Shown here: positions 1-64,000 of the stretch, piece after piece
Numbering within the stretch: the first letter of the stretch is position 1
Layout: the number at the start of each line of letters is the position of its first letter
Origin: Mycobacterium sp. MS1601
Lineage (GTDB): Bacteria > Actinomycetota > Actinomycetes > Mycobacteriales > Mycobacteriaceae
DNA length: 64,000 bases
Assembly: GCF_001984215.1 (NCBI RefSeq)
Contig: NZ_CP019420.1
Location: forward strand, 2,728,001-2,792,000
Direction: 5' to 3'
Made by a program: the position numbers and the translations under genes
Notes under the pieces: generated by a model
Told to the model about the DNA's origin: nothing
The model's input: only the letters and a program-made list of their open reading frames with translations
Databases searched by the model: none

Positions 1-696
1 GCCGCCACACGCTCGGTGATCGTGACCAACACCCCCAACGTGCTCACCGAGTCCACCGCAGACCTGACGATCGGGCTGTTGCTGGCCGTCGAACGCAGGA
101 TCGTGGAAGCAGATGCGTTCCTGCGCAGCGGAGCACCGTGGCGCTGGGAACCGAGGTGGATGCTGGGCCGTGACCTCGGCGGCCTGCAACTGGGCGTCGT
201 GGGTTACGGCCGCATCGGTCAGGCGGTCGCCCGCCGGGCAACGGCGTTCGGTATGAACGTCGTTGCCCTGGAGGGTAAGTCAGCCGCAGCAGCCGGTGTC
301 GCCACCATGGAACTGGACCAGCTGCTGGCCACATCGGACGTGGTGAGCCTGCACTGCCCGCTCACCCCGCAGACGCACCACCTGATCGGCGGTAGCGAAC
401 TGCGCTCCATGAAACGGGGTGCGGTGCTGATCAACACCTCTCGGGGTCCGTTGGTGGACGAGGCTGCGCTGGTCACGGCACTGTCCGAGAGGCGCATTGC
501 CGGCGCCGGGCTGGACGTGTTCGAGTACGAGCCGGCTCTCACCGAGGGGCTGACCGCACTGCCCAACACGGTGCTGACACCGCATCTCGGCAGCGCCGGT
601 GTGCAGACACGTGATGCCATGGCACTGCTGGCGGCGGACAACGTGTTGGCCGTGTTGGCCGGCGACGAGCCGTTGACCCAGGTCACGGCGATATGA
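1..696 (+). CDS. D-2-hydroxyacid dehydrogenase, C-terminal part (5' end outside window)
   Basis: The reading frame is open from base 1, so the true start lies upstream; 231 residues are visible. They carry the NAD-binding GYGRIG loop, the arginine loop NTSRGPLVDEAAL, the Glu in DVFEYEP and the catalytic His in LTPHLGSAG, the normal order for the catalytic and NAD-binding core of this family. It should reduce a 2-keto acid or oxidise a D-2-hydroxy acid in the cytosol; the substrate cannot be read. It lies 84 bp before an IclR regulator and a CoA-transferase/GH88 set, which suggests a role in the same acid or sugar-acid catabolism. The family is certain; a phosphoglycerate dehydrogenase or glyoxylate/hydroxypyruvate reductase are equally possible subfamilies. 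Confidence 0.9.
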   Translation, partial: AATRSVIVTNTPNVLTESTADLTIGLLLAVERRIVEADAFLRSGAPWRWEPRWMLGRDLGGLQLGVVGYGRIGQAVARRATAFGMNVVALEGKSAAAAGVATMELDQLLATSDVVSLHCPLTPQTHHLIGGSELRSMKRGAVLINTSRGPLVDEAALVTALSERRIAGAGLDVFEYEPALTEGLTALPNTVLTPHLGSAGVQTRDAMALLAADNVLAVLAGDEPLTQVTAI

Positions 697-780
697 GCGG
701 AGCGCCGGGCGACCATCGCATCGGTCGCAGCGCAACGTTAGTCTCGATGCAGCTCACGGTATTGACGAGAGGCGGAATCG

Positions 781-1545
781 GTGGTCGGTCAGGACGGCAC
801 AGTCCGCTCGGTGGATCGGGTCATCTCGTTGTTCGAGCTTCTGGGCGAACGCAAGACTCCGCTGCGCCTGATGGAGATCGCCCAGGCCCTCGACATCCCC
901 AAGAGCACCGCACACGGCCTGCTCCACACTCTCGTGGCCAGGGGATTGGTGGTCAAGGACGAGACCACTCAGCGCTACCGGTTGGGTATGCGGCTGTTTG
1001 CCCTGGCTGCAACGGCTTTGGAAGTCGGCGAGCTCCGCGAACTTGCCCGTCCCATCATGGAGGAACTCTCCAGACAGACACAGTCGACCTGCAACCTGGC
1101 GGTGCTCGACGGACACGACGTGATGTACCTCGAGAAGGTCGAGGACCCGAGCAGTCCGGTGCGAGTGATCACGCATGTCGGGACCAGGCTGCCCGCCCAC
1201 GCGACATCATTGGGGAAGGCCCTGGTGGCCGGGCTTCCGGCGGCGCAGCGCAGCCAGTGGCTGGCCGAGCACGACTTCGTGGCCGTCACAGCCGACACCA
1301 TCACCGATGCCGCGGCATTCGAAGCTGCCATGGACCAGGCCAACCGCACCGGGTGGGCTACCGATCGCCACGAGTTCCATCCGGCGATCTGGGGTGTCGC
1401 AGCCCCGATCCTCGACGCCAAGGGCGAACCGGTAGCCGCACTGAGTCTGACCAATCTGGATCCCAACGCCGATCTGGCCGAACTCGGCGCTCAGGTTCGC
1501 ACTGCAGCACAAGGTATTTCGGCAGCGCTACACCCGACCGGCTAA
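781..1545 (+). CDS. IclR family transcriptional regulator
   Basis: This 254-residue protein has an N-terminal winged helix (SVDRVISLFELL then a helix-turn-helix around residues 25-60 with IPKSTAHGLLHTL) and a C-terminal effector domain with the typical THVGTRLPAHATSLGKALVAG segment. It starts at GTG with a gagagg ribosome-binding sequence about 7 bases upstream. IclR proteins usually control adjacent catabolic operons in response to a pathway acid. Here the natural targets are the CoA-transferase/GH88 operon 43 bp downstream and the hydroxyacid dehydrogenase upstream. No clear operator palindrome was found in the flanking gaps. The effector is unknown. Confidence 0.92.
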   Translation: MVGQDGTVRSVDRVISLFELLGERKTPLRLMEIAQALDIPKSTAHGLLHTLVARGLVVKDETTQRYRLGMRLFALAATALEVGELRELARPIMEELSRQTQSTCNLAVLDGHDVMYLEKVEDPSSPVRVITHVGTRLPAHATSLGKALVAGLPAAQRSQWLAEHDFVAVTADTITDAAAFEAAMDQANRTGWATDRHEFHPAIWGVAAPILDAKGEPVAALSLTNLDPNADLAELGAQVRTAAQGISAALHPTG

Positions 1546-1588
1546 CCCGACGGGACGCTGCCTCCGCACACGTACAACGGGAGAGGCA

Positions 1589-2764
1589 ATGACGTCCCCA
1601 CCACCAACCCAACCCCTGTCCGGGCTCGTCGTCCTGGACCTCAGCCACCTGGCCGCGGGGCCGTGGTGCACCATGGTGCTCGCCGATCTGGGCGCCGACG
1701 TCATCAAGGTGGAACGGCCACCAAAAGGCGATATGTCCCGCGACGCCGGGGCGGTCTACGCCGGTGAACGCAGCGCGGTGTTCCTGGCGCTGAACCGCAA
1801 CAAGCGCAGCATCGCGCTGGACTTGAAGTCCGACGAGGGACAAGCGGCACTGCATCGGCTGGCCGCCCGCGCCGACGTCGTGGTCGAGAACCTGCGCCCA
1901 GGCAAGGCCGACGAACTGGGCGCGGGATACGGCACCCTCTCGGAGATCAACCCTCGACTGGTGTACGCCTCCATCTCCGCGTTCGGCGAGAACGGTCCTG
2001 GCCTGGACCTGCCCGGCAACGATCCGATCATCCAGGCGATGTCGGGCGCCATGGCCATCACCGGCGCAGAGAACGGCCCGCCCGCGCGCCAAGGAGTCAG
2101 TGTCCCGGACTTCGGGGCCGGAATGATGGCCGGCTACGCCATCCTGGCGGCGCTGCACGGCCGGGAACGCACCGGCCGGGGCAGCCGGGTCTCGCTGAAC
2201 CTGCTCGACGTCGAGGTCTTCGCCCTCGGGCCCCGTGCGCAGGAGTACCTGATCAATGGCGAAGAACAGCCCCGGCTGGGCAGCGCGCACCCGCAGTTCG
2301 CGCCCTACCAGGCCTTCGAGTGCGCCGACGGGAAGTGGTTCTACCTCTCCGTCATCAACGACAAGTTCTGGCGCCTGCTGTGCATCGCACTGGAGCGCGA
2401 CGATCTCGCCGACGACAGCCGGTTCGTCACCAATCGTGATCGGGTGGCCAACCGACCGGAGTTGATCGCCATTCTCGATCCTCTGTTCGCGGCCGCTGAC
2501 CGCGGACTGTGGCTCGGCCGGTTGCAGCGCGCGGGAGTGCCGGTGGGACCGGTGAACTCGCTGGGCGAGGCACTCACCGATCCCCAGGTGGTGCACAACC
2601 AACTGATCAGCACACTCGCTGCCGGGCCCGACGGCCCAGCAGTGCCCACCGTCGGGTTGCCCATGCGATTCGACGGGGCGCGGCCGGGCGTCCGACGCAC
2701 CGCGCCCGCGCTCGGTCAACACACCGAAGAAATCCTGACATGGCTGGAGGAGTCGCAGAGATGA
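1589..2764 (+). CDS. CaiB/BaiF-type (class III) CoA-transferase, full length
   Basis: At 391 residues this has the usual length for formyl-CoA-transferase-like enzymes. It opens with the characteristic LSGLVVLDLSHLAAGPWCTM and ADLGADVIKVE segments. The probable catalytic Asp, which forms an acyl-anhydride with the acid in this family, is in GVSVPDFGAG. The C-terminal QRAGVPVGPVNSLGEAL and GQHTEEIL segments are also present. It should move CoA between an acyl-CoA and a free carboxylate. A gggagagg sequence precedes the ATG. Its stop overlaps the next ATG by four bases (ATGA), so it is translationally coupled to the GH88-like gene. The substrate acid is unknown. Confidence 0.93.
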   Translation: MTSPPPTQPLSGLVVLDLSHLAAGPWCTMVLADLGADVIKVERPPKGDMSRDAGAVYAGERSAVFLALNRNKRSIALDLKSDEGQAALHRLAARADVVVENLRPGKADELGAGYGTLSEINPRLVYASISAFGENGPGLDLPGNDPIIQAMSGAMAITGAENGPPARQGVSVPDFGAGMMAGYAILAALHGRERTGRGSRVSLNLLDVEVFALGPRAQEYLINGEEQPRLGSAHPQFAPYQAFECADGKWFYLSVINDKFWRLLCIALERDDLADDSRFVTNRDRVANRPELIAILDPLFAAADRGLWLGRLQRAGVPVGPVNSLGEALTDPQVVHNQLISTLAAGPDGPAVPTVGLPMRFDGARPGVRRTAPALGQHTEEILTWLEESQR

Positions 2765-3933
2765 CCACCCAGGTAACCCCGCAGACCACCGCCGAACTCG
2801 CCCTGGCCGCCGCGCGCCGAGGCGCCCAGCCGGTGATCGACATGCTGCGCGAGCCGGGTGTGGTCCCCCGGTTCACCTACGACACCGGAGGCTATCTGCG
2901 GCAGACAGAGTATCTGCCCGACACCTGGCGGGAGTTCCAGTGGACCGGCTTTCTGGCCGGCCGGTTGTGGTTGCTCGCCGACCATTTCGACGACGACGAG
3001 ATCCGTGCGGCAGCATCGACTCTCGCGAACATCGTGGGCCGGACTCTGTCGGAGCGCCCGCCGCGCTTCTCCGCAGCGGGCAGTGACCTGTTCTATGCGG
3101 TGTGTCTGGGCGCCCGCCTGACCGGTGACCCGCAGCTGGCCGAGTTGGGGCTGCGGGCGGTACGCCAGTACGCCCGCAACTTCGACGAACATCTCGGGGT
3201 TTTCCTGCAGGTCGCCGGCGTCAATCGTGCGGTGATCGACACCGGACTGAACCTGTTGCCCTTCTACTGGGCCTATCCGCACGATCCGGAGGTCACCGAG
3301 TACGCGCTGCGCCACACCCGGCGACTACTCGACTGCGGCATCATCCGCGAGGACGGATCGACCTACCAGGCAATAGAATTCGATCTCGAGACCGCGACCG
3401 TGCGCAAGCGGTTCAACATGCAGGCCCTCAACGACACCACAACCTGGGCGCGTGGTCAGTCCTGGGCCATGCACGGTCACGTCAATGCCTACGAGGCCAC
3501 CGGTGAGCAGCAGTTCTTGGACGTCGCCAGGGCGGCCTGCCGGTGGTACGTCGACCATCTGCCCGAGGGGCACGTGCCGTTCTACGACTTCGGCGATCCC
3601 GCCGCCCCCGCCATCCCGCAGGACTCCTGCAGCGCCTCCATCGCGGCCAACGCCCTGCTGCGGCTGGCCGACCTGGACGCCGAATCTGCGACATGGGCAC
3701 GGCAGGCCGGACAAGACATCGCCGAGGCGCTGTTCACCCGTCATCTGACCTCCGGCGGGGTGGTGCTGCACAGCAGCTGGGGCCGGCTCCCCGAGGACAA
3801 GGCCGGCGCAGGCTTCTCGCGCTTCCCGCAGGAGGACGTCATGCCCTACGGGAATTACTGGACTGTGGAAGCGGCGTGGCGCCTGAGCCGCCCAGACTGG
3901 ACGCCGCTGTCACTGGCCCGCCCGTCGGCATGA
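2761..3933 (+). CDS. Glycoside hydrolase family 88-like protein (unsaturated glucuronyl hydrolase type)
   Basis: The ATG at 2761 overlaps the preceding stop, giving 390 residues. The (alpha/alpha)6 barrel pattern is seen in the segments SAAGSDLFYAVCLG, DTGLNLLPFYWA, NDTTTWARGQSWAMHG and DFGDPAAPAIPQDSCSASIAA. WARGQSWAMHG is the hallmark of GH88/GH105 hydrolases, which hydrate and cleave 4,5-unsaturated uronosyl residues. There is no signal peptide, so it acts in the cytosol. It sits between two CoA-transferases with four-base overlaps on both sides. That is an unexpected partner for a sugar hydrolase and hints that the released uronate-like acid is activated to a CoA ester. The fold assignment is firm; the substrate is inferred. 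Confidence 0.85.
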   Translation: MTTQVTPQTTAELALAAARRGAQPVIDMLREPGVVPRFTYDTGGYLRQTEYLPDTWREFQWTGFLAGRLWLLADHFDDDEIRAAASTLANIVGRTLSERPPRFSAAGSDLFYAVCLGARLTGDPQLAELGLRAVRQYARNFDEHLGVFLQVAGVNRAVIDTGLNLLPFYWAYPHDPEVTEYALRHTRRLLDCGIIREDGSTYQAIEFDLETATVRKRFNMQALNDTTTWARGQSWAMHGHVNAYEATGEQQFLDVARAACRWYVDHLPEGHVPFYDFGDPAAPAIPQDSCSASIAANALLRLADLDAESATWARQAGQDIAEALFTRHLTSGGVVLHSSWGRLPEDKAGAGFSRFPQEDVMPYGNYWTVEAAWRLSRPDWTPLSLARPSA

Positions 3934-4934
3934 CCGGGCCACTGGCTGGTCTGCGGATCCTGGACTTCACCCACTTCGTGGCCGGGCCGTGGTGCACCAT
4001 GCTGATGGCCGACCTGGGCGCAGATGTCATCAAGGTGGAGCCGACCGGACGCGGCGAGATCAGCCGCTCCATGGGCAATGTGTATTCCGACGAAGACAGC
4101 GCCATCTTTCTGGGGTTCAATCGGGGAAAGCGCAGCGTCGAACTCGATCTCAAGAGGCCACAGGGCCGCGAGATCGTGGGCCGGTTGGTGGCGGACTGCG
4201 ATGTGGTGATGCACAATTTCCGCCCGGACGCAGCAACCCGGCTGGGCCTCGACGCCGAAACGATCACACGACACAACCCGGCGGTGATCCATTGTGCGGT
4301 GAGCGCATTCGGAGAGTCCGGCCCGCTGTCCACAGCGCCGGGCAACGATCCGTTGATCCAGGGCATCAGCGGGGCGATGCTGGCCACCGATCCGGAGCAT
4401 CCGATACGGCTGGGTGTCAGCCTGCCCGATTTCGCCGGCGGGATACTGGCCGGGATCGCCGTGCTCGCCGCGGTCCGGCGACGCGAGTCAACCGGAGCCG
4501 GAACCGTGATTACGCTCAATCTCCTGGATGCGCAGCTGTATTCACAGGCCGACCTGATTGCCGGGGGGAAGCATCGAACCGGCGGCCAGGTGATTCAGTG
4601 TTCGGACGGCTCGGTGTGGGTCGACGAAACGTGTTCACACACCGGCCCGTACACGCCCCAGGGGGGCGTCGAGTCGGTGCTGGCCGTCGCCGCGGCCCGT
4701 GGTGTCACCGCCGTGCGCGTCGCCGGACTGGGCGACGTCCTGCCGGGTCCGCCTGGACGAACAGTGACCCTGAGCAGGAACCGACGCCGTTCCACCACCC
4801 TGGTGGGCACCCCAGTGCAGTTCGACCCTGCGGTGAGCCAACCGGACCGTCATCCGCCGACGTTGGGCGAACACACCGAGGAGGTGTTGTCCGAGTTCGG
4901 GTTCAGCGAGTCGGAGATCGCCGGCTTGCGTTGA
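3930..4934 (+). CDS. Compact CaiB/BaiF-type CoA-transferase lacking part of the central domain
   Basis: The start overlaps the GH88 stop (ATGA at 3930). The protein has 334 residues against about 390-400 in the family. The N-terminal part is normal: ILDFTHFVAGPWCTM, ADLGADVIKVE, and the presumed catalytic Asp in GVSLPDFAGG. After LNLLDAQLYSQ the alignment with the neighbouring CoA-transferase loses roughly 60 residues of the small domain. It then resumes with AAARGVTAVRVAGLGDVL and GEHTEEVL. The shortening is in frame, so this is not a simple frameshift. It may be a regulatory or heteromeric partner of the first transferase, or a compact active enzyme. Confidence 0.85.
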   Translation: MTGPLAGLRILDFTHFVAGPWCTMLMADLGADVIKVEPTGRGEISRSMGNVYSDEDSAIFLGFNRGKRSVELDLKRPQGREIVGRLVADCDVVMHNFRPDAATRLGLDAETITRHNPAVIHCAVSAFGESGPLSTAPGNDPLIQGISGAMLATDPEHPIRLGVSLPDFAGGILAGIAVLAAVRRRESTGAGTVITLNLLDAQLYSQADLIAGGKHRTGGQVIQCSDGSVWVDETCSHTGPYTPQGGVESVLAVAAARGVTAVRVAGLGDVLPGPPGRTVTLSRNRRRSTTLVGTPVQFDPAVSQPDRHPPTLGEHTEEVLSEFGFSESEIAGLR

Positions 4935-4991
4935 GGGCGGAGCGGGCCGACGAACTGCGCTACGCACTCGACGGCGTGGGGCGCACCTGAC

Positions 4992-6509
4992 TCACGCCGA
5001 CGTCGTGGCGGGCTGCATCACCGTTGGCAACCGGATTGCGAAAGCTGTTCTTCCCGAACTGGATTCGGCGCTGATGGTGCCGCCGTGCGCTTCGACGATG
5101 GACGCGGCGATGGACAGACCCAGCCCGAAGCTGCCGGACTCGCGGGACCTGGACTTGTCGGCGCGGACAAACCGCTCGAACAGGTGTGGCAACAGCTCCT
5201 GGTCGATGCCGGTACCGTCGTCGGTCACCGTGACCTCCACGAAGTCAGTCCCTGCCTCATTCGTGGAGTCGGTGCGTCCGGTCGCCACGGCAGTGCGCAC
5301 CGTGGTGCCGTCGGGGGTGTGCACTCGGGCGTTGGACAGCAGATTGGCCAGCGTCTGGTGCAGCCGGGCGCTGTCACCGCGGACGAACACCGGGTGCTCG
5401 GGGACGTCGGTGTGCCAGAAATGAGCGGGCGCGGACACCGCCGCGTCGTTGACCGCGTCCACCACGAGCTCGGTGAGGTCGACATCGGTGGTGTCGAGGT
5501 CCTGTCCCTCGTCGAGGCGCGCCAGCAGCAGCAGATCGGACACCAGTGCGTTCATCCGCTGCGTCTCGGCTTCGATGCGGGCCAGGGAGTACTCCGTCAT
5601 CTCCGGTAGCACCGAACTGTCCTGTCGGGTCAGCTCCGCGTAACCGCTGATGGCGGCCAGCGGGGTCCGCAGCTCGTGGCTGGCATCGGTGATGAACTGG
5701 CGCATCCGTCGGTCCGATGCCGCGACGTCACCCAGGGCGCGCTCGACGTGAGCGAGCAACCGGTTGAGGGTGTCGCCCACCAAGCCCACCTCGGTACGCG
5801 GATCGGTGTCGCCGGCGGGCACCCGGGGGGTGATGGCGTGGTTGTCGCGATCCAGGGGCAGCGCCGCTACCTCGGCTGCGGTGGTGGCGACCCGGCGCAG
5901 CGGCCGCAGTGCGAACCGGACGATGATGATGGTGCCCAGCGCGGTGAACACCACCGCCAAGGCTGTCAGCCCGGTGACGATCGCGGTCTCGCGGACCATC
6001 GCCTCCCAGGCCGGTGTTCGCGACACCCCGGTCACCAGGATCTCGTTGCCCTCGCCGGGCACACCGACCATCCGGTACCACCCCAGGCCGGGCAGTTCGA
6101 CACTGCGGACAGGTTCGCCGAGCCACGACTGCTGGGTTATCGCTTCGACTGCCTCCTCAGGCGCGGTGGTGGCCTCGCCGTCCATGAAGTACGCCGAGTC
6201 AACCACCCGACCGTCCTGGATGAGGGCGACGACGTTGCCCGGGGCCTGCCCCACCAGGTTGACCAGAGGTTTCATGGAACCCGGTTCCGGGAGCTCGCCG
6301 CTGGGGCCCGGCGTGCTGCGGTATTTGGCCATCGACTGGATGCAGCCGTCGGAGGCGCCGGCCAGCTGGCCGTCGATGATGCCGAGCACCGACGCTCGCA
6401 GGCTCACCACGGACATGGTGCCGACGGTGACCAGCGCGATCATCACCACCGCCGACACTCCGACGACAAGCTGGCGGAGCAGGGTCCAGCTGCCCCAGAT
6501 GCGTTTCAT
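4992..6509 (-). CDS. Sensor histidine kinase of a two-component system
   Basis: I start this at the ATG at 6509, which overlaps the regulator stop (ATGA); an upstream in-frame extension is not needed. The 505 residues show a transmembrane helix at about 14-36 and an extracytoplasmic domain to about 170. A second helix at about 175-198 is followed by a HAMP linker. The HisKA motif ASHELRTPLAAISGY has its phospho-His near residue 278. The HATPase domain has an N box NLLSNARVHTP, G1 DDGTGID and G2 FGLGLSI. It should autophosphorylate and transfer phosphate to the regulator encoded just upstream. The architecture resembles mycobacterial TcrY or TrcS kinases. The signal sensed is unknown. Confidence 0.93.
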   Translation of the reverse strand: MKRIWGSWTLLRQLVVGVSAVVMIALVTVGTMSVVSLRASVLGIIDGQLAGASDGCIQSMAKYRSTPGPSGELPEPGSMKPLVNLVGQAPGNVVALIQDGRVVDSAYFMDGEATTAPEEAVEAITQQSWLGEPVRSVELPGLGWYRMVGVPGEGNEILVTGVSRTPAWEAMVRETAIVTGLTALAVVFTALGTIIIVRFALRPLRRVATTAAEVAALPLDRDNHAITPRVPAGDTDPRTEVGLVGDTLNRLLAHVERALGDVAASDRRMRQFITDASHELRTPLAAISGYAELTRQDSSVLPEMTEYSLARIEAETQRMNALVSDLLLLARLDEGQDLDTTDVDLTELVVDAVNDAAVSAPAHFWHTDVPEHPVFVRGDSARLHQTLANLLSNARVHTPDGTTVRTAVATGRTDSTNEAGTDFVEVTVTDDGTGIDQELLPHLFERFVRADKSRSRESGSFGLGLSIAASIVEAHGGTISAESSSGRTAFAIRLPTVMQPATTSA

Positions 6510-7273
6510 TCCGGGGCCCTCAACATGTACCCGACGCCGCGGACGGTATGGATCATCGGAGCGTGCCCGGTGTCGATCTTCTTGCGAAGATAGGACACGT
6601 AGAGATCCACGATGCTGGTTTTGCCGCCGAAATCGTAGTCCCACACCTGACGCAGGATGTCTTTGCGGCTCAGTGCTTTTCGTTGATTGCGCATCAGCAC
6701 GCGCAGCAGGTCGAACTCGGTGGACGTCAGCGACACCGCAGCGCCTGCCCGTGTCACCTGACGGCTGGCGGCGTCCAGTTCCAAGTCGGCCACCTGCAGC
6801 GTCTCGTCCGCGGCCGGAGTGAGGAACGCCGTGCGGCGCAGCAGTCCGCGCAACCGTGCCACCAGTTCTTCGAGAGAGAACGGCTTGGTCATGTAGTCGT
6901 CGCCGCCGGAGGTCAACCCGGTCACCCGGTCGGCCACCGAGTCCCGCGCCGTCAGGAACAGGGTGGGCGTGTAGGTGCCGGTGTCCCGCATCTGCGCCAG
7001 CACGCCGAGGCCGTCGGTACCGGGCATCATGATGTCGAGGACCAGCAGGTCAGGGGTGTTGGCTTGATACCGCTCCATGGCCTCGTCCGCGTTGTGCGCG
7101 ACGTCGATCTCCCAGCCCTCGTACTGCAGTGCCATCCGGACCAGGTTGGTCAGGGCGCGTTCGTCGTCGACGAGCAGCACCCGGATGGGCGACCCGTCGG
7201 CGCGGTACATCCTGGGTAACTGTCCCAGGATGGCCCGGCGGGGCTCCTGTTTCTCCATCGGCGCAGACGTCAC
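6506..7273 (-). CDS. OmpR/PhoB-family response regulator
   Basis: The 255 residues have an extended N-terminus of about 30 residues before a receiver domain. The receiver has acidic residues in VDDER, the phospho-acceptor Asp80 in LLVLDIMMPG, and the conserved Thr and Lys in FLTARDS and YMTKPFS. The C-terminal winged helix contains SLTSTEFDLLRVLMRN, VWDYDFGG and YVSYLRKKID, ending HTVRGVGYMLR. The longest frame starts with GTG at 7273; an ATG at 7258 is an alternative, and neither has a convincing ribosome site. It is the first gene of a two-gene operon with the kinase. The 217-bp gap to the divergent doxX-like gene should hold its promoter. Confidence 0.94.
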   Translation of the reverse strand: MTSAPMEKQEPRRAILGQLPRMYRADGSPIRVLLVDDERALTNLVRMALQYEGWEIDVAHNADEAMERYQANTPDLLVLDIMMPGTDGLGVLAQMRDTGTYTPTLFLTARDSVADRVTGLTSGGDDYMTKPFSLEELVARLRGLLRRTAFLTPAADETLQVADLELDAASRQVTRAGAAVSLTSTEFDLLRVLMRNQRKALSRKDILRQVWDYDFGGKTSIVDLYVSYLRKKIDTGHAPMIHTVRGVGYMLRAPE

Positions 7274-7490
7274 AGACCCATTGTCGCCGCAACACGCCGA
7301 GCCGTCTGCGGGTTCATAGACATCTCATAGGAGGCGCACCGGGCGCGGCAGTCGGTGTGGCGCACGACTCATCGCCGGGGCGGTCAAAGTTGGCTCACAC
7401 ATGGATATTTGAATCGCCTATGAGAGTGGAAACGGTGGCCGTGGGGCTGCAGAGGATGGACTCAAATCACTTCGAGGGGAAGGTTCGGAC

Positions 7491-7901
7491 ATGTCCACGA
7501 TCACCACCACCGGCACCGCAACGGATAGCCGGCCAGCCACCAGATCCGACCTTGCGCTCGGGGTCTTCAGGATTCTCGTGGCGCTGATGTTCGCCATGCA
7601 CGGCACCATGAAACTGTTCGGCTGGCCCAGCGGCGAAGCGGCGGCTGTCGGTATGTGGCCTGTCTGGTGGGCGGGCATCCTGGAGGTAGTGCTCGGCGGC
7701 CTGATCGCCGCAGGGGTGCTCACCCGGGTGGCGGCGTTCATCGCCTCGGGCATGATGGCCGTCGCCTACTGGTGGATGCACTTCCCGGACGGTTTCTGGC
7801 CGATCGTCAACGGGGGAGAGGCCGCCGTGCTGTACTGCTTCCTGTTCCTGCTGCTGGTGTTCACCGGGCCGGGTGCGCTGGCGGTGTCACGACGCTTCTG
7901 A
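7491..7901 (+). CDS. DoxX family membrane protein
   Basis: This 136-residue protein has about four transmembrane segments. The first is GVFRILVALMFAMHGTMKLFGW, and others follow at about 60-80, 85-105 and 112-132. The HGTMKLFGW signature is typical of the DoxX/DUF6 group. Proteins of this type are integral membrane components linked to thiol or oxidant defence in mycobacteria, but a direct reaction is not established. A gagggga ribosome-binding sequence lies 7-10 bases before the ATG. It is transcribed divergently from the two-component system and ends 33 bp before an FAD oxidoreductase gene, which may be co-transcribed. Confidence 0.9.
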   Translation: MSTITTTGTATDSRPATRSDLALGVFRILVALMFAMHGTMKLFGWPSGEAAAVGMWPVWWAGILEVVLGGLIAAGVLTRVAAFIASGMMAVAYWWMHFPDGFWPIVNGGEAAVLYCFLFLLLVFTGPGALAVSRRF

Positions 7902-7934
7902 ACTAGAGTCGGCCCCAAGCGGGATGGGGGTCCG

Positions 7935-9356
7935 ATGGCAAACGCGCTGGTGGTGGGATCGGGGCCGAACGGCCTGGCAGCGGCCATCACCGTCGCACAG
8001 GCCGGAGTGGACGTCACCGTGGTGGAGTCCGCCGACGAGATCGGCGGGGGACTGCGTTCCGGGGAGCTGACGCTGCCAGGGCTGGTGCACGATCACTGCG
8101 CCGCGATCGTGCCCACCGCGGTGGCATCGCCGTTCATCCGGTCGCTGGAGCTGGAAGCGCACGGGGTGAGCTTCGCCTGGCCGGACATCGAGTTGGCCCA
8201 CCCACTCGACGACGGCACCGCGGGGGTTCTGCGGCGTTCGGTGGCCGACACCTGCGCCGCGCTCGGCGCCGACGGCGCCCGGTGGAAGTCGGTGTTCGGC
8301 CGCATGGCCGACGCCTACGACCGGCTGGCCGACGACCTTCTCTCGCCCATGGTGGCGGTCCCGCGTCGGCCGGTCGAGCTGGGTCTGTTCGGGTTGCCGG
8401 CGATGGTGCCAGCCACCGCTTTGATGCGACTGTTCACCACACCGCAGGCACGCGCCATGATCGCGGGCAACGCCGCGCACGGGTGGACACCGTTGTCGCG
8501 GCCACCCACCTCAGCCATAGCCCTGATGTTCGCGGCGATCGCGCACCGCTACGGCTGGCCGTGTGTGGTCGGAGGGACAGCACGTCTGGCCGACGGGTTG
8601 GCAAGTGTGCTGCGTGAGCACGGTGGCCGGATCCAGACCGGCGCCGCGGTCAGCCAGCCCGGCCAGCTCGGCGGCTATGACATGGTGTTCTTCGACACCT
8701 CGCCGCGACTACCCGCGGATCTACTGGGCGATCGCATCCCGGCACGCATCCAGCGGGCACTGCGCAGGTACCGGTACGGCGCAGCAGCCTTCAAGCTCGA
8801 TTTGGCTGTGCACGAAGGTATTCCGTGGACCAACCCGGAAGCACGGGCGGCGGGCAGTCTGCACGTGTGCGGCAGTGCCGAGGAGGTGGCCGCCGCCGAA
8901 CGGGACACCTTCGCCGGCCGGATGCCGCAGCGGCCATTCCTCATCGTGGCTCAGCAGTACCTGATGGACTCGAGTAGGGCCGTCGGTGAGCTGAAGCCGG
9001 TGTACGCATATGCCCATGTGCCGCATGGTTATACCGGTGACGCCACCGGCGCGGTGCTGGCTCAGATAGAGCGGTTCGCTCCCGGTTTCCGCGATCGCAT
9101 CGCAGCACAACGCGTCTCTACTCCCGCGAACTTCGAACAGTTCAATGCGAACTTCATCGGCGGTGACATCAACGGCGGTTCGATGGATCTGCGGTCGTTC
9201 ATCGCCCGGCCGCGGCTGTCCCCGAATCCGTACTGGCTCGGGGTGCCGGGCATGTACCTGTGCTCGGCGGCGACACCTCCGGGTGGTGGTGTACACGGGA
9301 TGAGCGGCCATCTGGCCGCCCGGGCGGCACTTCGCCGGGCGGCCAGAACACGTTAG
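7935..9356 (+). CDS. FAD-dependent oxidoreductase, phytoene desaturase-like
   Basis: This 473-residue protein begins with the dinucleotide-binding motif VVGSGPNGLAAAITVA and the acidic VVESADEIGGGLRS. It ends with the FAD-contacting segment LCSAATPPGGGVHGMSGHLAARAAL, the layout of the amine oxidase / carotenoid desaturase superfamily. No carotenoid genes are nearby, so a carotenoid substrate is not implied; mycobacterial relatives are mostly uncharacterised. Its TAG stop and the convergent CbiM-like gene's TAA stop share four bases (9353-9356). The start ATG follows gggatggggg. Confidence 0.9.
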   Translation: MANALVVGSGPNGLAAAITVAQAGVDVTVVESADEIGGGLRSGELTLPGLVHDHCAAIVPTAVASPFIRSLELEAHGVSFAWPDIELAHPLDDGTAGVLRRSVADTCAALGADGARWKSVFGRMADAYDRLADDLLSPMVAVPRRPVELGLFGLPAMVPATALMRLFTTPQARAMIAGNAAHGWTPLSRPPTSAIALMFAAIAHRYGWPCVVGGTARLADGLASVLREHGGRIQTGAAVSQPGQLGGYDMVFFDTSPRLPADLLGDRIPARIQRALRRYRYGAAAFKLDLAVHEGIPWTNPEARAAGSLHVCGSAEEVAAAERDTFAGRMPQRPFLIVAQQYLMDSSRAVGELKPVYAYAHVPHGYTGDATGAVLAQIERFAPGFRDRIAAQRVSTPANFEQFNANFIGGDINGGSMDLRSFIARPRLSPNPYWLGVPGMYLCSAATPPGGGVHGMSGHLAARAALRRAARTR

Positions 9357-10030
9357 GCCGGATGGAACAGACGCGGCTGTAGCCAGGCCTCTTCCCGGAA
9401 CCGATGCAGTGCCTTGGCCGCCGCCAGCACGCCCAGGTCGGCCAGCGGTTCCACCAGGATCACCGCGAGGTACGCGACACCGAAGGTGGCGACGGAGGTG
9501 ATTGTGTCGACGCTGAAGCCGTTGCCGTAGATCGCCCAGAACGTCACCCATGAGACGATGCCCGCCTGATACGTTGCCGACAACGCCAGTGCCTGACGGT
9601 ATTTCAGGTCGACATAGCGGGTCTGGGGAGCTACCGCGCGGTGCGCCACGTACTGCAGCGCGAACAGTGGCACCAGCAATGTGGTCATGTTCATGCCGTA
9701 CTGGGGGAGATCGAAGGGAGCGACCAGAATCCCTTGCAGCAGCAGGCCGCTCGCCAGACCGAACGACGCAGGTGCCGCCCCGAACAACAGGAACAACGTA
9801 GAGCCGAGGATCAGATGAACCTCTGACACCCCTACCGGGTAGTGGGGGAACACCTCGAAGAACACGAAGACCAACGCGGTGGTGGCGGCCGAGCCGGCCA
9901 CCAGTGAGATCGGGCCGCGCTCCTTGACGTGCTTCCACGCCAGGGCCAGTGCGTAGCCGCCTGCACCGGCGGCGGTGACGTAGCTCAGCGCGAGCTTCGC
10001 GCCGTCCACAACTCCTGGTTCTATGTGCAT
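9353..10030 (-). CDS. CbiM-like cobalt/nickel energy-coupling transporter component
   Basis: The 225 residues begin MHIEPG, matching the N-terminal Met-His of CbiM/NikM proteins, where the amino terminus and His2 bind the metal. A second characteristic His is in VSEVHLILG (about residue 82). There are roughly six or seven hydrophobic segments. The gene is the last of the nitrile hydratase operon, 11 bp after the accessory gene, with an aaaggac ribosome site. The hydratase carries a cobalt-type motif, so cobalt uptake is the natural role. No CbiN, CbiQ or CbiO gene is adjacent, so energising partners must be elsewhere, or this protein works alone. Confidence 0.83.
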   Translation of the reverse strand: MHIEPGVVDGAKLALSYVTAAGAGGYALALAWKHVKERGPISLVAGSAATTALVFVFFEVFPHYPVGVSEVHLILGSTLFLLFGAAPASFGLASGLLLQGILVAPFDLPQYGMNMTTLLVPLFALQYVAHRAVAPQTRYVDLKYRQALALSATYQAGIVSWVTFWAIYGNGFSVDTITSVATFGVAYLAVILVEPLADLGVLAAAKALHRFREEAWLQPRLFHPA

Positions 10031-10041
10031 CGCTTGTCCTT

Positions 10042-10350
10042 TCAGTGATGATCGTCGAGTACGGCGTGGTCGCCGTCGTCGGTGTGCAGTGGCGCGGTCA
10101 GCAGTTGCCGGTGGTCCACCACGTGTTCCAGGGCGGCGACCCAGTGGTCGTAGTACTGCCAGTCATCCCTGACGTCCTCGGGTGCCGACTCCCACGCGCC
10201 GATGGTGTCGATCAAGCTCTGCTGGAACTCGCTCCACGGGTAGTGTCCGAACTCGGATAGCGCCAGTGCCAGGCCGAAGGCCCGGCGTTGCCACTCATGG
10301 TCGAACGATGGGGCCGCCTGGTCGGTGGTGCAGGTGGTGTGCAGTTGCAT
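10042..10350 (-). CDS. Nitrile hydratase accessory (activator-like) protein
   Basis: This 102-residue protein contains FDHEWQRRAFGLALALSEFGHYPWSEFQQSL, which resembles the N-terminal part of nitrile hydratase beta subunits and the small accessory proteins needed for metal insertion into the alpha subunit. A His/Asp-rich tail (HTDDGDHAVLDDHH) could bind metal. Its ATG shares a base with the alpha-subunit stop (TGATG), so translation is coupled. It probably helps deliver cobalt to the alpha subunit, possibly from the CbiM-like permease encoded next. The family assignment comes from pattern and context. Confidence 0.85.
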   Translation of the reverse strand: MQLHTTCTTDQAAPSFDHEWQRRAFGLALALSEFGHYPWSEFQQSLIDTIGAWESAPEDVRDDWQYYDHWVAALEHVVDHRQLLTAPLHTDDGDHAVLDDHH

Positions 10351-10967
10351 CAGGACTGCCCCGCCAGAGCCACGCCCATCATGGACTCGGTGGTCACCAG
10401 CTTCATCAGCTCGTCGTCTGGGAGACCTTCAGTGCCCGCGGGGCGTTCGGGAATGACGAACCACCGTGAGTGGCCGCTGGAGTCCCAGACCTTGATCTCG
10501 GTGTCATCGGGCAGCGCGACACCGATCTCGGTGAGGACGGTGCGGGGTTCGCGCGCGGCGCGGGCCCGGAACACCGGATCTTTGTACCAGTAGGGTGGCA
10601 GGCCCAGCACCGGCCACGGGAAGCACGAACACAGTGTGCAGATCACCAGGTTGTGCACGCCCGGGGTGTTGGCCACCGCCTGCAGGTGCTCGCCTTCGGC
10701 GCCGGCCATGCCCTCGGGCAGGTCCAGCTCGGCCAGCGCCGCCGGGGTGTCCACCACCACTCTGGCGGCGAAATCAGGGTCCGTCCAGGCCTTCACAACG
10801 ATCTTCTGCCCGTTCAACGGCGTCATCTCGGACTCGAAGTACGCCAACACCTTGTCCACGGTCTGGCTGGTGATGACGCCCTTCTCGATGAGCAGACGTT
10901 CCAGGGCGGAGACGCGCTCGGCGCTGGACTGTTCACGGTCGGATGGGTAGGCGAATTGGTCGGTCAC
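10350..10967 (-). CDS. nthA: Nitrile hydratase alpha subunit, cobalt type
   Basis: The 205-residue protein carries the metal-binding claw CTLCSC at residues 110-115, with Thr111 as in cobalt enzymes (iron enzymes usually have Ser there). It is followed by FPWPVLGLPPYWYKDP. Cys110, Cys113 and Cys115 are the expected ligands; the second and third are normally oxidised to sulfinic and sulfenic acids. With the beta subunit it hydrates nitriles to amides in the cytosol. The ATG overlaps the beta stop by four bases. Gene order beta-alpha-accessory is that of known cobalt nitrile hydratases. Length matches the family. Confidence 0.96.
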   Translation of the reverse strand: MTDQFAYPSDREQSSAERVSALERLLIEKGVITSQTVDKVLAYFESEMTPLNGQKIVVKAWTDPDFAARVVVDTPAALAELDLPEGMAGAEGEHLQAVANTPGVHNLVICTLCSCFPWPVLGLPPYWYKDPVFRARAAREPRTVLTEIGVALPDDTEIKVWDSSGHSRWFVIPERPAGTEGLPDDELMKLVTTESMMGVALAGQS

Positions 10968-11698
10968 TGGTTCTCCTGGACAGGTAGTAGGTAGGCCTCG
11001 AACAGTTCGGCGTAGAGCGTGTTGGCGCCGGCTTCGGCGCGCACACCCCAGAGTTCGGCGGGAGTGAACTCGACGATGTAGATGGGCATCGGATCGCCGA
11101 TACCGTCCCCGGTGTGCACGAAGTAGCCGTAGTCGCCCTCGAAAATTCTTGTCACCGTACCGATTCGGTCACGAAGGTAGCCCGGCAGCCGGGTGTGGGC
11201 GCCGGCGGGCAGGTCGGCGATACGGACCCGTTGACCGACGGCGAACTTCGGATGGGCCACGTCACGACGAGGGCTGTCGCCGCGTCGCAAGTAGTCCATC
11301 ACCTGATCGTCGATCGCGGCCGCCCCGGGGACAGACAGTGCCGACGAGGAATCGAGCACAGCGGCGATCTCGTCCTCGGTCACGTAGCCCTGGTCGATGA
11401 AGAACTGGGTGATGCCGCCCAGCCACTTCTCGTAGTAGCGGAACTTGAAGTAGTCGAACGGGTTCATCGCCTCGGCACCGGTGCGCAGTGACGCCCATGT
11501 CCATTCGTCCCGGAACGCCGTCGGCACCTCGCCGATGGGGTACTGCGGCACCGCGGTGTCGAGATGGGTGCTCAATCCCATCATCGCGACGTGGATGCCG
11601 AATATCCGCTTCTCCCATTCCTCCACGAACACCCGTTTCTCGAGGTCCAGTGGCTGGGGTAAGCCCTCCAGGCCGCCCAGATAATGCTGCAACTTCAT
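10964..11698 (-). CDS. nthB: Nitrile hydratase beta subunit
   Basis: I start at the ATG at 11698, giving MKLQHYLGGLEGLP and 244 residues; a longer open frame upstream is only readthrough. The N-terminal helical part (FEYYEKWLGGITQFFIDQG-like segment near 80-100) and the C-terminal SH3-like barrel (KFAVGQRVRI, LPGYLRDRIGTVTRI, PIYIVEFTPAELWG) are intact. It pairs with the alpha subunit to form the active site. Its start overlaps the stop of the DUF1097 gene upstream (ATGA at 11695-11698), so the DUF1097 protein belongs to the same operon. Confidence 0.95.
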   Translation of the reverse strand: MKLQHYLGGLEGLPQPLDLEKRVFVEEWEKRIFGIHVAMMGLSTHLDTAVPQYPIGEVPTAFRDEWTWASLRTGAEAMNPFDYFKFRYYEKWLGGITQFFIDQGYVTEDEIAAVLDSSSALSVPGAAAIDDQVMDYLRRGDSPRRDVAHPKFAVGQRVRIADLPAGAHTRLPGYLRDRIGTVTRIFEGDYGYFVHTGDGIGDPMPIYIVEFTPAELWGVRAEAGANTLYAELFEAYLLPVQENQ

Positions 11699-12195
11699 GC
11701 CGGTGCCGCTTCCTTTCGTGTCATCACGGTGGCCAGATATTCCGAGGCGATGCCGAACGTTGCGCCCAGCACGCAGGCGCAGGCCGCCACCAGCCCGGGG
11801 TGGGAGATGCTCGTGGCAGTGACCAGCTGGCCGGTGCCGGCCACGGTCGACACGGTGGAGGCGAATCCCACCACCACAGCGGGAGTGGTGGACAGCAGGC
11901 TTACCCACGAAGCCTGCACCATCACCGCGCTGCCGACGCCGACGGCGATCGCCGTCATCGTGAGACTGCCGCCGAGCAGGTGCGCGGCATAGAGGCTGGC
12001 GCAGGCGATGACCACACCGGTGATGTTCGACAGCACGGACCGAACCCAGCCGGCGGGGCCACCGCCGACGAAGAAGAAGGAGGCCCATGCCAGGAACACC
12101 ACCCAGATCGGGACGGTGATCACCGTGGCTGTGAAGGCCACCGCCACCCCACCGAGCACTCCGATGCTCAGGGTCAGCGCAGATCGCGAATCCAT
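11695..12195 (-). CDS. DUF1097 family membrane protein, first gene of the nitrile hydratase operon
   Basis: From the ATG at 12195 (MDSRSALTLS), with an aaggtgg ribosome-binding sequence before it, the protein has 166 residues and about five or six hydrophobic helices with small-residue-rich segments. It matches the DUF1097 pattern (WVVFLAWASFFFVGGG, MVQASWVSLLSTTP). Members are putative small-molecule permeases or channels of unknown substrate. It is translationally coupled to the beta-subunit gene, so it may pass the nitrile, amide or ammonium product across the membrane. That function is inference from position only. Confidence 0.85.
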   Translation of the reverse strand: MDSRSALTLSIGVLGGVAVAFTATVITVPIWVVFLAWASFFFVGGGPAGWVRSVLSNITGVVIACASLYAAHLLGGSLTMTAIAVGVGSAVMVQASWVSLLSTTPAVVVGFASTVSTVAGTGQLVTATSISHPGLVAACACVLGATFGIASEYLATVMTRKEAAPA

Positions 12196-12425
12196 ACAGT
12201 TCCACCTTGATCGCTCGAAATACTTGGGACAGTGGGAGAATCGTGAACAACGTTGGGCAGGATGTGTTTCCGTCCGGTAACGCACACTTTGCGGGTGACC
12301 GCCGCGGTGGACAGGATTGCTGCAGAAGTGGACATCGGTGACAGAGGACCGACGCTGAAGGACACATCGAGTGCAGATCCGGACATTACCGCGCCCGTGG
12401 CCATTGCCCGCGGCACGCTTGGCCG
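12196..12425. promoter_or_regulatory. Divergent promoter region of the nitrile hydratase operon and glxA-like regulator
   Basis: This 230-bp gap separates the leftward nitrile hydratase operon from the rightward AraC/GlxA-type regulator gene. It must hold the promoters of both. I did not find a strong palindrome or a recognisable cobalamin riboswitch in it. The operon's ribosome-binding sequence lies at its left edge. Confidence 0.5.
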
Positions 12426-13364
12426 ATGTGCCACGAGCAGGACCGCCGCCCCCGTCGTATCGCGGTGCTGGTCTTCGACGGGGTTCGCACCCTCGACGTC
12501 ACCGGACCGGTGGAAGTCTTCGATGTCGCCAAGGCGTTGGGCTGTGCTTACGACGTGCGTCTGTACTCGACCGCCGACGCCACCACTGTTCGCTGTTCCT
12601 CGGGGCTGACATTTGCCGCCATCCCGATCTCGGAGCTGACCGCAGAGGCAGACACGTTGTTGGTGCCGGGAGGTGAATGCCTGGTGGCCCAGGTCATTCC
12701 GCACCATCTTCGGAGGTCCATCGAGACACACGCCAGGACGGCGCGACGGATAGCGTCCATCTGCGCCGGGTCGTTCGCTCTGGCTGCGACGGGACTTCTC
12801 GACGGCCGTCGCGCGACCACACACTGGCGCCACCTCGACACGCTCGCCGCCCGGTATCCCGCGGTCCGCATCGAGCGGGAGTCCATCTACACCCACGACG
12901 GCGCAGTGTGGACGTCTGCGGGTGTTGCCGCGGGCATCGACCTCGCCCTGGCGCTGGTCAGTGATGACCACGGAGCAGCTGTGGCACAGGAGATCTCGAA
13001 GGATCTGGTGGTGCTCAGCCGGCGGATGGAGGGACATCCGCAGATCTCGGTGGCGGCCAGGACGCCGCGCCCGAAGCATCCGGAGTTGGAGCGCCTGCTT
13101 GCCACGGTCAACAGCGACCCGGCGGGCAACTACGACCTCGACACCGTTGCCGTCCGGATCGGCATCAGTCCACGTCACCTCTCGCGACTGTTCAAGGCCC
13201 AGGTGGGTGTGACGTTGCATCAGTACGTCCAGGAGGTCAGGCTCGAGAACGCGGTGAGTCTGGTGCTGGCGGGAGAGTCGTTTCATGCCGCAGCCCGGCG
13301 CAGCGGCCTGCGTGACGGCGCCCGGGTGCGTGATCACCTCTCAGCGCACGGCGCCGCCGTCTAG
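12426..13364 (+). CDS. GlxA-type regulator (DJ-1/PfpI domain plus AraC HTH), likely nitrile hydratase regulator
   Basis: This 312-residue protein joins an N-terminal DJ-1/PfpI-like domain to a C-terminal AraC helix-turn-helix. The first part has RIAVLVFDGVRTLDVTGPVEVF and a nucleophile-elbow-like RIASICAGSFALAATGLLDGRRATTHW. The second has TVAVRIGISPRHLSRLFKAQVGVTLHQYVQEVRLENA. The second HTH half is somewhat divergent (SFHAAARRSGLRDGARVRDHLSAH). It is read divergently from the nitrile hydratase operon and is its best candidate regulator, probably sensing a nitrile or amide. Confidence 0.9.
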   Translation: MCHEQDRRPRRIAVLVFDGVRTLDVTGPVEVFDVAKALGCAYDVRLYSTADATTVRCSSGLTFAAIPISELTAEADTLLVPGGECLVAQVIPHHLRRSIETHARTARRIASICAGSFALAATGLLDGRRATTHWRHLDTLAARYPAVRIERESIYTHDGAVWTSAGVAAGIDLALALVSDDHGAAVAQEISKDLVVLSRRMEGHPQISVAARTPRPKHPELERLLATVNSDPAGNYDLDTVAVRIGISPRHLSRLFKAQVGVTLHQYVQEVRLENAVSLVLAGESFHAAARRSGLRDGARVRDHLSAHGAAV

Positions 13365-13420
13365 ACGGGGCGACGAGTCGAGGGGAGCCGGGGAGGAAGG
13401 GCTGCCTGGCTACGGAGCTT

Positions 13421-14440
13421 CTAGATGCCGGTGGTGCGGAATCGATTTCGGTAGGTTCCGGGCGAGATGCCAAGGTTGCGGCGAAAGGTGCGTCGCATGG
13501 TGTCCGGTGTTCCGAAACCCGCACGCCTGGCCACTGCTTCCTGCCCCTGATCGCCCGTGGCGAGCAGTACTTTCGCGGCCTCGAGACGAGCCTGCTCCAC
13601 AAACCGGGCCGGGGTTGTCCCGGCCTGATCGTGGAACATGCGTACCAGGTGGCGCTCGCTGACAGCAGCTCGATGTGCCATCGAGGTGAGTGAATGGTCG
13701 GCGGCCGGGTCGGAGATGACGGAATCCATGATCTCGCGGAGCCCTCCGGTGGCTGGCAGCGCGGATTGCGCCCAGACGCTGAATTGTGCCTGTCCGCCCG
13801 GACGTTGGAGGAACACGACGGTCCACCGAGCCACCCGCCGAGCCACCGCGGGTCCGTAGTCGCTCTCCACCAGGGCCAGCGCCAGATCGATCCCGGCGGT
13901 GATGCCCGCGCCGGTGATGAACGGGCCGTCTTGGACGAACAGGGAATCCGGATCCACGCGCACCTGCGGATAGGTGCGGGCCAACGACTGACAGTGGGCC
14001 CAGTGGGTGGTGGCCCGGCGGCCGTCCAGCAGCCCCAGGTGTGCGAGGACAAAGGCACCCGTGCAGACCGAGGCGATACGGCGTGCGCGTGGCGCCAACT
14101 CGCCGACCATCGTCACCGCATCTGGCACCGTGTCCGGTGTCGGCTCCTCGGGGATGTCATGTACGCCCGGGGTGAAATCGAAGTCCGCCGGAACTCCGCC
14201 GGGCACCAGCAACGTGTCGATGGTCTGTGGCACCTCGGCCAGCGGCAGGTCCACATTCAAGGTGGCGTAGGCCGTGGTTCCGACGGCGCCGCCGGTGGGT
14301 GACGCCAACAACACAGTGTAGTGGGCGCCGAAATCATTGGCACGAGCGAAGATCTCGAGTGGCGCGGCGACGTCCTGCAGGGTCACCTTGTTGTAGAGCG
14401 CAAACACCACGGTCTTGGCCTCGGCGCTCAATGCGCCCAC
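13421..14440 (-). CDS. GlxA-type regulator (DJ-1/PfpI domain plus AraC HTH)
   Basis: The 339 residues have a DJ-1/PfpI-like domain (KTVVFALYNKVTLQDVAAPLEIF; RIASVCTGAFVLAHLGLLDGRRATTHWAH) and an AraC domain (MAHRAAVSERHLVRMFHDQAGTTPARFVEQARLEAAK, then ARRAGFGTPDTMRRTFRRNLGISP). The start at 14440 is GTG. It lies tail to tail with the preceding GlxA-type gene, 56 bp apart. The two are only moderately similar, so they are not a recent duplication. Its target may be its own upstream region or the neighbouring nitrile hydratase system. Confidence 0.9.
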   Translation of the reverse strand: MGALSAEAKTVVFALYNKVTLQDVAAPLEIFARANDFGAHYTVLLASPTGGAVGTTAYATLNVDLPLAEVPQTIDTLLVPGGVPADFDFTPGVHDIPEEPTPDTVPDAVTMVGELAPRARRIASVCTGAFVLAHLGLLDGRRATTHWAHCQSLARTYPQVRVDPDSLFVQDGPFITGAGITAGIDLALALVESDYGPAVARRVARWTVVFLQRPGGQAQFSVWAQSALPATGGLREIMDSVISDPAADHSLTSMAHRAAVSERHLVRMFHDQAGTTPARFVEQARLEAAKVLLATGDQGQEAVARRAGFGTPDTMRRTFRRNLGISPGTYRNRFRTTGI

Positions 14441-14638
14441 CAGGCCGCGAAGATGTCAGGAATCGTCTGCCACATGTCCGCCACTGCCCTTCCGTTTGTC
14501 CCTCTCACGCATCACACTGACGCATGGCGACGAACGTCCGGACGCTGGCTGAGCGTGCGGTCAATGTAGCGGGATTCTGTCCCCTCTGCAGTGTGGAGAC
14601 TTACAACCATGAATTGAGGTGTGCTACAGCAGTACTGG

Positions 14639-15112
14639 CTACCGTCCTGTGGCGCCGTCGATGAGTTCGCGCAGGATGTCGAGGTGTCCGGCGTGCCTTC
14701 CGGTCTCCTCGATCATGTGTGTCAGTGCCCAGCGCATGCTCGGCGGTGTCCGTCCCGGTCGTAACGAGGGCGATTCGAGATCGTCACATTCGCCGATGAC
14801 GCGGTTGGCGTCCTCGACTGCCCGGCGGTAGGCGAGTATCAGTCCTTCGACGGTGTCGTCGGGACCGGCATGAAACGTCGCGGCCCAGTCAGCTGTCGAC
14901 TCGCCGAGGAACGTGTAGCGCTCGACGTGGGTCAGATGGTTGAGCAAGCCCAGCAAGTTGGTGCCGGACGGGACGGCGGGTTCACGCACCGCCGGTTCCG
15001 GCACTCCGGTCACCTTGTCTACGACGCACTGGCGTAGGTAGTCGAGGAAAGCCAGCAGTACCTCTTTCTCACTGCCGTCGGTGCGGGGCGGGCGTCTGTC
15101 CAATGCAGTCAT
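14639..15112 (-). CDS. DinB/DUF664 family protein
   Basis: Starting at the ATG at 15112, the protein has 157 residues forming the DinB four-helix fold. The metal-binding His pattern is recognisable in LNHLTHVERYTFLGE (about residues 59-73) and MIEETGRHAGHLDILRELIDG near the end. Mycobacterial members are thought to be metal-dependent thiol-transferase-like or detoxification proteins; the substrate is unknown. A ggaagg lies only about one base from this ATG, so a GTG two codons upstream is an alternative start. It is divergent from a decayed sigma-factor gene. Confidence 0.85.
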   Translation of the reverse strand: MTALDRRPPRTDGSEKEVLLAFLDYLRQCVVDKVTGVPEPAVREPAVPSGTNLLGLLNHLTHVERYTFLGESTADWAATFHAGPDDTVEGLILAYRRAVEDANRVIGECDDLESPSLRPGRTPPSMRWALTHMIEETGRHAGHLDILRELIDGATGR

Positions 15113-15233
15113 ACCTTCCACAGTGGAGGAGCCCCTCGTATATGCCAACATGCATTGCGCACAGGGCAAGAAACTGGTGCCCGACCGATGTCGAGAATGG
15201 CGTGACAGCACCGTGCCCTGGGTACGTGGCGCT

Positions 15234-15703
15234 GACGCTACGGCCCGCCAGCTTTCGGCCCGCACCGATGACGAGGCGGCCGCGGGACTACTGGCATGGT
15301 TCCTGCTGCACCACGCCAGGCGGGCGGCCCGCGTTCGCGCCGACGGCAGCCTGGTGACCCTCGCCGACCAGGATCGCAGTTTGTGGCGCACCGACCACAT
15401 CGCCGAGGCGGTGCTGATCCTGCAGGCGGCCCTGGCCCGAGATCGCCTGGGCGAATACCAGGCGCAGGCCGCCATCGCCGCGCTGCACGCGGACGCCTCG
15501 AGCGCCGAGGAGACCGACTGGGTGCAGTCGAGTGGTATGACGAGCTGATCACACTGACCGACAGTCCGGTGGCCCGGCTCAACCGAGCGGCCGCCCTCGG
15601 CGAGGCCGATGGGCCGGCGGCCGGGCTGGCGGCGCTGGCCGAACTCGACCCGACGCTGCGCCGCCATCTTGGGATCGGTAGCCCGCAACCACCGTTGAAC
15701 TGA
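15234..15703 (+). pseudogene. Remnant of an ECF sigma factor (DUF6596-type C-terminal region)
   Basis: The translation from about 15234 contains LLAWFLLHHARRAARVRADG, LVTLADQDRSLWRTDHIAEA, YQAQAAIAALHADASSAEETDW, the conserved core that follows the sigma domains in SigJ/DUF6596-like ECF factors. The frame then runs into a stop, while the next frame continues with EWYDELITLTDSPVARLNRA and EADGPAAGLAALAELDPTLRRH before ending at 15703. The break is near 15525. The sigma-2 and sigma-4 domains are absent because the divergent DinB gene occupies the space, and the usual C-terminal repeats are cut short. It should be non-functional. Confidence 0.8.
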
Positions 15704-15829
15704 CTCCCGACAGCACCGCCGGCCCTGGCGGTGCATGGCGAGAGGACAGTCCCATCAACGACATTCTGCTGATGTTGACCGAGCTCTGGTACGGCCCACC
15801 GCCACCACCGGAGGTGCAGATGTGCGTCA

Positions 15830-17095
15830 CTAATTGTGTTTGCGCAGCTCGGCTTTCGCGAGGGAACGCAGGTGCACCTCGTCGGGTCCGTCGAAGATTC
15901 GCATGGACCGGTGCCAGCCGTACATGGCGGCCAGCGGCACGTCATCGCTGACGCCTGCGCCGCCGTGTACCTGGATGGCCCGGTCGATCACGTCCAGCGC
16001 CACCCGGGGTACTGACACCTTGGCTGCCGAAATAGTCTGTGCCGCAGCTCGATTACCGTGCACGTCGATGGTCTTGGCCGCGAACTGACACAGCAGTCTG
16101 GCCTGGTCGATGGCGATGCGTGACTCGGCAATCTGCTGCTGCACCGTGCCCTGGTCAGCCAACGGCTTACCGAAGGCGATACGCGAGGTGGCACGCGCCG
16201 TCATCAGCGACAGTGCGCGCTCAGCCGCTCCGAGTGCCCGCATGCAGTGGTGGATGCGTCCCGGCCCCAGGCGCGCCTGCGCCACAGCGAATCCGGCTCC
16301 CTCTTCACCGAGGATGTTGGTCACCGGTACCCGGACGTTGTCGTAGACCACTTCGCAGTGACCGTGCTGGTCATGACGGCCGAACACCGGTACATCGCGC
16401 ACGATGGTGACACCCGGTGTCGCCACCGGGACCAGCACCATGGACTGCTGGCGGTGCGGTGCGGCGTCGAAGTCGGTCTTGCCCATCACGATCAGCAGAG
16501 CGCAGCGGGGATCGGCCGCGCCGCTGGTCCACCACTTGCGGCCATTGATCACGTACTCGTCACCGTCGCGGACGATGCTCGTCTCGATGTTGGTGGCATC
16601 CGAGCTGGCCACCGTCACCTCGGTCATGGAGAACGCCGAACGGATCTCACCGTCGAGCAGCGGCTGCAACCACCGGGCCTTCTGGTCCTCGGTGCCGAAC
16701 AGGTGCAGCAGTTCCATGTTGCCGGTATCAGGGGCTTGTCCGTTGGTGGCCTCGGGCGCCAGATGCAGGCTCCAGCCGGTGATCTCGGCCAGTCCTGCGT
16801 AGTCGAGCTGGCTGATTCCGGATTCGGCGGGCAGGAACAGATTCCACAGGCCGCGGGAGCGAGCCTCCCGCTTGAGTTCTTCGACCACCGGCGGCACCAC
16901 GTGATCATCGGGGCCGGCGGCCCGGCGGTAGGCCTCGTACTCGTGCTCGGCGGGGAAGACATGCGAGTGCATGAAATCCACCAGCGTGGCGCGGAGCTCG
17001 CGGGCCCGCTCCGAGGGGCGCAGGTCAAGTGTCGCGGGATCGGTCTCGGGCGGCAGTGCCGGGGCGGCGACCAGGGGGGCGGTGGTGGTGGTCAT
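15830..17095 (-). CDS. Acyl-CoA dehydrogenase, ACAD10/ACAD11-like
   Basis: This 421-residue flavoprotein has the FAD-binding FSMTEVTVASSDATNIET and NGRKWWTSGAADPR segments. The C-terminal part carries HGGAGVSDDVPLAAMYGWHRSMRIFDGPDEVH. The position of the usual catalytic Glu is Asp within DGPDEVH, as in ACAD10/11-type dehydrogenases. It is 14 bp downstream of a phosphotransferase gene. In human ACAD10/11 the same two activities are fused, and they process 4-hydroxy acids through a 4-phosphoryloxyacyl-CoA. The same chemistry is the best inference here. Confidence 0.92.
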   Translation of the reverse strand: MTTTTAPLVAAPALPPETDPATLDLRPSERARELRATLVDFMHSHVFPAEHEYEAYRRAAGPDDHVVPPVVEELKREARSRGLWNLFLPAESGISQLDYAGLAEITGWSLHLAPEATNGQAPDTGNMELLHLFGTEDQKARWLQPLLDGEIRSAFSMTEVTVASSDATNIETSIVRDGDEYVINGRKWWTSGAADPRCALLIVMGKTDFDAAPHRQQSMVLVPVATPGVTIVRDVPVFGRHDQHGHCEVVYDNVRVPVTNILGEEGAGFAVAQARLGPGRIHHCMRALGAAERALSLMTARATSRIAFGKPLADQGTVQQQIAESRIAIDQARLLCQFAAKTIDVHGNRAAAQTISAAKVSVPRVALDVIDRAIQVHGGAGVSDDVPLAAMYGWHRSMRIFDGPDEVHLRSLAKAELRKHN

Positions 17096-17108
17096 GAAAT
17101 CCTCCGGT

Positions 17109-18131
17109 TCATATGACGGCGGAGCGTGACGCCCGCTCCAGGGCTCGGTTCAGCAGTGGATCCACCATGGCACCGACACCGGCAAAGTCCTCGCCCTCGG
17201 TGTGGCCCTGCAGATGTCGGGCGTGGATGCCTTCCAGGATCACCGTCACCTTGAAATCTGCGAACACCAGATACCAGTCGATGTCAACGACGTCGATGCC
17301 GCGGGCATTCAGGTAGACGTCCACCAGTTCGTCGCGGGTGGGGAAGCCGGGTAGCGCTGTGGCGCCCGCGGTGATCGGATTGTGAAACTCGCCCTCGTGG
17401 TCCCAGAACGAGCACAGGATGCCCAGATCGGTCAACGTGTCACCGAGGGTGGACATCTCCCAGTCCAGCAGTCCGATGATGCGGGTGGGATTGCCGGCTG
17501 TGACCATCAGGTTGTCGATCTTGAAGTCCCCGTGCACGATTCCGGGGTAGCGGCTGGCAGGCAGCGTGGAGGCCAGCCGCGTGTGCAATTCCTGCACCTC
17601 CGCGCGCGGGCGGGTGACCGAAGACTCCCACTGACGCATCCAACGGCGCAGTTGACGCTCCAGGTAGCCGTCGGGTCTTCCCCAGTCCGCCAGTCCCACC
17701 GACGCCGGATCGATCTGGTGCAGATCGGCCAGTACCTGAATTGCATTGTGTGCCAGTTGTGCCCGCTGCTGCTCGTCGAGCTTGCGGGTGTCGTCGGCGG
17801 TGCGCAGGGTGATGCCGTCCAGTTTGTCCATCACGTAGAACCGGGCACCGATCACCGAGGTGTCGTCACAGAGCGCCACCGTCCGCGGTACCGGAACTGC
17901 GCTGCCCTGCAATGCGGAGATGGCGCGATACTCGCGCCCCATGTCATGGGCGGTGGGCAGGACATGGCCCACCGGAGGGCGGCGAAGGATCCAGTGTCGT
18001 TGCCCATCGGTGAGCTCGTAGGTCGGATTGGAGCGGCCACCGGCGATCAGCCATGCGCGCAGGTCGTCACCCACCGGGTGGGTCTCTACGTCGGCGAGCC
18101 AGTCCCGCAGCCGTGAAATGTTCTCGATCAT
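17109..18131 (-). CDS. APH-fold phosphotransferase, partner of the acyl-CoA dehydrogenase
   Basis: The 340-residue protein has the aminoglycoside-phosphotransferase/choline-kinase fold. An N-terminal nucleotide-binding part includes PTYELTDGQRHWILRRPP. The catalytic Brenner motif is IVHGDFKIDNLMV, and the metal-binding part is GLLDWEMSTLGDTLTDLG. Its ATG overlaps the TetR stop by four bases (ATGA at 18128-18131). Rather than antibiotic resistance, context suggests phosphorylation of a hydroxyacyl-CoA, as in ACAD10/11 and the bacterial levulinate pathway, where the phosphate then leaves to form an enoyl-CoA. Confidence 0.9.
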   Translation of the reverse strand: MIENISRLRDWLADVETHPVGDDLRAWLIAGGRSNPTYELTDGQRHWILRRPPVGHVLPTAHDMGREYRAISALQGSAVPVPRTVALCDDTSVIGARFYVMDKLDGITLRTADDTRKLDEQQRAQLAHNAIQVLADLHQIDPASVGLADWGRPDGYLERQLRRWMRQWESSVTRPRAEVQELHTRLASTLPASRYPGIVHGDFKIDNLMVTAGNPTRIIGLLDWEMSTLGDTLTDLGILCSFWDHEGEFHNPITAGATALPGFPTRDELVDVYLNARGIDVVDIDWYLVFADFKVTVILEGIHARHLQGHTEGEDFAGVGAMVDPLLNRALERASRSAVI

Positions 18132-18739
18132 CGTTGTGCTCCAACAGTTCCCAATGCCAGTTCGGCGTAACGCTGTGCGATTTGCTCAGGGGTGAGGTGG
18201 CCGTTCGGGCGGTACCAGCTGGCGATCGAGGAGCCCATGCTGATGATGGCTCGCGCCGCCTCGTGCGGATATGCTGTGGTGAATGCCCCCTCGGCGACCC
18301 CGCGGTCGATGATCACGCGGAACATCTGCTCCTGCTGATCTCGCAGGGCCACCACGATCCGGTGGCCCACGTCATCGAGGCTACGGATCTCCGAGGCCCC
18401 GATCAGCGCCTCGGCTCGACGCTGAGTGTGAAACAACGCCCACGCCCGCATCAGCGCGTCGAGTTGCTCGGTCGGTGAGTTGCCCGCCTGGATGAGCGCC
18501 GCGTTGGTCGAGGCGATGACGTCCTTCATCGCCGCTTCCATGATGTGTTGGAGGATGCGCTGTTTCGACGGAAAGTAGTGGTAGATGGTGGCCGGTGTCA
18601 TACCGGCATCGCGGGCGATGTCGCGGATAGAAGTTCCGTGGTAGCCCCGCGATTGGAAGTTCTGGACCGCCGCGGCGACCACGACCCGGCTTCCGCTACC
18701 GTTCACTGTTCTCACAGTACGGCTCGCAGTGTCAGGCAT
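18128..18739 (-). CDS. TetR family repressor of the phosphotransferase / acyl-CoA dehydrogenase operon
   Basis: I take the ATG at 18739 (MPDTASRTVR), with a gggag ribosome-binding sequence, giving 203 residues; a longer frame adds an Arg/Gly-rich stretch without family similarity. The helix-turn-helix is clear: VVAAAVQNFQSRGYHGTSIR, DIARDAGMTPATIYHYFPSK. The C-terminal ligand domain resembles acyl-CoA-sensing TetR proteins. As first gene of the operon it probably autoregulates through the palindrome at 18889-18898, about 150 bp upstream. Confidence 0.92.
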   Translation of the reverse strand: MPDTASRTVRTVNGSGSRVVVAAAVQNFQSRGYHGTSIRDIARDAGMTPATIYHYFPSKQRILQHIMEAAMKDVIASTNAALIQAGNSPTEQLDALMRAWALFHTQRRAEALIGASEIRSLDDVGHRIVVALRDQQEQMFRVIIDRGVAEGAFTTAYPHEAARAIISMGSSIASWYRPNGHLTPEQIAQRYAELALGTVGAQR

Positions 18740-19352
18740 CACGCGACTCCCGTCGCAGCCCGAACCGCGGTGGACGCAACCGTGGCGTGAGCGGCTGCCA
18801 GGTCCGGGTAGGGCATCGCCCACGGTGGCACGGTCTCCTCCTTCGCATCCGACCGATGTGACTCAGCTCTCCGCGATGTTGCCAACCGAACGATCGTTTG
18901 TCAACGGTGCATAAATTGGTCTATCGCTGCACTTCAGGGCGATTACGACATCTTCCCATCTAGAAAACGGTTGTTCGGCCGTGGATTGTGCGCCGTTCGA
19001 ACGGGCCGAAAACGCGCGGTGGGCGCGGATCACGCGGCGTTGGCTGGGGACCATGCCGACTGCCGTGCCCGCCGACGTCCTCAATCCCGTGGACGTGCAT
19101 GGGACCTCCTGGCGCCGAGCCGATTTGGCAACGGAAGTGACTGTGCATCAGGGTGTTTCGCAAAGCTATGTACTGCGGCGGCCGGTATCCGTAACGTTTC
19201 GGAGCCCCCGCACGACTGACTTGTCGACGGTATGGTGGGTGTCTCGCGGGTGGGGGTCGCCGCGTCAGGGGGAAATTCTCGAGCGTCACCGCCGACGTGC
19301 TTGGGTGCGGCACCGTGGCCGCCTATGAGGGAACGACAGCGATTCGCAAAGG
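18740..19352. other. 613-bp gap between tetR and the GH5-like gene
   Basis: The gap holds the promoter of the TetR operon, including the palindrome at 18889-18898, and presumably the promoter of the GH5-like gene at its right end. Open frames inside it (for example 18981-19328) show no recognisable protein family and lack ribosome sites. I see no repeat, RNA gene or coding remnant that I can name. Confidence 0.5.
18889..18898. promoter_or_regulatory. Candidate TetR operator (AACGATCGTT palindrome)
   Basis: A perfect 10-bp palindrome lies within aaccgaacgatcgtttgtca, a form common for TetR operators in mycobacteria. It is about 150 bp upstream of the TetR start at 18739 and is the only strong palindrome in this gap. 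Confidence 0.5.
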
Positions 19353-20576
19353 ATGACGATCGTGGTGCCAATAATCCGGCGGCGTACTGCGCTCAAGCTG
19401 CCGGTGGTTGCCTCCGCAGCAGCATTGTTGACGCTCACGCAAACCCCACGGGCCTCGGCGGCCCCGGCCAGGTGGACACCGGAGCGCGCGCACACCTGGT
19501 ATCGCGGGCAAGGCTGGTTGGTGGGGGCCAACTACATCCCATCGAATGCTGTCAACCAATTCGAGATGTTTCAGGCCCAGTCGTTCGACCCCCAACTGAT
19601 CGAGAGTGAGCTCCGCCTCGCCAGGCTGATCGGTATCAACACCGTGCGGGTGTTCCTGCATGACCAGTTGTGGACGCAGGATCGGGTGGGTTTCCTGCGC
19701 AGACTCGACCAGTTCATCGGCATTGCCGAGCGCAACCGGATCAAACCCCTACTGGTGCTGTTCGATTCGTGCTGGGACCCGCTGCCCAGAGCGGGCCGCC
19801 AGCGCGCACCACAGCGCGGCATCCACAACTCACGATGGGTGCAGAGCCCGGGGGCGGCGCGCCTGAACGACCGCCGCTATGCGTTGGTGATGAACGACTA
19901 TGTCAAGGGTGTGTTGACCCAGTTCCGCAGGGATGATCGAGTGCTGGGCTGGGATCTGTGGAATGAGCCCGACAACCCCGCCAGCGTCTACAGTGACGTG
20001 GAGAATCCCGACAAACTGGAACTGGTGGCCGAACTGCTGCCGCAGGTGTTTCGCTGGGCGCGTGACGTGGACCCCAGCCAGCCGCTGACCAGTGGGGTCT
20101 GGGAGGGTGAATGGGGCGACCCGGCGCGGCGCACCGAGATCGCGGGCATCCAGCTCCAGCACTCCGACGTCATCACTTTTCACAGTTATGCGCCGCCGCC
20201 GGAGTTCGACTTCCGGATCGATGAACTGTCGCCGTGGCGGCGGCCGATGATCTGCACCGAGTACATGGCCAGAACCGAGGGCAGCACGGTCGAGGGAATT
20301 CTGCCGATTGCTCAGCGCCGCAACGTTGGAACGTACACCTGGGGCTTGATCGCCGGCAAGACACAGACGTATCTACCCTGGGATTCCTGGGACCATCCCT
20401 ACGTGACCGAGCCTCCGCGGGAGTGGTTTCACGACCTGCTGCACCGCGGTGGCAGGCCCTACCGGGACCGGGAGATCCACACCATGCGCAGGCTCACCGG
20501 CCGGGTGGACGCCATGCCCGGGCGGCGTCCGGACTCCGAGTGGCGCACTCGACGGGGGCGCGTAGTCACCCGCTGA
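19353..20576 (+). CDS. Exported GH5-like glycoside hydrolase
   Basis: The 407 residues start with IIRRRTALKLPVVASAAALLTL...ASAAPA, a probable Tat or Sec signal with cleavage near residue 37. The mature (beta/alpha)8 enzyme has the acid/base Glu205 in WDLWNEPDN and the likely nucleophile Glu303 in MICTEYMAR, plus VITFHSY between them. This is the clan GH-A pattern of cellulases and mannanases. Target glycans could be plant polysaccharides or the cell's own surface glycans. An aaagga sequence sits directly before the ATG, so the GTG at 19362 (fourth codon) may be the true start. It stands alone, with no transport genes nearby. Confidence 0.88.
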   Translation: MTIVVPIIRRRTALKLPVVASAAALLTLTQTPRASAAPARWTPERAHTWYRGQGWLVGANYIPSNAVNQFEMFQAQSFDPQLIESELRLARLIGINTVRVFLHDQLWTQDRVGFLRRLDQFIGIAERNRIKPLLVLFDSCWDPLPRAGRQRAPQRGIHNSRWVQSPGAARLNDRRYALVMNDYVKGVLTQFRRDDRVLGWDLWNEPDNPASVYSDVENPDKLELVAELLPQVFRWARDVDPSQPLTSGVWEGEWGDPARRTEIAGIQLQHSDVITFHSYAPPPEFDFRIDELSPWRRPMICTEYMARTEGSTVEGILPIAQRRNVGTYTWGLIAGKTQTYLPWDSWDHPYVTEPPREWFHDLLHRGGRPYRDREIHTMRRLTGRVDAMPGRRPDSEWRTRRGRVVTR

Positions 20577-20690
20577 CCCTCGTCGGCTCGCCGGTGCCAC
20601 CGCCGCGGATGCCCTCGCTCGCCGTGAAACCACCAGTCAGTGAAGGAAATCGAGTTGAGGCGTGCCGACCCGCGGTGTTCACTTGTGAAC

Positions 20691-21314
20691 ATGGCGGACA
20701 GATTGGCGGGCCTGACCCGCAAGCCGGACCGTGCCGGCACCCGGGCCCTGGTGGACGAGGTGTTCGACACTTGCACGGTGGCCACCGTCGCCACGGTGCT
20801 CGACGATGAACCCTGGTCGGTACCGATGCTGGTGGTTCGTGACGGAGACCGGTTGCTACTGCACGGCTCCACCGGGGCCGGCGCCCTACGTCACCTCGCC
20901 GCCGGGGCGAAGGTGGCGGTCAGCGCGTTCCTGCTCGACGGCCTGGTGATCGCCGAACGGCAGTTCGAACACTCGGCGAACTACCGCTCGGTCGTGGTCC
21001 GCGGCGTCTGCTCGGCCATCAGCGGCGACGAGATTGCCGCAGCCCTCGACCTTTTCACCGAGCGCCTGATACCGGGGCGAGTCGGCGAATGCCCTCCGCA
21101 CTCCGCCAAAGAGATCGCCCAATCCCTGGTACTGCAGCTGGCGATCACCGAGGACAACTGGATCGCCAAGCAGCGCTGCGGCCCGCCGTCCTCGCCGAGT
21201 GACCAATGGACCGGTGTCATCCCAGCTATCCATGGCTACGGGCCGCCGGTGTCGGAGTCCCCGCAACCCGTGCCGCGGTCCGTCAGTGACTTCGTGAGCC
21301 AACGGCGTCACTGA
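20691..21314 (+). CDS. Pyridoxamine 5'-phosphate oxidase-like flavin protein
   Basis: From the ATG at 20691 the protein has 207 residues with a split-barrel fold. Typical segments are DEVFDTCTVATVATVLDDEPWSVPML, RLLLHGSTGAGALRHLAAG and SVVVRGVCSAISG. Relatives bind FMN, F420 or heme; NimA-like reductases are in the same group. A GTG at 20640 would extend it by 17 residues, and neither start has a good ribosome site. Its 3' end overlaps the convergent aminotransferase gene by about 30 bp if the latter's frameshift is repaired. Confidence 0.85.
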   Translation: MADRLAGLTRKPDRAGTRALVDEVFDTCTVATVATVLDDEPWSVPMLVVRDGDRLLLHGSTGAGALRHLAAGAKVAVSAFLLDGLVIAERQFEHSANYRSVVVRGVCSAISGDEIAAALDLFTERLIPGRVGECPPHSAKEIAQSLVLQLAITEDNWIAKQRCGPPSSPSDQWTGVIPAIHGYGPPVSESPQPVPRSVSDFVSQRRH

Positions 21315-22499
21315 GTGACGCGAGCAGCCGGTCCACCTCCTGGGCAGTGTTGTACGGCGCCAACCCAATTCGTAGGCCGCCGGCCTCCCGAGCCCCAGAT
21401 GGCGGGCCGCCTCGTAGGCGTAGAACGATCCGGACGGCGCATTGATGTCCCGGCGCGCCAGCTTGGCGCTCACCATCGCCGCGTCCACCCCGTCGAAGGT
21501 CACCAACAACGTCGGAGTCCGGTGCGCCGCCCGCGAGTGCACCGTGATCCCCGGGATCTGGCGCAGCCCGATTTCGATGCGCTCGCGCAGGGCCAGTTCG
21601 TAGGCGTCGACGGCGGCCATCGCGGTCACCAGACGGTCCCGTCGGCTGTCCCCAGCCGCCAGTCCGGCAAGGAAGTCGATGGCTGCGGTGGTGCCTGCCA
21701 TCAGCTCATATGGCAGGGTGCCGTGCTCGAAGCGTTCCGGCACCCGATCGGGGGAAGGCAGTAACTTGTCGGGTCGCAATTCGGCCAGCACCGCGGCGCG
21801 CCCGGCCACCACACCGCAGTGCGGCCCCAGGAACTTGTACGGCGAGCAGGCGAAGAAGTCGGCCCCCAGTGCACGGACGTCGACACTGTGGTGGGCGGTG
21901 AAGTGCACACCGTCGACATAGAGCAGAGCATCCACGGCGTGGACATGCCCGGCGATGGTCGCGATATCCGGCATGGTGCCGATCAGGTTGGACGCCGCCG
22001 TCACCGCGACCAACCGGGTGCGCTCACTCAACTGTGCTGCGACGTCCTGCGCGGACAGCTCGGAGGTGGCCGGGTCGAAGTCCACCCACCGCACCGTGAC
22101 GCCCGCGGCCGCAGCGGCCAACACCCACGGCCGGACGTTGGCGTCGTGGTCCAGCCGCGTCACCACGATCTCGTCGCCCGCACCCCAACTCCGGGCAAGG
22201 GTTCTGGCGAAGTCGAAGGTCAAGGCCGTCATGCTGCGGCCGAAGACCACTTCGTCGGCGGCGGCGCCAAGCAGGTCGGCGAGCGCGGCACGACAGCTCA
22301 GCACCAACTCTTCGGCATTGCGTGCCGCCACCGTGACGCTGCCCCGGTTCGCCAGCGGATTCAACAGGGCGCTGCGAATCGCATCCGCCACCGGGACGGG
22401 GGTCTGGGATCCGCCGGGACCGTCGAAGAACGCGGTACCTGACGAGAGTGCGGGAAAATGGCTGCGAATCGTGTCAACGTCGAGAGTGGGTGCCGTCAC
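21283..22499 (-). pseudogene. Class V aminotransferase / cysteine desulfurase-like protein, interrupted by a frameshift
   Basis: The frame from the GTG at 22499 encodes FFDGPGGSQTPVPVADAI, a PLP site in ACSPYKFLGPHCG with the Schiff-base Lys, and normal sequence up to ARHLGLG. At 21387-21389 (CCC on the + strand) the frame shifts. The correct continuation, GGLRIGLAPYNTAQEVDRLL and LASLSDAVGSRSH then stop, is in the next frame and ends at 21283. Adding one C restores a 405-residue protein of the expected length. The family is that of VC1184-like enzymes of unknown function. It follows a hydroxyacid dehydrogenase gene by 14 bp in one operon. Confidence 0.88.
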
Positions 22500-22513
22500 C
22501 CGTGAAGTCTGCC

Positions 22514-23410
22514 TCACACCCGGTTGGGTGGCACCTCGCCGTCGGCGAACGCGGTGATCTGGCGCAGCGCCACCCGCCACGCGCGCTCCTCGGCACCTGC
22601 CGTGCTACCGGCCACGTGTGGTGTCAGCAGCAGGCCGGGCGCCGACCACAGCGGGTGTCCGTCGGGCAGCGGTTCCGGGTCGGTGACGTCGAGCGCGGCA
22701 CGTAGCCGTCCGGACCGCAGTTCGACGAGAAGAGCATCGGTGTCCACAGCAGACCCCCGGCCGGCGTTGACCAGAACGGCACCGTCACGCATCCGTGCCA
22801 GGAAGCCGGCGTCGACGATGTGGCGGGTGGCCGGGGCATCGGGCAGCATCGCCACCACCGCGTCCGCGTCCGGCAACAGGTTGTCCACATCGGCGAGGGC
22901 ATGCACGCCCGGCCGCGCGGTGCGCCCCACCAGTGTCACCTCCACCTCGAACGGCGCCAGTCGCGCTGCCAGATTGGTGCCCAGATCGCCTGCCCCGAGC
23001 ACCACGATCCGCTTACCGATCAAGGTGTCGCTGGTCCGGTGTCCCCAGGTGCCCGCCGCCTGTAGTCCGGCGAACAGCGGCAGCTCACGGTAGATGTCCA
23101 GCAGTACTGCCACTACCCATTCGGCAGTCGAACCCCCATGGGCGCCACGGCCGTTCGACAGCATCACTGCGCTTGGTACGAAGGGCCGCCACTGTTCGTA
23201 GCCGGCGTGCAGCGTCTGCACCAACCGCAGCTCTGGCAGGTCGGCGAACCGTCGTCCGGTGGCCGGGGCATCGAAGAAATCGACGACCACCACCGGGGTG
23301 TCGAGATGCTCCTCGGGCCAGGGCTGACCGGCCTCGTAGCGGACGGGCGCCAGCTTCTGCGACGACCCCAGTATCTGCATACCGAGGTCGTCGGGAACAA
23401 GCACCTTCAT
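22514..23410 (-). CDS. D-2-hydroxyacid dehydrogenase
   Basis: Starting at the ATG at 23410, which shares a base with the preceding stop (TGATG), the protein has 298 residues. It shows the NAD motif VVLGAGDLGTNLAARL, the Arg loop VNAGRGSAVDTDALL, the acidic DVTDPEPLPDGHP and the catalytic His in LLTPHVAGST. It resembles phosphoglycerate-dehydrogenase-like reductases of actinobacteria. It sits between an aldo-keto reductase gene and an aminotransferase gene, forming a three-gene operon that could interconvert a keto, hydroxy and amino compound. The substrate is unknown. Confidence 0.92.
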   Translation of the reverse strand: MKVLVPDDLGMQILGSSQKLAPVRYEAGQPWPEEHLDTPVVVVDFFDAPATGRRFADLPELRLVQTLHAGYEQWRPFVPSAVMLSNGRGAHGGSTAEWVVAVLLDIYRELPLFAGLQAAGTWGHRTSDTLIGKRIVVLGAGDLGTNLAARLAPFEVEVTLVGRTARPGVHALADVDNLLPDADAVVAMLPDAPATRHIVDAGFLARMRDGAVLVNAGRGSAVDTDALLVELRSGRLRAALDVTDPEPLPDGHPLWSAPGLLLTPHVAGSTAGAEERAWRVALRQITAFADGEVPPNRV

Positions 23411-24474
23411 CAGATGTCCGAGCTCTCCCGCCACAGGTCGATACCGGATTCCGTTGCATATCTGTCGATTTCGGACAGCTCCTCGTCGGTGAAGTCCAGG
23501 TTGTCCAGTGCACCCAGGTTTTCGTCGAGCTGCGCGACGCTGGAGGCGCCCACCAGGGTGGAGGACACCGCGGGGTCCCGCAGCACCCAGGCCAGGGCCA
23601 GCTGTGCCAGCGACTGACCGCGCCGCTGTGCAATGGCGTTCAGGCCGCGGAGCTGGTCGCGCACCTGGTCGGTGACCAGCTTGTCGTCGAACGACGGGCG
23701 GGAGCGGTCAATGTCCTCGGCGGGCTGCTCGAGGTAACGATTGGTCAGCAGTCCCTGGGCCAGGGCGGTGAACGCGATGGCCCCCATGCCGGCCTTGCCG
23801 AGCTCGGCGGTGAGTCCGCCTTCGATCCAGCGGTTGAGCAGCGAGTACGACGGCTGATGGATCACCAGCGGGGTGCCCAGCCGGGCGGCGATGGCCGAGG
23901 CCTCTGCGGTCTTGCTCGCCGAGTACGACGAGATGCCGACGTAGCGGGTCTTTCCCGCGCGCACGGCGGTGTCGAGCGCGCCGATGGTCTCTTCCAGCGG
24001 TGTCACCGGGTCGATGCGGTGGGAGTAGAAGATGTCGACATGGTCCAGCCCCAGGCGGTCCAGCGACTCGTCCAGGCTGGCCAGCACGTAGGCCCGCCCA
24101 CCCAGCTGACCGTAGGGGCCCGGCCACATGTCCCAGCCCGCCTTGGTGGAGATGATCAGCTCGTTGCGATACGGCTTGAAATCGCGCCGCAGCATCCGGC
24201 CGAAGTTCTCCTCGGCTGATCCGTACGGTGGGCCGTAGTTGTTCGCCAGGTCGAAGTGTGTGATGCCGCGGTCGAATGCGTGCCGCAGGATCTCACGCTG
24301 GCCGTCGAAGGGCCGATTGTCGCCGAAGTTGTACCAGAGCCCGAGCGAAATGGCGGGCAGCAGCAGGCCCGACGTCCCGACTCGCCGGTAAGGCATGGCG
24401 GCGTAGCGGTCCCGCGCCGCCGTCCACGGATCGTGGGTGAAAGGGACGTCGGTGATCACGAGGTCGTCGGCCAT
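23410..24474 (-). CDS. Aldo/keto reductase, YghZ (glyceraldehyde 3-phosphate reductase)-like
   Basis: This 354-residue TIM-barrel protein has the active-site Asp/Tyr in THFDLANNYGPPYGSAEENFG, Lys in IISTKAGWDMW, and His in DIFYSHRIDPVTPLEETIGAL. The YAAMPYRRVGTSGLLLPAISLGLW opening and the PPYGSAEE insertion are typical of the YghZ/Gpr subgroup, which reduces glyceraldehyde phosphate or methylglyoxal with NADPH. It is the first gene of the operon with the hydroxyacid dehydrogenase and the frameshifted aminotransferase. It starts 18 bp after the helicase stop. Confidence 0.92.
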   Translation of the reverse strand: MADDLVITDVPFTHDPWTAARDRYAAMPYRRVGTSGLLLPAISLGLWYNFGDNRPFDGQREILRHAFDRGITHFDLANNYGPPYGSAEENFGRMLRRDFKPYRNELIISTKAGWDMWPGPYGQLGGRAYVLASLDESLDRLGLDHVDIFYSHRIDPVTPLEETIGALDTAVRAGKTRYVGISSYSASKTAEASAIAARLGTPLVIHQPSYSLLNRWIEGGLTAELGKAGMGAIAFTALAQGLLTNRYLEQPAEDIDRSRPSFDDKLVTDQVRDQLRGLNAIAQRRGQSLAQLALAWVLRDPAVSSTLVGASSVAQLDENLGALDNLDFTDEELSEIDRYATESGIDLWRESSDI

Positions 24475-24492
24475 GGGTTCAGGTTAGTCGGC

Positions 24493-27033
24493 TCAGTCCA
24501 GCCGCCCTGCGTCCACCAGCGACAGCACCGGCTCGCCGGCCTCGTCGGAGGCCTCCAAATCCACCTCGACGTCGAAACCCCAGTCGTGGTCACCTGCGGG
24601 ATCGTCGAGAATCTGGCGCACCCGCCACAGCCCGGGTTCACGGCGAATGATCAACAACGCGGGTCCACGGGCATCAGCTCCGGTGCCGACCTCGGAGTGT
24701 TCGTCGAAGTAGTTCTGGCCCAACTCTTCCCAGCGTTGCGCAGGCCACCCGGCATGCAACTCGGCGAGTGAGTCCCAGCGCTGCCGGGCGAACAGCTCCA
24801 CCCGCCGGAACAGCGCGTTGCGCACCATGGCGGTGAAGGCGCGTTCATTGCCGGTGAGTGGGCGCGGCCGAGCCGGGATGGCCGCAGGCCTGTCGTGCGG
24901 CTGTTCGGGATCGGTGAGCTGTTCCCACTCGTCGAGCAGGCTGGAGTCGACTTGGCGCACCAGCTCACCCAGCCACTCCACGATGTCGGTCACCTCCTCG
25001 GTACGTGCGGCGGCGGGCACCCCGGAGCGCAGCGCCTTGAACGCATCCGACAGATACCGCAGCACCGCACCCTCGGACCGGGTGAGGCCGTACACACTGA
25101 CCAGTTCCTTGAAGGTGAAGACCCGTTCCCACATCTCGCGGACAACAGATTTCGGTGACAGCTGACCGTCGGCGGCCCACGGGTTGGTCTGCAGGTAGAC
25201 CTCGTACACGTGGCCCAACAGCTCTTCCAGGGGCTTGGGATAGGTGACCTCGTCGAGCAGCTCCAGACGTTCCTCGTACTCGATGCCTTCGGCTTTCATG
25301 GCGGCCACTGCCTCGCCCCTGGCTTTGTTCAGCTGCGCCGAGATGATCTGCCGCGGATTCTCCAGCGTTGCTTCGATCACCGAAACCACGTCCAGCGCAT
25401 AGGTTTCCGACGTCGTGTCCAGGACGTCGATGGCGGCAAGGGCAAACGTGGACAGCGGCTGGTTGAGCGCGAAGTCGGGCGGGAGGTCGACAGTCAGCCG
25501 GTAACGCCGCCCGTCGGGCTCCGGTGTGTCCAGGCGTTCGAGCACCCCGGCTTGCAGCAGCGAGCGGGCGATGCCGACGGCCTCGCGGATCAGCCGTAGC
25601 TGACGTTTGCGCGGTTCGTGGTTGTCGGTGAGCAGCCTGCGCATGGCCTCCCAGGGATCCCCGGGGCGGTCGACGACGTCCAGGATCATCGACGTCGACA
25701 CCTTCATGTTGCTGGTCAGCGCCTCCGGGGTGGCGTCGACCAACCGCGTCATGGTCTTCTCACTCCACGGCACCATGCCCTCGGGAACCTTGCGCCGCAC
25801 CAACTTTCGGCGTTTCTTCGGGTCGTCGGCAACCTTGGCGAACTGCTTGAGGTTCTCGACCTCGTGCTCAGGTGCCTGCACCACCACATTGCCCACGGTG
25901 TCGAAGCCGGCCCGGCCGGCCCGGCCGGCGATCTGATGGAACTCGCGGGCATTGAGCAGCCGGGTGCGGGTGCCGTCGTACTTGGACAGCGCTGAGAACA
26001 CCACCGTGCGGATCGGCACGTTGATCCCGACACCCAGGGTGTCCGTGCCGCAGATGACCTTCAGCAGCCCGGCCTGTGCCAGCTGTTCGACCAGGCGGCG
26101 GTACTTGGGCAGCATGCCCGCGTGGTGCACGCCGATGCCGTGGCGCACCAGTCGCGACAGCGTGTTCCCGAATGCCGTCGAAAAGCGGAAGCCGCCGATG
26201 TGTTCGGCGATGGCTGCTTTCTCCTCCTTGGTGCTGACGTTGACGCTCATCAGTGCCTGGGCCCGTTCCAGTGCGGAGGCCTGGGTGAAGTGCACGACAT
26301 ACACGGGGGCTCGCGAGGTCACGAGCAGATCGCCGATGGTCTCGTGCATCGGGGTGGTGGCATACGAGTAGAACAGCGGCACCGGTCGCTGCGCACCGGC
26401 CACCAGGGCCGTCGGCCGGCCGGTCCGTCGGGTCAGGTCCTCGCGGAGGAAGGTGACATCGCCCAGCGTCGCCGACATCAGCAAGAACTGGGCCCGCGGC
26501 AGCTCGAGCAGTGGCACCTGCCAGGCCCATCCCCGGTCTGGGTCGCCGTAGAAGTGGAACTCGTCCATCACACACAGGCCCGGTTCTTTTCCAGGTCCGC
26601 CGCCTCCTCCCTCACGCAATGCCACATTCGCCAGGATCTCGGCGGTGCACGCGATGATCGGGGCATCGGCGTTGACCGAGGCATCACCGGTGAGCATGCC
26701 CACGTTGGCGGCACCGAAGACGTCGCACAGCGCGAAGAACTTCTCGCTGACCAGCGCCTTGATCGGCGCGGTGTAGTAGCTGCGCCTGCCAGCGGCGAGT
26801 GCGGCGTACTGCGCACCCATGGCCACCAGCGATTTCCCTGACCCGGTGGGGGTTGCCAGGATGACGTTGGAGCCGCTGACCAGTTCGATCAGCGCCTCCT
26901 CCTGCGCCGGATACAGCGTGGTGCCGTTGGCCTCGGCCCACGTGGCGAACGAGGTGAACAGTTCGTCGGCGTCGTTGCCAAGGGCGCGCAGCGCACCGAG
27001 GTCGGTCGGGTCGTCCAGGAGTGGAGTGCTCAT
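24493..27033 (-). CDS. Ski2-like DEAD/DEAH helicase with DUF3516 C-terminal domain
   Basis: The 846-residue protein has Walker A ILATPTGSGKSL, the Walker B box MDEFHFY (DEFH instead of DEAH or DEVH), motif III LMSATLGD, and motifs V and VI in GTDTLGVGINVPIRTVVF and QIAGRAGRAGFD. The C-terminal ~350 residues, rich in acidic and Arg helices, match the actinobacterial DUF3516 region. It should unwind nucleic acid with ATP; the physiological role is undefined. It is leftward and divergent from the phospholipase D gene 77 bp away. Compared with mycobacterial HelY, this is a separate family. Confidence 0.93.
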   Translation of the reverse strand: MSTPLLDDPTDLGALRALGNDADELFTSFATWAEANGTTLYPAQEEALIELVSGSNVILATPTGSGKSLVAMGAQYAALAAGRRSYYTAPIKALVSEKFFALCDVFGAANVGMLTGDASVNADAPIIACTAEILANVALREGGGGGPGKEPGLCVMDEFHFYGDPDRGWAWQVPLLELPRAQFLLMSATLGDVTFLREDLTRRTGRPTALVAGAQRPVPLFYSYATTPMHETIGDLLVTSRAPVYVVHFTQASALERAQALMSVNVSTKEEKAAIAEHIGGFRFSTAFGNTLSRLVRHGIGVHHAGMLPKYRRLVEQLAQAGLLKVICGTDTLGVGINVPIRTVVFSALSKYDGTRTRLLNAREFHQIAGRAGRAGFDTVGNVVVQAPEHEVENLKQFAKVADDPKKRRKLVRRKVPEGMVPWSEKTMTRLVDATPEALTSNMKVSTSMILDVVDRPGDPWEAMRRLLTDNHEPRKRQLRLIREAVGIARSLLQAGVLERLDTPEPDGRRYRLTVDLPPDFALNQPLSTFALAAIDVLDTTSETYALDVVSVIEATLENPRQIISAQLNKARGEAVAAMKAEGIEYEERLELLDEVTYPKPLEELLGHVYEVYLQTNPWAADGQLSPKSVVREMWERVFTFKELVSVYGLTRSEGAVLRYLSDAFKALRSGVPAAARTEEVTDIVEWLGELVRQVDSSLLDEWEQLTDPEQPHDRPAAIPARPRPLTGNERAFTAMVRNALFRRVELFARQRWDSLAELHAGWPAQRWEELGQNYFDEHSEVGTGADARGPALLIIRREPGLWRVRQILDDPAGDHDWGFDVEVDLEASDEAGEPVLSLVDAGRLD

Positions 27034-27110
27034 GTCGGGTACCAGCGTGCCTGACCGCTGCTATATCCGTGTCACCGGCCGACCGTGCACGGCTGTGGTA
27101 GACACACCAG

Positions 27111-28613
27111 ATGCGCGACGGGCGCCTCCTGGTCACCGGTCAGACGTGCTGGCGCGTCGAGCACGCCGACCGGGTCGCGTGCATCATCGACGGCCAGGAC
27201 TACTTCCGGCACGTCAAAGCCGCCATGCTGCGGGCGCGGCGCCGCATTCTGCTGATCGGCTGGGATTTCGACACCAGGATGTTGCTGGAGCGTGGCGGTA
27301 AAACACTGCCCGGGCCCAATCAACTGGGCACGCTGCTGCGCTACCTGGTCCGTATCCGGCCCGAGCTGGAGATCCACCTGCTGCGCTCCAACGTGCGGCT
27401 GGTGTCGGCCTTCGAGGCCATGTGGGGTGCGGTGACGCCGGTGGCACTGATGAACCGGCTCAGCAGTGACCGGTTGCAGTTCGCCGTCGACGGAGTGCAT
27501 CCCACCGGTGCCGTGCCGCACCAGAAGATCGTGGTGGTGGACGACAAGATCGCGTTTTGTGGTGGTATGGACCTCACCGTCGACCGCTGGGATACGCGAG
27601 AGCACTTGGACCGCAACGAGTTCCGCCAGAACGTCGGCCACGCGTACGGTCCGCGCCATGATGTGGCCGCCGCGGTGGACGGGGCGGCCGCCCGGGCGTT
27701 GGCCGAACATGCCAGGCAGCGCTGGCACACCGCGACCGGGGTGGAGCTCGAGCCGGTGGAGGCCGCCCACCTGGTCTGGCCACGCGGCCTGGAGCCGACG
27801 ATGCGTGACGTTCAGGTCGGCATCGCGCGGACACTGCCGGAGCTGCCCGAGCACCCCGAGGTCCGAGAGGTGGAGGCACTCAACCTCGCCGCTCTCGCGG
27901 TCGCGGACAAGTCGATCTACCTGGAGAACCAGTACCTGGCCTCCAGAAAGATCGTCGACGTCCTGGCTGTTCGCCTACGCGAGCCCGCCGGCCCGGAGGT
28001 CCTGATCGTGCTGCCCCGCCATTCCGAGAGCAAGCTCGAGGAACAGTCCATGGACAGCGCGAGGTATCGGCTGCTGCACATCCTGTGGGAGGCCGACAAG
28101 CACGGGCGGCTGGGGGTGTTTTGGCCGGTGACCGGCGGAGAGTCGAGTTCGCCAGGGACGAGCGGCCGGAGAGCTCGCCGCCCAGACAGCCCCGGCGGCA
28201 CGTCGGTCTACGTGCACTCCAAGGTGATGGTGATCGACGATCAGCTGCTGCGCATCGGTTCGTCGAATCTGAACAACCGGTCGCTGGGCTTCGACAAGGA
28301 GTGTGACCTGGCGTTCGAGGCGGCCGGCGACGAGCAGAGATCGGCCATCGCGGCGGTGCGCAACGGTCTGATCGCCGAACATCTGGGTCTGGATCCGGGC
28401 GACTTCGATGCGGCCGTGGCGGCGGCGGACGGATCGCTGTTGGCTGCCATCGAGGGGGCCCGTGGTCAAGGTAGGACGCTGACGCCGTTCACCGAGGAGA
28501 CCATCGCCGGTGAAGGCAGCCTGTTGGCGGAGAACGATCTGATGGATCCCGACCGCGTCCCGACGTCGTTCGTGCGCAGTGCGCAGCGTTGGATCGCGCG
28601 CCTCAATGAGTAG
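27111..28613 (+). CDS. Phospholipase D / cardiolipin synthase-like protein
   Basis: The 500 residues contain two HKD motifs, the duplicated active site of the PLD superfamily. The first is PHQKIVVVDDKIAFCGGMDLT; the second is VHSKVMVIDDQLLRIGSSNLNNRS. No signal peptide or clear transmembrane helix is evident at the N-terminus, so it is likely cytosolic or peripheral. It could hydrolyse phospholipids or transfer phosphatidyl groups. Its TAG overlaps the start of the NUDIX gene by eight bases, so the two are probably one transcript. Confidence 0.92.
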   Translation: MRDGRLLVTGQTCWRVEHADRVACIIDGQDYFRHVKAAMLRARRRILLIGWDFDTRMLLERGGKTLPGPNQLGTLLRYLVRIRPELEIHLLRSNVRLVSAFEAMWGAVTPVALMNRLSSDRLQFAVDGVHPTGAVPHQKIVVVDDKIAFCGGMDLTVDRWDTREHLDRNEFRQNVGHAYGPRHDVAAAVDGAAARALAEHARQRWHTATGVELEPVEAAHLVWPRGLEPTMRDVQVGIARTLPELPEHPEVREVEALNLAALAVADKSIYLENQYLASRKIVDVLAVRLREPAGPEVLIVLPRHSESKLEEQSMDSARYRLLHILWEADKHGRLGVFWPVTGGESSSPGTSGRRARRPDSPGGTSVYVHSKVMVIDDQLLRIGSSNLNNRSLGFDKECDLAFEAAGDEQRSAIAAVRNGLIAEHLGLDPGDFDAAVAAADGSLLAAIEGARGQGRTLTPFTEETIAGEGSLLAENDLMDPDRVPTSFVRSAQRWIARLNE

Positions 28614-29343
28614 GTTCGGTGGCGTGACGATCAGCTACGACGACGACCTGCGGACGTTGATCTCCGGCCATCTGGCAGGGCATGAGCGCCGGGTGGTGAC
28701 GGACTCGACGAAGCGGCACGCGGCGGTGGCGGTGGTGCTGGTGGACTCGGTGGCCGGTGAGGACCGGGTGGACCCCGTGCTGCCCGACGGTTGGATGGCC
28801 GGACGGCCGATGCCGGGGCAGAACCTGGACGGCCGCATGGTCGACGTGGCGGGTGGTGCGTCGTTCTTCCTGTGCCGCAGGGCTTCTCGGCTCAGTTCGC
28901 ATGCCGCACAGTGGGCGCTGCCAGGTGGGCGGCTCGATCCAGGGGAGACGCCCGAGCAGGCCGCGCTGCGCGAGCTCGACGAAGAGGTGGGTATTCGGTT
29001 GCCGGAATCGGCGGTGCTGGGGTTGCTCGACGATTACGCCACGCGGTCGGGGTACGTCATCACCCCGGTGGTGGTGTGGGGTGGCGGCCGAGGTGATCCG
29101 CGTCCGTCGCCGGACGAGGTGGTGGCGGTGTACCGGGTGGGCCTGCACCAGCTGCTGCGCGACGATTCACCGCGGTTCGTCGCCATTCCGGAGAGCCCGC
29201 GGCCGGTGGTGCAGATTCCGTTGGGACACGACCTGATCCACGCGCCGACGGGTGCGGTGCTGTTGCAGTTGCGCTGGCTCGGACTGGAGGGACGCTCCGA
29301 GGCGGTCAACGAGTTGGAGCAGCCGGTGTTCGCCTGGAAGTAG
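28606..29343 (+). CDS. NUDIX hydrolase, CoA pyrophosphatase-like
   Basis: I start at the ATG at 28606, which overlaps the phospholipase D gene; a GTG six codons later is possible. The 245 residues contain a complete NUDIX box, GGRLDPGETPEQAALRELDEEVGI, split by its metal-binding REXXEE core, after FFLCRRASRLSSHAAQWALPGG. It should hydrolyse a nucleoside diphosphate derivative such as CoA or ADP-ribose. Its last 38 bases overlap the end of the convergent TetR gene. Confidence 0.9.
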   Translation: MSRFGGVTISYDDDLRTLISGHLAGHERRVVTDSTKRHAAVAVVLVDSVAGEDRVDPVLPDGWMAGRPMPGQNLDGRMVDVAGGASFFLCRRASRLSSHAAQWALPGGRLDPGETPEQAALRELDEEVGIRLPESAVLGLLDDYATRSGYVITPVVVWGGGRGDPRPSPDEVVAVYRVGLHQLLRDDSPRFVAIPESPRPVVQIPLGHDLIHAPTGAVLLQLRWLGLEGRSEAVNELEQPVFAWK

Positions 29344-29944
29344 CGAGGTCATGTTCCACCATGGCGGCGGCGTCGGCGGCCACCGCGGTGGCGTCGGCGT
29401 CGCGTGCGGTGGAGAACAGCAGCATGGCGGTGCCTCGCAGCATGCCTACCAACGTCAGCGCGGTGGTGTCGGGATTGGCGTCGGGTCGAACGGAGCCGTC
29501 GGCGATGCCGTCGCGGATGTGCTGGGCCAAGAGTTCTCTGAACCACGAATCCCGTTCGGCGAACAGTGGTCCCAGCTCTGAGTCGCTGCGCATGGACTCC
29601 GCCCACAGCTGCAGGAACGCCTCGGGTTTGGGGGAGCGCTGGCGGATGACACCCAGGTAAGTGGTGATCAGCGACGTCAATCGGCTCAGTCCGGTGGGCG
29701 CGTCGGCGGGTACGGCGAAGTTCTGTGAGTTCTCCAGTACCGCGGCCAGCAGCCGGGTCTTGCTACCGAAGTGATGGTTGACGATGCCGCGGCTGTAGCC
29801 GGCCGCGACGCCGACGTCGGCCAGCGACATCGACCGGGAACCGCGTTGCGCCACCAGTTCCGTGGCTGCGTCGACCACTCTGCGTCGGGCTTCGGTGCGC
29901 CGCTGTTCCTGGGTGCGGCGGGAGGCTTTCTCCTGGTCATGCAT
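29306..29944 (-). CDS. TetR family regulator
   Basis: This 212-residue protein has a basic N-terminus, then VVDAATELVAQRGSRSMSLADVGVAAGYSRGIVNHHFGSK, a typical TetR helix-turn-helix. The C-terminal domain has the TetR_C form RDGIADGSVRPDANPDTTALTLVGMLRG. It is read divergently from a DUF1330 gene across a 65-bp gap that contains the half-sites cttg and caag eight bases apart (29980-29995), a possible operator. The DUF1330 gene is its likely target. The ligand is unknown. Confidence 0.9.
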   Translation of the reverse strand: MHDQEKASRRTQEQRRTEARRRVVDAATELVAQRGSRSMSLADVGVAAGYSRGIVNHHFGSKTRLLAAVLENSQNFAVPADAPTGLSRLTSLITTYLGVIRQRSPKPEAFLQLWAESMRSDSELGPLFAERDSWFRELLAQHIRDGIADGSVRPDANPDTTALTLVGMLRGTAMLLFSTARDADATAVAADAAAMVEHDLATSRRTPAAPTR

Positions 29945-30009
29945 GGGTTGACAGTACCGCTGGGACGATTAAAGTTGCTTGATGTATGGCAAGTATCTGA
30001 AGGAGTGTC

Positions 30010-30375
30010 ATGTCCGTTTTGGATGAAGCAGCAGTGCAGAAGTTTCTCGCCGAGGACGACGGCGGGCCCGTGGTGATGCTCAACTTGGTGAAGTTCGAGC
30101 CGGATGGCGGCGAGGCGAAGTACCTGTCCTACCTGGAGAAGTTCGAGACCAGCGGCGTCAAGGAGCGCTACAACGTCGAAGTCGTCTACGGCGGGGCAGG
30201 CTCGGCGCCCTTGGCCGCCGATGGCCGGATTTGGGACATGGTGGCCCTGGTGCGGTACCCGAGTCGCCGGCACTTCGCGGAGATGATCGTCGACCCGGAC
30301 TATGTCGCATTCGAGCATCTGCGCAGCGAGGCGGTGGTGGCCGCAGTGCTGCAGCCCACCACCCCGGTGCTCTAG
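30010..30375 (+). CDS. DUF1330 family protein
   Basis: The 121-residue protein has the ferredoxin-like dimeric alpha/beta barrel seen in DUF1330: VVMLNLVKFEPDGGEAKYLSYLE, NVEVVYGGAGSAPL, WDMVALVRYPSRRHFAEMIVDPDY. Members are related to EthD-like and monooxygenase-like folds; no reaction is established. A gaaggag ribosome site precedes the ATG. The gene is controlled by or coupled to the divergent TetR gene. Its stop shares CTAG (30372-30375) with the stop of the convergent helicase-like gene. Confidence 0.88.
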   Translation: MSVLDEAAVQKFLAEDDGGPVVMLNLVKFEPDGGEAKYLSYLEKFETSGVKERYNVEVVYGGAGSAPLAADGRIWDMVALVRYPSRRHFAEMIVDPDYVAFEHLRSEAVVAAVLQPTTPVL

Positions 30376-32546
30376 CTCGTGTGCAACCCGCTCAGCGCCT
30401 CTGGCAACGGACCGGTGTGCAGCACACCCAGGCGCTGGGTGGCCCGCGTCAGCGCGACGTAGAGTTCGGCGCCGCCTGCGTCGGAGGCCAGGATCTGATC
30501 GGGCTCGACCACCAGCACGGCGTCGAACTCCAGCCCCTTGGTCTCCGACGGCGGTACCGTGCCCGGTGTCCCGGGCGGGCCGATCACCACGCTGGTGCCG
30601 TCCAGTTGTGACTCACGGTCGACGAATTCAGCTATCGCCGAAGATAATTGGCCCGGAGTGACCTGTCGGGACCATGGTGCGACACCGCTGGAGCGCACCG
30701 ACTCCGGCGGTGTCACCGCCGGTGCGATCTCGGCGAGCAGGTCCGCCGCCACCGACATGATCTCCGCGGGCGTGCGGTAGTTCACCGACAGCGTCCGATA
30801 CACCCACCGGCCCGGCACATAGGGATCCAGCATGGCCCCCCAGCTGGGTGCACCCGCGGAGGACCTGCGCTGGGCCAGATCACCCACGACGGTGAACGAC
30901 CGGCTGGGGCAGCGACGCATCAGCACGCGCCAGTCCATCTCCGAGAGCTCCTGGGCCTCGTCGACCACCACGTGGCGGTAGGTCCAGTCCCGGTCGGACG
31001 CGGCGCGCTCGGCCAGGTCGCGGGTGTCGCGCTCGGTGAACCGGTCGGCCAGCTTCTCGGCGTCGATGACGTCGCCTGCCAGAAGCTTGTCCTCGTCGTC
31101 CATCAGATCTTCGCGGTCGATCAGCAGGTCCAGCACCCCGGCGGCGTAAGCCTCCTCCTCCTGGCGTTCACGCTCCGCGACCGCCTCGGCCCGGCGGTCA
31201 CGGCCCAACATGTCGATCAGCTCGTCGAGCAGAGGTACGTCCGACACCGTCCAGGCCTGCCCGTCTTCGCGCCACAGCGCGGGATCGGCACCCGCGGTGC
31301 TCAGCCTCTCCTGCGAGCTGTACAGCGATGCCAGCAGCTTCTCCGGAGTCAGGATCGGCCACAGCGCGTCGATCGCTTTGCCCACCTGCTCGTGATCGTC
31401 GAGTTCGGCGGACAGGTCCGACCGCAGTTCGGCCCAGGCATTCGTGTCCTCACGCGACAGCCAGCCTTTGGCGATCCGGCTGGTGGCACGCTCGGTGAGT
31501 ACGTAGACGATGATCTCGCGGAACTTGGCCCTGGCATCGTTGTGCGGCAGTCCGCTGTCGCGGGCCTCCTGGCGCGCCCACTCGGCCGTCGCGGCGTCGA
31601 TGCGCACCTCGGTGTCGGTCAACTCGATCGGGATCGGATCCTGGGGCAGTCGTTGCCAGTCGGCAATGGCCGCGGCCAGCACCTCGAGCATCTTCAGCGA
31701 CCCCTTGAACCGGGCGGCGTCGGGAGTGTCCTCGGCGCTGACCTGCAGGCCCGGGACCAGATCGCCGGTGGTCATGAACACCGCGTCCGATTCGCCCAGC
31801 GACGGCAGCACCCGGCCGATGTGGTTGAGAAACGCCTGATTGGGGCCCACGATCAGGACACCGTGCCGCTCGAACCGGGCGCGCTGGGTGTAGAGCAGGT
31901 ATGCCACCCGGTGCAGCGCCACCACGGTCTTACCGGTGCCGGGGCCGCCTTCGATCACCAGCACACCGGGATTGTCCAGCCGGATGATCCTGTCCTGCTC
32001 GGCCTGGATGGTGGCGACGATGTCGCGCATGCCCTCACCGCGCGGGGCGCTGACAGCGGCCAGCAGCGCGGCGTCGCCGCGTGCTCCCGCATGCGGGGTG
32101 CCGAACTGCTCGTCGGTGAAGTCGACGACGGTGCGCCCCCGGGAATGAAACTGCCTGCGCCTGCTCATGTCCTCCGGGTGCGCCGCGGTGGCCACGTAGA
32201 ACGGCCGCGCCGCCGGGGCCCGCCAGTCGATCAGCAGTGGGTCGGATTCGGCGATCTCCACGCCGATGCCGATGCGCCCGATGTACAAGCGCTCACCTGC
32301 GTTGGTGTCGAGGCGGCCGAAGCACAGACCGTGGTCGGCCACATCGAGGCGCTGCAACTGCTTGGCCACCGCGCGCACCTCGACGTCGCGCTCCAGCAAC
32401 GCCGCGCCCTCACGGTCGTCGTGGCCACGCAGGGCGGAGCTGTAGCGGGCCTGCAGCCGCGCCCGCTCGGCGTCCAGCCGCGAGTAGAGCTCGCTGACAT
32501 ACCTCTGCTCGGCCTGCAGTTCCTGTCCGTAATCTTGATCCGGCAC
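30372..32546 (-). CDS. helR: HelD/HelR-type RNA polymerase recycling ATPase
   Basis: I choose the GTG at 32546 (VPDQDYGQELQAEQRYV) because an aggag sequence lies about five bases upstream. The 724 residues have an N-terminal coiled coil (ELQAEQRYVSELYSRLDAERARLQ, the arm that enters the polymerase secondary channel), Walker A VIEGGPGTGKTVVALHR, and a UvrD-like second half with VVVDEAQELSEMDW, FTVVGDLAQRRSS and YVALTRATQRLGVLH. Family members dislodge stalled RNA polymerase and some confer rifamycin tolerance. No rifamycin-associated element was evident upstream. Whether it is a HelR or housekeeping HelD type is not settled. Confidence 0.87.
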   Translation of the reverse strand: MPDQDYGQELQAEQRYVSELYSRLDAERARLQARYSSALRGHDDREGAALLERDVEVRAVAKQLQRLDVADHGLCFGRLDTNAGERLYIGRIGIGVEIAESDPLLIDWRAPAARPFYVATAAHPEDMSRRRQFHSRGRTVVDFTDEQFGTPHAGARGDAALLAAVSAPRGEGMRDIVATIQAEQDRIIRLDNPGVLVIEGGPGTGKTVVALHRVAYLLYTQRARFERHGVLIVGPNQAFLNHIGRVLPSLGESDAVFMTTGDLVPGLQVSAEDTPDAARFKGSLKMLEVLAAAIADWQRLPQDPIPIELTDTEVRIDAATAEWARQEARDSGLPHNDARAKFREIIVYVLTERATSRIAKGWLSREDTNAWAELRSDLSAELDDHEQVGKAIDALWPILTPEKLLASLYSSQERLSTAGADPALWREDGQAWTVSDVPLLDELIDMLGRDRRAEAVAERERQEEEAYAAGVLDLLIDREDLMDDEDKLLAGDVIDAEKLADRFTERDTRDLAERAASDRDWTYRHVVVDEAQELSEMDWRVLMRRCPSRSFTVVGDLAQRRSSAGAPSWGAMLDPYVPGRWVYRTLSVNYRTPAEIMSVAADLLAEIAPAVTPPESVRSSGVAPWSRQVTPGQLSSAIAEFVDRESQLDGTSVVIGPPGTPGTVPPSETKGLEFDAVLVVEPDQILASDAGGAELYVALTRATQRLGVLHTGPLPEALSGLHTS

Positions 32547-32606
32547 CTGGCTCCTCACGTAGTCCCAGTCGATTATCCTGGCGTCGCAAAACACGCAGGG
32601 GGAGAC

Positions 32607-33266
32607 ATGAAGGCGCGGTGGGCAGCCCAGGTCACGGGCGCGGCGCTGGTGGCGGTTTGTGCTGCAGTGACTCCCGCCACCAACCCGGCGGCGAACGCAG
32701 ACTCCTGTCCCGACGTCGAGGTGGTCTTTGCGCGCGGCAGCGGCGAGCCGCCTGGCGTCGGGGGAGTGGGCCGGGCATTCGTCGACGCGGTGCGCTCGCA
32801 GGCAGGCCGGCGAACCGTCGGTGTGTACGCGGTGGACTATGCGGCCAGCAGCAATTTCTCGGACCGCCCCGAGATCGCCAGGACCGTGGCGGCGGGTGTG
32901 CGCGATGAGGCCGATCATCTGACGTGGATGGTGCGGTACTGCCCCGACACCAAGATGGTGCTCGGCGGGTATTCGCAGGGCGCGGCGCTCACCGGCATGC
33001 TGACGTCAACGCCGCTGCCCGCTCGGGTGGCCGACCACGTGGCCGCCGTGGTGTTCTTCGGTAAGCCCTCCGGCGAACTGCTGCCGCGCTACAGCGTCAC
33101 GCGCATCATCATCGGTAAGCGTTACGCGTTCAAGACACTTGATCTGTGCGCACCCGGCGACGCCGTGTGTGAAGGGATTCTCGACGGCCCCCGCGCAGCG
33201 CACCGGCTGTATCCGGTCAACGGCATGGTGGCCCGCGGAGCGGTGTACGCCGTCAGCAAGCTGTAA
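32607..33266 (+). CDS. Secreted cutinase family esterase
   Basis: The ATG at 32607 follows an agggggag ribosome site; the larger open frame upstream is readthrough. The 219 residues have a signal peptide to about residue 31 (ANA-DS), then CPDVEVVFARGSGEPPGVG. The catalytic Ser is in LGGYSQGAA, the Asp in LCAPGDAVCE and the His in AAHRLYPVNG, each with the disulfide Cys. It should hydrolyse lipid or polyester esters outside the cell. It is divergent from the HelD/HelR gene with the two starts 61 bp apart, and is followed 44 bp later by a paralogue. Confidence 0.94.
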   Translation: MKARWAAQVTGAALVAVCAAVTPATNPAANADSCPDVEVVFARGSGEPPGVGGVGRAFVDAVRSQAGRRTVGVYAVDYAASSNFSDRPEIARTVAAGVRDEADHLTWMVRYCPDTKMVLGGYSQGAALTGMLTSTPLPARVADHVAAVVFFGKPSGELLPRYSVTRIIIGKRYAFKTLDLCAPGDAVCEGILDGPRAAHRLYPVNGMVARGAVYAVSKL

Positions 33267-33310
33267 TTGTTGCCTGCGTTGTACGCCGCTGTGCCGGGTA
33301 ATGACAGCGC

Positions 33311-34003
33311 ATGAGTCTGCGAAACACACTCGGTCTGTTCTGCGCGACGGTGGCTGCCGGCGCCCTGATCGGTGCTCCGGTGGCGTCCGCCGAACCCGCT
33401 TGCCCCGACGCCGAGGTGATCTTTGCCCGCGGAACCGGTGAGGCGCCGGGCGTCGGTGGCATCGGGCAGGCCTTTGTCGACTCGGTGCGCAACCAGGCCG
33501 ACGGACGCTCTGTCGACGTCTACCCGGTGAACTACCCGGCCAGCGGCAACTTCAACGACCGCCTCGACATCGTGCGCAGCGTCACCGCGGGCGTCCGTGA
33601 CCAGGGCGCCAGGATCGAGTACATGGCAGCCACCTGCCCGGACACCCGGCTGATCCTGGGCGGCTACTCGCAGGGCGGAGCAGTCACGGGTTTCACCACG
33701 TCCACGGCCGCGCCTGCCGGGGTGCCTGCTGAGCTGGTTCCGCCTCCGCTGCCCTCCGACGTCGCCGACAACGTGGCCGCGGTGGTGCTGTTCGGGAAGC
33801 CGTCGAATCAGTTCCTCAGCTCTTTCAACGCCCCGACCATCGACATCGGGGCGGCCTACACCGGCAAGACGCTGGATCTGTGTGCCGCCGGCGACACCAT
33901 CTGTGAGGGTGTATTCGGTGCAGGACCGACGGTGGCTCATGCGCTGTATCCGGTCAATGGCCAGGTCTCCGAGGGTGCGGCGTACGCCGTCAGCCGAATC
34001 TGA
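33311..34003 (+). CDS. Secreted cutinase family esterase, tandem paralogue
   Basis: The 230 residues begin with a signal peptide cleaved after VASA (about residue 27). Next comes ACPDAEVIFARGTGEAPGVGG. Catalytic residues are in LGGYSQGGA (Ser), LCAAGDTICEG (Asp) and VAHALYPVNG (His). It differs from the upstream paralogue mainly by an extra loop, STAAPAGVPAELVPPPLPSD, before the conserved VADNVAAVVLFGKPS. The two genes look like an old tandem duplication and could form one transcript. Confidence 0.94.
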   Translation: MSLRNTLGLFCATVAAGALIGAPVASAEPACPDAEVIFARGTGEAPGVGGIGQAFVDSVRNQADGRSVDVYPVNYPASGNFNDRLDIVRSVTAGVRDQGARIEYMAATCPDTRLILGGYSQGGAVTGFTTSTAAPAGVPAELVPPPLPSDVADNVAAVVLFGKPSNQFLSSFNAPTIDIGAAYTGKTLDLCAAGDTICEGVFGAGPTVAHALYPVNGQVSEGAAYAVSRI

Positions 34004-34032
34004 GATGGCGCCGCGCTACTGATTCGGGGGCT

Positions 34033-34608
34033 CTAGCTCGAGCAGGCGCATCTCTTCGAGCAGGCCAGGAGAATGGTGCGCAGCTCGTTGTCGTCCACAT
34101 CGGCCAGCATGGGATCGGTTGCGCAGGCGTAGATTCCGGCCGTGGTCATGGACATGGCCACCCGCGTGACGGTGTCGGGGGCGGGTCCCAAGAGCAGTGC
34201 CGAGAACCGGTCGATGATCTTCTGGAAGTCGCCGTACGATTCCACGATCTGATGGATGGTGGGATCACCGTAGAACAGCGATGACACCCGGCGGTGCCGG
34301 ATGGCGAGTTCGACGAGTCCGCTGACCGCCACATCGCGCTGCGCCTCGTGGGAGGGCTGCAGTTCGGCGATCCGGTTCAGGTGTTCGATGTCCTCGAAGA
34401 TCGGCTTCACGACGGCCAGTGCGATTTCGTCCTTGGACTGGAACTGGTAGTAGACCGCGCCCTTCCCGACACCGAGGCGGTCGGCGATCATCTGCAGCGA
34501 TGTCCCGTGCACGCCGTGCTTGGCGAACAGCTCAAGGGCGGCGTCCAGCACCCGCTCACGGGCGAAGCCGCGCGGCGCAGTTGTTTTGGTAGCTGACGGT
34601 TTTGACAC
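34033..34608 (-). CDS. TetR family regulator divergent from mmpS-mmpL
   Basis: This 191-residue protein starts with GTG at 34608, preceded by gagggg at good spacing. The helix-turn-helix is RVLDAALELFAKHGVHGTSL, QMIADRLGVGKGAVYYQFQSK. The protein ends in a Cys-containing tail (ILLACSKRCACSS). It is divergent from the mmpS-mmpL operon across a 182-bp gap that contains an imperfect palindrome at 34711-34736. TetR-type control of MmpS/MmpL exporters is common in mycobacteria, so it is the likely repressor of the operon. Confidence 0.92.
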   Translation of the reverse strand: MSKPSATKTTAPRGFARERVLDAALELFAKHGVHGTSLQMIADRLGVGKGAVYYQFQSKDEIALAVVKPIFEDIEHLNRIAELQPSHEAQRDVAVSGLVELAIRHRRVSSLFYGDPTIHQIVESYGDFQKIIDRFSALLLGPAPDTVTRVAMSMTTAGIYACATDPMLADVDDNELRTILLACSKRCACSS

Positions 34609-34710
34609 AAGAACCCCTCATCTACTGCCGTCACCGTGGGTGCAGACGTCGATCTGCGGACTGTACCCCGGTCTCGGTGTGACTACGAACACTTAGCCGC
34701 TCGGCTTGTA

Positions 34711-34736
34711 AAACGATAGTCGAATGGATAGCGTTT
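34711..34736. promoter_or_regulatory. Candidate TetR operator before mmpS
   Basis: The arms AAACGATA and TAGCGTTT match as inverted repeats at 7 of 8 positions with a 10-base spacer. The site lies about 55 bp before the mmpS start and about 100 bp before the divergent TetR start, a position that could control both. Confidence 0.55.
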
Positions 34737-34790
34737 AGCCCCACTAAGGACGAGTCAAACCAACCGTTCAGCCACAGAGGAGTCCGGGGT

Positions 34791-35216
34791 ATGAAGGTGG
34801 TCAGGCGAGCATGGCTGCCGCTGTTGATCGTGCTGGTTGTGGTGATCGCCGGATTCACCGTCCACCGCATCCGCGGATTCTTCGCGTCCGAGGGGCCGAC
34901 GATCACGCCGGTGAACTTCGCTGACGACCCGGAACCCTTCGAGCCCAAGGTCGTCGAGTACGAGGTCGACGGCCTGGGTGGAGTCGCCAACGTCAACTAC
35001 ATGGACCTCGAGGGCAAACCCCAGCGGGTCGACGGAGCGGCGCTGCCGTGGCACGTGCGCCTGGAGACCACCAACCCCTCGGCCATGGCGCACGTGGTGG
35101 CCCAAGGCGACGGCAGCAGTCTGACCTGCCGCATCATCGTCGACGGTGAACTGAAAGAGGAACGAACTGTGGACGGCGTGAGCGCCCAGACCTTCTGCAT
35201 CGAGAAGTCCGCATGA
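34791..35216 (+). CDS. mmpS: MmpS family protein
   Basis: The 141 residues have one N-terminal transmembrane helix ([20 protein letters not shown], about 6-27) and a periplasmic beta-sandwich domain with [52 protein letters not shown]. MmpS proteins work with a cognate MmpL in lipid or siderophore export. A agaggag ribosome site precedes the ATG. The stop overlaps the mmpL ATG by four bases, so the two are made together. Confidence 0.95.
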
Positions 35217-38104
35217 GCGATCCCTCGGCCGAGGCGCCCACCGGGCCCGTGCAGGTGATCGAACCCCGGCACTTCCACTTCGAGAAGCCCGCCCGGCTGT
35301 TCCGCAAGCTGTCGGTCCCGATCATCCTGATCTGGATCGCCATCGCGGCCTTCCTCAACATCTCGGTGCCCCAGCTGGAGACGGTGGGCGAGGAACGTTC
35401 GGTCTCGATGAGCCCCGACGAGGCGCCCGCGGTGATCGCGATGCAGCGCGCGGGACTGGTGTTCGACGAGTACAAGTCCAACAGCTCGGTGATGATCGTG
35501 CTGGAAGGCGAAGAGCCGCTGGGCGACGACGCCCGGCAGTACTACTCCGAGATCATCCGCAAGATGCAGGCCGACCCCACACATGTCGAGCACGTGCAGG
35601 ACCTGTGGAGTGATCCGCTGACCGCCTCCGGCGTGCAGAGCAACGACGGCAAAGCCGTCTACGTACAGGCCAACATCGCGGGCAACCAGGGCGAGTCGCT
35701 GGCCAACGAATCCGTCCAGGCGGTCCGCGACATCATCGACAGCACGCCTGCGCCCGAGGGGGTGTCGACGTACATCACTGGCGCGGCGGCACTGTCAGCT
35801 GATCAGCAGGAGGCCAGCCACAACAGTCTGCGCATGGTGGAGGCGCTGACCTTCGGTGTCATCATCCTCATGCTGCTGATCATCTACCGCTCCATCATCA
35901 CCACGGTGCTGATGCTGGTGATGGTGGGCGTCAGCATCGCCACGGTGCGCGGCACGGTGGCCTTTCTGGGCTATCACGACGTTATCGGTCTGTCGGTGTT
36001 CGCCACCGGCCTGTTGTCCACGTTGGCCATCGCGATCGCGGTGGACTACGCCATCTTCCTGATCGGCCGCTACCAGGAGGGCCGCGGTGACGGGGAGGAT
36101 CCGGAAACCGCCTACCTCAACATGTTCGGCGGCACTGCGCACGTGATCGTGGGTTCGGGCCTGACCATTGCCGGCGCCACCTTCTGCCTGAGCTTCACCC
36201 GGCTGCCGTACTTCCAGACTCTGGGGGTGCCGCTGGCTGTGGGCATGCTGGTGCTGATCTTCACCGCCATGACCTTTGGCCCTGCCGTGATCACCGTCGC
36301 CAGCCGTTTCGGACTGCTGGACCCCAAGCGGTCCATGCGCAAACGGGGTTGGCGCAAGATCGGTGCCGCCGTGGTGCGCTGGCCCGGTCCGATCCTGGTG
36401 ACCTCGGTGGCTGCCTCGCTGATCGGCCTTCTGGCGCTGCCCGGGTACGAGACCAGCTACAACGACCGGCAGTACCTACCGCCGGACATCAACACCAACC
36501 TCGGTTACGCCGCCGCCGAACGCCACTTCTCGCCGTCGCGGCTGAACCCCGAGATGCTGATGATCGAGACCGACCGCGATCTGCGCAATCCCGCGGACAT
36601 GTTGGTGATCGAGAAGATCGCCAAACGGATCTTCGCGGTGGAGGGCATCGGCCGGGTACAGACCATCACCCGGCCCGACGGCAAGCCGATCGAGAACACG
36701 TCCATTCCGTACCTGATGAGCCAGCAGGGCACCCTGCAGACGCTGAACCAGCGTTACAACGACGACGTGATGGCCAACATGCTCAAGCAGGCCGAAGACA
36801 TGCAGGTCAACATCGACTCGATGACCGAGATGCAGCGCATCACCACCGAAATGGCCGACACCACCCACCAGATGGTGACGCAGATGGACAACATGGTGGT
36901 CGACATCCAGAAGCTGCGCGACAACATCGCCACCTTCGACGACTTCTTCCGTCCGATGCGCAACTACTTCTACTGGGAACCGCACTGCTACGACATCCCC
37001 ATCTGCTGGGCACTGCGGTCGATCTTCGACACCATCGACGGCATCGACGTGATGACCGCGGGCATTGAGGATCTGTTGCCCTCGATGTACCGGCTGGACT
37101 CGCTGATGCCTCAGATGCTGGCGATCATGCCCTCGATGATCGAGACGATGAAGTCGATGAAAACCATGATGCTGACGATGCAGCAGACCCAATCGGGGAT
37201 GCAGGAGCAGCAGAAGATCATGTCGGAGAACCAGACCGAGATGGGTGACGCCTTCAACGCCGCCCGCAACGACGACTCGTTCTACCTGCCGCAGGAAGCG
37301 CTGGACAACCCGGACTTCGCCAAGGGGCTGGAGCAGTTCATCTCGCCCGATGGCAATGCAGTGCGGTTCATCATCGCCCACGAAGGCGATCCGATGTCGG
37401 CGGAGGGCATCGCCAAGATCGACGGCATCAAGAACGCCGCAAAGGAAGCCATCAAGGGCACGCCGCTGGAAGGCTCCACCATCTACCTGGGCGGCACCGC
37501 GGCGACGTTCAAGGACATGGCCGACGGCACGGCGTTCGACCTGTTGATCGCCGGGATCGCCGCGATCTGCCTGATCTTCATCATCATGCTGATCTTGACC
37601 AGGTCGGTGGTGGCCGCGGCAGTGATCGTGGGCACGGTGATCCTGTCGCTGGGCGCGTCCTTCGGTATCTCTGTGTTGATCTGGCAGCACCTCATCGGTA
37701 TTCCGTTGCACTGGATGGTGTTACCGATGGCGGTGATCATCCTGCTGGCGGTCGGCGCCGACTACAACCTGCTGGTGGTGGCGCGACTCAAAGAGGAGAT
37801 ACATGCCGGTCTGAACACCGGCATGATCCGGACCATGGGCGGCAGCGGGTCGACAGTGACCGCGGCGGGCATGGTGTTCGGTTTCACCATGATGACGATG
37901 GCGGTCAGCGACCTGACCATCATGGGTCAGGTGGGCACCACCATCGGTCTTGGACTTCTGTTCGACACCTTCGTGATTCGCTCGTTCATGACGCCCTCGA
38001 TCGCCGCGCTGCTGGGCCGTTGGTTCTGGTGGCCGCAGAACGTGCGGATGCGACCCAAACCGCAGCCCTGGCCGACGCCGAAGACCGCCGAGGTGACCTC
38101 GTGA
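35213..38104 (+). CDS. mmpL: MmpL family RND transporter (MmpL4/5-like, with long coiled-coil insertion)
   Basis: At 963 residues it has the size of MmpL4/MmpL5. Predicted are twelve transmembrane helices and two periplasmic domains. Proton-relay Asp-Tyr pairs are present in [14 protein letters not shown] (TM4) and [12 protein letters not shown] (TM10). A Met/Gln-rich helical region at about residues 500-680 (for example [20 protein letters not shown]) is the coiled-coil hairpin of siderophore-exporting MmpLs. It uses the proton gradient to move a lipid-like or siderophore cargo. The following two secreted-protein genes are translationally coupled to it. The cargo is not known. Confidence 0.95.
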
Positions 38105-38442
38105 TCAGGGCAGTGGTTGGCGCGCTGGCTGTTTCGGTGGGGTTGGTGCTCAATGCCCCGGTGGCTGCGGCTGATCCGGATGAGGCGTTTGCCGACCAGT
38201 TGCACACCTTCGGGATCTACGGGCAGAAGGACTTCAACGCGTGGATCGGGAAGTTGATGTGCAAGCGGCTGCGTAACGGTCATGACGCGGATGCGTTCGC
38301 TTCGGCGAAGTTCGTCCACGATCAGTTGCAGAAGGGCAGCACCACCGATCAGGCGTGGCAGTTCGTGGGCGCTGGTATCCCGATCTATTGCCCGGAGCAG
38401 GCGTTTGTGTTGCAGCAGGCTGCGGATCGGAGTGGGCGATGA
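38101..38442 (+). CDS. DUF732 family secreted protein
   Basis: The GTG at 38101 overlaps the mmpL stop (GTGA), giving 113 residues; the longer open frame is antisense-free readthrough of mmpL. A signal peptide ends near AAADPDE (about residue 23). The mature part has two Cys (KLMCKRL and IYCPEQA) that can pair, plus the DUF732 pattern [11 protein letters not shown] and [11 protein letters not shown]. Function is unknown; the position implies a periplasmic accessory role for the MmpS/MmpL pair. Its stop overlaps the next ATG by four bases. Confidence 0.88.
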
Positions 38443-38870
38443 AGCGTGTTCTGACTTCGGTGTTGGCGGTGGCTTTTGTGGCCACTGCAGCTCCGGCGGC
38501 TGCTGATGCCACCGATGAGTATCCGATTCCCAGCCGGATGCTCAAGACCACCTGCACGGTGGATCAGTACATGGCCGCTGTCCGCGATACCGATCCGGTG
38601 TACTACGAGCGCTACATCATCGACTACAACAACAAGTCCCCTGATGTGCAGAAGTGGACTCGTGACCGGATCAGCTGGTTCTTCTCGATGGACTACGCGG
38701 GCCGTCGGGCGTACTCGGAGGAGACGGCCACCAACGCCTTCTACGAGACGCTGGCCTGGAACTGGCCCAACTGGGCCAAGCTGTTCTTCAACAACAAAGG
38801 CGTCGTCGCCCACGGCACCGACGTCTGCATGACCTACCCACCCGTCGACCCCACCGTCTGGACCTGGTAG
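38439..38870 (+). CDS. DUF5078 secreted protein, similar to M. tuberculosis Rv0455c
   Basis: The 143-residue protein has a signal peptide (to about residue 22) and a compact mature domain with two Cys, Cys39 (KTTCTVDQY) and Cys130 (DVCMTYPPVDP). From memory, the segments YPIPSRMLKTTC, YMAAVRDTDPVYYERY, WFFSMDYAGRRAYSEE and FFNNKGVVAHGTDVC match Rv0455c, the periplasmic cinched protein needed for siderophore secretion through MmpL4/MmpL5. The start overlaps the DUF732 stop (ATGA). Four genes overlap in a chain here, so this protein is tied to one MmpS/MmpL pair. Confidence 0.87.
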   Translation: MKRVLTSVLAVAFVATAAPAAADATDEYPIPSRMLKTTCTVDQYMAAVRDTDPVYYERYIIDYNNKSPDVQKWTRDRISWFFSMDYAGRRAYSEETATNAFYETLAWNWPNWAKLFFNNKGVVAHGTDVCMTYPPVDPTVWTW

Positions 38871-38886
38871 CCGCCGCTCTCGTTCG

Positions 38887-38955
38887 CGCCACTTCACGCC
38901 CACTAGTCACCACTTCACAGCCACTCACGCCACCTCACGCCACCTCGCGCCACTG
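38887..38955. repeat. Degenerate tandem repeat, unit about CCACYTCACG
   Basis: Repeated forms are seen of ccacttcacg, ccacctcacg and ccacctcgcg with one-base length changes, about six or seven copies. It lies within 20 bp of the DUF5078 stop codon. No coding role is apparent. Confidence 0.6.
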
Positions 38956-38986
38956 TGGCCACGTGCGCCCCAGACGGTGAACGCGC

Positions 38987-39032
38987 GTCACTCCTGGGCG
39001 GGATTGGGGTGCAGATTGCGCCCAGAAGTGAC
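38987..39032. repeat. Inverted repeat / hairpin, possible terminator or intergenic palindrome
   Basis: The left arm gtcactcctgggcg (38987-39000) and the right arm cgcccagaagtgac (39019-39032) are inverted repeats at 13 of 14 positions with an 18-base loop. The single mismatch becomes a G-U pair on the opposite strand. There is no T-tract, so it would be a factor-independent terminator only of the actinobacterial type. Confidence 0.6.
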
Positions 39033-39262
39033 AGGCGGTCATTTGGCGGGCCTTGCGGGGGACCGCGGTGACACCGGCACGCCGTGCGCGATGCCGTTTG
39101 CGGCGTGGATCCCGGCCTGGAAGGCGGCGACGCTGCGGATGCCGCGGCGATCGCGGAGCTTATGCCATCGAGTTCGCTTCTGGTACAGCATGTTCTCCAT
39201 GGTGGTGGAGCTCCACGGCCATAGACAGTGGCACTGGTGCCGTTGTTCGTTAACATAGTGAC

Positions 39263-40231
39263 ATGCACTCGGTGGCCATCCTCGCCTATGACGGCATGTC
39301 GGGTTTCGAATCCGGAGTGCCCGCAGAGATCTTCGGAATGACCGAGCTGTCCGAACAGTTCTCGGCGGGAATCGTGCGACCCTGGTACTCGCTCACCATG
39401 TGCGCCGAAACCCCCGAGGTGCGCATGCTGGGTGGAGCCACTTTGAGGACGCCACATGGCCTCGACACCCTGGCCGCCGCTGACACCGTGATCATCCCCA
39501 GCGTCCGGGACGTCACCGAGCAACCCTCACCCGAACTCGTCGCCGCGATCCGGTCAGCGCGCAATCGCGGCGCCAGGCTGGTGTCCATCTGCTCCGGGGC
39601 GTTCGCACTCGCGGCCGCCGGAGTCCTGGATGGCCGCACGGCCACCACACATTGGATCTACGTCGACCAGCTGCAGCAGCGTTACCCCGAAATCGACGTC
39701 GACGCCGCGCCGCTGTACGTCGACAGTGGTGATGTCCTGACCAGCGCGGGATGTGCGGCGGGACTTGACCTCTGTCTGCACATCGTGCGCAACGATCACG
39801 GCACTCAAGTGGCCAACGACGTCGCCCGCAAGCTCGTCATCTCGCCGCACCGGTCCGGTGGTCAGGCACAGTACATCGAAACACCCGTGCCCGAACCGTC
39901 GACGGACGGCCGCATCGCCGCCGGAATGGCCTGGGCGCTACAGCATCTGGACCAACCCCTGACGCTCGACGAACTGGCCGCCCAGTCCGCGCTGTCGCGG
40001 CGCAGTTATCTGCGGCAGTTCGCGAAGGCCACCGGTACCACGCCGATCAAGTGGCTCATCGAACAGCGCATCCAGGCCAGCCTGCCGTTGCTGGAATCGT
40101 CGTCGCTGTCCGTCGAACAGATCGCTGCCAGAGTGGGATTCGAATCAGTGGTGACCTTTCGCCATCATTTTGTGCGGCAGGTGCGCACCACCCCCAGCGA
40201 CTACCGCGGTAGTTTCGCCCTGACACGCTGA
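39263..40231 (+). CDS. GlxA-type regulator (DJ-1/PfpI domain plus AraC HTH)
   Basis: This 322-residue protein has a DJ-1/PfpI-like domain (SVAILAYDGMSGFESGVPAEIF; RLVSICSGAFALAAAGVLDGRTATTHW) and a complete AraC domain. Its two HTH halves are DELAAQSALSRRSYLRQFAKATGTTPIKWL and VEQIAARVGFESVVTFRHHFVRQVRTTPSDYR. It is the third such regulator in this window and is tail to tail with the PucR gene (13 bp apart). It may regulate its own upstream region or the neighbouring nitrogen-compound cluster. Confidence 0.92.
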   Translation: MHSVAILAYDGMSGFESGVPAEIFGMTELSEQFSAGIVRPWYSLTMCAETPEVRMLGGATLRTPHGLDTLAAADTVIIPSVRDVTEQPSPELVAAIRSARNRGARLVSICSGAFALAAAGVLDGRTATTHWIYVDQLQQRYPEIDVDAAPLYVDSGDVLTSAGCAAGLDLCLHIVRNDHGTQVANDVARKLVISPHRSGGQAQYIETPVPEPSTDGRIAAGMAWALQHLDQPLTLDELAAQSALSRRSYLRQFAKATGTTPIKWLIEQRIQASLPLLESSSLSVEQIAARVGFESVVTFRHHFVRQVRTTPSDYRGSFALTR

Positions 40232-40244
40232 GCAGCTGCCGAGA

Positions 40245-41539
40245 TCACGGCGAACGATCGCATGCCCGCAAGCCGATGGCGAACGCGGTCAAATCGCTGT
40301 GCTGCAACGGATCCCGGCCGGTGATCTCCTGGATACGGGTCAGCCGGTGGCGCACGGTGTTGGTGTGCAGGTACAGTTCTCTGGCGGTTTCGCTCAGGGA
40401 ACCGTTGGCGGCAAGGAACACCCGCAATGTCCGGACGTGTTGGGTGCCGCGGTGCCGATCCAGCTCAGCCAACGGGTCGATCAGCTGCTGTTTGAACGGT
40501 GCCAGCTGCGCCGCCGGCAGTTGCTCCAGCAGTGATTCCAGGGTGCTCAACTGATCGGGGCCGACCCGGCCGCCGCGGTGCTGGGCCAAGTCGAGGGCGA
40601 TGCGTGCCTGAGTTATCGCCGACCCCAGTTCCGTCAGCGGCACCGGCGCGGAGTGTCCGGACGGCACCGAGAGCTCCTCGGGAGGATCAACCGCGAGCAT
40701 CAGGCACAGATCAGGTGCATCGCCCACCAGCTCACCGGGAAACGCCATGGACAGCAGGGCGCCCGCGCCGGCGGGCCAGGCCGAGCAGGTGATCGCGGCG
40801 GCGCCGAAGCCGGGCCAGTCCAGCAGCTGGCTCAGGGCATCGGGCAATAGCATGCGGCGTTCCACCAGAGACAACAACTGCCCCACCCGCTCACGGCCCA
40901 GCGCTGCTTCGATATCCCTTTCGCCCTGGGCGGCCCGGACGAATCGGGTGATCATCTCCAACAACGCCGGTTCTGGCGCCTCGCCGCGCCCCACCCACTC
41001 GACCTTGTCCGGCGGTTCCAGCAGGAAATAGCAGCCCAGGATCTGGCCGGCGATGTCCAGCAACTGCCGGGGTGACTCGTGGCGCCGCAGTCCCGACACC
41101 AGCTCGGGGACCAGGGCATTGGTGGCCCTTGCGACGGCGATCTCCGTACCCAGCCAGTACTCGGCCACGTAGCGGCTGACCTGGCTGAACGGCACACTCG
41201 GCGGGGCAACCAGCACGGCGAGGCCCACGTGGTGGCAGTGCTCCAGCAACGCGGCGGGAACGGCGTCGTGGCCGTCGCCGACACCGAAACAGATGCCGGC
41301 GACGTCGGCCCCGGCCAACGCGTCGGCAAAGGTCCGGCAGTCCAGTGGGGTCTGCAGGCTGAGGCCGACGGTGCAGACCAACTCTCCGCCGCGCAGGTAG
41401 CGCGACGGGTCCCGCATCTCGGTTGTGTGCGCCCAGCTGATCGCCCGATCCAGATCGGCGACGTGGTCCGTGGGAGGGTGAGCCCCAGCCCGGAAGTCTC
41501 GAGGAGGTCGCGCACGGTCGGCGCCGACGGGTCGGGCAT
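40245..41539 (-). pseudogene. PucR family regulator, interrupted by a frameshift near its start
   Basis: The ATG at 41539 opens MPDPSAPTVRDLLETSGLGLTLP, the normal PucR N-terminus. At 41468-41469 the frame shifts; the rest (DHVADLDRAISWAHTTEMRDPSRYLRGGELVCTVG onward) is in the next frame. It ends with a good PucR HTH: LRVFLAANGSLSETARELYLHTNTVRHRL and QEITGRDPL. Adding one C restores 431 residues. Such proteins activate purine, amino-acid or acid catabolism genes. It is divergent from the permease gene and is the likely reader of the GTGCGATC half-sites between them. Confidence 0.88.
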
Positions 41540-41682
41540 CTGCCGAGCGTAACGTCCCCGACACACCAGTGGGCCGATCGCATTGTGCGATCCACCAATG
41601 GGGTGGCGGTCCAACGGTGCGATCTCTGCGTCTTCGCCCTGTCCGCTGGTGTGATCGCACAACACCGGAGATAGTTCGTCTC
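41540..41682. promoter_or_regulatory. pucR / permease divergent promoter with four GTGCGATC-type half-sites
   Basis: The 17-base palindrome GATCGCATTGTGCGATC is at 41576-41592. Further half-sites are GTGCGATC at 41617-41624 and GATCGCAC at 41653-41660. They lie between the PucR start and the permease start, spaced about 32-36 bp apart, close to three helical turns. PucR is the obvious candidate to bind. Confidence 0.7.
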
Positions 41683-43109
41683 ATGTCATCAGCGGTCAGT
41701 CCGGTCGAGCAGCCCCAGCAGCTGCGCCGTGAATTCACGTTGTGGTCCTCGTTCGCCTTCGCGTTCGCCTTCATCTCGCCGATCGTCGCCCTGTACGGCA
41801 TCTTCGGCCTTGCGCTGTCGGCTGCGGGACCGAGCTTCTGGTGGGGCTTCGGGCTGGTCTTCGGCGGCCAGCTCCTGGTGGCACTGGTGTTCGCCACCCT
41901 GGTGTCGCGCTGGCCGTTGGAGGGGTCGATCTACCAGTGGTCTCGCCGGTTGCTCGGCACCACCTACGGCTGGTTCGCCGGCTGGGTCTACATGTGGACG
42001 CTGGTGATAGCGATGGCCACGGTGGCCCTGGGGGCGGCGGGCTTCCTGGCCAACATCGCCGGGCTCGAGGCGCCCTCCGGGGGACGCTCGCACTGATCGC
42101 GCTCGGCATCCTGCTGGCCGGCACCGCGGTCAACCTCATCGGCCGAAAAGCGCTGAAGATCTTCATGATCGGCAGCATCGTGGCTGAGGTGATCGGCTCT
42201 GTGGTGCTGGGCACCTGGCTGCTGTTGTTCCATCGGCAGAACTCGCTGTCGGTGCTGTTCACCGGTGGCGGCCCCGATGTGGACCTCTGGGCGTACATGA
42301 GTGGGCCTTTCCTGCTGGCCGTCGCCTTCATCGGCTGGTCGTTCGTGGGCTTCGAAAGTGCCGGTTCCATTGCCGAAGAGGTGCGCGAGCCCCGCCGGGA
42401 ACTGCCCAAGGCGGTGCTGTTCTCACTCGTGTTCATCTTCCTGGTGGTGGCCTATTCGAGCCTGGCGATCATCCTGGCGATTCCCGATCTGGATGCGGTT
42501 GCCGACGGGTCGGTGGCCGACCCGGTGTACGAGACCCTCACCACGGCACTGGGTCACGGCATCGCCAAGCCGGTCGAGGTGTTGTTCGTCATCGGTTTCC
42601 TGGCCAGTTTCCTGGCGCTGCAGACCTCGGCATCGCGGGTCATCTGGGCCTATGCCCGTGATCGCGCGCTGCCCGGAGCCGCTGCGCTGGTGCAGCTTCG
42701 GGGCCAGGCGCGTATCCCGGTGGTCGCGATCCTGGTCACCACGGTGGTCGGCAGCGCCCTGTTCCTGCTGAGCATCGTCGCCGGCGACGTGTACTCGTTG
42801 ATGGTCAACTTCACCGCGGGCGGGTTCTACCTGGCCTTCCTGTTCCCGCTGATCGGCTTCCTGGTCGTGGTGCTGCGACGTTCCTGGTCGCCTGGGTCCT
42901 TCAGCCTCGGTGCGCTGACGGTGCCGGTGGCAGTGGTGGCTGCGGTGTGGGCCGTGCTGCAATTCCTCAACATCGCCTGGCCCCGTGTCGCTTTCGAACA
43001 GCGCTACCTGGATTGGTCGGTGTGGATCGGGGTGGCGGCACTGGCCGTTCTGGGCGGACTGACCATGGCGAGTGTGCGTTCACGGATCACGAGCCCCGCT
43101 GATGACTGA
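41683..43109 (+). pseudogene. APC-superfamily amino acid permease, interrupted by a frameshift
   Basis: The ATG at 41683 encodes transmembrane sequence such as SFAFAFAFISPIVALYGIFGLAL and WFAGWVYMWTLVIAMATVALG, up to a stop at 42096. The frame breaks at a run of five G at 42079-42083. The next frame continues LALIALGILLAGTAVNLIGRKAL and further helices, including GWSFVGFESAGSIAEEVREPR, to 43109. One extra G restores 475 residues with about twelve helices. It would import an amino acid, polyamine or related compound for the downstream genes. The SDR gene start overlaps its end. Confidence 0.88.
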
Positions 43110-43773
43110 GCAGCCCGTTGCGCTGGTCACCGGCGGCGCCAGCGGTATCGGCGCGGCGGTGGTCGACGCGCTGACCGCCCGCGGGTTCAGTGTGGGCATC
43201 CTCGATCTCGCTGTAGGCGTGGATGTTTCGGACCCCACCGCCGTCACCGACGCCGTGGCACGCCTGCGTGATGAACTTGGTCCGGTCAGCGCGGTGGTGA
43301 CCGCTGCCGGCCACTACGAGATGGCGCCCGCGGCCGAGATCACTGCCGAGGCCTGGCATCGGATGCTGCGGGTGCACCTGGGCGGGCTGGTCAACGTGGC
43401 ACGTGCAACGCTTCCGGATCTGATAGCTCGGCGCGGAGCCCTGGTGGCGGTGGCCAGTGAGCTCGCCGTCGGCGGCGGTGAGCACGACGCGCACTACGCT
43501 GCCGCCAAAGGCGCGATCCTGGGGACCGCGCGCAGTCTCGCTGCCGAGGTGGCGCATCACGGTGTCAGGGTGAACTGCGTGGCACCTGGGCCCACCGATA
43601 CCCCGTTGCTGGCGCCAGATTCGCCGTGGCGGGCAACCGAGTACCTGGCGACGTTGCCATTACGCCGGCTCACCAAGCCCACCGAGGTGGCGCGCTGTGT
43701 GGAGTACCTGGTGTGTGACGCGACCTTCAGTGTCGGTGACGTGGTCAACGTGAACTCAGGAGCGGTGATTTGA
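43102..43773 (+). CDS. Short-chain dehydrogenase/reductase
   Basis: The ATG at 43102 overlaps the permease stop; a longer upstream frame is readthrough. The 223 residues carry the cofactor motif VTGGASGIGAAVV and the active-site YAAAK in AHYAAAKGAILG, preceded by a catalytic Ser in VAVASELAVGG. NVNSGAVI ends the protein. It should oxidise or reduce a hydroxyl/keto group with NAD(P). It is translationally coupled to a second SDR gene. The substrate is unknown. Confidence 0.92.
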   Translation: MTEQPVALVTGGASGIGAAVVDALTARGFSVGILDLAVGVDVSDPTAVTDAVARLRDELGPVSAVVTAAGHYEMAPAAEITAEAWHRMLRVHLGGLVNVARATLPDLIARRGALVAVASELAVGGGEHDAHYAAAKGAILGTARSLAAEVAHHGVRVNCVAPGPTDTPLLAPDSPWRATEYLATLPLRRLTKPTEVARCVEYLVCDATFSVGDVVNVNSGAVI

Positions 43774-44534
43774 GTACCGATCTACGCGGGCGCGTTGCGT
43801 TGGTGACCGGCGCCGCCCAGGGGATGGGCGCCGCGCACGCTCGACGGCTCGCGGCGGCCGGAGCCACCGTCGCGGTCAACGATCTTCGTGACAGTGCCGA
43901 ACTGACGGCGCTGGCCACCGACATCGGTGGGTTCACCGCCGCTGGTGACGTCGCGGACCGGGGCGAATGTGCACGCATCACAACCGAAGTGACGCAGCAA
44001 GCCGGACGGCTCGACATCCTGGTGGCCAACCACGCGTACATGACCATGGCGCCGTTGCTCGACCACGACATCGACGACTGGTGGAAGGTGGTGGACACCA
44101 ACCTGGGCGGCGCCTTCTTCCTGGTGCAGGCGGCGTTGCCGCACATGCGAGCCCAGGGCGCTGGTCGCATCGTGATGATCACCAGCGAGTGGGGAGTCAC
44201 CGGATGGCCGCAGGCCACCGCGTACGCCGCCTCCAAGTCAGGACTGATCTCTTTGGTGAAGACCCTGGGCCGGGAGTTGGCCGCTGAACACATCATCGTC
44301 AACGCCGTGGCACCAGGGGTGATCGACACCCCGCAACTGCACGTCGACGCCGACGCAGCCGGGGTTGGCCTCGATCAGATTCACCGGCAGTACGCGGCGG
44401 CTATTCCCTTGGGCCGCATAGGATCACGTGAGGAGGTTGCTGCGGCGGTGGAGTTGCTGTGTGACTTCGAGATGGAAGCGATTGTAGGACAGGTGGTCTC
44501 GTGCAATGGCGGATCGACCAGGACCCGTGTCTAG
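43770..44534 (+). CDS. Short-chain dehydrogenase/reductase, TTG start
   Basis: The start is TTG at 43770, overlapping the previous stop, with caggag about seven bases upstream. The 254 residues contain RVALVTGAAQGMGAAHARRL, NHAYMTMAPLL, the catalytic Ser in IVMITSEWGVTG, and YAASKSGL. The C-terminal CNGGSTRTRV resembles classical SDRs. Two consecutive SDRs in one operon may act on successive alcohols or epimers. The next gene begins 9 bp downstream. Confidence 0.92.
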   Translation: MSTDLRGRVALVTGAAQGMGAAHARRLAAAGATVAVNDLRDSAELTALATDIGGFTAAGDVADRGECARITTEVTQQAGRLDILVANHAYMTMAPLLDHDIDDWWKVVDTNLGGAFFLVQAALPHMRAQGAGRIVMITSEWGVTGWPQATAYAASKSGLISLVKTLGRELAAEHIIVNAVAPGVIDTPQLHVDADAAGVGLDQIHRQYAAAIPLGRIGSREEVAAAVELLCDFEMEAIVGQVVSCNGGSTRTRV

Positions 44535-44543
44535 GAGGATGAC

Positions 44544-45512
44544 GTGACCAGCGAACCTGACGTGCGGTCAGCGTCGGCAACCGTGGGGCAGGTGGACGCT
44601 CAACAGGTACCGCGGTATGCCGGCCTGGGCACCTTCGCCCGACTTCCGCAGTGCCGTGACGTCGAACGTTACGACCTTGCCGTCATCGGAGTCCCGTTCG
44701 ACAGCGGTGTCACCTATCGTCCTGGCGCACGGTTCGGACCGTCGGCGATCAGACAGGCCTCCCGTCTGCTCAAGCCCTACAACCCTGCCCTCGACGTGGC
44801 TCCGTTCGCGGCGATGCAAGTGGTGGACGCCGGCGACATCGCTGCCAATCCGTTCGACATCGAGACCGCGGTGGCGCAGGTGTGTGCCGGCATCCTCGAT
44901 CTGGTGCCGGATCCCGCCCAGCGTTTTGTGCTCCTCGGCGGTGACCACACCATCGCGCTGCCCGCACTGCAAGCAGTCAACCGCCACCACGGACCGGTTG
45001 CGTTGGTGCACTTCGATGCTCACCTCGACACCTGGGACACCTACTTCGGAGCGCCGTGCACCCACGGCACCCCGTTCCGGCGGGCAGCCGAACAAGGTCT
45101 GTTGGTCAAAGGGCATTCGGCGCACGTCGGCATCCGCGGATCGTTGTATGACCGCAAGGATCTGCTGGACGACGCCGAACTGGGGTTCACCGTTGTGCAC
45201 TGCCGCGATATCGACCGCATCGGTGTCGACGGCGTGATCGAACGCGTACTGCAGCGGGTGGGAGGGCATCCGGTGTATGTGTCGGTGGACATCGACGTGC
45301 TGGACCCCGCCTTCGCACCGGGCACCGGAACACCGGAGATCGGCGGCATGACCAGCAGGGAACTGGTGGCGGTACTGCGCGCGATGCGTGCGCTCAACAT
45401 CGTCGGTGCCGACGTGGTGGAGGTGTCTCCGGCCTACGACCATGCCGAGGTGACCGCAGTGGCCGGGGCCAACATCGCCTACGAGTTGATCAGCCTTATG
45501 GTCGACGGATGA
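44544..45512 (+). CDS. Agmatinase-family ureohydrolase
   Basis: The GTG at 44544 follows aggagg. The 322 residues have the binuclear manganese motifs of the arginase/agmatinase family: LLGGDHTIALP (His135), HFDAHLDTWD (residues 157-166), and SVDIDVLDPAFAPGTGTPE. It should hydrolyse a guanidino compound to urea and an amine. Agmatine, guanidinobutyrate, guanidinopropionate or a related substrate is possible. Neighbouring SDR and deacetylase genes are not typical for plain agmatine use. Its stop overlaps the next start. Confidence 0.93.
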   Translation: MTSEPDVRSASATVGQVDAQQVPRYAGLGTFARLPQCRDVERYDLAVIGVPFDSGVTYRPGARFGPSAIRQASRLLKPYNPALDVAPFAAMQVVDAGDIAANPFDIETAVAQVCAGILDLVPDPAQRFVLLGGDHTIALPALQAVNRHHGPVALVHFDAHLDTWDTYFGAPCTHGTPFRRAAEQGLLVKGHSAHVGIRGSLYDRKDLLDDAELGFTVVHCRDIDRIGVDGVIERVLQRVGGHPVYVSVDIDVLDPAFAPGTGTPEIGGMTSRELVAVLRAMRALNIVGADVVEVSPAYDHAEVTAVAGANIAYELISLMVDG

Positions 45513-46372
45513 GCCAACTCAGCTGGCCCGACGGTAAGCGTGCCGCTGCGGCGTTCACCTTCGACGTCGACGCGGAGTCGGCTGTGCTCTGGGGCAACGC
45601 CGAGGTGGGCGCCCGGATGAGTGTGATGAGCCATCAGGCGTACGGGCCACTGGTGGGTATTCCCCGGATCCTGGATCTGCTGGAGCAGCACCAGATCCGG
45701 TCGACGTTCTTCGTGCCGGGCCACACCGCCGACCGCTACCCGGACGCGGTGCGCAGCCTTGTGGCTGCCGGGCATGAGATCGCCCACCATGGTTATCTCC
45801 ACGAGCAGCCCACGCAGTTGACGCTGGAACAGGAAATCGAAGCCCTGGACCGTGGTCTGGCGGCCCTGTCCGACGTGGCGGGGGTTCGGCCGGTGGGGTA
45901 CCGGGCACCGATGTGGGACCTGTCGTGGCGTACCCCGGCGCTCCTGGCGGAGCGGGGATTTCTCTACGACTCCAGCCTGATGGACGCCGACCACCCCTAC
46001 GAATTGGCCGTCACACCCGGCGCGGACCAATCGCTGGTCGAGATCCCCATCCAGTGGGCGCTCGACGACTGGGAGCAGTACTGCTTCCTGCCGGACCTGT
46101 CCGGCAGTGGGTTGATCGAGAGTCCACGCAAGGCGCGGGAACTGTGGCAGTTGGAGTTTGACGGGTTGCGCCGGGTTGGCGGGTGCTGGGTGCTGACCAA
46201 CCATCCGTTTCTGTCCGGCCGACCCTCACGTGCCTTCGAGTTGGGTGATCTCATGCGCTACGTGCTGGACCACGCTGACGTCTGGGTGACGAATCTGTCC
46301 ACGATCGCCGAACACGTTCGTGGGCTGGGGCTCCCACCCAGGTCCATCACGCCTCCGGCTGTTCCCCGCTGA
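45509..46372 (+). CDS. Polysaccharide deacetylase-fold hydrolase, PuuE-like
   Basis: The 287-residue protein has the NodB-type catalytic motifs: TFDVDAESA near residue 18, STFFVPGHTADRYPDAV, and GHEIAHHGYLHE. It lacks a signal peptide. Cytosolic members with FDVDAE act on small cyclic amides, such as allantoin or cyclic imides, rather than on glycans. That fits a nitrogen-compound cluster. The ATG overlaps the ureohydrolase stop by four bases. Its last 26 bases overlap the convergent TetR gene. Confidence 0.88.
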   Translation: MSQLSWPDGKRAAAAFTFDVDAESAVLWGNAEVGARMSVMSHQAYGPLVGIPRILDLLEQHQIRSTFFVPGHTADRYPDAVRSLVAAGHEIAHHGYLHEQPTQLTLEQEIEALDRGLAALSDVAGVRPVGYRAPMWDLSWRTPALLAERGFLYDSSLMDADHPYELAVTPGADQSLVEIPIQWALDDWEQYCFLPDLSGSGLIESPRKARELWQLEFDGLRRVGGCWVLTNHPFLSGRPSRAFELGDLMRYVLDHADVWVTNLSTIAEHVRGLGLPPRSITPPAVPR

Positions 46373-46976
46373 CGGGACCGCCGATCCGGCCGTTGGTGGC
46401 GTCCAGGATGGCGGTGTCGATCATCGCCATGGCCTCCTCCGAGGTGAAGGTGCGGTGCTCGACGATGACGGCACGACTGACGTCCTCGTCGATCACACGT
46501 AGTGCCCCGGTGACGGTGGCGGCGCACAGTCGTACCGTCAGGTCGTCGGTGCTGCGCCGTAACCGCTTGGCGATCACCGGCACCAGGGCACGTTCGAGTT
46601 CGTCGTGCACCATCAGGTACGAGGTACGCAGTGCGGGTTCGCTATCGGTCATCGTGGCGATCCGCATGGCACTGCGTTCGTCCTCGAGGTCCGCGGCGGT
46701 GAACGGATGGGCCACCACGTCGGCGGCCAGATGCTCACCGAGCGACAACTCGTCTGGCCAGCGTTCGAGCATGCCGACGAAGCGCTGCATGGACTTGGCC
46801 AGCACCGGTTCGACGCAGCTCTCCTTGGATCGGAAGTAGCGCCAGATGGTGCGGGTGGAAAGTGCTGCGGCGGAGGCGATGTCGTCGCCGCTGGTGCCGG
46901 AGACCCCGTTTTCCCAGAACAGGGCACAGGCGTGCCGCGATACCTCCAGTCGGGCCTGCGCCTGTTTGCTTTCCAT
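46347..46976 (-). CDS. TetR family regulator
   Basis: The 209 residues have a TetR helix-turn-helix: VSRHACALFWENGVSGTSGDDIASAAALSTRTIWRYFRSKESC. The C-terminal domain has helices such as HDELERALVPVIAKRLRRSTDDLTVRLCAATVTGALRV. It overlaps the 3' end of the convergent deacetylase gene and follows the AraC-type gene by 26 bp on the same strand. The two regulators may share a transcript. The target is not evident from sequence. Confidence 0.9.
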   Translation of the reverse strand: MESKQAQARLEVSRHACALFWENGVSGTSGDDIASAAALSTRTIWRYFRSKESCVEPVLAKSMQRFVGMLERWPDELSLGEHLAADVVAHPFTAADLEDERSAMRIATMTDSEPALRTSYLMVHDELERALVPVIAKRLRRSTDDLTVRLCAATVTGALRVIDEDVSRAVIVEHRTFTSEEAMAMIDTAILDATNGRIGGPVSGEQPEA

Positions 46977-47002
46977 GGTGGTTTACCACCATGCCACAGC
47001 GA

Positions 47003-47989
47003 TCAGCCGTGCAGTGTCTGCTGTGGCGACTTCCCGTAGGCCTGCCGGTAGTGACGTGCGAAGCGGCCCCGGTGGGCGAACCCCCATCGGGTGGCGATCT
47101 GGGACACCGACGTCGTGTCCGGGTTGGAACTCACCAGCTCGCGGTGGGCGTGCTCGAGTCGCACCCGGCGGACGTATTCCATAGGGGTGCAGTCCAGCTC
47201 GCGGCGAAACATGTACTGCACCCCGCGTGGGGTCATGTTCACCTGCTTGGCGATGTCGACGATGGAGATGTCGGTTTGCGCCGACTCGTCGATGTAGGCG
47301 ATGGCCCGGCGCAACAACGCGGCCTTGGGCCCCCCGCGGTCGGCCGCCGTGGGTTCGAGCTGGGCATTGGTGGGGAAGGTGGCCAGTACCACCGCCGCCA
47401 GGTGCATGGCGGCGGTGGAGGTCACCAGCTGCGAACTGGAGATCTCCGGATTCATCCGCACCCGTTCGCGCAGATATCCGATGAAGGCGCCCAGCTGATT
47501 GCCCGCCGCACGGGAGACGGGACGATGCCCCGTCAGCTTCACGTGAGCACCCGTGTCACCGGGGCTCGCCACCCGGTCCAATTGGTCGGGGTCCAGCATG
47601 GTCGCGTGGTAGACGGCTTTGCTCACCTGGCCGGAGTAAGCGGTGTCGGGCGGGGTTATCAGGGCGACGTCGCCAGGTGCCAGGACATCGCGGACCTGGC
47701 CGAACCTGGTTTCGATGTGTCCGGAATGCACCTGACCCACCGGCACTTTGTTCAGTGGCAGGACGGTGAAATCCATGTCGAAGCTGAAGGCCAGCGAATC
47801 CAGGCTGACCGGCCCCAACCATCGTCGGTCGACTTGAGTTCGGGTGGGCTGCCCCCGCCCGCCGATGCGCATCGCGGTGTAGGCCTCGGTGAGGAAGTCC
47901 TCGGTTTCGGCCAGATCAAAGCTCTCGAAATGGAGATCGTCCAACGGTAACCCCCCGGTATAGGCAGGCCATGACTCGACCCGCAGCAT
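47003..47989 (-). CDS. AraC family transcriptional regulator
   Basis: This 328-residue protein has an N-terminal AraC-binding-like domain and a C-terminal DNA-binding domain with HTH halves SIVDIAKQVNMTPRGVQYMFRRELDCTPMEYV and VSQIATRWGFAHRGRFARHYRQAYGKSPQQTL. It belongs to the mycobacterial AraC group that often controls adjacent oxygenase or membrane genes. The 182-bp gap to the small zinc-ribbon gene should hold its promoter. A role in controlling the betaine genes to the right is possible but unproven. Confidence 0.92.
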   Translation of the reverse strand: MLRVESWPAYTGGLPLDDLHFESFDLAETEDFLTEAYTAMRIGGRGQPTRTQVDRRWLGPVSLDSLAFSFDMDFTVLPLNKVPVGQVHSGHIETRFGQVRDVLAPGDVALITPPDTAYSGQVSKAVYHATMLDPDQLDRVASPGDTGAHVKLTGHRPVSRAAGNQLGAFIGYLRERVRMNPEISSSQLVTSTAAMHLAAVVLATFPTNAQLEPTAADRGGPKAALLRRAIAYIDESAQTDISIVDIAKQVNMTPRGVQYMFRRELDCTPMEYVRRVRLEHAHRELVSSNPDTTSVSQIATRWGFAHRGRFARHYRQAYGKSPQQTLHG

Positions 47990-48171
47990 CCCGAGCCCCT
48001 CCAGGTGGCGCGGCGGTGCCCTCTATTGACAGCAAAGCGTGTGGCGGAGTGCTCAGCAAACTAGCAGTTCCTGTTGCGCCGGGTGGGGGTTTTCGCCGGA
48101 GAATTGTTGGGTAAAGGCAAGCAACGCTCAATGCATCGGCGTCATGGGTCATAGTTTCGGGAGGCCTTCTC

Positions 48172-48273
48172 ATGCTCGATTTCATCTGCCCCACCTGCGG
48201 TTCCTTCGGCTTCGACGAGGCGGATTGCGGGGCCTGCGACGGCCGCGGCGATGACGTGAACGTCACTCGCTAG
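48172..48273 (+). CDS. 33-residue zinc-ribbon microprotein
   Basis: The ATG at 48172 has a gggagg ribosome site about eight bases before it. The product has four Cys in two CXXC pairs: CPTCGSFG (Cys6, Cys9) and CGACDGRG (Cys19, Cys22). The second matches the DnaJ-type CXXCXGXG signature, so one zinc could be held. The frame ends in VTR-stop. Its TAG shares CTAG (48270-48273) with the stop of the convergent BCCT gene, the same arrangement as two other gene pairs in the window, which supports it as a real gene. Confidence 0.6.
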   Translation: MLDFICPTCGSFGFDEADCGACDGRGDDVNVTR

Positions 48274-50009
48274 TCGCTGTCCTTCGGCCCTGCGGTGTCG
48301 AGTTTGTGGTACCGGGTGACCAGGTCGAAGTTATCGCCGTAGTGGCCGGCGCCGGTGACCACAGCACGCTCCACCAACTCGGTGCTGCGACGGTCGACGA
48401 TGACGATTCTGTCGTTGCGCAGGTCTTTGTACAGCGCCACGCACAGCAGCACCATGACGATCACGAAGGGCACGGCCGCGACGATGGTCAGGTTCTGCAG
48501 GCCGGTCAAGGCGTCTGCGCCACCGCCGCCGATGATCAGCATGATCGCGGCGACGGCGCCGGTCAGCGATCCCCAGAACACCACCGTGGCACGGCGGGGT
48601 TCGTGCGAACCGCGTTCGGACAGTGAGCCCATCACGATCGAGGCGGCGTCGGCGCCCGAGACGAAGAAGATCGCCACCAGCACCATGACCAGCACGGTGG
48701 TTATCCCGGCCAGCGGCAGGGTGTCGAGCAGCTGGAACAGTGCGCCGGTGCTGTCGACCGCGCCTTCGGCGTCGACCATGTCCCCGACCGTGCGCTGGCG
48801 TTCGATGCCTGCACCGCCGAAGATCGCGAACCACATCAGGCTCACCAGGGTGGGAACCAGCAGCACGCCGGTGACAAATTGCCGAATGGTGCGTCCACGG
48901 CTGATGCGGGCGATGAACATGCCGACGAACGGCGTCCACGACACCCACCACGCCCAGTAGAAGATCGTCCAGCCTGACAGCCAGGCCGCCAGTTCAGCGT
49001 CGCCGTTGGCGTCGGTGCGCGAGCTCATCGCCACAAAATCGCGGATGTAGTCGCCGAGCGCGCTGGGGATCAGATTGAGGATCAACAACGTCGGGCCCGC
49101 AACGAAGACGAACACCGCGAGTACCAGCGCCAGCACCATGTTGATGTTCGACAGCCACTGGATGCCACGGGCGATGCCGGAGACGGCGGATGCGATGAAC
49201 GCGATGGTCAGAACCGCGATGATGGTGACCAGGATCGGGGTGCCGACGCTGCCGACCCAGCCGTTGAAGACCAGGCCGTCGCCGATCTGCAGGGCGCCCA
49301 GGCCCAGTGAGGCGGCGGACCCGAACAGCGTGGCGAAGATGGCCAGGATGTCGATGATCTTGCCTGCCGGACCGTTGGCGCGATCGCCGAACAGTGAGGT
49401 GAAGGCTGCCGACAGCAAGCCGGACCGGCCCTTGCGGTACATGCCGTACCCGATGGCCAGGCCCACCACCGCATAGATGGCCCACGGGTGCAGGCCCCAG
49501 TGGAACATGGTGGTGGCCATCGCGGTCTGGAACGCCTCGTCGGACTGCGCCTCGCTGGTTCCCGGCGGCGGCGTGACGAAGTGGTTGAGCGGCTCGGCGA
49601 CGCCCCAGAACATCAGCCCGATGCCCATTCCCGCGCTGAACATCATGGCGATCCAGGAGATGGTGCGAAACTCTGGCTGCTCGTCGTCACATCCCAACGG
49701 GATCCGGCCGTATTTGCTTGCGGCCAGCCACAGTACATAGATCACGAAGAAGCTTGCGGCGAGGACGAAGAACCAGCCCAGCCCTTTGATCGCGGCGTCT
49801 TTGGTGCCGGCCGACACCGCGGACAGTCCGGGGGTGTCCACCAAACCCCAGATCACGAACGCGATGGAGATGGCACCGGTGACGCCGAAGACCACCCAGT
49901 CGCGACCCGGATTGGGGTCCGTGGGCGTGACTGGTGTGGTGATGGGCGTCAGCGGATGCGGATTGTCGTCGGAGGCGGATTCGGAAGCGCTGTTCGTTTC
50001 GATCGACAT
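48270..50009 (-). CDS. BCCT family transporter (betaine type)
   Basis: The 579 residues have a charged N-terminus and twelve predicted helices. The core has GMGIGLMFWGVAEPLNHF and the Trp-rich substrate box GWTIFYWAWWVSWTPFVG followed by RISRGRT, as in BetP. It would import glycine betaine, choline or a related quaternary amine with sodium or proton. It lies just downstream of a betaine-catabolic operon on the same strand, 85 bp from the serine deaminase gene. Two operator-like sequences at 50032-50066 lie 23 bp before its ATG. Confidence 0.94.
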   Translation of the reverse strand: MSIETNSASESASDDNPHPLTPITTPVTPTDPNPGRDWVVFGVTGAISIAFVIWGLVDTPGLSAVSAGTKDAAIKGLGWFFVLAASFFVIYVLWLAASKYGRIPLGCDDEQPEFRTISWIAMMFSAGMGIGLMFWGVAEPLNHFVTPPPGTSEAQSDEAFQTAMATTMFHWGLHPWAIYAVVGLAIGYGMYRKGRSGLLSAAFTSLFGDRANGPAGKIIDILAIFATLFGSAASLGLGALQIGDGLVFNGWVGSVGTPILVTIIAVLTIAFIASAVSGIARGIQWLSNINMVLALVLAVFVFVAGPTLLILNLIPSALGDYIRDFVAMSSRTDANGDAELAAWLSGWTIFYWAWWVSWTPFVGMFIARISRGRTIRQFVTGVLLVPTLVSLMWFAIFGGAGIERQRTVGDMVDAEGAVDSTGALFQLLDTLPLAGITTVLVMVLVAIFFVSGADAASIVMGSLSERGSHEPRRATVVFWGSLTGAVAAIMLIIGGGGADALTGLQNLTIVAAVPFVIVMVLLCVALYKDLRNDRIVIVDRRSTELVERAVVTGAGHYGDNFDLVTRYHKLDTAGPKDSD

Positions 50010-50031
50010 CGGAGAGCTCCTAACGGCGTCT

Positions 50032-50066
50032 GTTGCGAATTGCGCACGTGTTGCGTATTAAACAAC
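50032..50066. promoter_or_regulatory. Tandem GTTGCG-type operator-like sequences before the BCCT gene
   Basis: Two 17-base elements, GTTGCGAATTGCGCACG at 50032 and GTTGCGTATTAAACAAC at 50050, are spaced 18 bp from start to start. The second agrees with the element at 57042 at 14 of 17 positions. The IclR regulator in this cluster is a likely binder. Confidence 0.6.
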
Positions 50067-50094
50067 ATCTGGAGATAAGGTGCCGGATAACCGC

Positions 50095-51462
50095 TTAACA
50101 CTCCACGACGTTGAGGGCCAAACCTCCCAGCGAGGTCTCCTTGTACTTGTCTGCCATGTCGGCTCCCGTGTCGCGCATGGTCTTGATTGCGGTGTCGAGG
50201 CCGACATGGTGGGTGCCGTCACCCCGCAGTGCCATCCGGGCGGCCGTGATGGCCTTCACCGACGCCACCGCATTGCGTTCGATGCACGGGATCTGAACCA
50301 GGCCGCCTACCGGATCGCAGGTCAGGCCGAGATTGTGTTCGATACCGATCTCCGCTGCGTTCTCGACCTGGGCCGGCGTCCCGCCGAGCACCTCGGCCAG
50401 TCCGGCCGCCGCCATGGCGCATGCCGAGCCCACCTCGCCCTGACAGCCCACCTCGGCGCCCGAGATCGAGGCGTTGGTCTTGCACAGGATCCCCACTGCA
50501 CCTGCGGTCAGCAGGAACCGGACCACCGCGCCGGCGTCGAACCCGGGAACGTAGTCCCGGCAGTAGTGCAGCACCGCGGGCACGATGCCGGCTGCGCCAT
50601 TGGTGGGCGCCGTCACCACCCGGCCGCCTGCGGCGTTCTCTTCGTTGACCGAAAGCGCGTACAAGCCAACCCAATCCATGGCGGCAAGAGGGTCGGCGGA
50701 GTCGCGTTCCTGCTCCAGTCTGGCGCGCAGTGCCGCAGCTCGACGACGCACCTTCAGTGCGCCGGGTAGCACACCGGTGCCGGTCATCCCGCGGTCGACG
50801 CACTGCTGCATCACCTGCCAGATGGCCAGCAGGTCGGCGTGCACCTCCTCGGTGGGGCGCATGCTGGCTTCGTTGGCCAACATCAGATCGCTGATCCGCC
50901 AACCGGTTTTACCGGTCAGTGCCAGCAACTCCTCGGCCGTGCGGAAGGCGAACGGTACCGGCGCGGTGGAATCGCCACCGCGAGTGGCTATCTCGTCCTC
51001 GTCGAGAACAAAACCGCCGCCGACTGAGAAGTATTCGCGCACACCGAGTGTGCCGCCGGCACTGTCGGTGGCTGTGAAGCGCATACCGTTGGTGTGCTGC
51101 TCCAGCCGCCGGCCCATGTGTAACGCGATGTCGTCGGCCGCGCGGAACCGGATGCTCTGCGCCCCGGCAAGTGTCAGCCCCCGGCTCTTCTCCACGGTGG
51201 AGAGCAGGGCGGGAATGGCGTCGGGGTTCACGGTCTCCGGCCGCTCGCCCAGCAGGCCCAGCACCACTGCGCTGACCGTGCCGTGGCCCACCCCGGTGGC
51301 GCCCAGCGAGCCGAACAGCTCCACGTGCACGCCGGCGGTGGCGGTCAGAGCACCGCGCCGGTCCAGCCATTCGACAAAGCGGGTAGCTGCCCGCATCGGC
51401 CCGACAGTGTGTGAACTCGACGGTCCGATACCGACTTTGAAGAGTTCGAAGACGCTGATCAC
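50095..51462 (-). CDS. sdaA: L-serine ammonia-lyase (serine deaminase), iron-sulfur type
   Basis: The 455-residue single-chain enzyme begins [23 protein letters not shown], typical of this family. Likely cluster-binding Cys are in [29 protein letters not shown], together with a nearby conserved [11 protein letters not shown]. It converts serine to pyruvate and ammonia. In this operon it completes conversion of betaine-derived glycine, made into serine by a GlyA encoded elsewhere, into central metabolism. It starts 11 bp after the IclR gene. Confidence 0.95.
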
Positions 51463-51473
51463 GGGAGGTTCCG

Positions 51474-52277
51474 TCAGCCGACGTAACCGAGGCGGCGACT
51501 GATTCTCTCGGCGGCCTGTGTGGTCAGCACTGCGACGTCGCGGAAACGGTCCGGCGCCAGCCGATAGGCAGGCCCTGAAACGCTGAGCGCCGCGATCACC
51601 TTTCCGGTGCTGTCACGAACTGGTGCGGCTACCGCATTGAGTCCCACCTCGAGTTCCTCGGTGACGCTCGCCCAGCCGGCTGTACGTGCCTGATCCAGCT
51701 CGACGGCAAGCGTTTTAACGTCGGCAATGGTGTTGTCCGTGAAGGTCGGCAGCTTCTCGCCGAGCAGCTCCCGGACCGCGGCCGGCGGAAGTGCCGACAG
51801 CAGTGCCTTTCCGCTGGAGGTGGCATGCGCGGGGCAGTTCTGACCCACCCAGGTGCGCAGAGTGATCTCGGCGGGTCCGTGTGCTTCGACGATGTTGATG
51901 ATCCGGTCACCGTCGAGGATCGCGATGTTGGTGGTCTCGCCGCTCTGCTGTGCCAGTTCGTCGCAGACGGGCTGGCTCTCCTTGGCCAGATCCATCTGTG
52001 CGCTGGTGGAACCGGCCAGCCGGACGATGGTGAATCCCAGCCGGTACTTGCCGCGATCGGAGAGCTGCTCGACGAAACCCCGGGACTCCAGGACGGTGAT
52101 CAACCGCGACACTGTCGATTTGTGCACACCGAGTTCCGTCGCGATCTCGGTGACACCGGCCGAACCGAACTTGCCGATGATCTCCAGCACCATCAGTGCG
52201 CGATCGACGGACTGAACTGCCGCGGGGGCCTTCTCGTGCGGGATATCTGCAACCATGGCGCGTCCCAGTGTAAACAT
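51474..52277 (-). CDS. IclR family regulator of the betaine operon
   Basis: I start at the ATG at 52277, which shares a base with the Rieske stop (TGATG); the ATG at 52256 is an alternative. The 267 residues contain a winged helix ([44 protein letters not shown]) and an effector domain ([24 protein letters not shown]). It lies inside the catabolic operon, so it is probably autoregulatory. The tandem 17-base elements before the BCCT gene and the first operon gene are its likely sites. Confidence 0.92.
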
Positions 52278-53458
52278 CACGACCTCAGCCTGGCCTGCAC
52301 CCATTGGTGGAACTCGACGATGTGGTGTTCAGAGGGCACCAGCACGCCCCCGTTGCGGTACGCCCGCGACGACATGGCAGGCTGGGTACGTTCACACGCC
52401 TCGAAGTCCTGGACGTTGACCCGATGGAAGAGCTCCACCGAGCGGTCGAGGTCACGTCCGGCGGCCACCACGTCGGGCAGATACAGCCAGTCGCATTCGA
52501 CGATGGTGCGGTCCGCCGCCATCGGGTACATCCGGTGGAAGATCACGTGGTCGGGCACCAGGTTGATGAACACGTTGGGCCGCACCGTGATCGCGTAGTA
52601 GCGCCGGTCCTGGTCGGAGGTGACACCGGGAATGGTGTCCAGGCCGGGGCTGCCGTCGATGGTGAATCCTTCGACGTTCTCCCCGAACAGCGCGCCGTGG
52701 CCGACGAAGTATTGTGCGGCCAGCCCGTCGGCAAACTCGGGCAGCACCTCGGTGAGCTCGGGATGAATGGTGGCGCAGTGGTAGCACTCCATGAAGTTCT
52801 CGACGATGAGTTTCCAGTTGGCGGCAACGTCGTAGACGACCCGGCGCCCGACCACAAGATCCGCCACCGCGTAACTGTCCACAGCGCCGGCATCACCCAG
52901 GCGCTCGGTCACCGCACCCATGACGTCGGCCTCGAAGGATGGCGGCTCGGCCGCCAGGCACACCCAGACGTAGCCGAGCCATTCCCGCACGGCCACTTTC
53001 AGCAATCCATACTCGGTTCTGTCGATGCGTGCTCCGGTCTCATCGGTGAGTGAACCGAGATTCGGTGCAGCGAAGAGCTTTCCGTCCAGGTTGTAGGTCC
53101 AGGCGTGGTAGGGGCAGCGTAGGTGGCGCTTGACCGTTCCGGAGTCCTCGGTGCACAGCATGGCCCCGCGGTGGCGGCACACGTTGAGGAAGGCGTTGAG
53201 TGCACCGTCTTTGGCGCGCACCACCAGCACACTCTCCCGGCCGACCTGGACCTTTTTGAAGGCGCCGGGCGACGGCAGATCGGCGACCCTGGCGGCGCAG
53301 AACCACATCCGTTCGAAGATGTGTTCCTGCTCCGATTCGAAAATCGTTCTGTCGGAATAGAACCCGCCGCCGAGGGTGGGCATCAGGTTGCTCCCCGGGG
53401 CGGGGGTGCTGAACGTCGTCGGATCTGGGGCGCCCAGGGGGGCATCGACAGTGGTCAT
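52277..53458 (-). CDS. Rieske-type oxygenase large subunit, glycine betaine monooxygenase-like
   Basis: The 393 residues have the Rieske cluster ligands Cys94 and His96 in NVCRHRGA, and Cys115 and His118 in RCPYHAW. The mononuclear iron site is in [16 protein letters not shown]. The sequence resembles GbcA, which removes a methyl group from betaine to give dimethylglycine and formaldehyde. It needs an electron-donor reductase (GbcB); none is in this window. Its ATG overlaps the sarcosine oxidase stop by four bases. Stachydrine demethylases are close relatives, so another quaternary amine is possible. Confidence 0.9.
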
Positions 53459-54597
53459 GTGGTCACCAGTCGCCGGGGGTTGAAGAGCCCGATGGGATGG
53501 GGGGTGTCTCCGGTGACGGCGAGGTCTGCCAGGACCTCGCCGACGACGGGGACGAACTTGAAACCGTGTCCCGAGAAGCCGCACGCCACTGTGACATTGG
53601 TGAATCCGTCGGGACGGGTGATCACGAAGTGCTCGTCGGGGGTATTGGAGTACATGCAGGTGGCGGTGTGGACGGCAGGGCCGGTGAGCGCGGGAAGCAG
53701 CTGCGTCGCCCGCTCCCGCATCTCGTTGATCTCTTGTTCGTGCACCGTGCGGTCGATGGTCTCCGGTGTACAGACCTGGCCCTTGCGGAAGAAGGCCACC
53801 TTGACTCCACCGTCGGGGCCGTCGATGGCCGGGAAACCGTAGATCTGCATGCCTGCGGTGTCCTCGCTGATGAAGATCGGGTGGTCGACGAACGGTGTTG
53901 TGCCGCTGTCCGGTTGGAGCCAGTACAGCACCTGTCGCTCGATGGTGATGGGGATGCCCAGTTCGGTCAACAGCGACGGCGCCCAGGCTCCCGGGCAGAT
54001 CACCAGCTGACCAGCGGTGTAGGTGCCGCGCGCAGTGGTCACCCGGACCCCGGACGGACCGTCCTGCCATGACTGCACCTCCTCACCGAAGCGCAGTTCC
54101 GCGCCTTCACGGGCGGCGAGGTCGAGGTGTGCCTGCACCGTCATCTCGGGTCGGGCGAAGCCCGCCTTCGCCTCGTACAGGGCGACATCACCCGGCGCGG
54201 GCGTCAAAGTCGGGAAACGCCTGCTGATCTCACCGACGTCGAGCATCTCATGGTCCAGGGACCACTCCTGGGATGCGCGCAGGCTGCCCGCCACCGTCAG
54301 GCAGTCCGGTGCACCCATGAACAGACCGCCGGTGAGGCGGTACACCTCCAGGCGCGTGCTGTCGGCCAGTTCTGCCCACAGCTCGTAGGCGCGCAGCAGC
54401 AGCGGCACGTAGGCGGGATCCTCGAAATAGGACTGCCTGATGATGCGCGAACCGCCATGGCTGGAGCCTTTGTCATGGGCGGGGGTGAACTTCTCCAGGC
54501 CCAGCACCCGTACCCCACGCCGGGCCAGGTGGTACGCCGCGGCGCTGCCCATCCCGCCGAGCCCCACGACTATGGCGTCGAAGCTGTTGTCGTTCAA
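53455..54597 (-). CDS. Monomeric sarcosine oxidase-like FAD enzyme
   Basis: I start at the TTG at 54597 ([16 protein letters not shown]), with ggaggt at about eight bases, giving 380 residues. The FAD motif is [19 protein letters not shown]. The segments [21 protein letters not shown] and [19 protein letters not shown] are typical of MSOX/N-methyltryptophan oxidase, and the Cys in [11 protein letters not shown] may carry covalent FAD. It should oxidise sarcosine to glycine, formaldehyde and hydrogen peroxide. It is five bases downstream of the dimethylglycine oxidase gene. Confidence 0.9.
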
Positions 54598-54602
54598 GGC
54601 TG

Positions 54603-57029
54603 TTACCTCCGGATCAGTATCATGTCGGGATCGACCACCGGCTCGGCGGTGACCACCGCGGTGTAGGTCGAGGTCAGGTAGGCGACAGTCACGGGGTCTC
54701 CGATCGCGATCTCGGCGGGCAGCCATGCGTAGGCGATGCTGCGTCCGATGGTGGCCGAGTAGCCGGCGCTGGTCACATAGCCCACCACCTCACCACTGAC
54801 GCTGACCGGTTCCTTACCCAGCACCACAGCGGCAGGATCGTCGAAGACGATGCTGCGCAACATGGTCGAGGGTGGACCGGCCGAATCCAGTGCGGCTCTG
54901 CCCAGGAAGTCGCCCTTCTTGCCGGACACCGCGAAGCCGACTCCCGCTTCGGCGGGCAGGTGTTCGGCGGTCATGTCGGTGCCCCAGGAGCGGTAGCCCT
55001 TTTCCATCCGCAGACTGTTGAAGGCAATGCGGCCGGCGGCGATTGCCCGGTACTCGGCACCCGCGGCGAACAGCAGGTCCCAGAGCTTGAGACCGTGCTC
55101 GGCCGAGGTGTAGATCTCCCAACCGAGCTCGCCCACGTAGGAGACCCGCATCATCGTCACAGGCACCGATCCGATGAAGGTGCTGATCGCCTTGAAGTAT
55201 CCGAATGTGTTGTGTGAGATGTCCGCTGCACACAGCGGTGCCACCAGGTCGCGGGCCCGCGGGCCCCACACCCCGATGCAGCAGGTGCCGCCGGTGATGT
55301 CGCGGACGGTCACGCCACTCTCCGGCAGGTGACGGGTGATCCAGTCCAGGTCCAGAGGTCCGTTGGCGCCCACCTGGAAGGTATCGTCGGTCAGCCGGGC
55401 GACTGTGAGATCACTTCGAATGCCACCGGTTTCGTCGAGCATCAGCGTGTATGTGACCGAACCGGGTCGTTTGTCGACATTGTTGGTGGTCAGCTGCTGC
55501 AGGAAGGCGCAGGCACCCCGCCCGCTGATCTCGTAGCGGGTCAACGGCGTCATGTCGTACAGCGCCACGTATTCCCTGGTCCAGCGTGCCTCGGCGATCG
55601 AGATGGTGGAGTAGAACTGTCCCGACCAGTCGTCGCGCTCTGGGAAAGCCACTCCGGCAGAGGCGAGTTCGTCCACCAGCGCCGCATTTGCCTGGTACCA
55701 CGCGGGGCGTTCCCAGCAAGCGCCCTCGAAGAAGAACGCGCCGAGGTCCTGCTGCCGGGAGTAGAACGGGCTGACCCGCAGTTCTCGTGGGTCGGAGCGG
55801 TACTGGTGCGGATGGATGATGTCGTAGACCTCGACGAAACCCTGCGAGCTGGTCTTGAGGATGAACTCGGGGCTCTTCGCGGGCTCTTCGAAGCGGTACA
55901 GATCGCACTCGTGGACGTCGGTGCCGGGAGTGCCGTCGACAATCCACTCCGCCATCGCCTTGGCCACCCCGGCCGAATGCGTCACCCAGACTGCCTCGGC
56001 CACCCAGAAGCCGGGCAGGTCACGGTGCTCACCCATGATCGAGAAGCCGTCGGGGGTGAAGGAGAAGATGCCGTTGAAACCCTCTTCGTACTTTGAATCA
56101 CCCAGCGCTGGAAGCAGATCGGCGCTGGCGGCCCAGGCGGGGGCGAAATCGTCGTCGGTGAACGGCAGCATGGAGGGCATGGGCTCGCCGGCGGTGTCGG
56201 TGAGCAGGGTGGTCATGTCCACCGGCATGGGCCGGTGTCCGTAGAAGCCGATGCCGAGACGGTCGCCGTACTCGCGGTAGTACAGGTCCTTGTCCTGGTG
56301 GCGCAGGATCGGCATCCGAGGATCGGTGTTGCCCTGCAGGTCGGCCAGCTGCCCGGTCTTGGCGAACTGGTGTGCCATCGGGACCAGCGGCACTGTCAGG
56401 CCCACCCTGGCGCCCAGCTGGGCGCCCCAGAATCCGGCGGCGGACACCACCACGTCGGCGGCGAACTCGTCGCCGGAGGCGGTGCGGACTCCGACCACGC
56501 GGCCGCCGCGCTCGAGCACGTCGACCACTTCCTGGTGACCCAGGAACGTCGCGCCCCGTTCGGTGGCACGCTCGGCCTGGGTGGTTGCGGCCGCCAGTGC
56601 CTTGGCCAGACCGTCGGTGGGGGTGTGGAAACCGCCCAGGATGCGATCGACGTCCAGGAGAGGGTAGAGCTGCTTGCACTGCTCGGCGTCCAGGAGTTGC
56701 CCGGGAATGCCCCAGGACCGGGCCCACCCGAGTTTGCGGTGCAGATCGGTCCAGCGCTGCGGCGTGGTGGCGATCTCGAGCCCGCCGACCTGCTGGAAGG
56801 CGCCCAGGCGGGAGAACTTCTCGACGGTGTAGCGGGCGAATTCGGTCATGGTCTTGGACCCGTTCGTCTGGAACACCAGACCGGGTGCATGCGACGTCGA
56901 CCCGCCTGTGGTGAAGAGGGGCCCGCGGTCCAGGACGGTGACATCGGTGCACCCACGGGCGGTCAGTTCGTCGGCCAGCGACGTCCCGACGATTCCTGCG
57001 CCGACGATGATGATCTTCGGGGTGGCCAT
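54603..57029 (-). CDS. FAD/GcvT fusion oxidase, dimethylglycine oxidase-like
   Basis: I start at the ATG at 57029, preceded by aggag; the longer upstream frame lacks support. The 808 residues join an N-terminal FAD domain ([35 protein letters not shown], with the His likely to hold FAD) to a C-terminal aminomethyltransferase (GcvT) domain with [18 protein letters not shown] and a folate-binding barrel. It should convert dimethylglycine to sarcosine and pass the one-carbon unit to tetrahydrofolate. It is the first gene of the five-gene betaine operon. Tandem operator-like elements lie 13 bp before its ATG. Confidence 0.92.
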
Positions 57030-57041
57030 ACCTGAGCTCCT

Positions 57042-57076
57042 GTTGCGCATAAAGCAACTAATGCGTGATGCGCAAC
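57042..57076. promoter_or_regulatory. Tandem GTTGCG-type operator-like sequences before the betaine operon
   Basis: GTTGCGCATAAAGCAAC at 57042-57058 has 5-base inverted arms. At 57060-57076 is AATGCGTGATGCGCAAC, whose complement begins GTTGCGCAT. They are 18 bp apart, exactly as at 50032 and 50050. The shared spacing argues for a common regulator, most likely the IclR protein. Confidence 0.62.
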
Positions 57077-57166
57077 AATATCCACCGGGGTGGCCTACCG
57101 CAACCTCTGCCGTTCTACGTATTTTCGCCGGTGCGCACGCCGGGCGGAGCTTTCTACGCTGACGCG

Positions 57167-58585
57167 ATGCCCGATAGCCAACTGTGCTGGACTCCTGCCA
57201 CCGTGCTCGCCGACCAGATCCGCTCCGGCGCCGTTTCGACCACCGAGGTCGCAACAGAGTTCGCCGACCGGATCGAGGCCGTCAACCCCGCGCTGAACGC
57301 CTACATCCACTTCGATCGTGAGCAGGTGTTGGCCGATGCGGCGCAACTGCAGGCCGAACTCGACGCGGGCACTCCCCGTGGACCCCTGCACGGCGTGCCG
57401 TTCTCCATCAAGGGTCTGACCACCATGGCGGGCCTGCCCTTTGATTCGTCGCTCAAGCCACTGGCAGGCACGGTGGGGACGCACGACGCCACTGTCGTCA
57501 CCCGGATGAAGCAAGCCGGCGGCCTGTTCCTGGGCAAGACCAACGCCCCTGAATTCGGTTACTACGGAGGTACCGACAGCCACCTCTACGGACCCACCCA
57601 CAACCCCTGGAAACCCGGTCACACCGCGGGCGGCTCCAGCGGAGGCGCCGCGGCCTCGGTGGCCGCCGGTCTCGGACCGCTGGCCGAGGGCGCCGACGGC
57701 GCCGGATCCGTACGCATCCCGGCGGCCATGTGCGGAGTTGTCGGCTTCAAGCCGTCGCTGGGCCGCATTCCCCACACACTGCTCGACGGGCGGCACTACA
57801 CACACATCTTCCACGGGCCCATCACCCGTACGGTCGGCGACGCGGCACTGATGTTCTCGGTGATGGCCGGCGTATCGGATTCGGATCCGAACTCCGTGCC
57901 CGCCGACGGCATCGATTACGCCTCGGCGGTCCGGGGGGACATCACCGGGTGGCGGGTCGCATGGTCGCCCGACCTGGGTCTGGGTTACGTCGATCCCGAG
58001 GTGGCCGCCGTCTGCGCCGAGGCGGTGAAGGCATTCGAGGCGTTGGGCGCCGTGGTGGAGGAGGCGACGCCGGACTGGGGTGACCCCGAGGAGGCGATGT
58101 GGAAGGGCCTGTGGGTGCCCGGCTACTCGTGTGAGTACGACGTCCTGGACTGGAAGTCGTTGGGCGGGCAGGTCGACGACTTCCTCATCGAGATCTTCGC
58201 GCAGGCCGAGACGCTGACTGCTGTCGAGATCGGCCGTGCGGAGGCGTTCCGCGGCCGGATGTGGGACACCTTCAGCGCCTTCATGCGCGATTACGACCTG
58301 GTGGTCAGTCCGACGTTGGCGTCCGCGACATTCCCGCTGGACCGGTTTGCACCCGCTTGGCTGGACGGGCAGTCGTTGCAACGGCGGTTGCTGGGCTGGC
58401 TGCTGACGTACCCGTACAACATGACGACCACGCCGGCCATCTCGGTGCCCGCGGGATTCACCTCCGACGGCAGGCCGGTCGGGTTGCAGATCGCGGGTAG
58501 GCACCGCGCCGACGCCTCGGTGCTGAGGGCCGCCGCCAACTACGAGGCTGCCAGGCCGTGGGCTGCCGTGATGCCTGCGTTGTGA
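57167..58585 (+). CDS. Amidase signature family hydrolase
   Basis: From the ATG at 57167 the protein has 472 residues. The Ser-cisSer-Lys site is present: Lys in PFSIKGLTTM, and the Gly/Ser-rich HTAGGSSGGAAASVAAGL with the nucleophile Ser in EGADGAGSVRIPAAMCGVVGFKPS (Gly-Ala replaces the usual Gly-Gly). It should hydrolyse a small amide; the substrate is unknown. It is divergent from the betaine operon and 91 bp after the tandem operator, so co-regulation is possible. It overlaps the convergent LuxR-type gene by 46 bp. Confidence 0.92.
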   Translation: MPDSQLCWTPATVLADQIRSGAVSTTEVATEFADRIEAVNPALNAYIHFDREQVLADAAQLQAELDAGTPRGPLHGVPFSIKGLTTMAGLPFDSSLKPLAGTVGTHDATVVTRMKQAGGLFLGKTNAPEFGYYGGTDSHLYGPTHNPWKPGHTAGGSSGGAAASVAAGLGPLAEGADGAGSVRIPAAMCGVVGFKPSLGRIPHTLLDGRHYTHIFHGPITRTVGDAALMFSVMAGVSDSDPNSVPADGIDYASAVRGDITGWRVAWSPDLGLGYVDPEVAAVCAEAVKAFEALGAVVEEATPDWGDPEEAMWKGLWVPGYSCEYDVLDWKSLGGQVDDFLIEIFAQAETLTAVEIGRAEAFRGRMWDTFSAFMRDYDLVVSPTLASATFPLDRFAPAWLDGQSLQRRLLGWLLTYPYNMTTTPAISVPAGFTSDGRPVGLQIAGRHRADASVLRAAANYEAARPWAAVMPAL

Positions 58586-59139
58586 CGCTCGACGATGCCG
58601 CAGTCGAGGGCGACCCGGGCGGCCTGCACCCGGTTGCTGACGCCGAGCTTGCGAAAGATCGCCTCTACGTGGGTGGTGACCGTGCGGACCGAGACGCAGT
58701 CACGCCGAGCGATCTCGGCGTTGGTGTGACCCTCCGCGACAGCGGCCAGCACCTCGGACTCACGGCTGGTCAGACCCAACTGGCGCCGCTTGGTGGCCAC
58801 TTCGGCCACGGCCGCGAAATGGGGCGTCAGGGCGGCGATCGCCACCATGGTGGCCGGCGAGCAGTTCTGGCCGGTGCTCAGTTGCAGCGTGCCCACCGAG
58901 CACCCCGCAGCATCGCTCAACCTTCGCACCAGCGTGCCCGTCTCGCCCGGCCGGGCCAGACTGCGGGGCCCGCGGACCAGCGCAGCGACAGTGACCTGCC
59001 TGCCGTGGGCGTCCAGCGCGGTCAGCCGGCCGGACGTGATGCCGGTCGAGCTGTGCAGTACCTGCAACAGCGCTTCGCCGCGGTGCTCCGGGACGGGTGA
59101 CATCAGGCCGGCGATGGAGGTGAAGTTCACGTCGACCAC
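58540..59139 (-). CDS. LuxR family HTH regulator
   Basis: The open frame is longer, but its upstream part has no family likeness. I take the GTG at 59139 (VVDVNFTSIAGLMSPVP), about 199 residues; the ATG at 59103 is an alternative, and neither has a good ribosome site. The C-terminal HTH is clear: LGLTSRESEVLAAVAEGHTNAEIARRDCVSVRTVTTHVEAIFRKLGVSNRVQAARVAL. The N-terminal part lacks a receiver-domain Asp pattern, so it is not a response regulator. It is read opposite to the amidase and overlaps its 3' end. Confidence 0.82.
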   Translation of the reverse strand: MVDVNFTSIAGLMSPVPEHRGEALLQVLHSSTGITSGRLTALDAHGRQVTVAALVRGPRSLARPGETGTLVRRLSDAAGCSVGTLQLSTGQNCSPATMVAIAALTPHFAAVAEVATKRRQLGLTSRESEVLAAVAEGHTNAEIARRDCVSVRTVTTHVEAIFRKLGVSNRVQAARVALDCGIVERHNAGITAAHGLAAS

Positions 59140-59334
59140 GTTGTCGCTGGACCATTTCTGGTCTTGCCCCGGCTTCGTCACCGGCGCGTTACGGCTGGTA
59201 ACGGTGTCGTTTCGCGAACATGTGCAAAGACCGCCGAAATCGCGCGTTTGACGGCTCAGCGCGGTGGGTAGCCAGACCCAGCGCTGCAGTCCGAGCGGCG
59301 CCGGATTCTGCTGCCGCTCATGGAGGTTACGGCC

Positions 59335-60441
59335 ATGGCCCTGCCCTCGCTCCATCCTGTTGACCTCATGCTGGCGTCCACCCGGCTGTACTCGTCGCTG
59401 CCAGTGGTGGGCAAGCACCTGGAACCCTTCGCGGGGCTCACCGCGATGATGATGTACGGCGGTCACTACGCGCCCGCCGCAGTCCGGGCGGCCATCGACC
59501 GGCGCAGCGCCGCGGCCGCGCCGGTCGAGGACACCGAAGCCGGCCTGGACCCGATTCGTGGCAGCCGGATCCCACCCTTCGTGCGGGCCGCTGCGCAACG
59601 CCGCCGCAGCCTGCACCGCGCTTCCGTGCGCTACGGAGATCACCCTGCGCAGCTGCTGGAGGTCTGGCGTCGCCCCGATCTGCCCGGCGGGCCGGCCCCG
59701 GTGCTGCTCTTCGTGCCCGGTGGGGCGTGGGTCCAGGGCACCCGGGTGCTGCAGGGGCACACCCTGTTGCACCATTTGGTCAGGCAGGGCTGGGTGTGCC
59801 TGACGATGGATTACCGGGTGTCACCCGTGCATCGCTGGCCTCGTCACATCGCCGACGTCAACGCCGCTATCGCGTGGGCGCGGGCGAATGTCGACCGCTT
59901 CGGCGGCGACCGCGGCTTTGTCGCCGTCGCCGGCTGTTCGGCGGGAGGCCACCTTGCCGCGCTGGCCGGCCTGACCCCCGGGGATCCGACCTTCCGCGGC
60001 GAGTTGCTCGACCATGCCGATACGTCGGTGGATGCGGTGGTGGGCATCTACGGGCGCTACGACTGGCAGGACCGCTCGACGCCGACACGGGCCAACTTCC
60101 AGGGCTTTCTCGAGCGAGTTGTGGTGCGCCGCAGTCAGAATCGTCATCCCGAAGTATTCGAGGCGGCTTCGCCGGTGGCGCGAGTCCATGCCGATGCACC
60201 GCCGTTCATGCTGATTCACGGAGACAGTGACGTCGTCATCCCGGTGGGGGAGGCGCGGGCTTTTCGTGACGCGCTCCGCGCGGTGTCCCGCAATCCCGTT
60301 GAGTATCGTGAAATCCCCCGTGCCGGACACGCTTTCGACCTTGTGGACACGTCGCACGCACGGCGCTGTGCGGTCGAGGTCTCACACTTCCTGAACGACG
60401 TGCACCAGCGCAGTGCGCATCAGGTGATGGCGGCGGTCTGA
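59335..60441 (+). CDS. Alpha/beta hydrolase, HSL-type esterase
   Basis: I start at the ATG at 59335 because ggagg lies nine bases upstream; an in-frame ATG at 59320 is less likely. The 368 residues show the oxyanion loop PGGAWVQG, the nucleophile Ser in VAGCSAGGHLAAL, Asp in LIHGDSDVVIP and His in PRAGHAFDLV. No signal peptide is evident. It should hydrolyse a lipid or carboxylic ester. It resembles the mycobacterial Lip group. It is convergent with an epoxide hydrolase gene. Confidence 0.9.
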   Translation: MALPSLHPVDLMLASTRLYSSLPVVGKHLEPFAGLTAMMMYGGHYAPAAVRAAIDRRSAAAAPVEDTEAGLDPIRGSRIPPFVRAAAQRRRSLHRASVRYGDHPAQLLEVWRRPDLPGGPAPVLLFVPGGAWVQGTRVLQGHTLLHHLVRQGWVCLTMDYRVSPVHRWPRHIADVNAAIAWARANVDRFGGDRGFVAVAGCSAGGHLAALAGLTPGDPTFRGELLDHADTSVDAVVGIYGRYDWQDRSTPTRANFQGFLERVVVRRSQNRHPEVFEAASPVARVHADAPPFMLIHGDSDVVIPVGEARAFRDALRAVSRNPVEYREIPRAGHAFDLVDTSHARRCAVEVSHFLNDVHQRSAHQVMAAV

Positions 60442-60483
60442 TCCGTTCGCCGAATGCGGCGGTCGCCGGGGAAGGCGGTGTTG

Positions 60484-61593
60484 TCAGCGGATCGTATCGA
60501 AGAACGTCCGCACGTCCTCGACGAACAGATCGGGCTGTTCGAACGCCGCGAAGTGGCCTCCGCGAGGCATCGTGGTCCACCGGGTGATGTTGGGATAGCC
60601 GGCTTCGCACCACGAACGAGGTGCCTGCAGGATCTCCTTCGGGAACGCTGCCACCCCGGTCGGCAGCGTGACCGGCGACCCGTCGCCGAAGCTGCCGAAA
60701 CTCTCCCAGTACAGCCGCGCCGACGAGGCTCCTGACGAGGTGAGCCAGTAGAGCATCACGTTGTCGAGCATCTCGTCGCGTGTCAGTGCGTTCTCGGGGT
60801 GGCCGTCGCAATCGGTCCAGGACCAGAACTTCTCGACGATCCACGCCAGCTGCGCCACCGGAGAATCGACGAGGCCGTAGCCCAGTGTCTGTGGCCGAGT
60901 GGACTGCTGCTTGGAGTAGCCAGCGTCCCACTTGCGGTAGTAGTCGATGCTCTCCAGCGCTCGCACGGCTTCTTCGGTTGGGTTGTCGAACGCGTCAGCC
61001 GGTGGGCGTCCGATCGGCATGTTGGTGTGGATGGCCACACAGTGGCCGATGTTGCGGCCGATCTGGCGGGTGACGGCTGATCCCCAATCGCCGCCCTGGG
61101 CGCCGAACCGTGAGTAACCCAAGCGCACCATCAGGGTGTCCCAGGCCCGCGCGATGCGCTCGACGCCCCAACCCGGCTCGGTGGGTTTGCCGGAGAAGCC
61201 GTAGCCCGGCAGCGACGGACACACCACGTCGAAACCGGCCTCGGTGAGCGGTTCGATCACTTTCTGGAACTCCACGATGGACCCGGGCCATCCGTGGGTG
61301 ATGAGCAGTGGGAAGGTGTCGGCCTGGGGTGAGCGCTGGTGGATGAAGTGGATGTCGAGGCCGTCGATCTCGGTGGTGAACTGCGCGAACCTGTTCAGGC
61401 GGGTCTCGCGGTCCCGCCAGTTGTAGTCCGTGGCCCAGTATTCGGCCAGTTCACGGGTGTATGCCAGCGGAATGCCCTGACTCCAGTCGTCCACGGGTTC
61501 CGGTTCGGGCCAGCGGGTGTTGCGCAGTCGTCCGGAGAGGTCGTCGAGTGCGGAGTCGGGGATGTCGATGCGGAATGGGCGTACGTCGGCCAT
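60484..61593 (-). CDS. Epoxide hydrolase (alpha/beta fold, EHN domain)
   Basis: From the ATG at 61593 the enzyme has 369 residues. An N-terminal epoxide hydrolase domain (FRIDIPDSALDDLSGRLRNTRWPEPEPVDDW) precedes the catalytic domain with HGWPGS (oxyanion), the nucleophile Asp in AQGGDWGSAV and the His in PRGGHFAAFEQP. It opens epoxides to diols. The arrangement is that of microsomal-type hydrolases. It is read away from the STAS gene, 85 bp apart. Confidence 0.93.
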   Translation of the reverse strand: MADVRPFRIDIPDSALDDLSGRLRNTRWPEPEPVDDWSQGIPLAYTRELAEYWATDYNWRDRETRLNRFAQFTTEIDGLDIHFIHQRSPQADTFPLLITHGWPGSIVEFQKVIEPLTEAGFDVVCPSLPGYGFSGKPTEPGWGVERIARAWDTLMVRLGYSRFGAQGGDWGSAVTRQIGRNIGHCVAIHTNMPIGRPPADAFDNPTEEAVRALESIDYYRKWDAGYSKQQSTRPQTLGYGLVDSPVAQLAWIVEKFWSWTDCDGHPENALTRDEMLDNVMLYWLTSSGASSARLYWESFGSFGDGSPVTLPTGVAAFPKEILQAPRSWCEAGYPNITRWTTMPRGGHFAAFEQPDLFVEDVRTFFDTIR

Positions 61594-61678
61594 GTCCGTG
61601 ATTCTGCCCGCCCACGGCATTCGCCAGGTTGTGTTGAGATACTGCCCGCAACGGTCGGGGAGGGCGTTGGGGAGAGGT

Positions 61679-62035
61679 ATGGCTGAGCAGGCATCCAATG
61701 GGTTTGCCGTGTATGAACGGGTTGTCGACGGGGTGGCTGTGGTGGAGGTCAGTGATGTCGTCGACATGCTGACCGCGCCGCTGCTCGGTACCGCTCTCGG
61801 TACCGCCCTGGCCGACGCGCCGCGCGGATTGATCATCGATCTAACCGACGTGACCTTTCTGGCATCGGCCGGGATGACCGTGCTGGTACAGGCCAAGCAA
61901 CAGGCCGGCGACAACATTGCCTTCGCGGTGGTGGCCGACGGTCCAGCGACCAGTAGGCCGCTGCAGGTCGTCGGTCTCGACGACCTACTGGGGTTGTGGT
62001 CGACGTTGGATGATGCACTGCGTGCGGTGGGCTGA
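61679..62035 (+). CDS. STAS-domain anti-anti-sigma factor
   Basis: The 118 residues, from the ATG at 61679 after ggggagagg, have a SpoIIAA-like STAS fold. GLIIDLTDVTFLASAGMTVLVQAKQQA carries the phosphorylatable Ser in ASAGM. It should bind a partner anti-sigma kinase when dephosphorylated. No anti-sigma kinase or sigma factor gene is beside it, so the partner lies elsewhere. A longer frame upstream is readthrough of the promoter. Confidence 0.9.
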   Translation: MAEQASNGFAVYERVVDGVAVVEVSDVVDMLTAPLLGTALGTALADAPRGLIIDLTDVTFLASAGMTVLVQAKQQAGDNIAFAVVADGPATSRPLQVVGLDDLLGLWSTLDDALRAVG

Positions 62036-62096
62036 GCCGGCCACCTGAGGTGAGACGGCCTTGGTCGCGGGTTTCGATCGCTGGCATCCTGGCGGT

Positions 62097-62750
62097 ATGG
62101 GCCTGATCATCCGTCTGATCGAGCTGCTGATCATCGTCATCCCGATCGCCGGCGCCGCTTTCGCGGGTTACCGAGCTGTGCAGCGCCGGCGCCCGCAGGT
62201 GGCTGAGCAGCCAACCGACCGTCCGGTGACTGAGCCGCAACCGACCGGCAGCGCCGCTACCTGGAAGGCGATCCAGCGCACGGTCGTCGAGCACGACCGC
62301 ACCGACACCCGCTGGCTGGAGTACGAGCTGGACCCCATCACGCTGCTGGAATATCCGCTGATGACCGATCTGACGGAAGCGGTTACCGAGCGCTTTCACC
62401 GCGCGAAGTGGCGCGCCGACCTGCTCCGGCCCCAGGCTGCCGAGTCACTTCTCGACGACCGCGACTCGGCGGCGGAGTATCGCCAGGCGGTTGAGGAGTA
62501 CGTCAGTGCGTTCAATGTCGCCGAGGCTGAGGCCAGGCGTCGGCGCGATGCTGGTTATAGCGATGCCGAGAAGCAGCGGCTGCACCGGGCGCGGAGCCTG
62601 TTGCGGGTGGCCTCCGACGATGCGGCGACAAATCAGGAGCGAGAGCAGGCCTACCGGCAGGCACGCAAGGAGTTGGACGGCCTGGTCGAACTACCTGAGC
62701 GCACCCGGGCGCAGATCGAGCGGGGCATCGCCGGCGAGCTCGGCGCCTAA
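62097..62750 (+). CDS. Membrane protein with a coiled-coil cytoplasmic part, unknown function
   Basis: I start at the ATG at 62097 (MGLIIRLIEL), giving 217 residues. One N-terminal transmembrane helix (about 3-22) is followed by a Pro-rich linker and a long charged helix with heptad-like spacing (AEYRQAVEEYVSAFNVAEAEARRRR, QEREQAYRQARKELDGLVEL). I do not recognise the family. It lies 62 bp after the STAS gene and 37 bp before the MarR gene. It may be a mycobacterial envelope scaffold. Confidence 0.7.
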   Translation: MGLIIRLIELLIIVIPIAGAAFAGYRAVQRRRPQVAEQPTDRPVTEPQPTGSAATWKAIQRTVVEHDRTDTRWLEYELDPITLLEYPLMTDLTEAVTERFHRAKWRADLLRPQAAESLLDDRDSAAEYRQAVEEYVSAFNVAEAEARRRRDAGYSDAEKQRLHRARSLLRVASDDAATNQEREQAYRQARKELDGLVELPERTRAQIERGIAGELGA

Positions 62751-62754
62751 CTGG

Positions 62755-62770
62755 ATAGTGCACTAACTAT
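62755..62770. promoter_or_regulatory. Candidate MarR operator
   Basis: The sequence atagtgcactaactat contains the perfect 10-bp palindrome TAGTGCACTA (62756-62765), flanked by an outer ATAGT/ACTAT pair. It sits 17 bp before the MarR start, the usual place for autorepression. Confidence 0.6.
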
Positions 62771-62787
62771 TAGGGTACGATCGACTT

Positions 62788-63267
62788 ATGTCCGTTTCCG
62801 CCGCGCAGGCTGACCCCCTGGCTCTCGAGCAACAGGTCTGCTTCGCGCTGGCGGTCACCAACCGGGCAGTCCTGGCTGTCTACCGCCCGCTCCTGGAGCC
62901 GCTCGGTCTGACCCACCCGCAGTACCTGGTGATGCTCGCACTCTGGGACCACCGCAAGATCTCGGCGGCACCCCTGTCCGTAAAACAGATCGCCACTACA
63001 CTGCAGCTGGACTCGGCGACTCTCTCGCCGATGTTGAAACGACTGGAAGCACTCGGTTTGATCACCCGCACTCGCAGCGTCGCCGATGAGCGCTCCACCG
63101 ACGTCGAACTCACCAAGGCCGGAGCGGCATTGCGCACCCAGGCCGAATCGATACCGCCCGCCGTCATCGCCCGGCTGGGTGTCAGCATGTCCGAAATCGA
63201 GCAACTCCACAGCGTCCTGACCCGCGTGAACTCCGCAGCGCTGGCCGCCGGAACCCTCGCCAGTTGA
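62788..63267 (+). CDS. MarR family regulator, OhrR-like (one-cysteine)
   Basis: This 159-residue protein has the OhrR layout: a reactive-type Cys18 in [15 protein letters not shown], then [24 protein letters not shown]. The HTH/wing has [46 protein letters not shown]. Oxidation of that Cys by organic hydroperoxide would release it from DNA. No ohr peroxidase gene is visible beside it; the following gene is DUF5313. The palindrome at 62755-62770 is its likely site. Confidence 0.88.
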
Positions 63268-63278
63268 ACAGGAGCATC

Positions 63279-63695
63279 ATGGCCGCCGACAAACCGAACC
63301 TCTGGCAGTACATCGCCTTCTCGTACGGGAAGCGCCTGCCCCCTTCCATGAACCGTTGGGTCGCCGAGGATCTGGCCGGACAGGGCGCGGTGCGCCGCCA
63401 CCTGATCCGCTTCGCCATCCCGCCGCTGCTGGTGCTCGGGCCGATCTGGTTGATCGATGCCTCGTTCTATGTGCGCCTGGAGATGACGGCGCCCATCTAC
63501 ATCTGGGCGATCCTGATGGCGCTGGCGCTGAACAAGGTGTGGCGCAGGCACCGGCTGGCTCAGCACGGTCTGGACCCCAATCTCGTCGACGTGATCAAAC
63601 GCAAGCGCGATGCGCACATCCACGAGGACTACATCCGCCGGTTCGGCCCTCGTCCGGAGGATGCAAAGCGCCAGTCCAACAGCAGTCCGTTCTGA
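63279..63695 (+). CDS. DUF5313 family membrane protein
   Basis: From the ATG at 63279, with caggag before it, the protein has 138 residues. It begins [33 protein letters not shown], the DUF5313 signature, and has two transmembrane helices (about 47-66 and 72-90) followed by a charged tail. It is 11 bp after the OhrR-like gene and is probably controlled by it. Function is unknown; the family is mostly actinobacterial. Confidence 0.85.
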
Positions 63696-63787
63696 ATCGC
63701 GTCGACGGGTTCGTGTCGAATGTCGCGCGGCCCGAAAGGACAGATGCCGCAGCCGGATTCGGCACCGCAGAGAACGAGGGAGTGTTC

Positions 63788-64000
63788 ATGTTCACCGTCG
63801 CGGAGACGACGATCGCCGTGCACGGATCGACGGAGCGGTTCCCCGTCCGGCGGGTCTACTGCGTGGGACGCAACTATGCCGACCATGCGCGCGAGATGGG
63901 CGCGGATCCCGATCGTGAGCCGCCGTTCTACTTCACCAAACCCGCCGACGCGGTTTTCACCGCCACGCAGGGCTACCTGGGCGGGCCTGCGGGTGTGGTG
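63788..64000 (+). CDS. Fumarylacetoacetate hydrolase family protein, N-terminal part (3' end outside window)
   Basis: The visible 71 residues begin at the ATG at 63788 with gagggag upstream. [35 protein letters not shown] is the opening of FAH-family proteins, which hydrolyse or decarboxylate acylpyruvates and related diketo acids with a metal. The gene runs past the end of the window, so its metal-binding residues cannot be seen. Confidence 0.88.

Follow-up and report, generated by a model that had tools for sequence, protein, structure and literature searches.

Paired operators in a glycine betaine uptake and demethylation unit of Mycobacterium sp. MS1601 and their probable control by an IclR-family regulator

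In the window analysed here, a stretch of 64,000 nt from contig NZ_CP019420.1 of Mycobacterium sp. MS1601 (whole genome 6.83 Mb), six genes for the uptake and demethylation of betaine are accompanied by two tandem operator pairs. We estimate at roughly three in four the probability that the IclR-family protein encoded within the unit acts through these paired sites as a repressor of the transporter gene and of the operon in which it is encoded, and that a betaine metabolite releases it. The regulon is new and well-supported; its architecture, with tandem palindromes 18–22 nt apart, has already been published for the IclR family.

Gene layout, operator pairs and proposed regulation

All six genes lie on the minus strand. 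The first, dmgO (54603..57029), encodes a dimethylglycine oxidase of 808 residues with an FAD domain and GcvT-like folate domains. It is followed by soxA of the monomeric sarcosine oxidase type (53455..54597, with a TTG start after GGAGG), by gbcA (52277..53458), a Rieske oxygenase gene for the probable oxygenase component of a glycine betaine monooxygenase, by iclR (51474..52304, alternative start ATG at 52256), whose product is the proposed binder of both operator pairs, and by sdaA (50095..51462), encoding L-serine ammonia-lyase (TIGR00720, 669 bits, cut-off 345). The BCCT transporter gene (48270..50009; TIGR00842, 534 bits, cut-off 408) probably encodes a glycine betaine importer. A gap of 5 bp separates dmgO from soxA, soxA overlaps gbcA by 4 bp, and iclR is 11 bp from sdaA. 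The spacing of 11 bases or less, or overlap, given in the initial annotation holds with the iclR start at 52304, where gbcA and iclR overlap by 28 bp, but fails with the start at 52256, which leaves a gap of 20 bp.

Gene content supports a unit for betaine uptake and demethylation, but the unit cannot be called complete, as it had been, since glyA, which would stand between the glycine and SdaA steps, and a ferredoxin reductase gene are both missing. The absence of a monooxygenase reductase gene had been reported correctly and is shown for the unit only. Six matches to the ferredoxin reductase of relatives occur in the same genome, the best of them 42% identical. No operator pair lies near any of these six matches (none in regions L218–L221). 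The amidase gene at 57167–58585 has a counterpart (91%) in G319, the closest relative seen (GbcA 93% identical), but was left out of the unit since none of the other 120 loci searched contained it.

Operator pair A (50031..50067) precedes the BCCT gene and pair B (57041..57077) precedes dmgO. Each consists of two 19-bp dyads 18 bp apart, beginning at 50031 and 50049 in pair A and at 57041 and 57059 in pair B, and the dyad is the inverted repeat TGTTGCG-N5-CGCAACA. Both pairs sit directly 5' of the Shine-Dalgarno region, with centres at -31/-49 from the BCCT ATG and at -21/-39 from the dmgO ATG, that is, as tandem palindromes near a start codon with a centre distance within the 18–22 nt of IclR-family operators. 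Four 17-base elements had been annotated at 50032/50050 and 57042/57060, and their positions, their spacing of 18 bp within each pair and the agreement of the two best copies (50050 and 57042) at 14 of 17 positions were all reproduced; the elements are real, but their consensus TGCGNATNNNNCAAC covers only part of the 19-bp palindrome.

With up to three mismatches allowed, a scan of the whole genome (6.83 Mb) gave the paired pattern at exactly the positions of pairs A and B and its reversed control nowhere, a result that leaves the view of two shared paired operators unrefuted and speaks against random occurrence of the pair. Within the window there were four matches, each of the two places counting once per strand, while 100 shuffles gave none. 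No pair with a period of 19 was found in this genome, and the single dyad, with 341 matches versus 587 for the reversed control, is not significant and was rejected as a marker. Between MS1601 and G319, sites A and B differ by four bases, all within the N5 spacers, which make up 20 of the 74 positions, and in a three-way alignment conservation is higher in the half-sites than in the flanks.

We propose that transcription of the six genes proceeds in two units, dmgO-soxA-gbcA-iclR-sdaA and the BCCT transporter gene alone, and that a single local regulator, the IclR protein from the first of them, controls both. As a tetramer, two IclR dimers would occupy the two adjacent dyads of each site, close to where ribosomes bind ahead of the first gene, and would block transcription. 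A betaine-derived metabolite, possibly betaine, dimethylglycine or sarcosine, would then release IclR, so that uptake and demethylation would be switched on together, and iclR along with them. The position and spacing of the sites fit published IclR sites because the proximal centres lie at -21 and -31, the published mode being -22, and the tandem distance falls within 18–22 nt. Since a scan found no sigma-70-like promoter at either pair, we infer repression from position only; binding by IclR and the nature of the sensed metabolite are likewise predictions from sequence.

The same regulator at the same sites might instead be an activator, or have a dual role, recruiting RNA polymerase in its inducer-bound form, which we consider unlikely though worth keeping in mind. 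IclR members of the PobR/PcaU type act as activators. Some pairs lie 80–243 bp upstream of dmgO, which could suit activation; positions of -79 to -82 and beyond -100 occur in some relatives. Also in line with this role, BhcR, the best-scoring NCBIfam relative of the window protein (NF045644, 186 bits, cut-off 350), is described as required for the expression of its targets (PMC11323563). However, an activator bound to the pairs as placed in the window would overlap or follow the promoter, and of the 53 pairs linked to dmgO, 19 have positions between -19 and -23.

Enzymes and substrate

DmgO aligns with the solved N,N-dimethylglycine oxidase 1pj5, which we take to be the Arthrobacter globiformis enzyme, over nearly the whole chain (982 bits, residues 2–784; query from window 54675–57029, without the last 24 codons). 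Together with its Pfam domains DAO, FAO_M, GCV_T and GCV_T_C, this full-length match identifies DmgO as a dimethylglycine oxidase with FAD and GcvT-type domains. The nearest solved chain of SoxA is sarcosine oxidase 7exs (316 bits), with N-methyltryptophan oxidase 2uzz lower (205 bits); among models, SoxA stays below the cut-off of monomeric sarcosine oxidase soxA_mon (TIGR01377, 307 versus 480) and passes that of N-methyl-L-tryptophan oxidase (NCBIfam PRK11259, 468, cut-off 257).

Rieske non-haem iron oxygenases hold their Rieske centre with a CxH...CxxH motif and their mononuclear iron with a His/His/Asp set. GbcA has both, as well as the Pfam domains Rieske and Ring_hydroxyl_A, and its residues C95, H97, C116, H119, H228, H233, D352 and E225 are invariant in 10 orthologues. 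Because its best NCBIfam match, the GbcA model NF058607, has a cut-off of 670 and does not accept it at its score of 223 bits, we would say that the window enzyme works like, rather than is, the Pseudomonas-type GbcA. Betaine would be its substrate, and 82 of 117 loci have gbcA linked to a dmgO of at least 45% identity.

The low model score would also suit a unit that breaks down another methylated amine, such as proline betaine or carnitine or a compound akin to these, instead of glycine betaine, and so would the nearest solved chains of GbcA (3vca, 165 bits; 4qup, 164 bits; carnitine monooxygenase 6y8j, 146 bits) and the score of the BCCT protein against the betaine BCCT model NF047988 (568, under the cut-off of 650). 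We nevertheless regard a different substrate as improbable: the operon also holds dmgO and a sarcosine oxidase gene, the same sites in relatives adjoin choline dehydrogenase and betaine-aldehyde-dehydrogenase-type genes, and the gene set fits the route from choline through betaine and dimethylglycine to sarcosine.

Operator pairs and the IclR protein across Actinomycetota

We compared 117 distinct GbcA loci from other Actinomycetota: 104 contained operator pairs, 212 in all, and the other 13 had no pair at the threshold. Periods of 18, 19 and 20 account for 25, 165 and 10 pairs, 200 together, and 12 pairs have other periods, whereas the reversed control in the same loci gave 13 pairs in 13 loci, two of them at 18–20. 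The best pair in shuffled loci (three per locus, 40 loci) scored 17–20 of 28 and that in real loci 19–25, an overlap that makes the weakest loci indistinguishable from chance. No pair lay within a mapped gene (0 of 61 and 0 of 157 in two pair sets). Among the 117 loci, pairs stand beside genes for ferredoxin reductase in 67, iclR in 51, dmgO in 43, gbcA in 22, betB and formaldehyde dehydrogenase in 18 each, betA in 17, purU in 16, Rieske ferredoxin in 13, and glyA and BCCT in 10 each, every class being named from one representative.

Across 249 genomes of the order, sorted by hand, the 19-period pattern occurs in 39 of 58 with a GbcA orthologue versus 12 of 191 without (Fisher p 8e-21, uncorrected for relatedness). 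Within the genus, the 18-period pattern is found in 10 of 33 genomes with GbcA versus 3 of 115 without, and the reversed pattern in 2 genomes. The pattern is thus not tied to GbcA alone, because 12 GbcA-negative genomes of the order carry it; regions were examined for six of them (G200, G196, G081, G040, G100 and G240). Pattern matches at L223 and L224, from GbcA-negative genomes, lie inside ORFs and look like chance. Of 13 fetched regions whose sites were located solely by the pattern and lie apart from gbcA, 3 (L210, L211 and L214) have an iclR beside the site.

The Pfam domains HTH_IclR (54.6 bits) and IclR_C (153.4 bits), both above their cut-offs, place the window regulator in the IclR family, and its predicted structure is confident (mean pLDDT 87.8). 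A relative with at least 44% identity is encoded in 101 of the 117 GbcA loci, and none at that level in 16. The 31 locus IclRs form one clade (support 0.978), outside which the 15 paralogues from the same genome fall; the recognition helix GVHKST is unique among the 16 IclRs of MS1601, and its HKS is invariant in 31 of 31 locus IclRs. By association, the linkage counts of site, IclR and GbcA support the annotated view of this protein as the likely binder of both pairs. That the AraC-type protein encoded at 47003–47989, or another regulator, binds the pairs while IclR does something else is very improbable: its gene adjoins the unit next to the BCCT gene, is kept in G319 (72%) and has weak likeness to AndR (94 bits, cut-off 350) and GbdR (43 bits, cut-off 480, which does not point to a GbdR-controlled regulon), but the first 40 loci lack it and, of 80 named loci searched at E ≤ 1e-15, only L152 has a match (45%), in contrast to the wide occurrence of the sites, whose palindromes 18–20 bp apart are of the IclR type and often adjoin iclR. 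We left this gene out of the unit.

Known systems and a wider reading

The survey of the IclR family by Suvorova and Gelfand (2021, PMC8222616) describes tandem palindromes with centres 18–22 nt apart in 94 orthologous groups, a preferred site centre of -22, and regulation of the own gene and adjacent operons. The half-site spacing of the window pairs fits its subgroup GTT-11-AAC, whereas their half-site interior, GTTGCG, differs from the general GKTYCRY. Betaine, sarcosine and choline are absent from the main text of the survey, and its supplementary tables may list this group.

BhcR of Paracoccus (PMC11323563) is likewise an IclR-family protein, but the window regulator, scoring well under its cut-off, is not assigned as its equivalog. 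Of the five oxygen-binding residues listed for IclR/AllR/BhcR, which we mapped ourselves through one alignment to AllR, the window protein has Ser at positions 160 and 161 and Val at 212, and it keeps Ser at 239 and 241. Glyoxylate or pyruvate as an effector assumed by homology is weakened by these three differences in the one alignment.

SdaA had been presented as a departure from Pseudomonas, which does not hold, since glyA1 and sdaB are described there as acting in betaine catabolism under GbdR (PMC4894688), and in Vibrio natriegens they share one cluster with gbcA, gbcB and soxBDAG (PMC12093977). As far as these reports describe the Pseudomonas GbdR/SouR regulon, it has the pathway and a serine dehydratase in common with the window, and glyA, purU, betA and betB also with the window's relatives. 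The Pseudomonas activators are of the AraC type, where the window has an IclR-type protein; a one-chain dimethylglycine oxidase and a monomeric sarcosine oxidase stand in place of DgcAB and SoxBDAG, and GbcB is not adjacent in the window. Having an IclR protein in the betaine locus is indeed a difference from control by GbdR, as annotated, but it is not peculiar to this genome, and IclR control of betaine genes appears common in Actinomycetota.

We would give even odds to a wider reading, in which one orthologous IclR is the regulator of choline, betaine and dimethylglycine use in much of Actinomycetota, together with a three-component betaine oxygenase, and the window organism is a reduced case. 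This IclR would be the counterpart of GbdR/SouR from another protein family, with a remodelled pocket sensing a methylated glycine, and its regulon would extend over demethylation, the supply of electrons, the recovery of one-carbon units on folate and the removal of formaldehyde. Electrons for the betaine oxygenase of the phylum would typically come from a Rieske ferredoxin and a BphA4-type reductase under the same control, unlike GbcAB. The window organism would retain just two operators, its co-regulated reductase and glyA having been lost.

Betaine is abundant as an osmolyte, and cells that break it down release one-carbon units at the formaldehyde level and peroxide. The known regulators of the pathway in the literature covered here, GbdR and SouR, come from Pseudomonas. 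The site pattern can be searched for in any actinobacterial genome, where it would predict betaine users and the membership of genes in the route, such as the ferredoxin reductase gene beside gbcA, and it would make it possible to test directly which of the methylated amines is sensed by the IclR protein.

Gene assignments and operator pairs of the unit

All six genes of the unit lie on the minus strand. The first, dmgO (54603–57029), queried without its last 24 codons, scored 982 bits to the solved structure 1pj5, and its sequence-based identification as a dimethylglycine oxidase gene is secure. The gene soxA (53455–54597) is a predicted sarcosine oxidase gene by virtue of its solved relatives; the NCBIfam rule would instead name it N-methyl-L-tryptophan oxidase. 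The closest NCBIfam model to the Rieske oxygenase (gbcA, 52277–53458) was GbcA, with 223 bits against the required 670, and the BCCT transporter gene (48270–50009) scored below the betaine-specific cut-off, so that glycine betaine is suggested as the substrate by the company of genes and not by the oxygenase alone. Between them lie iclR (51474–52304), encoding an IclR-family regulator, and sdaA (50095–51462). The junctions from dmgO to sdaA are overlaps or gaps of at most 11 bp, and the BCCT gene comes 85 bp after sdaA. Should iclR start at its downstream ATG, the gap before it would be 20 bp.

Two operator pairs, at 50031–50067 before the BCCT gene and at 57041–57077 before dmgO, each consist of two 19-bp dyads, TGTTGCG-N5-CGCAACA, arranged in tandem 18 bp apart. 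With up to three mismatches allowed, the pair pattern matched only these two places in the 6,829,132 bases of the genome, its reversed control matched none, and 100 shuffles of the window gave no match; single dyads showed no excess over chance in the same genome. Measured from the ATG start codon, the centre of the nearer dyad lies 21 bp upstream for dmgO and 31 bp upstream for the BCCT gene. All four differences from the closest relative (G319) across both sites fall within the N5 spacers, and the half-sites stood out by eye from their flanks when a third genome was added to the alignment.

An amidase gene (57167–58585, plus strand) is divergent from dmgO and has the 57041–57077 pair in its upstream region. 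It is conserved in G319 (91%), and a search of the other 120 loci did not find it; it may therefore be a neighbour of local occurrence that shares this site with dmgO. On the other side, an AraC-type regulator gene (47003–47989, minus strand), weakly AndR/GbdR-like, adjoins the BCCT gene; it is kept in the closest relative and nearly absent from other loci. SDR-like, agmatinase/arginase-like and polysaccharide-deacetylase-like genes, named by eye, form a run upstream of the unit (43770–46372).

Operator pairs among relatives

We gathered 40 GbcA loci of the same order, out of 61 places scoring at least 564 bits, and 80 of 444 loci encoding a relative among the matches listed, from Mycolicibacterium, Rhodococcus, Nocardia, Gordonia, Geodermatophilus, Amycolatopsis, Streptomyces, Nonomuraea, Terrabacter and other genera; merging three loci fetched twice left 117. 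At a score of at least 21 of 28, with every period from 8 to 40 bp permitted, 104 of the 117 loci carried a pair. The 212 pairs had periods of 18 (25), 19 (165), 20 (10) or other values (12), and the reversed sequences gave 13 pairs at 13 loci, two of them at periods 18–20. The window, with its 18 bp, has the rarer form of the period; some loci mix 18 and 19, as do L095 and L105, with 18 before iclR and 19 before dmgO. No pair fell within a mapped gene in two counts (0/61 and 0/157). Position 9 of the site carried A and position 30 carried T in 72 of 100 cases (50 sites, both strands); neither position enters the scoring.

The 19-period pattern occurred in 51 of 249 genomes of the order (reversed pattern, 1), namely in 39 of 58 with a GbcA orthologue and in 12 of the 191 lacking one (Fisher p 8e-21, ignoring kinship); the genomes were sorted by hand, and seven low-identity matches were counted as negative. 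Within the genus, the 18-period pattern was found in 13 of 148 genomes, 10 of 33 with GbcA and 3 of 115 without (reversed pattern, 2). Seven of the 12 pattern-bearing GbcA-negative genomes belong to one genus (g39). Regions were read from six of the 12. In G200 the pattern accompanied a dmgO-like gene (50% identity) together with an FdhF-like one, and in G040 it stood by another dmgO-like gene (36%), not far from purU. G196 had it beside a 2-hydroxyacid dehydrogenase-like gene, and in G081 (L212, G081:C2:101476) a pair of period 19 sits where a Rieske oxygenase gene other than gbcA begins (Pfam; 29% to GbcA); the matches in G100 and G240 are probably chance. GbcA-positive genomes also carried pairs away from gbcA: with iclR, betB, purU, dmgO, glyA and an OpuAC-type betaine transporter gene (G087, G003), a ProV-type transporter gene (G215), dmgO-soxA-iclR (G118), a dmgO-like gene (G231) or a 2-hydroxyacid dehydrogenase gene (G239). 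At L215 and L209, which come from genomes of two different genera, a pair stands before a 2-hydroxyacid (phosphoglycerate-type) dehydrogenase gene.

Genes adjoining the pairs

Counting pairs that score at least 20 with periods 18–20, the commonest adjoining gene encoded a BphA4-type ferredoxin reductase (67 of 117 loci; for example L099:4687-5991, L053:4126-5325 and L051:4154-5506), often together with a Rieske ferredoxin. It was followed by iclR (51), dmgO (43), gbcA (22), betB and formaldehyde dehydrogenase (18 each), betA (17), purU (16), Rieske ferredoxin (13), glyA and BCCT (10 each) and an FdhF-like oxidoreductase (3). Each new class was named from one representative: Pyr_redox_2 plus Reductase_C for the reductase, Rieske for the ferredoxin, choline dehydrogenase for betA (826 bits, cut-off 732), PurU (349, 286), S-(hydroxymethyl)mycothiol dehydrogenase for formaldehyde dehydrogenase (696, 513), serine hydroxymethyltransferase for glyA (587, 335) and the FdhF/YdeP family (987, 582); the betB representative scored 592 bits as betaine-aldehyde dehydrogenase, under the cut-off of 669. 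The BphA4-type reductase probably delivers electrons to the betaine oxygenase of actinobacteria. In G172 (L051), a near relative, two pairs separate dmgO from the divergently oriented reductase and formaldehyde dehydrogenase-like genes, and a third pair precedes glyA-sdaA downstream of iclR; given this arrangement, sdaA in the window seems to be what is left of a glyA-sdaA module.

The IclR regulator and its proposed role

The genome encodes 16 IclR-family proteins at E ≤ 1e-8, and the next best match after the operon IclR itself is 36% identical to it; another paralogue lies within the window itself (799–1455, 35% identity). A relative with at least 44% identity is encoded at 101 of the 117 loci. 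In a tree, 31 locus IclRs formed one clade against the 15 own paralogues (support 0.978). The recognition-helix HKS is invariant in all 31, and the operon IclR alone among the 16 own proteins has HKST there. A tandem operator architecture of the IclR family is described in PMC8222616. Clade, recognition helix, linkage and this precedent together make the operon IclR the likely binder of the pairs. Among the five oxygen-binding positions of IclR and AllR, three are changed in the window protein (Ser163, Ser164, Val214), whereas Ser241 and Ser243 are kept, and Trp152 of the effector domain is invariant. The changed positions and the tryptophan hint, but no more, at a ligand other than glyoxylate or pyruvate. 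We found no description of an IclR-betaine regulon in the literature searched, which took in few subscription journals; the tandem architecture is known, and the regulon appears to be undescribed within the searchable literature.

The closeness of the sites to the start codons suggests that bound IclR would sit over the promoter or over the very beginning of the transcribed region. The main rival to repression is that the protein acts as an activator. We infer repression, in which IclR would repress its target genes together with its own gene, and a metabolite of the pathway would lift that repression.
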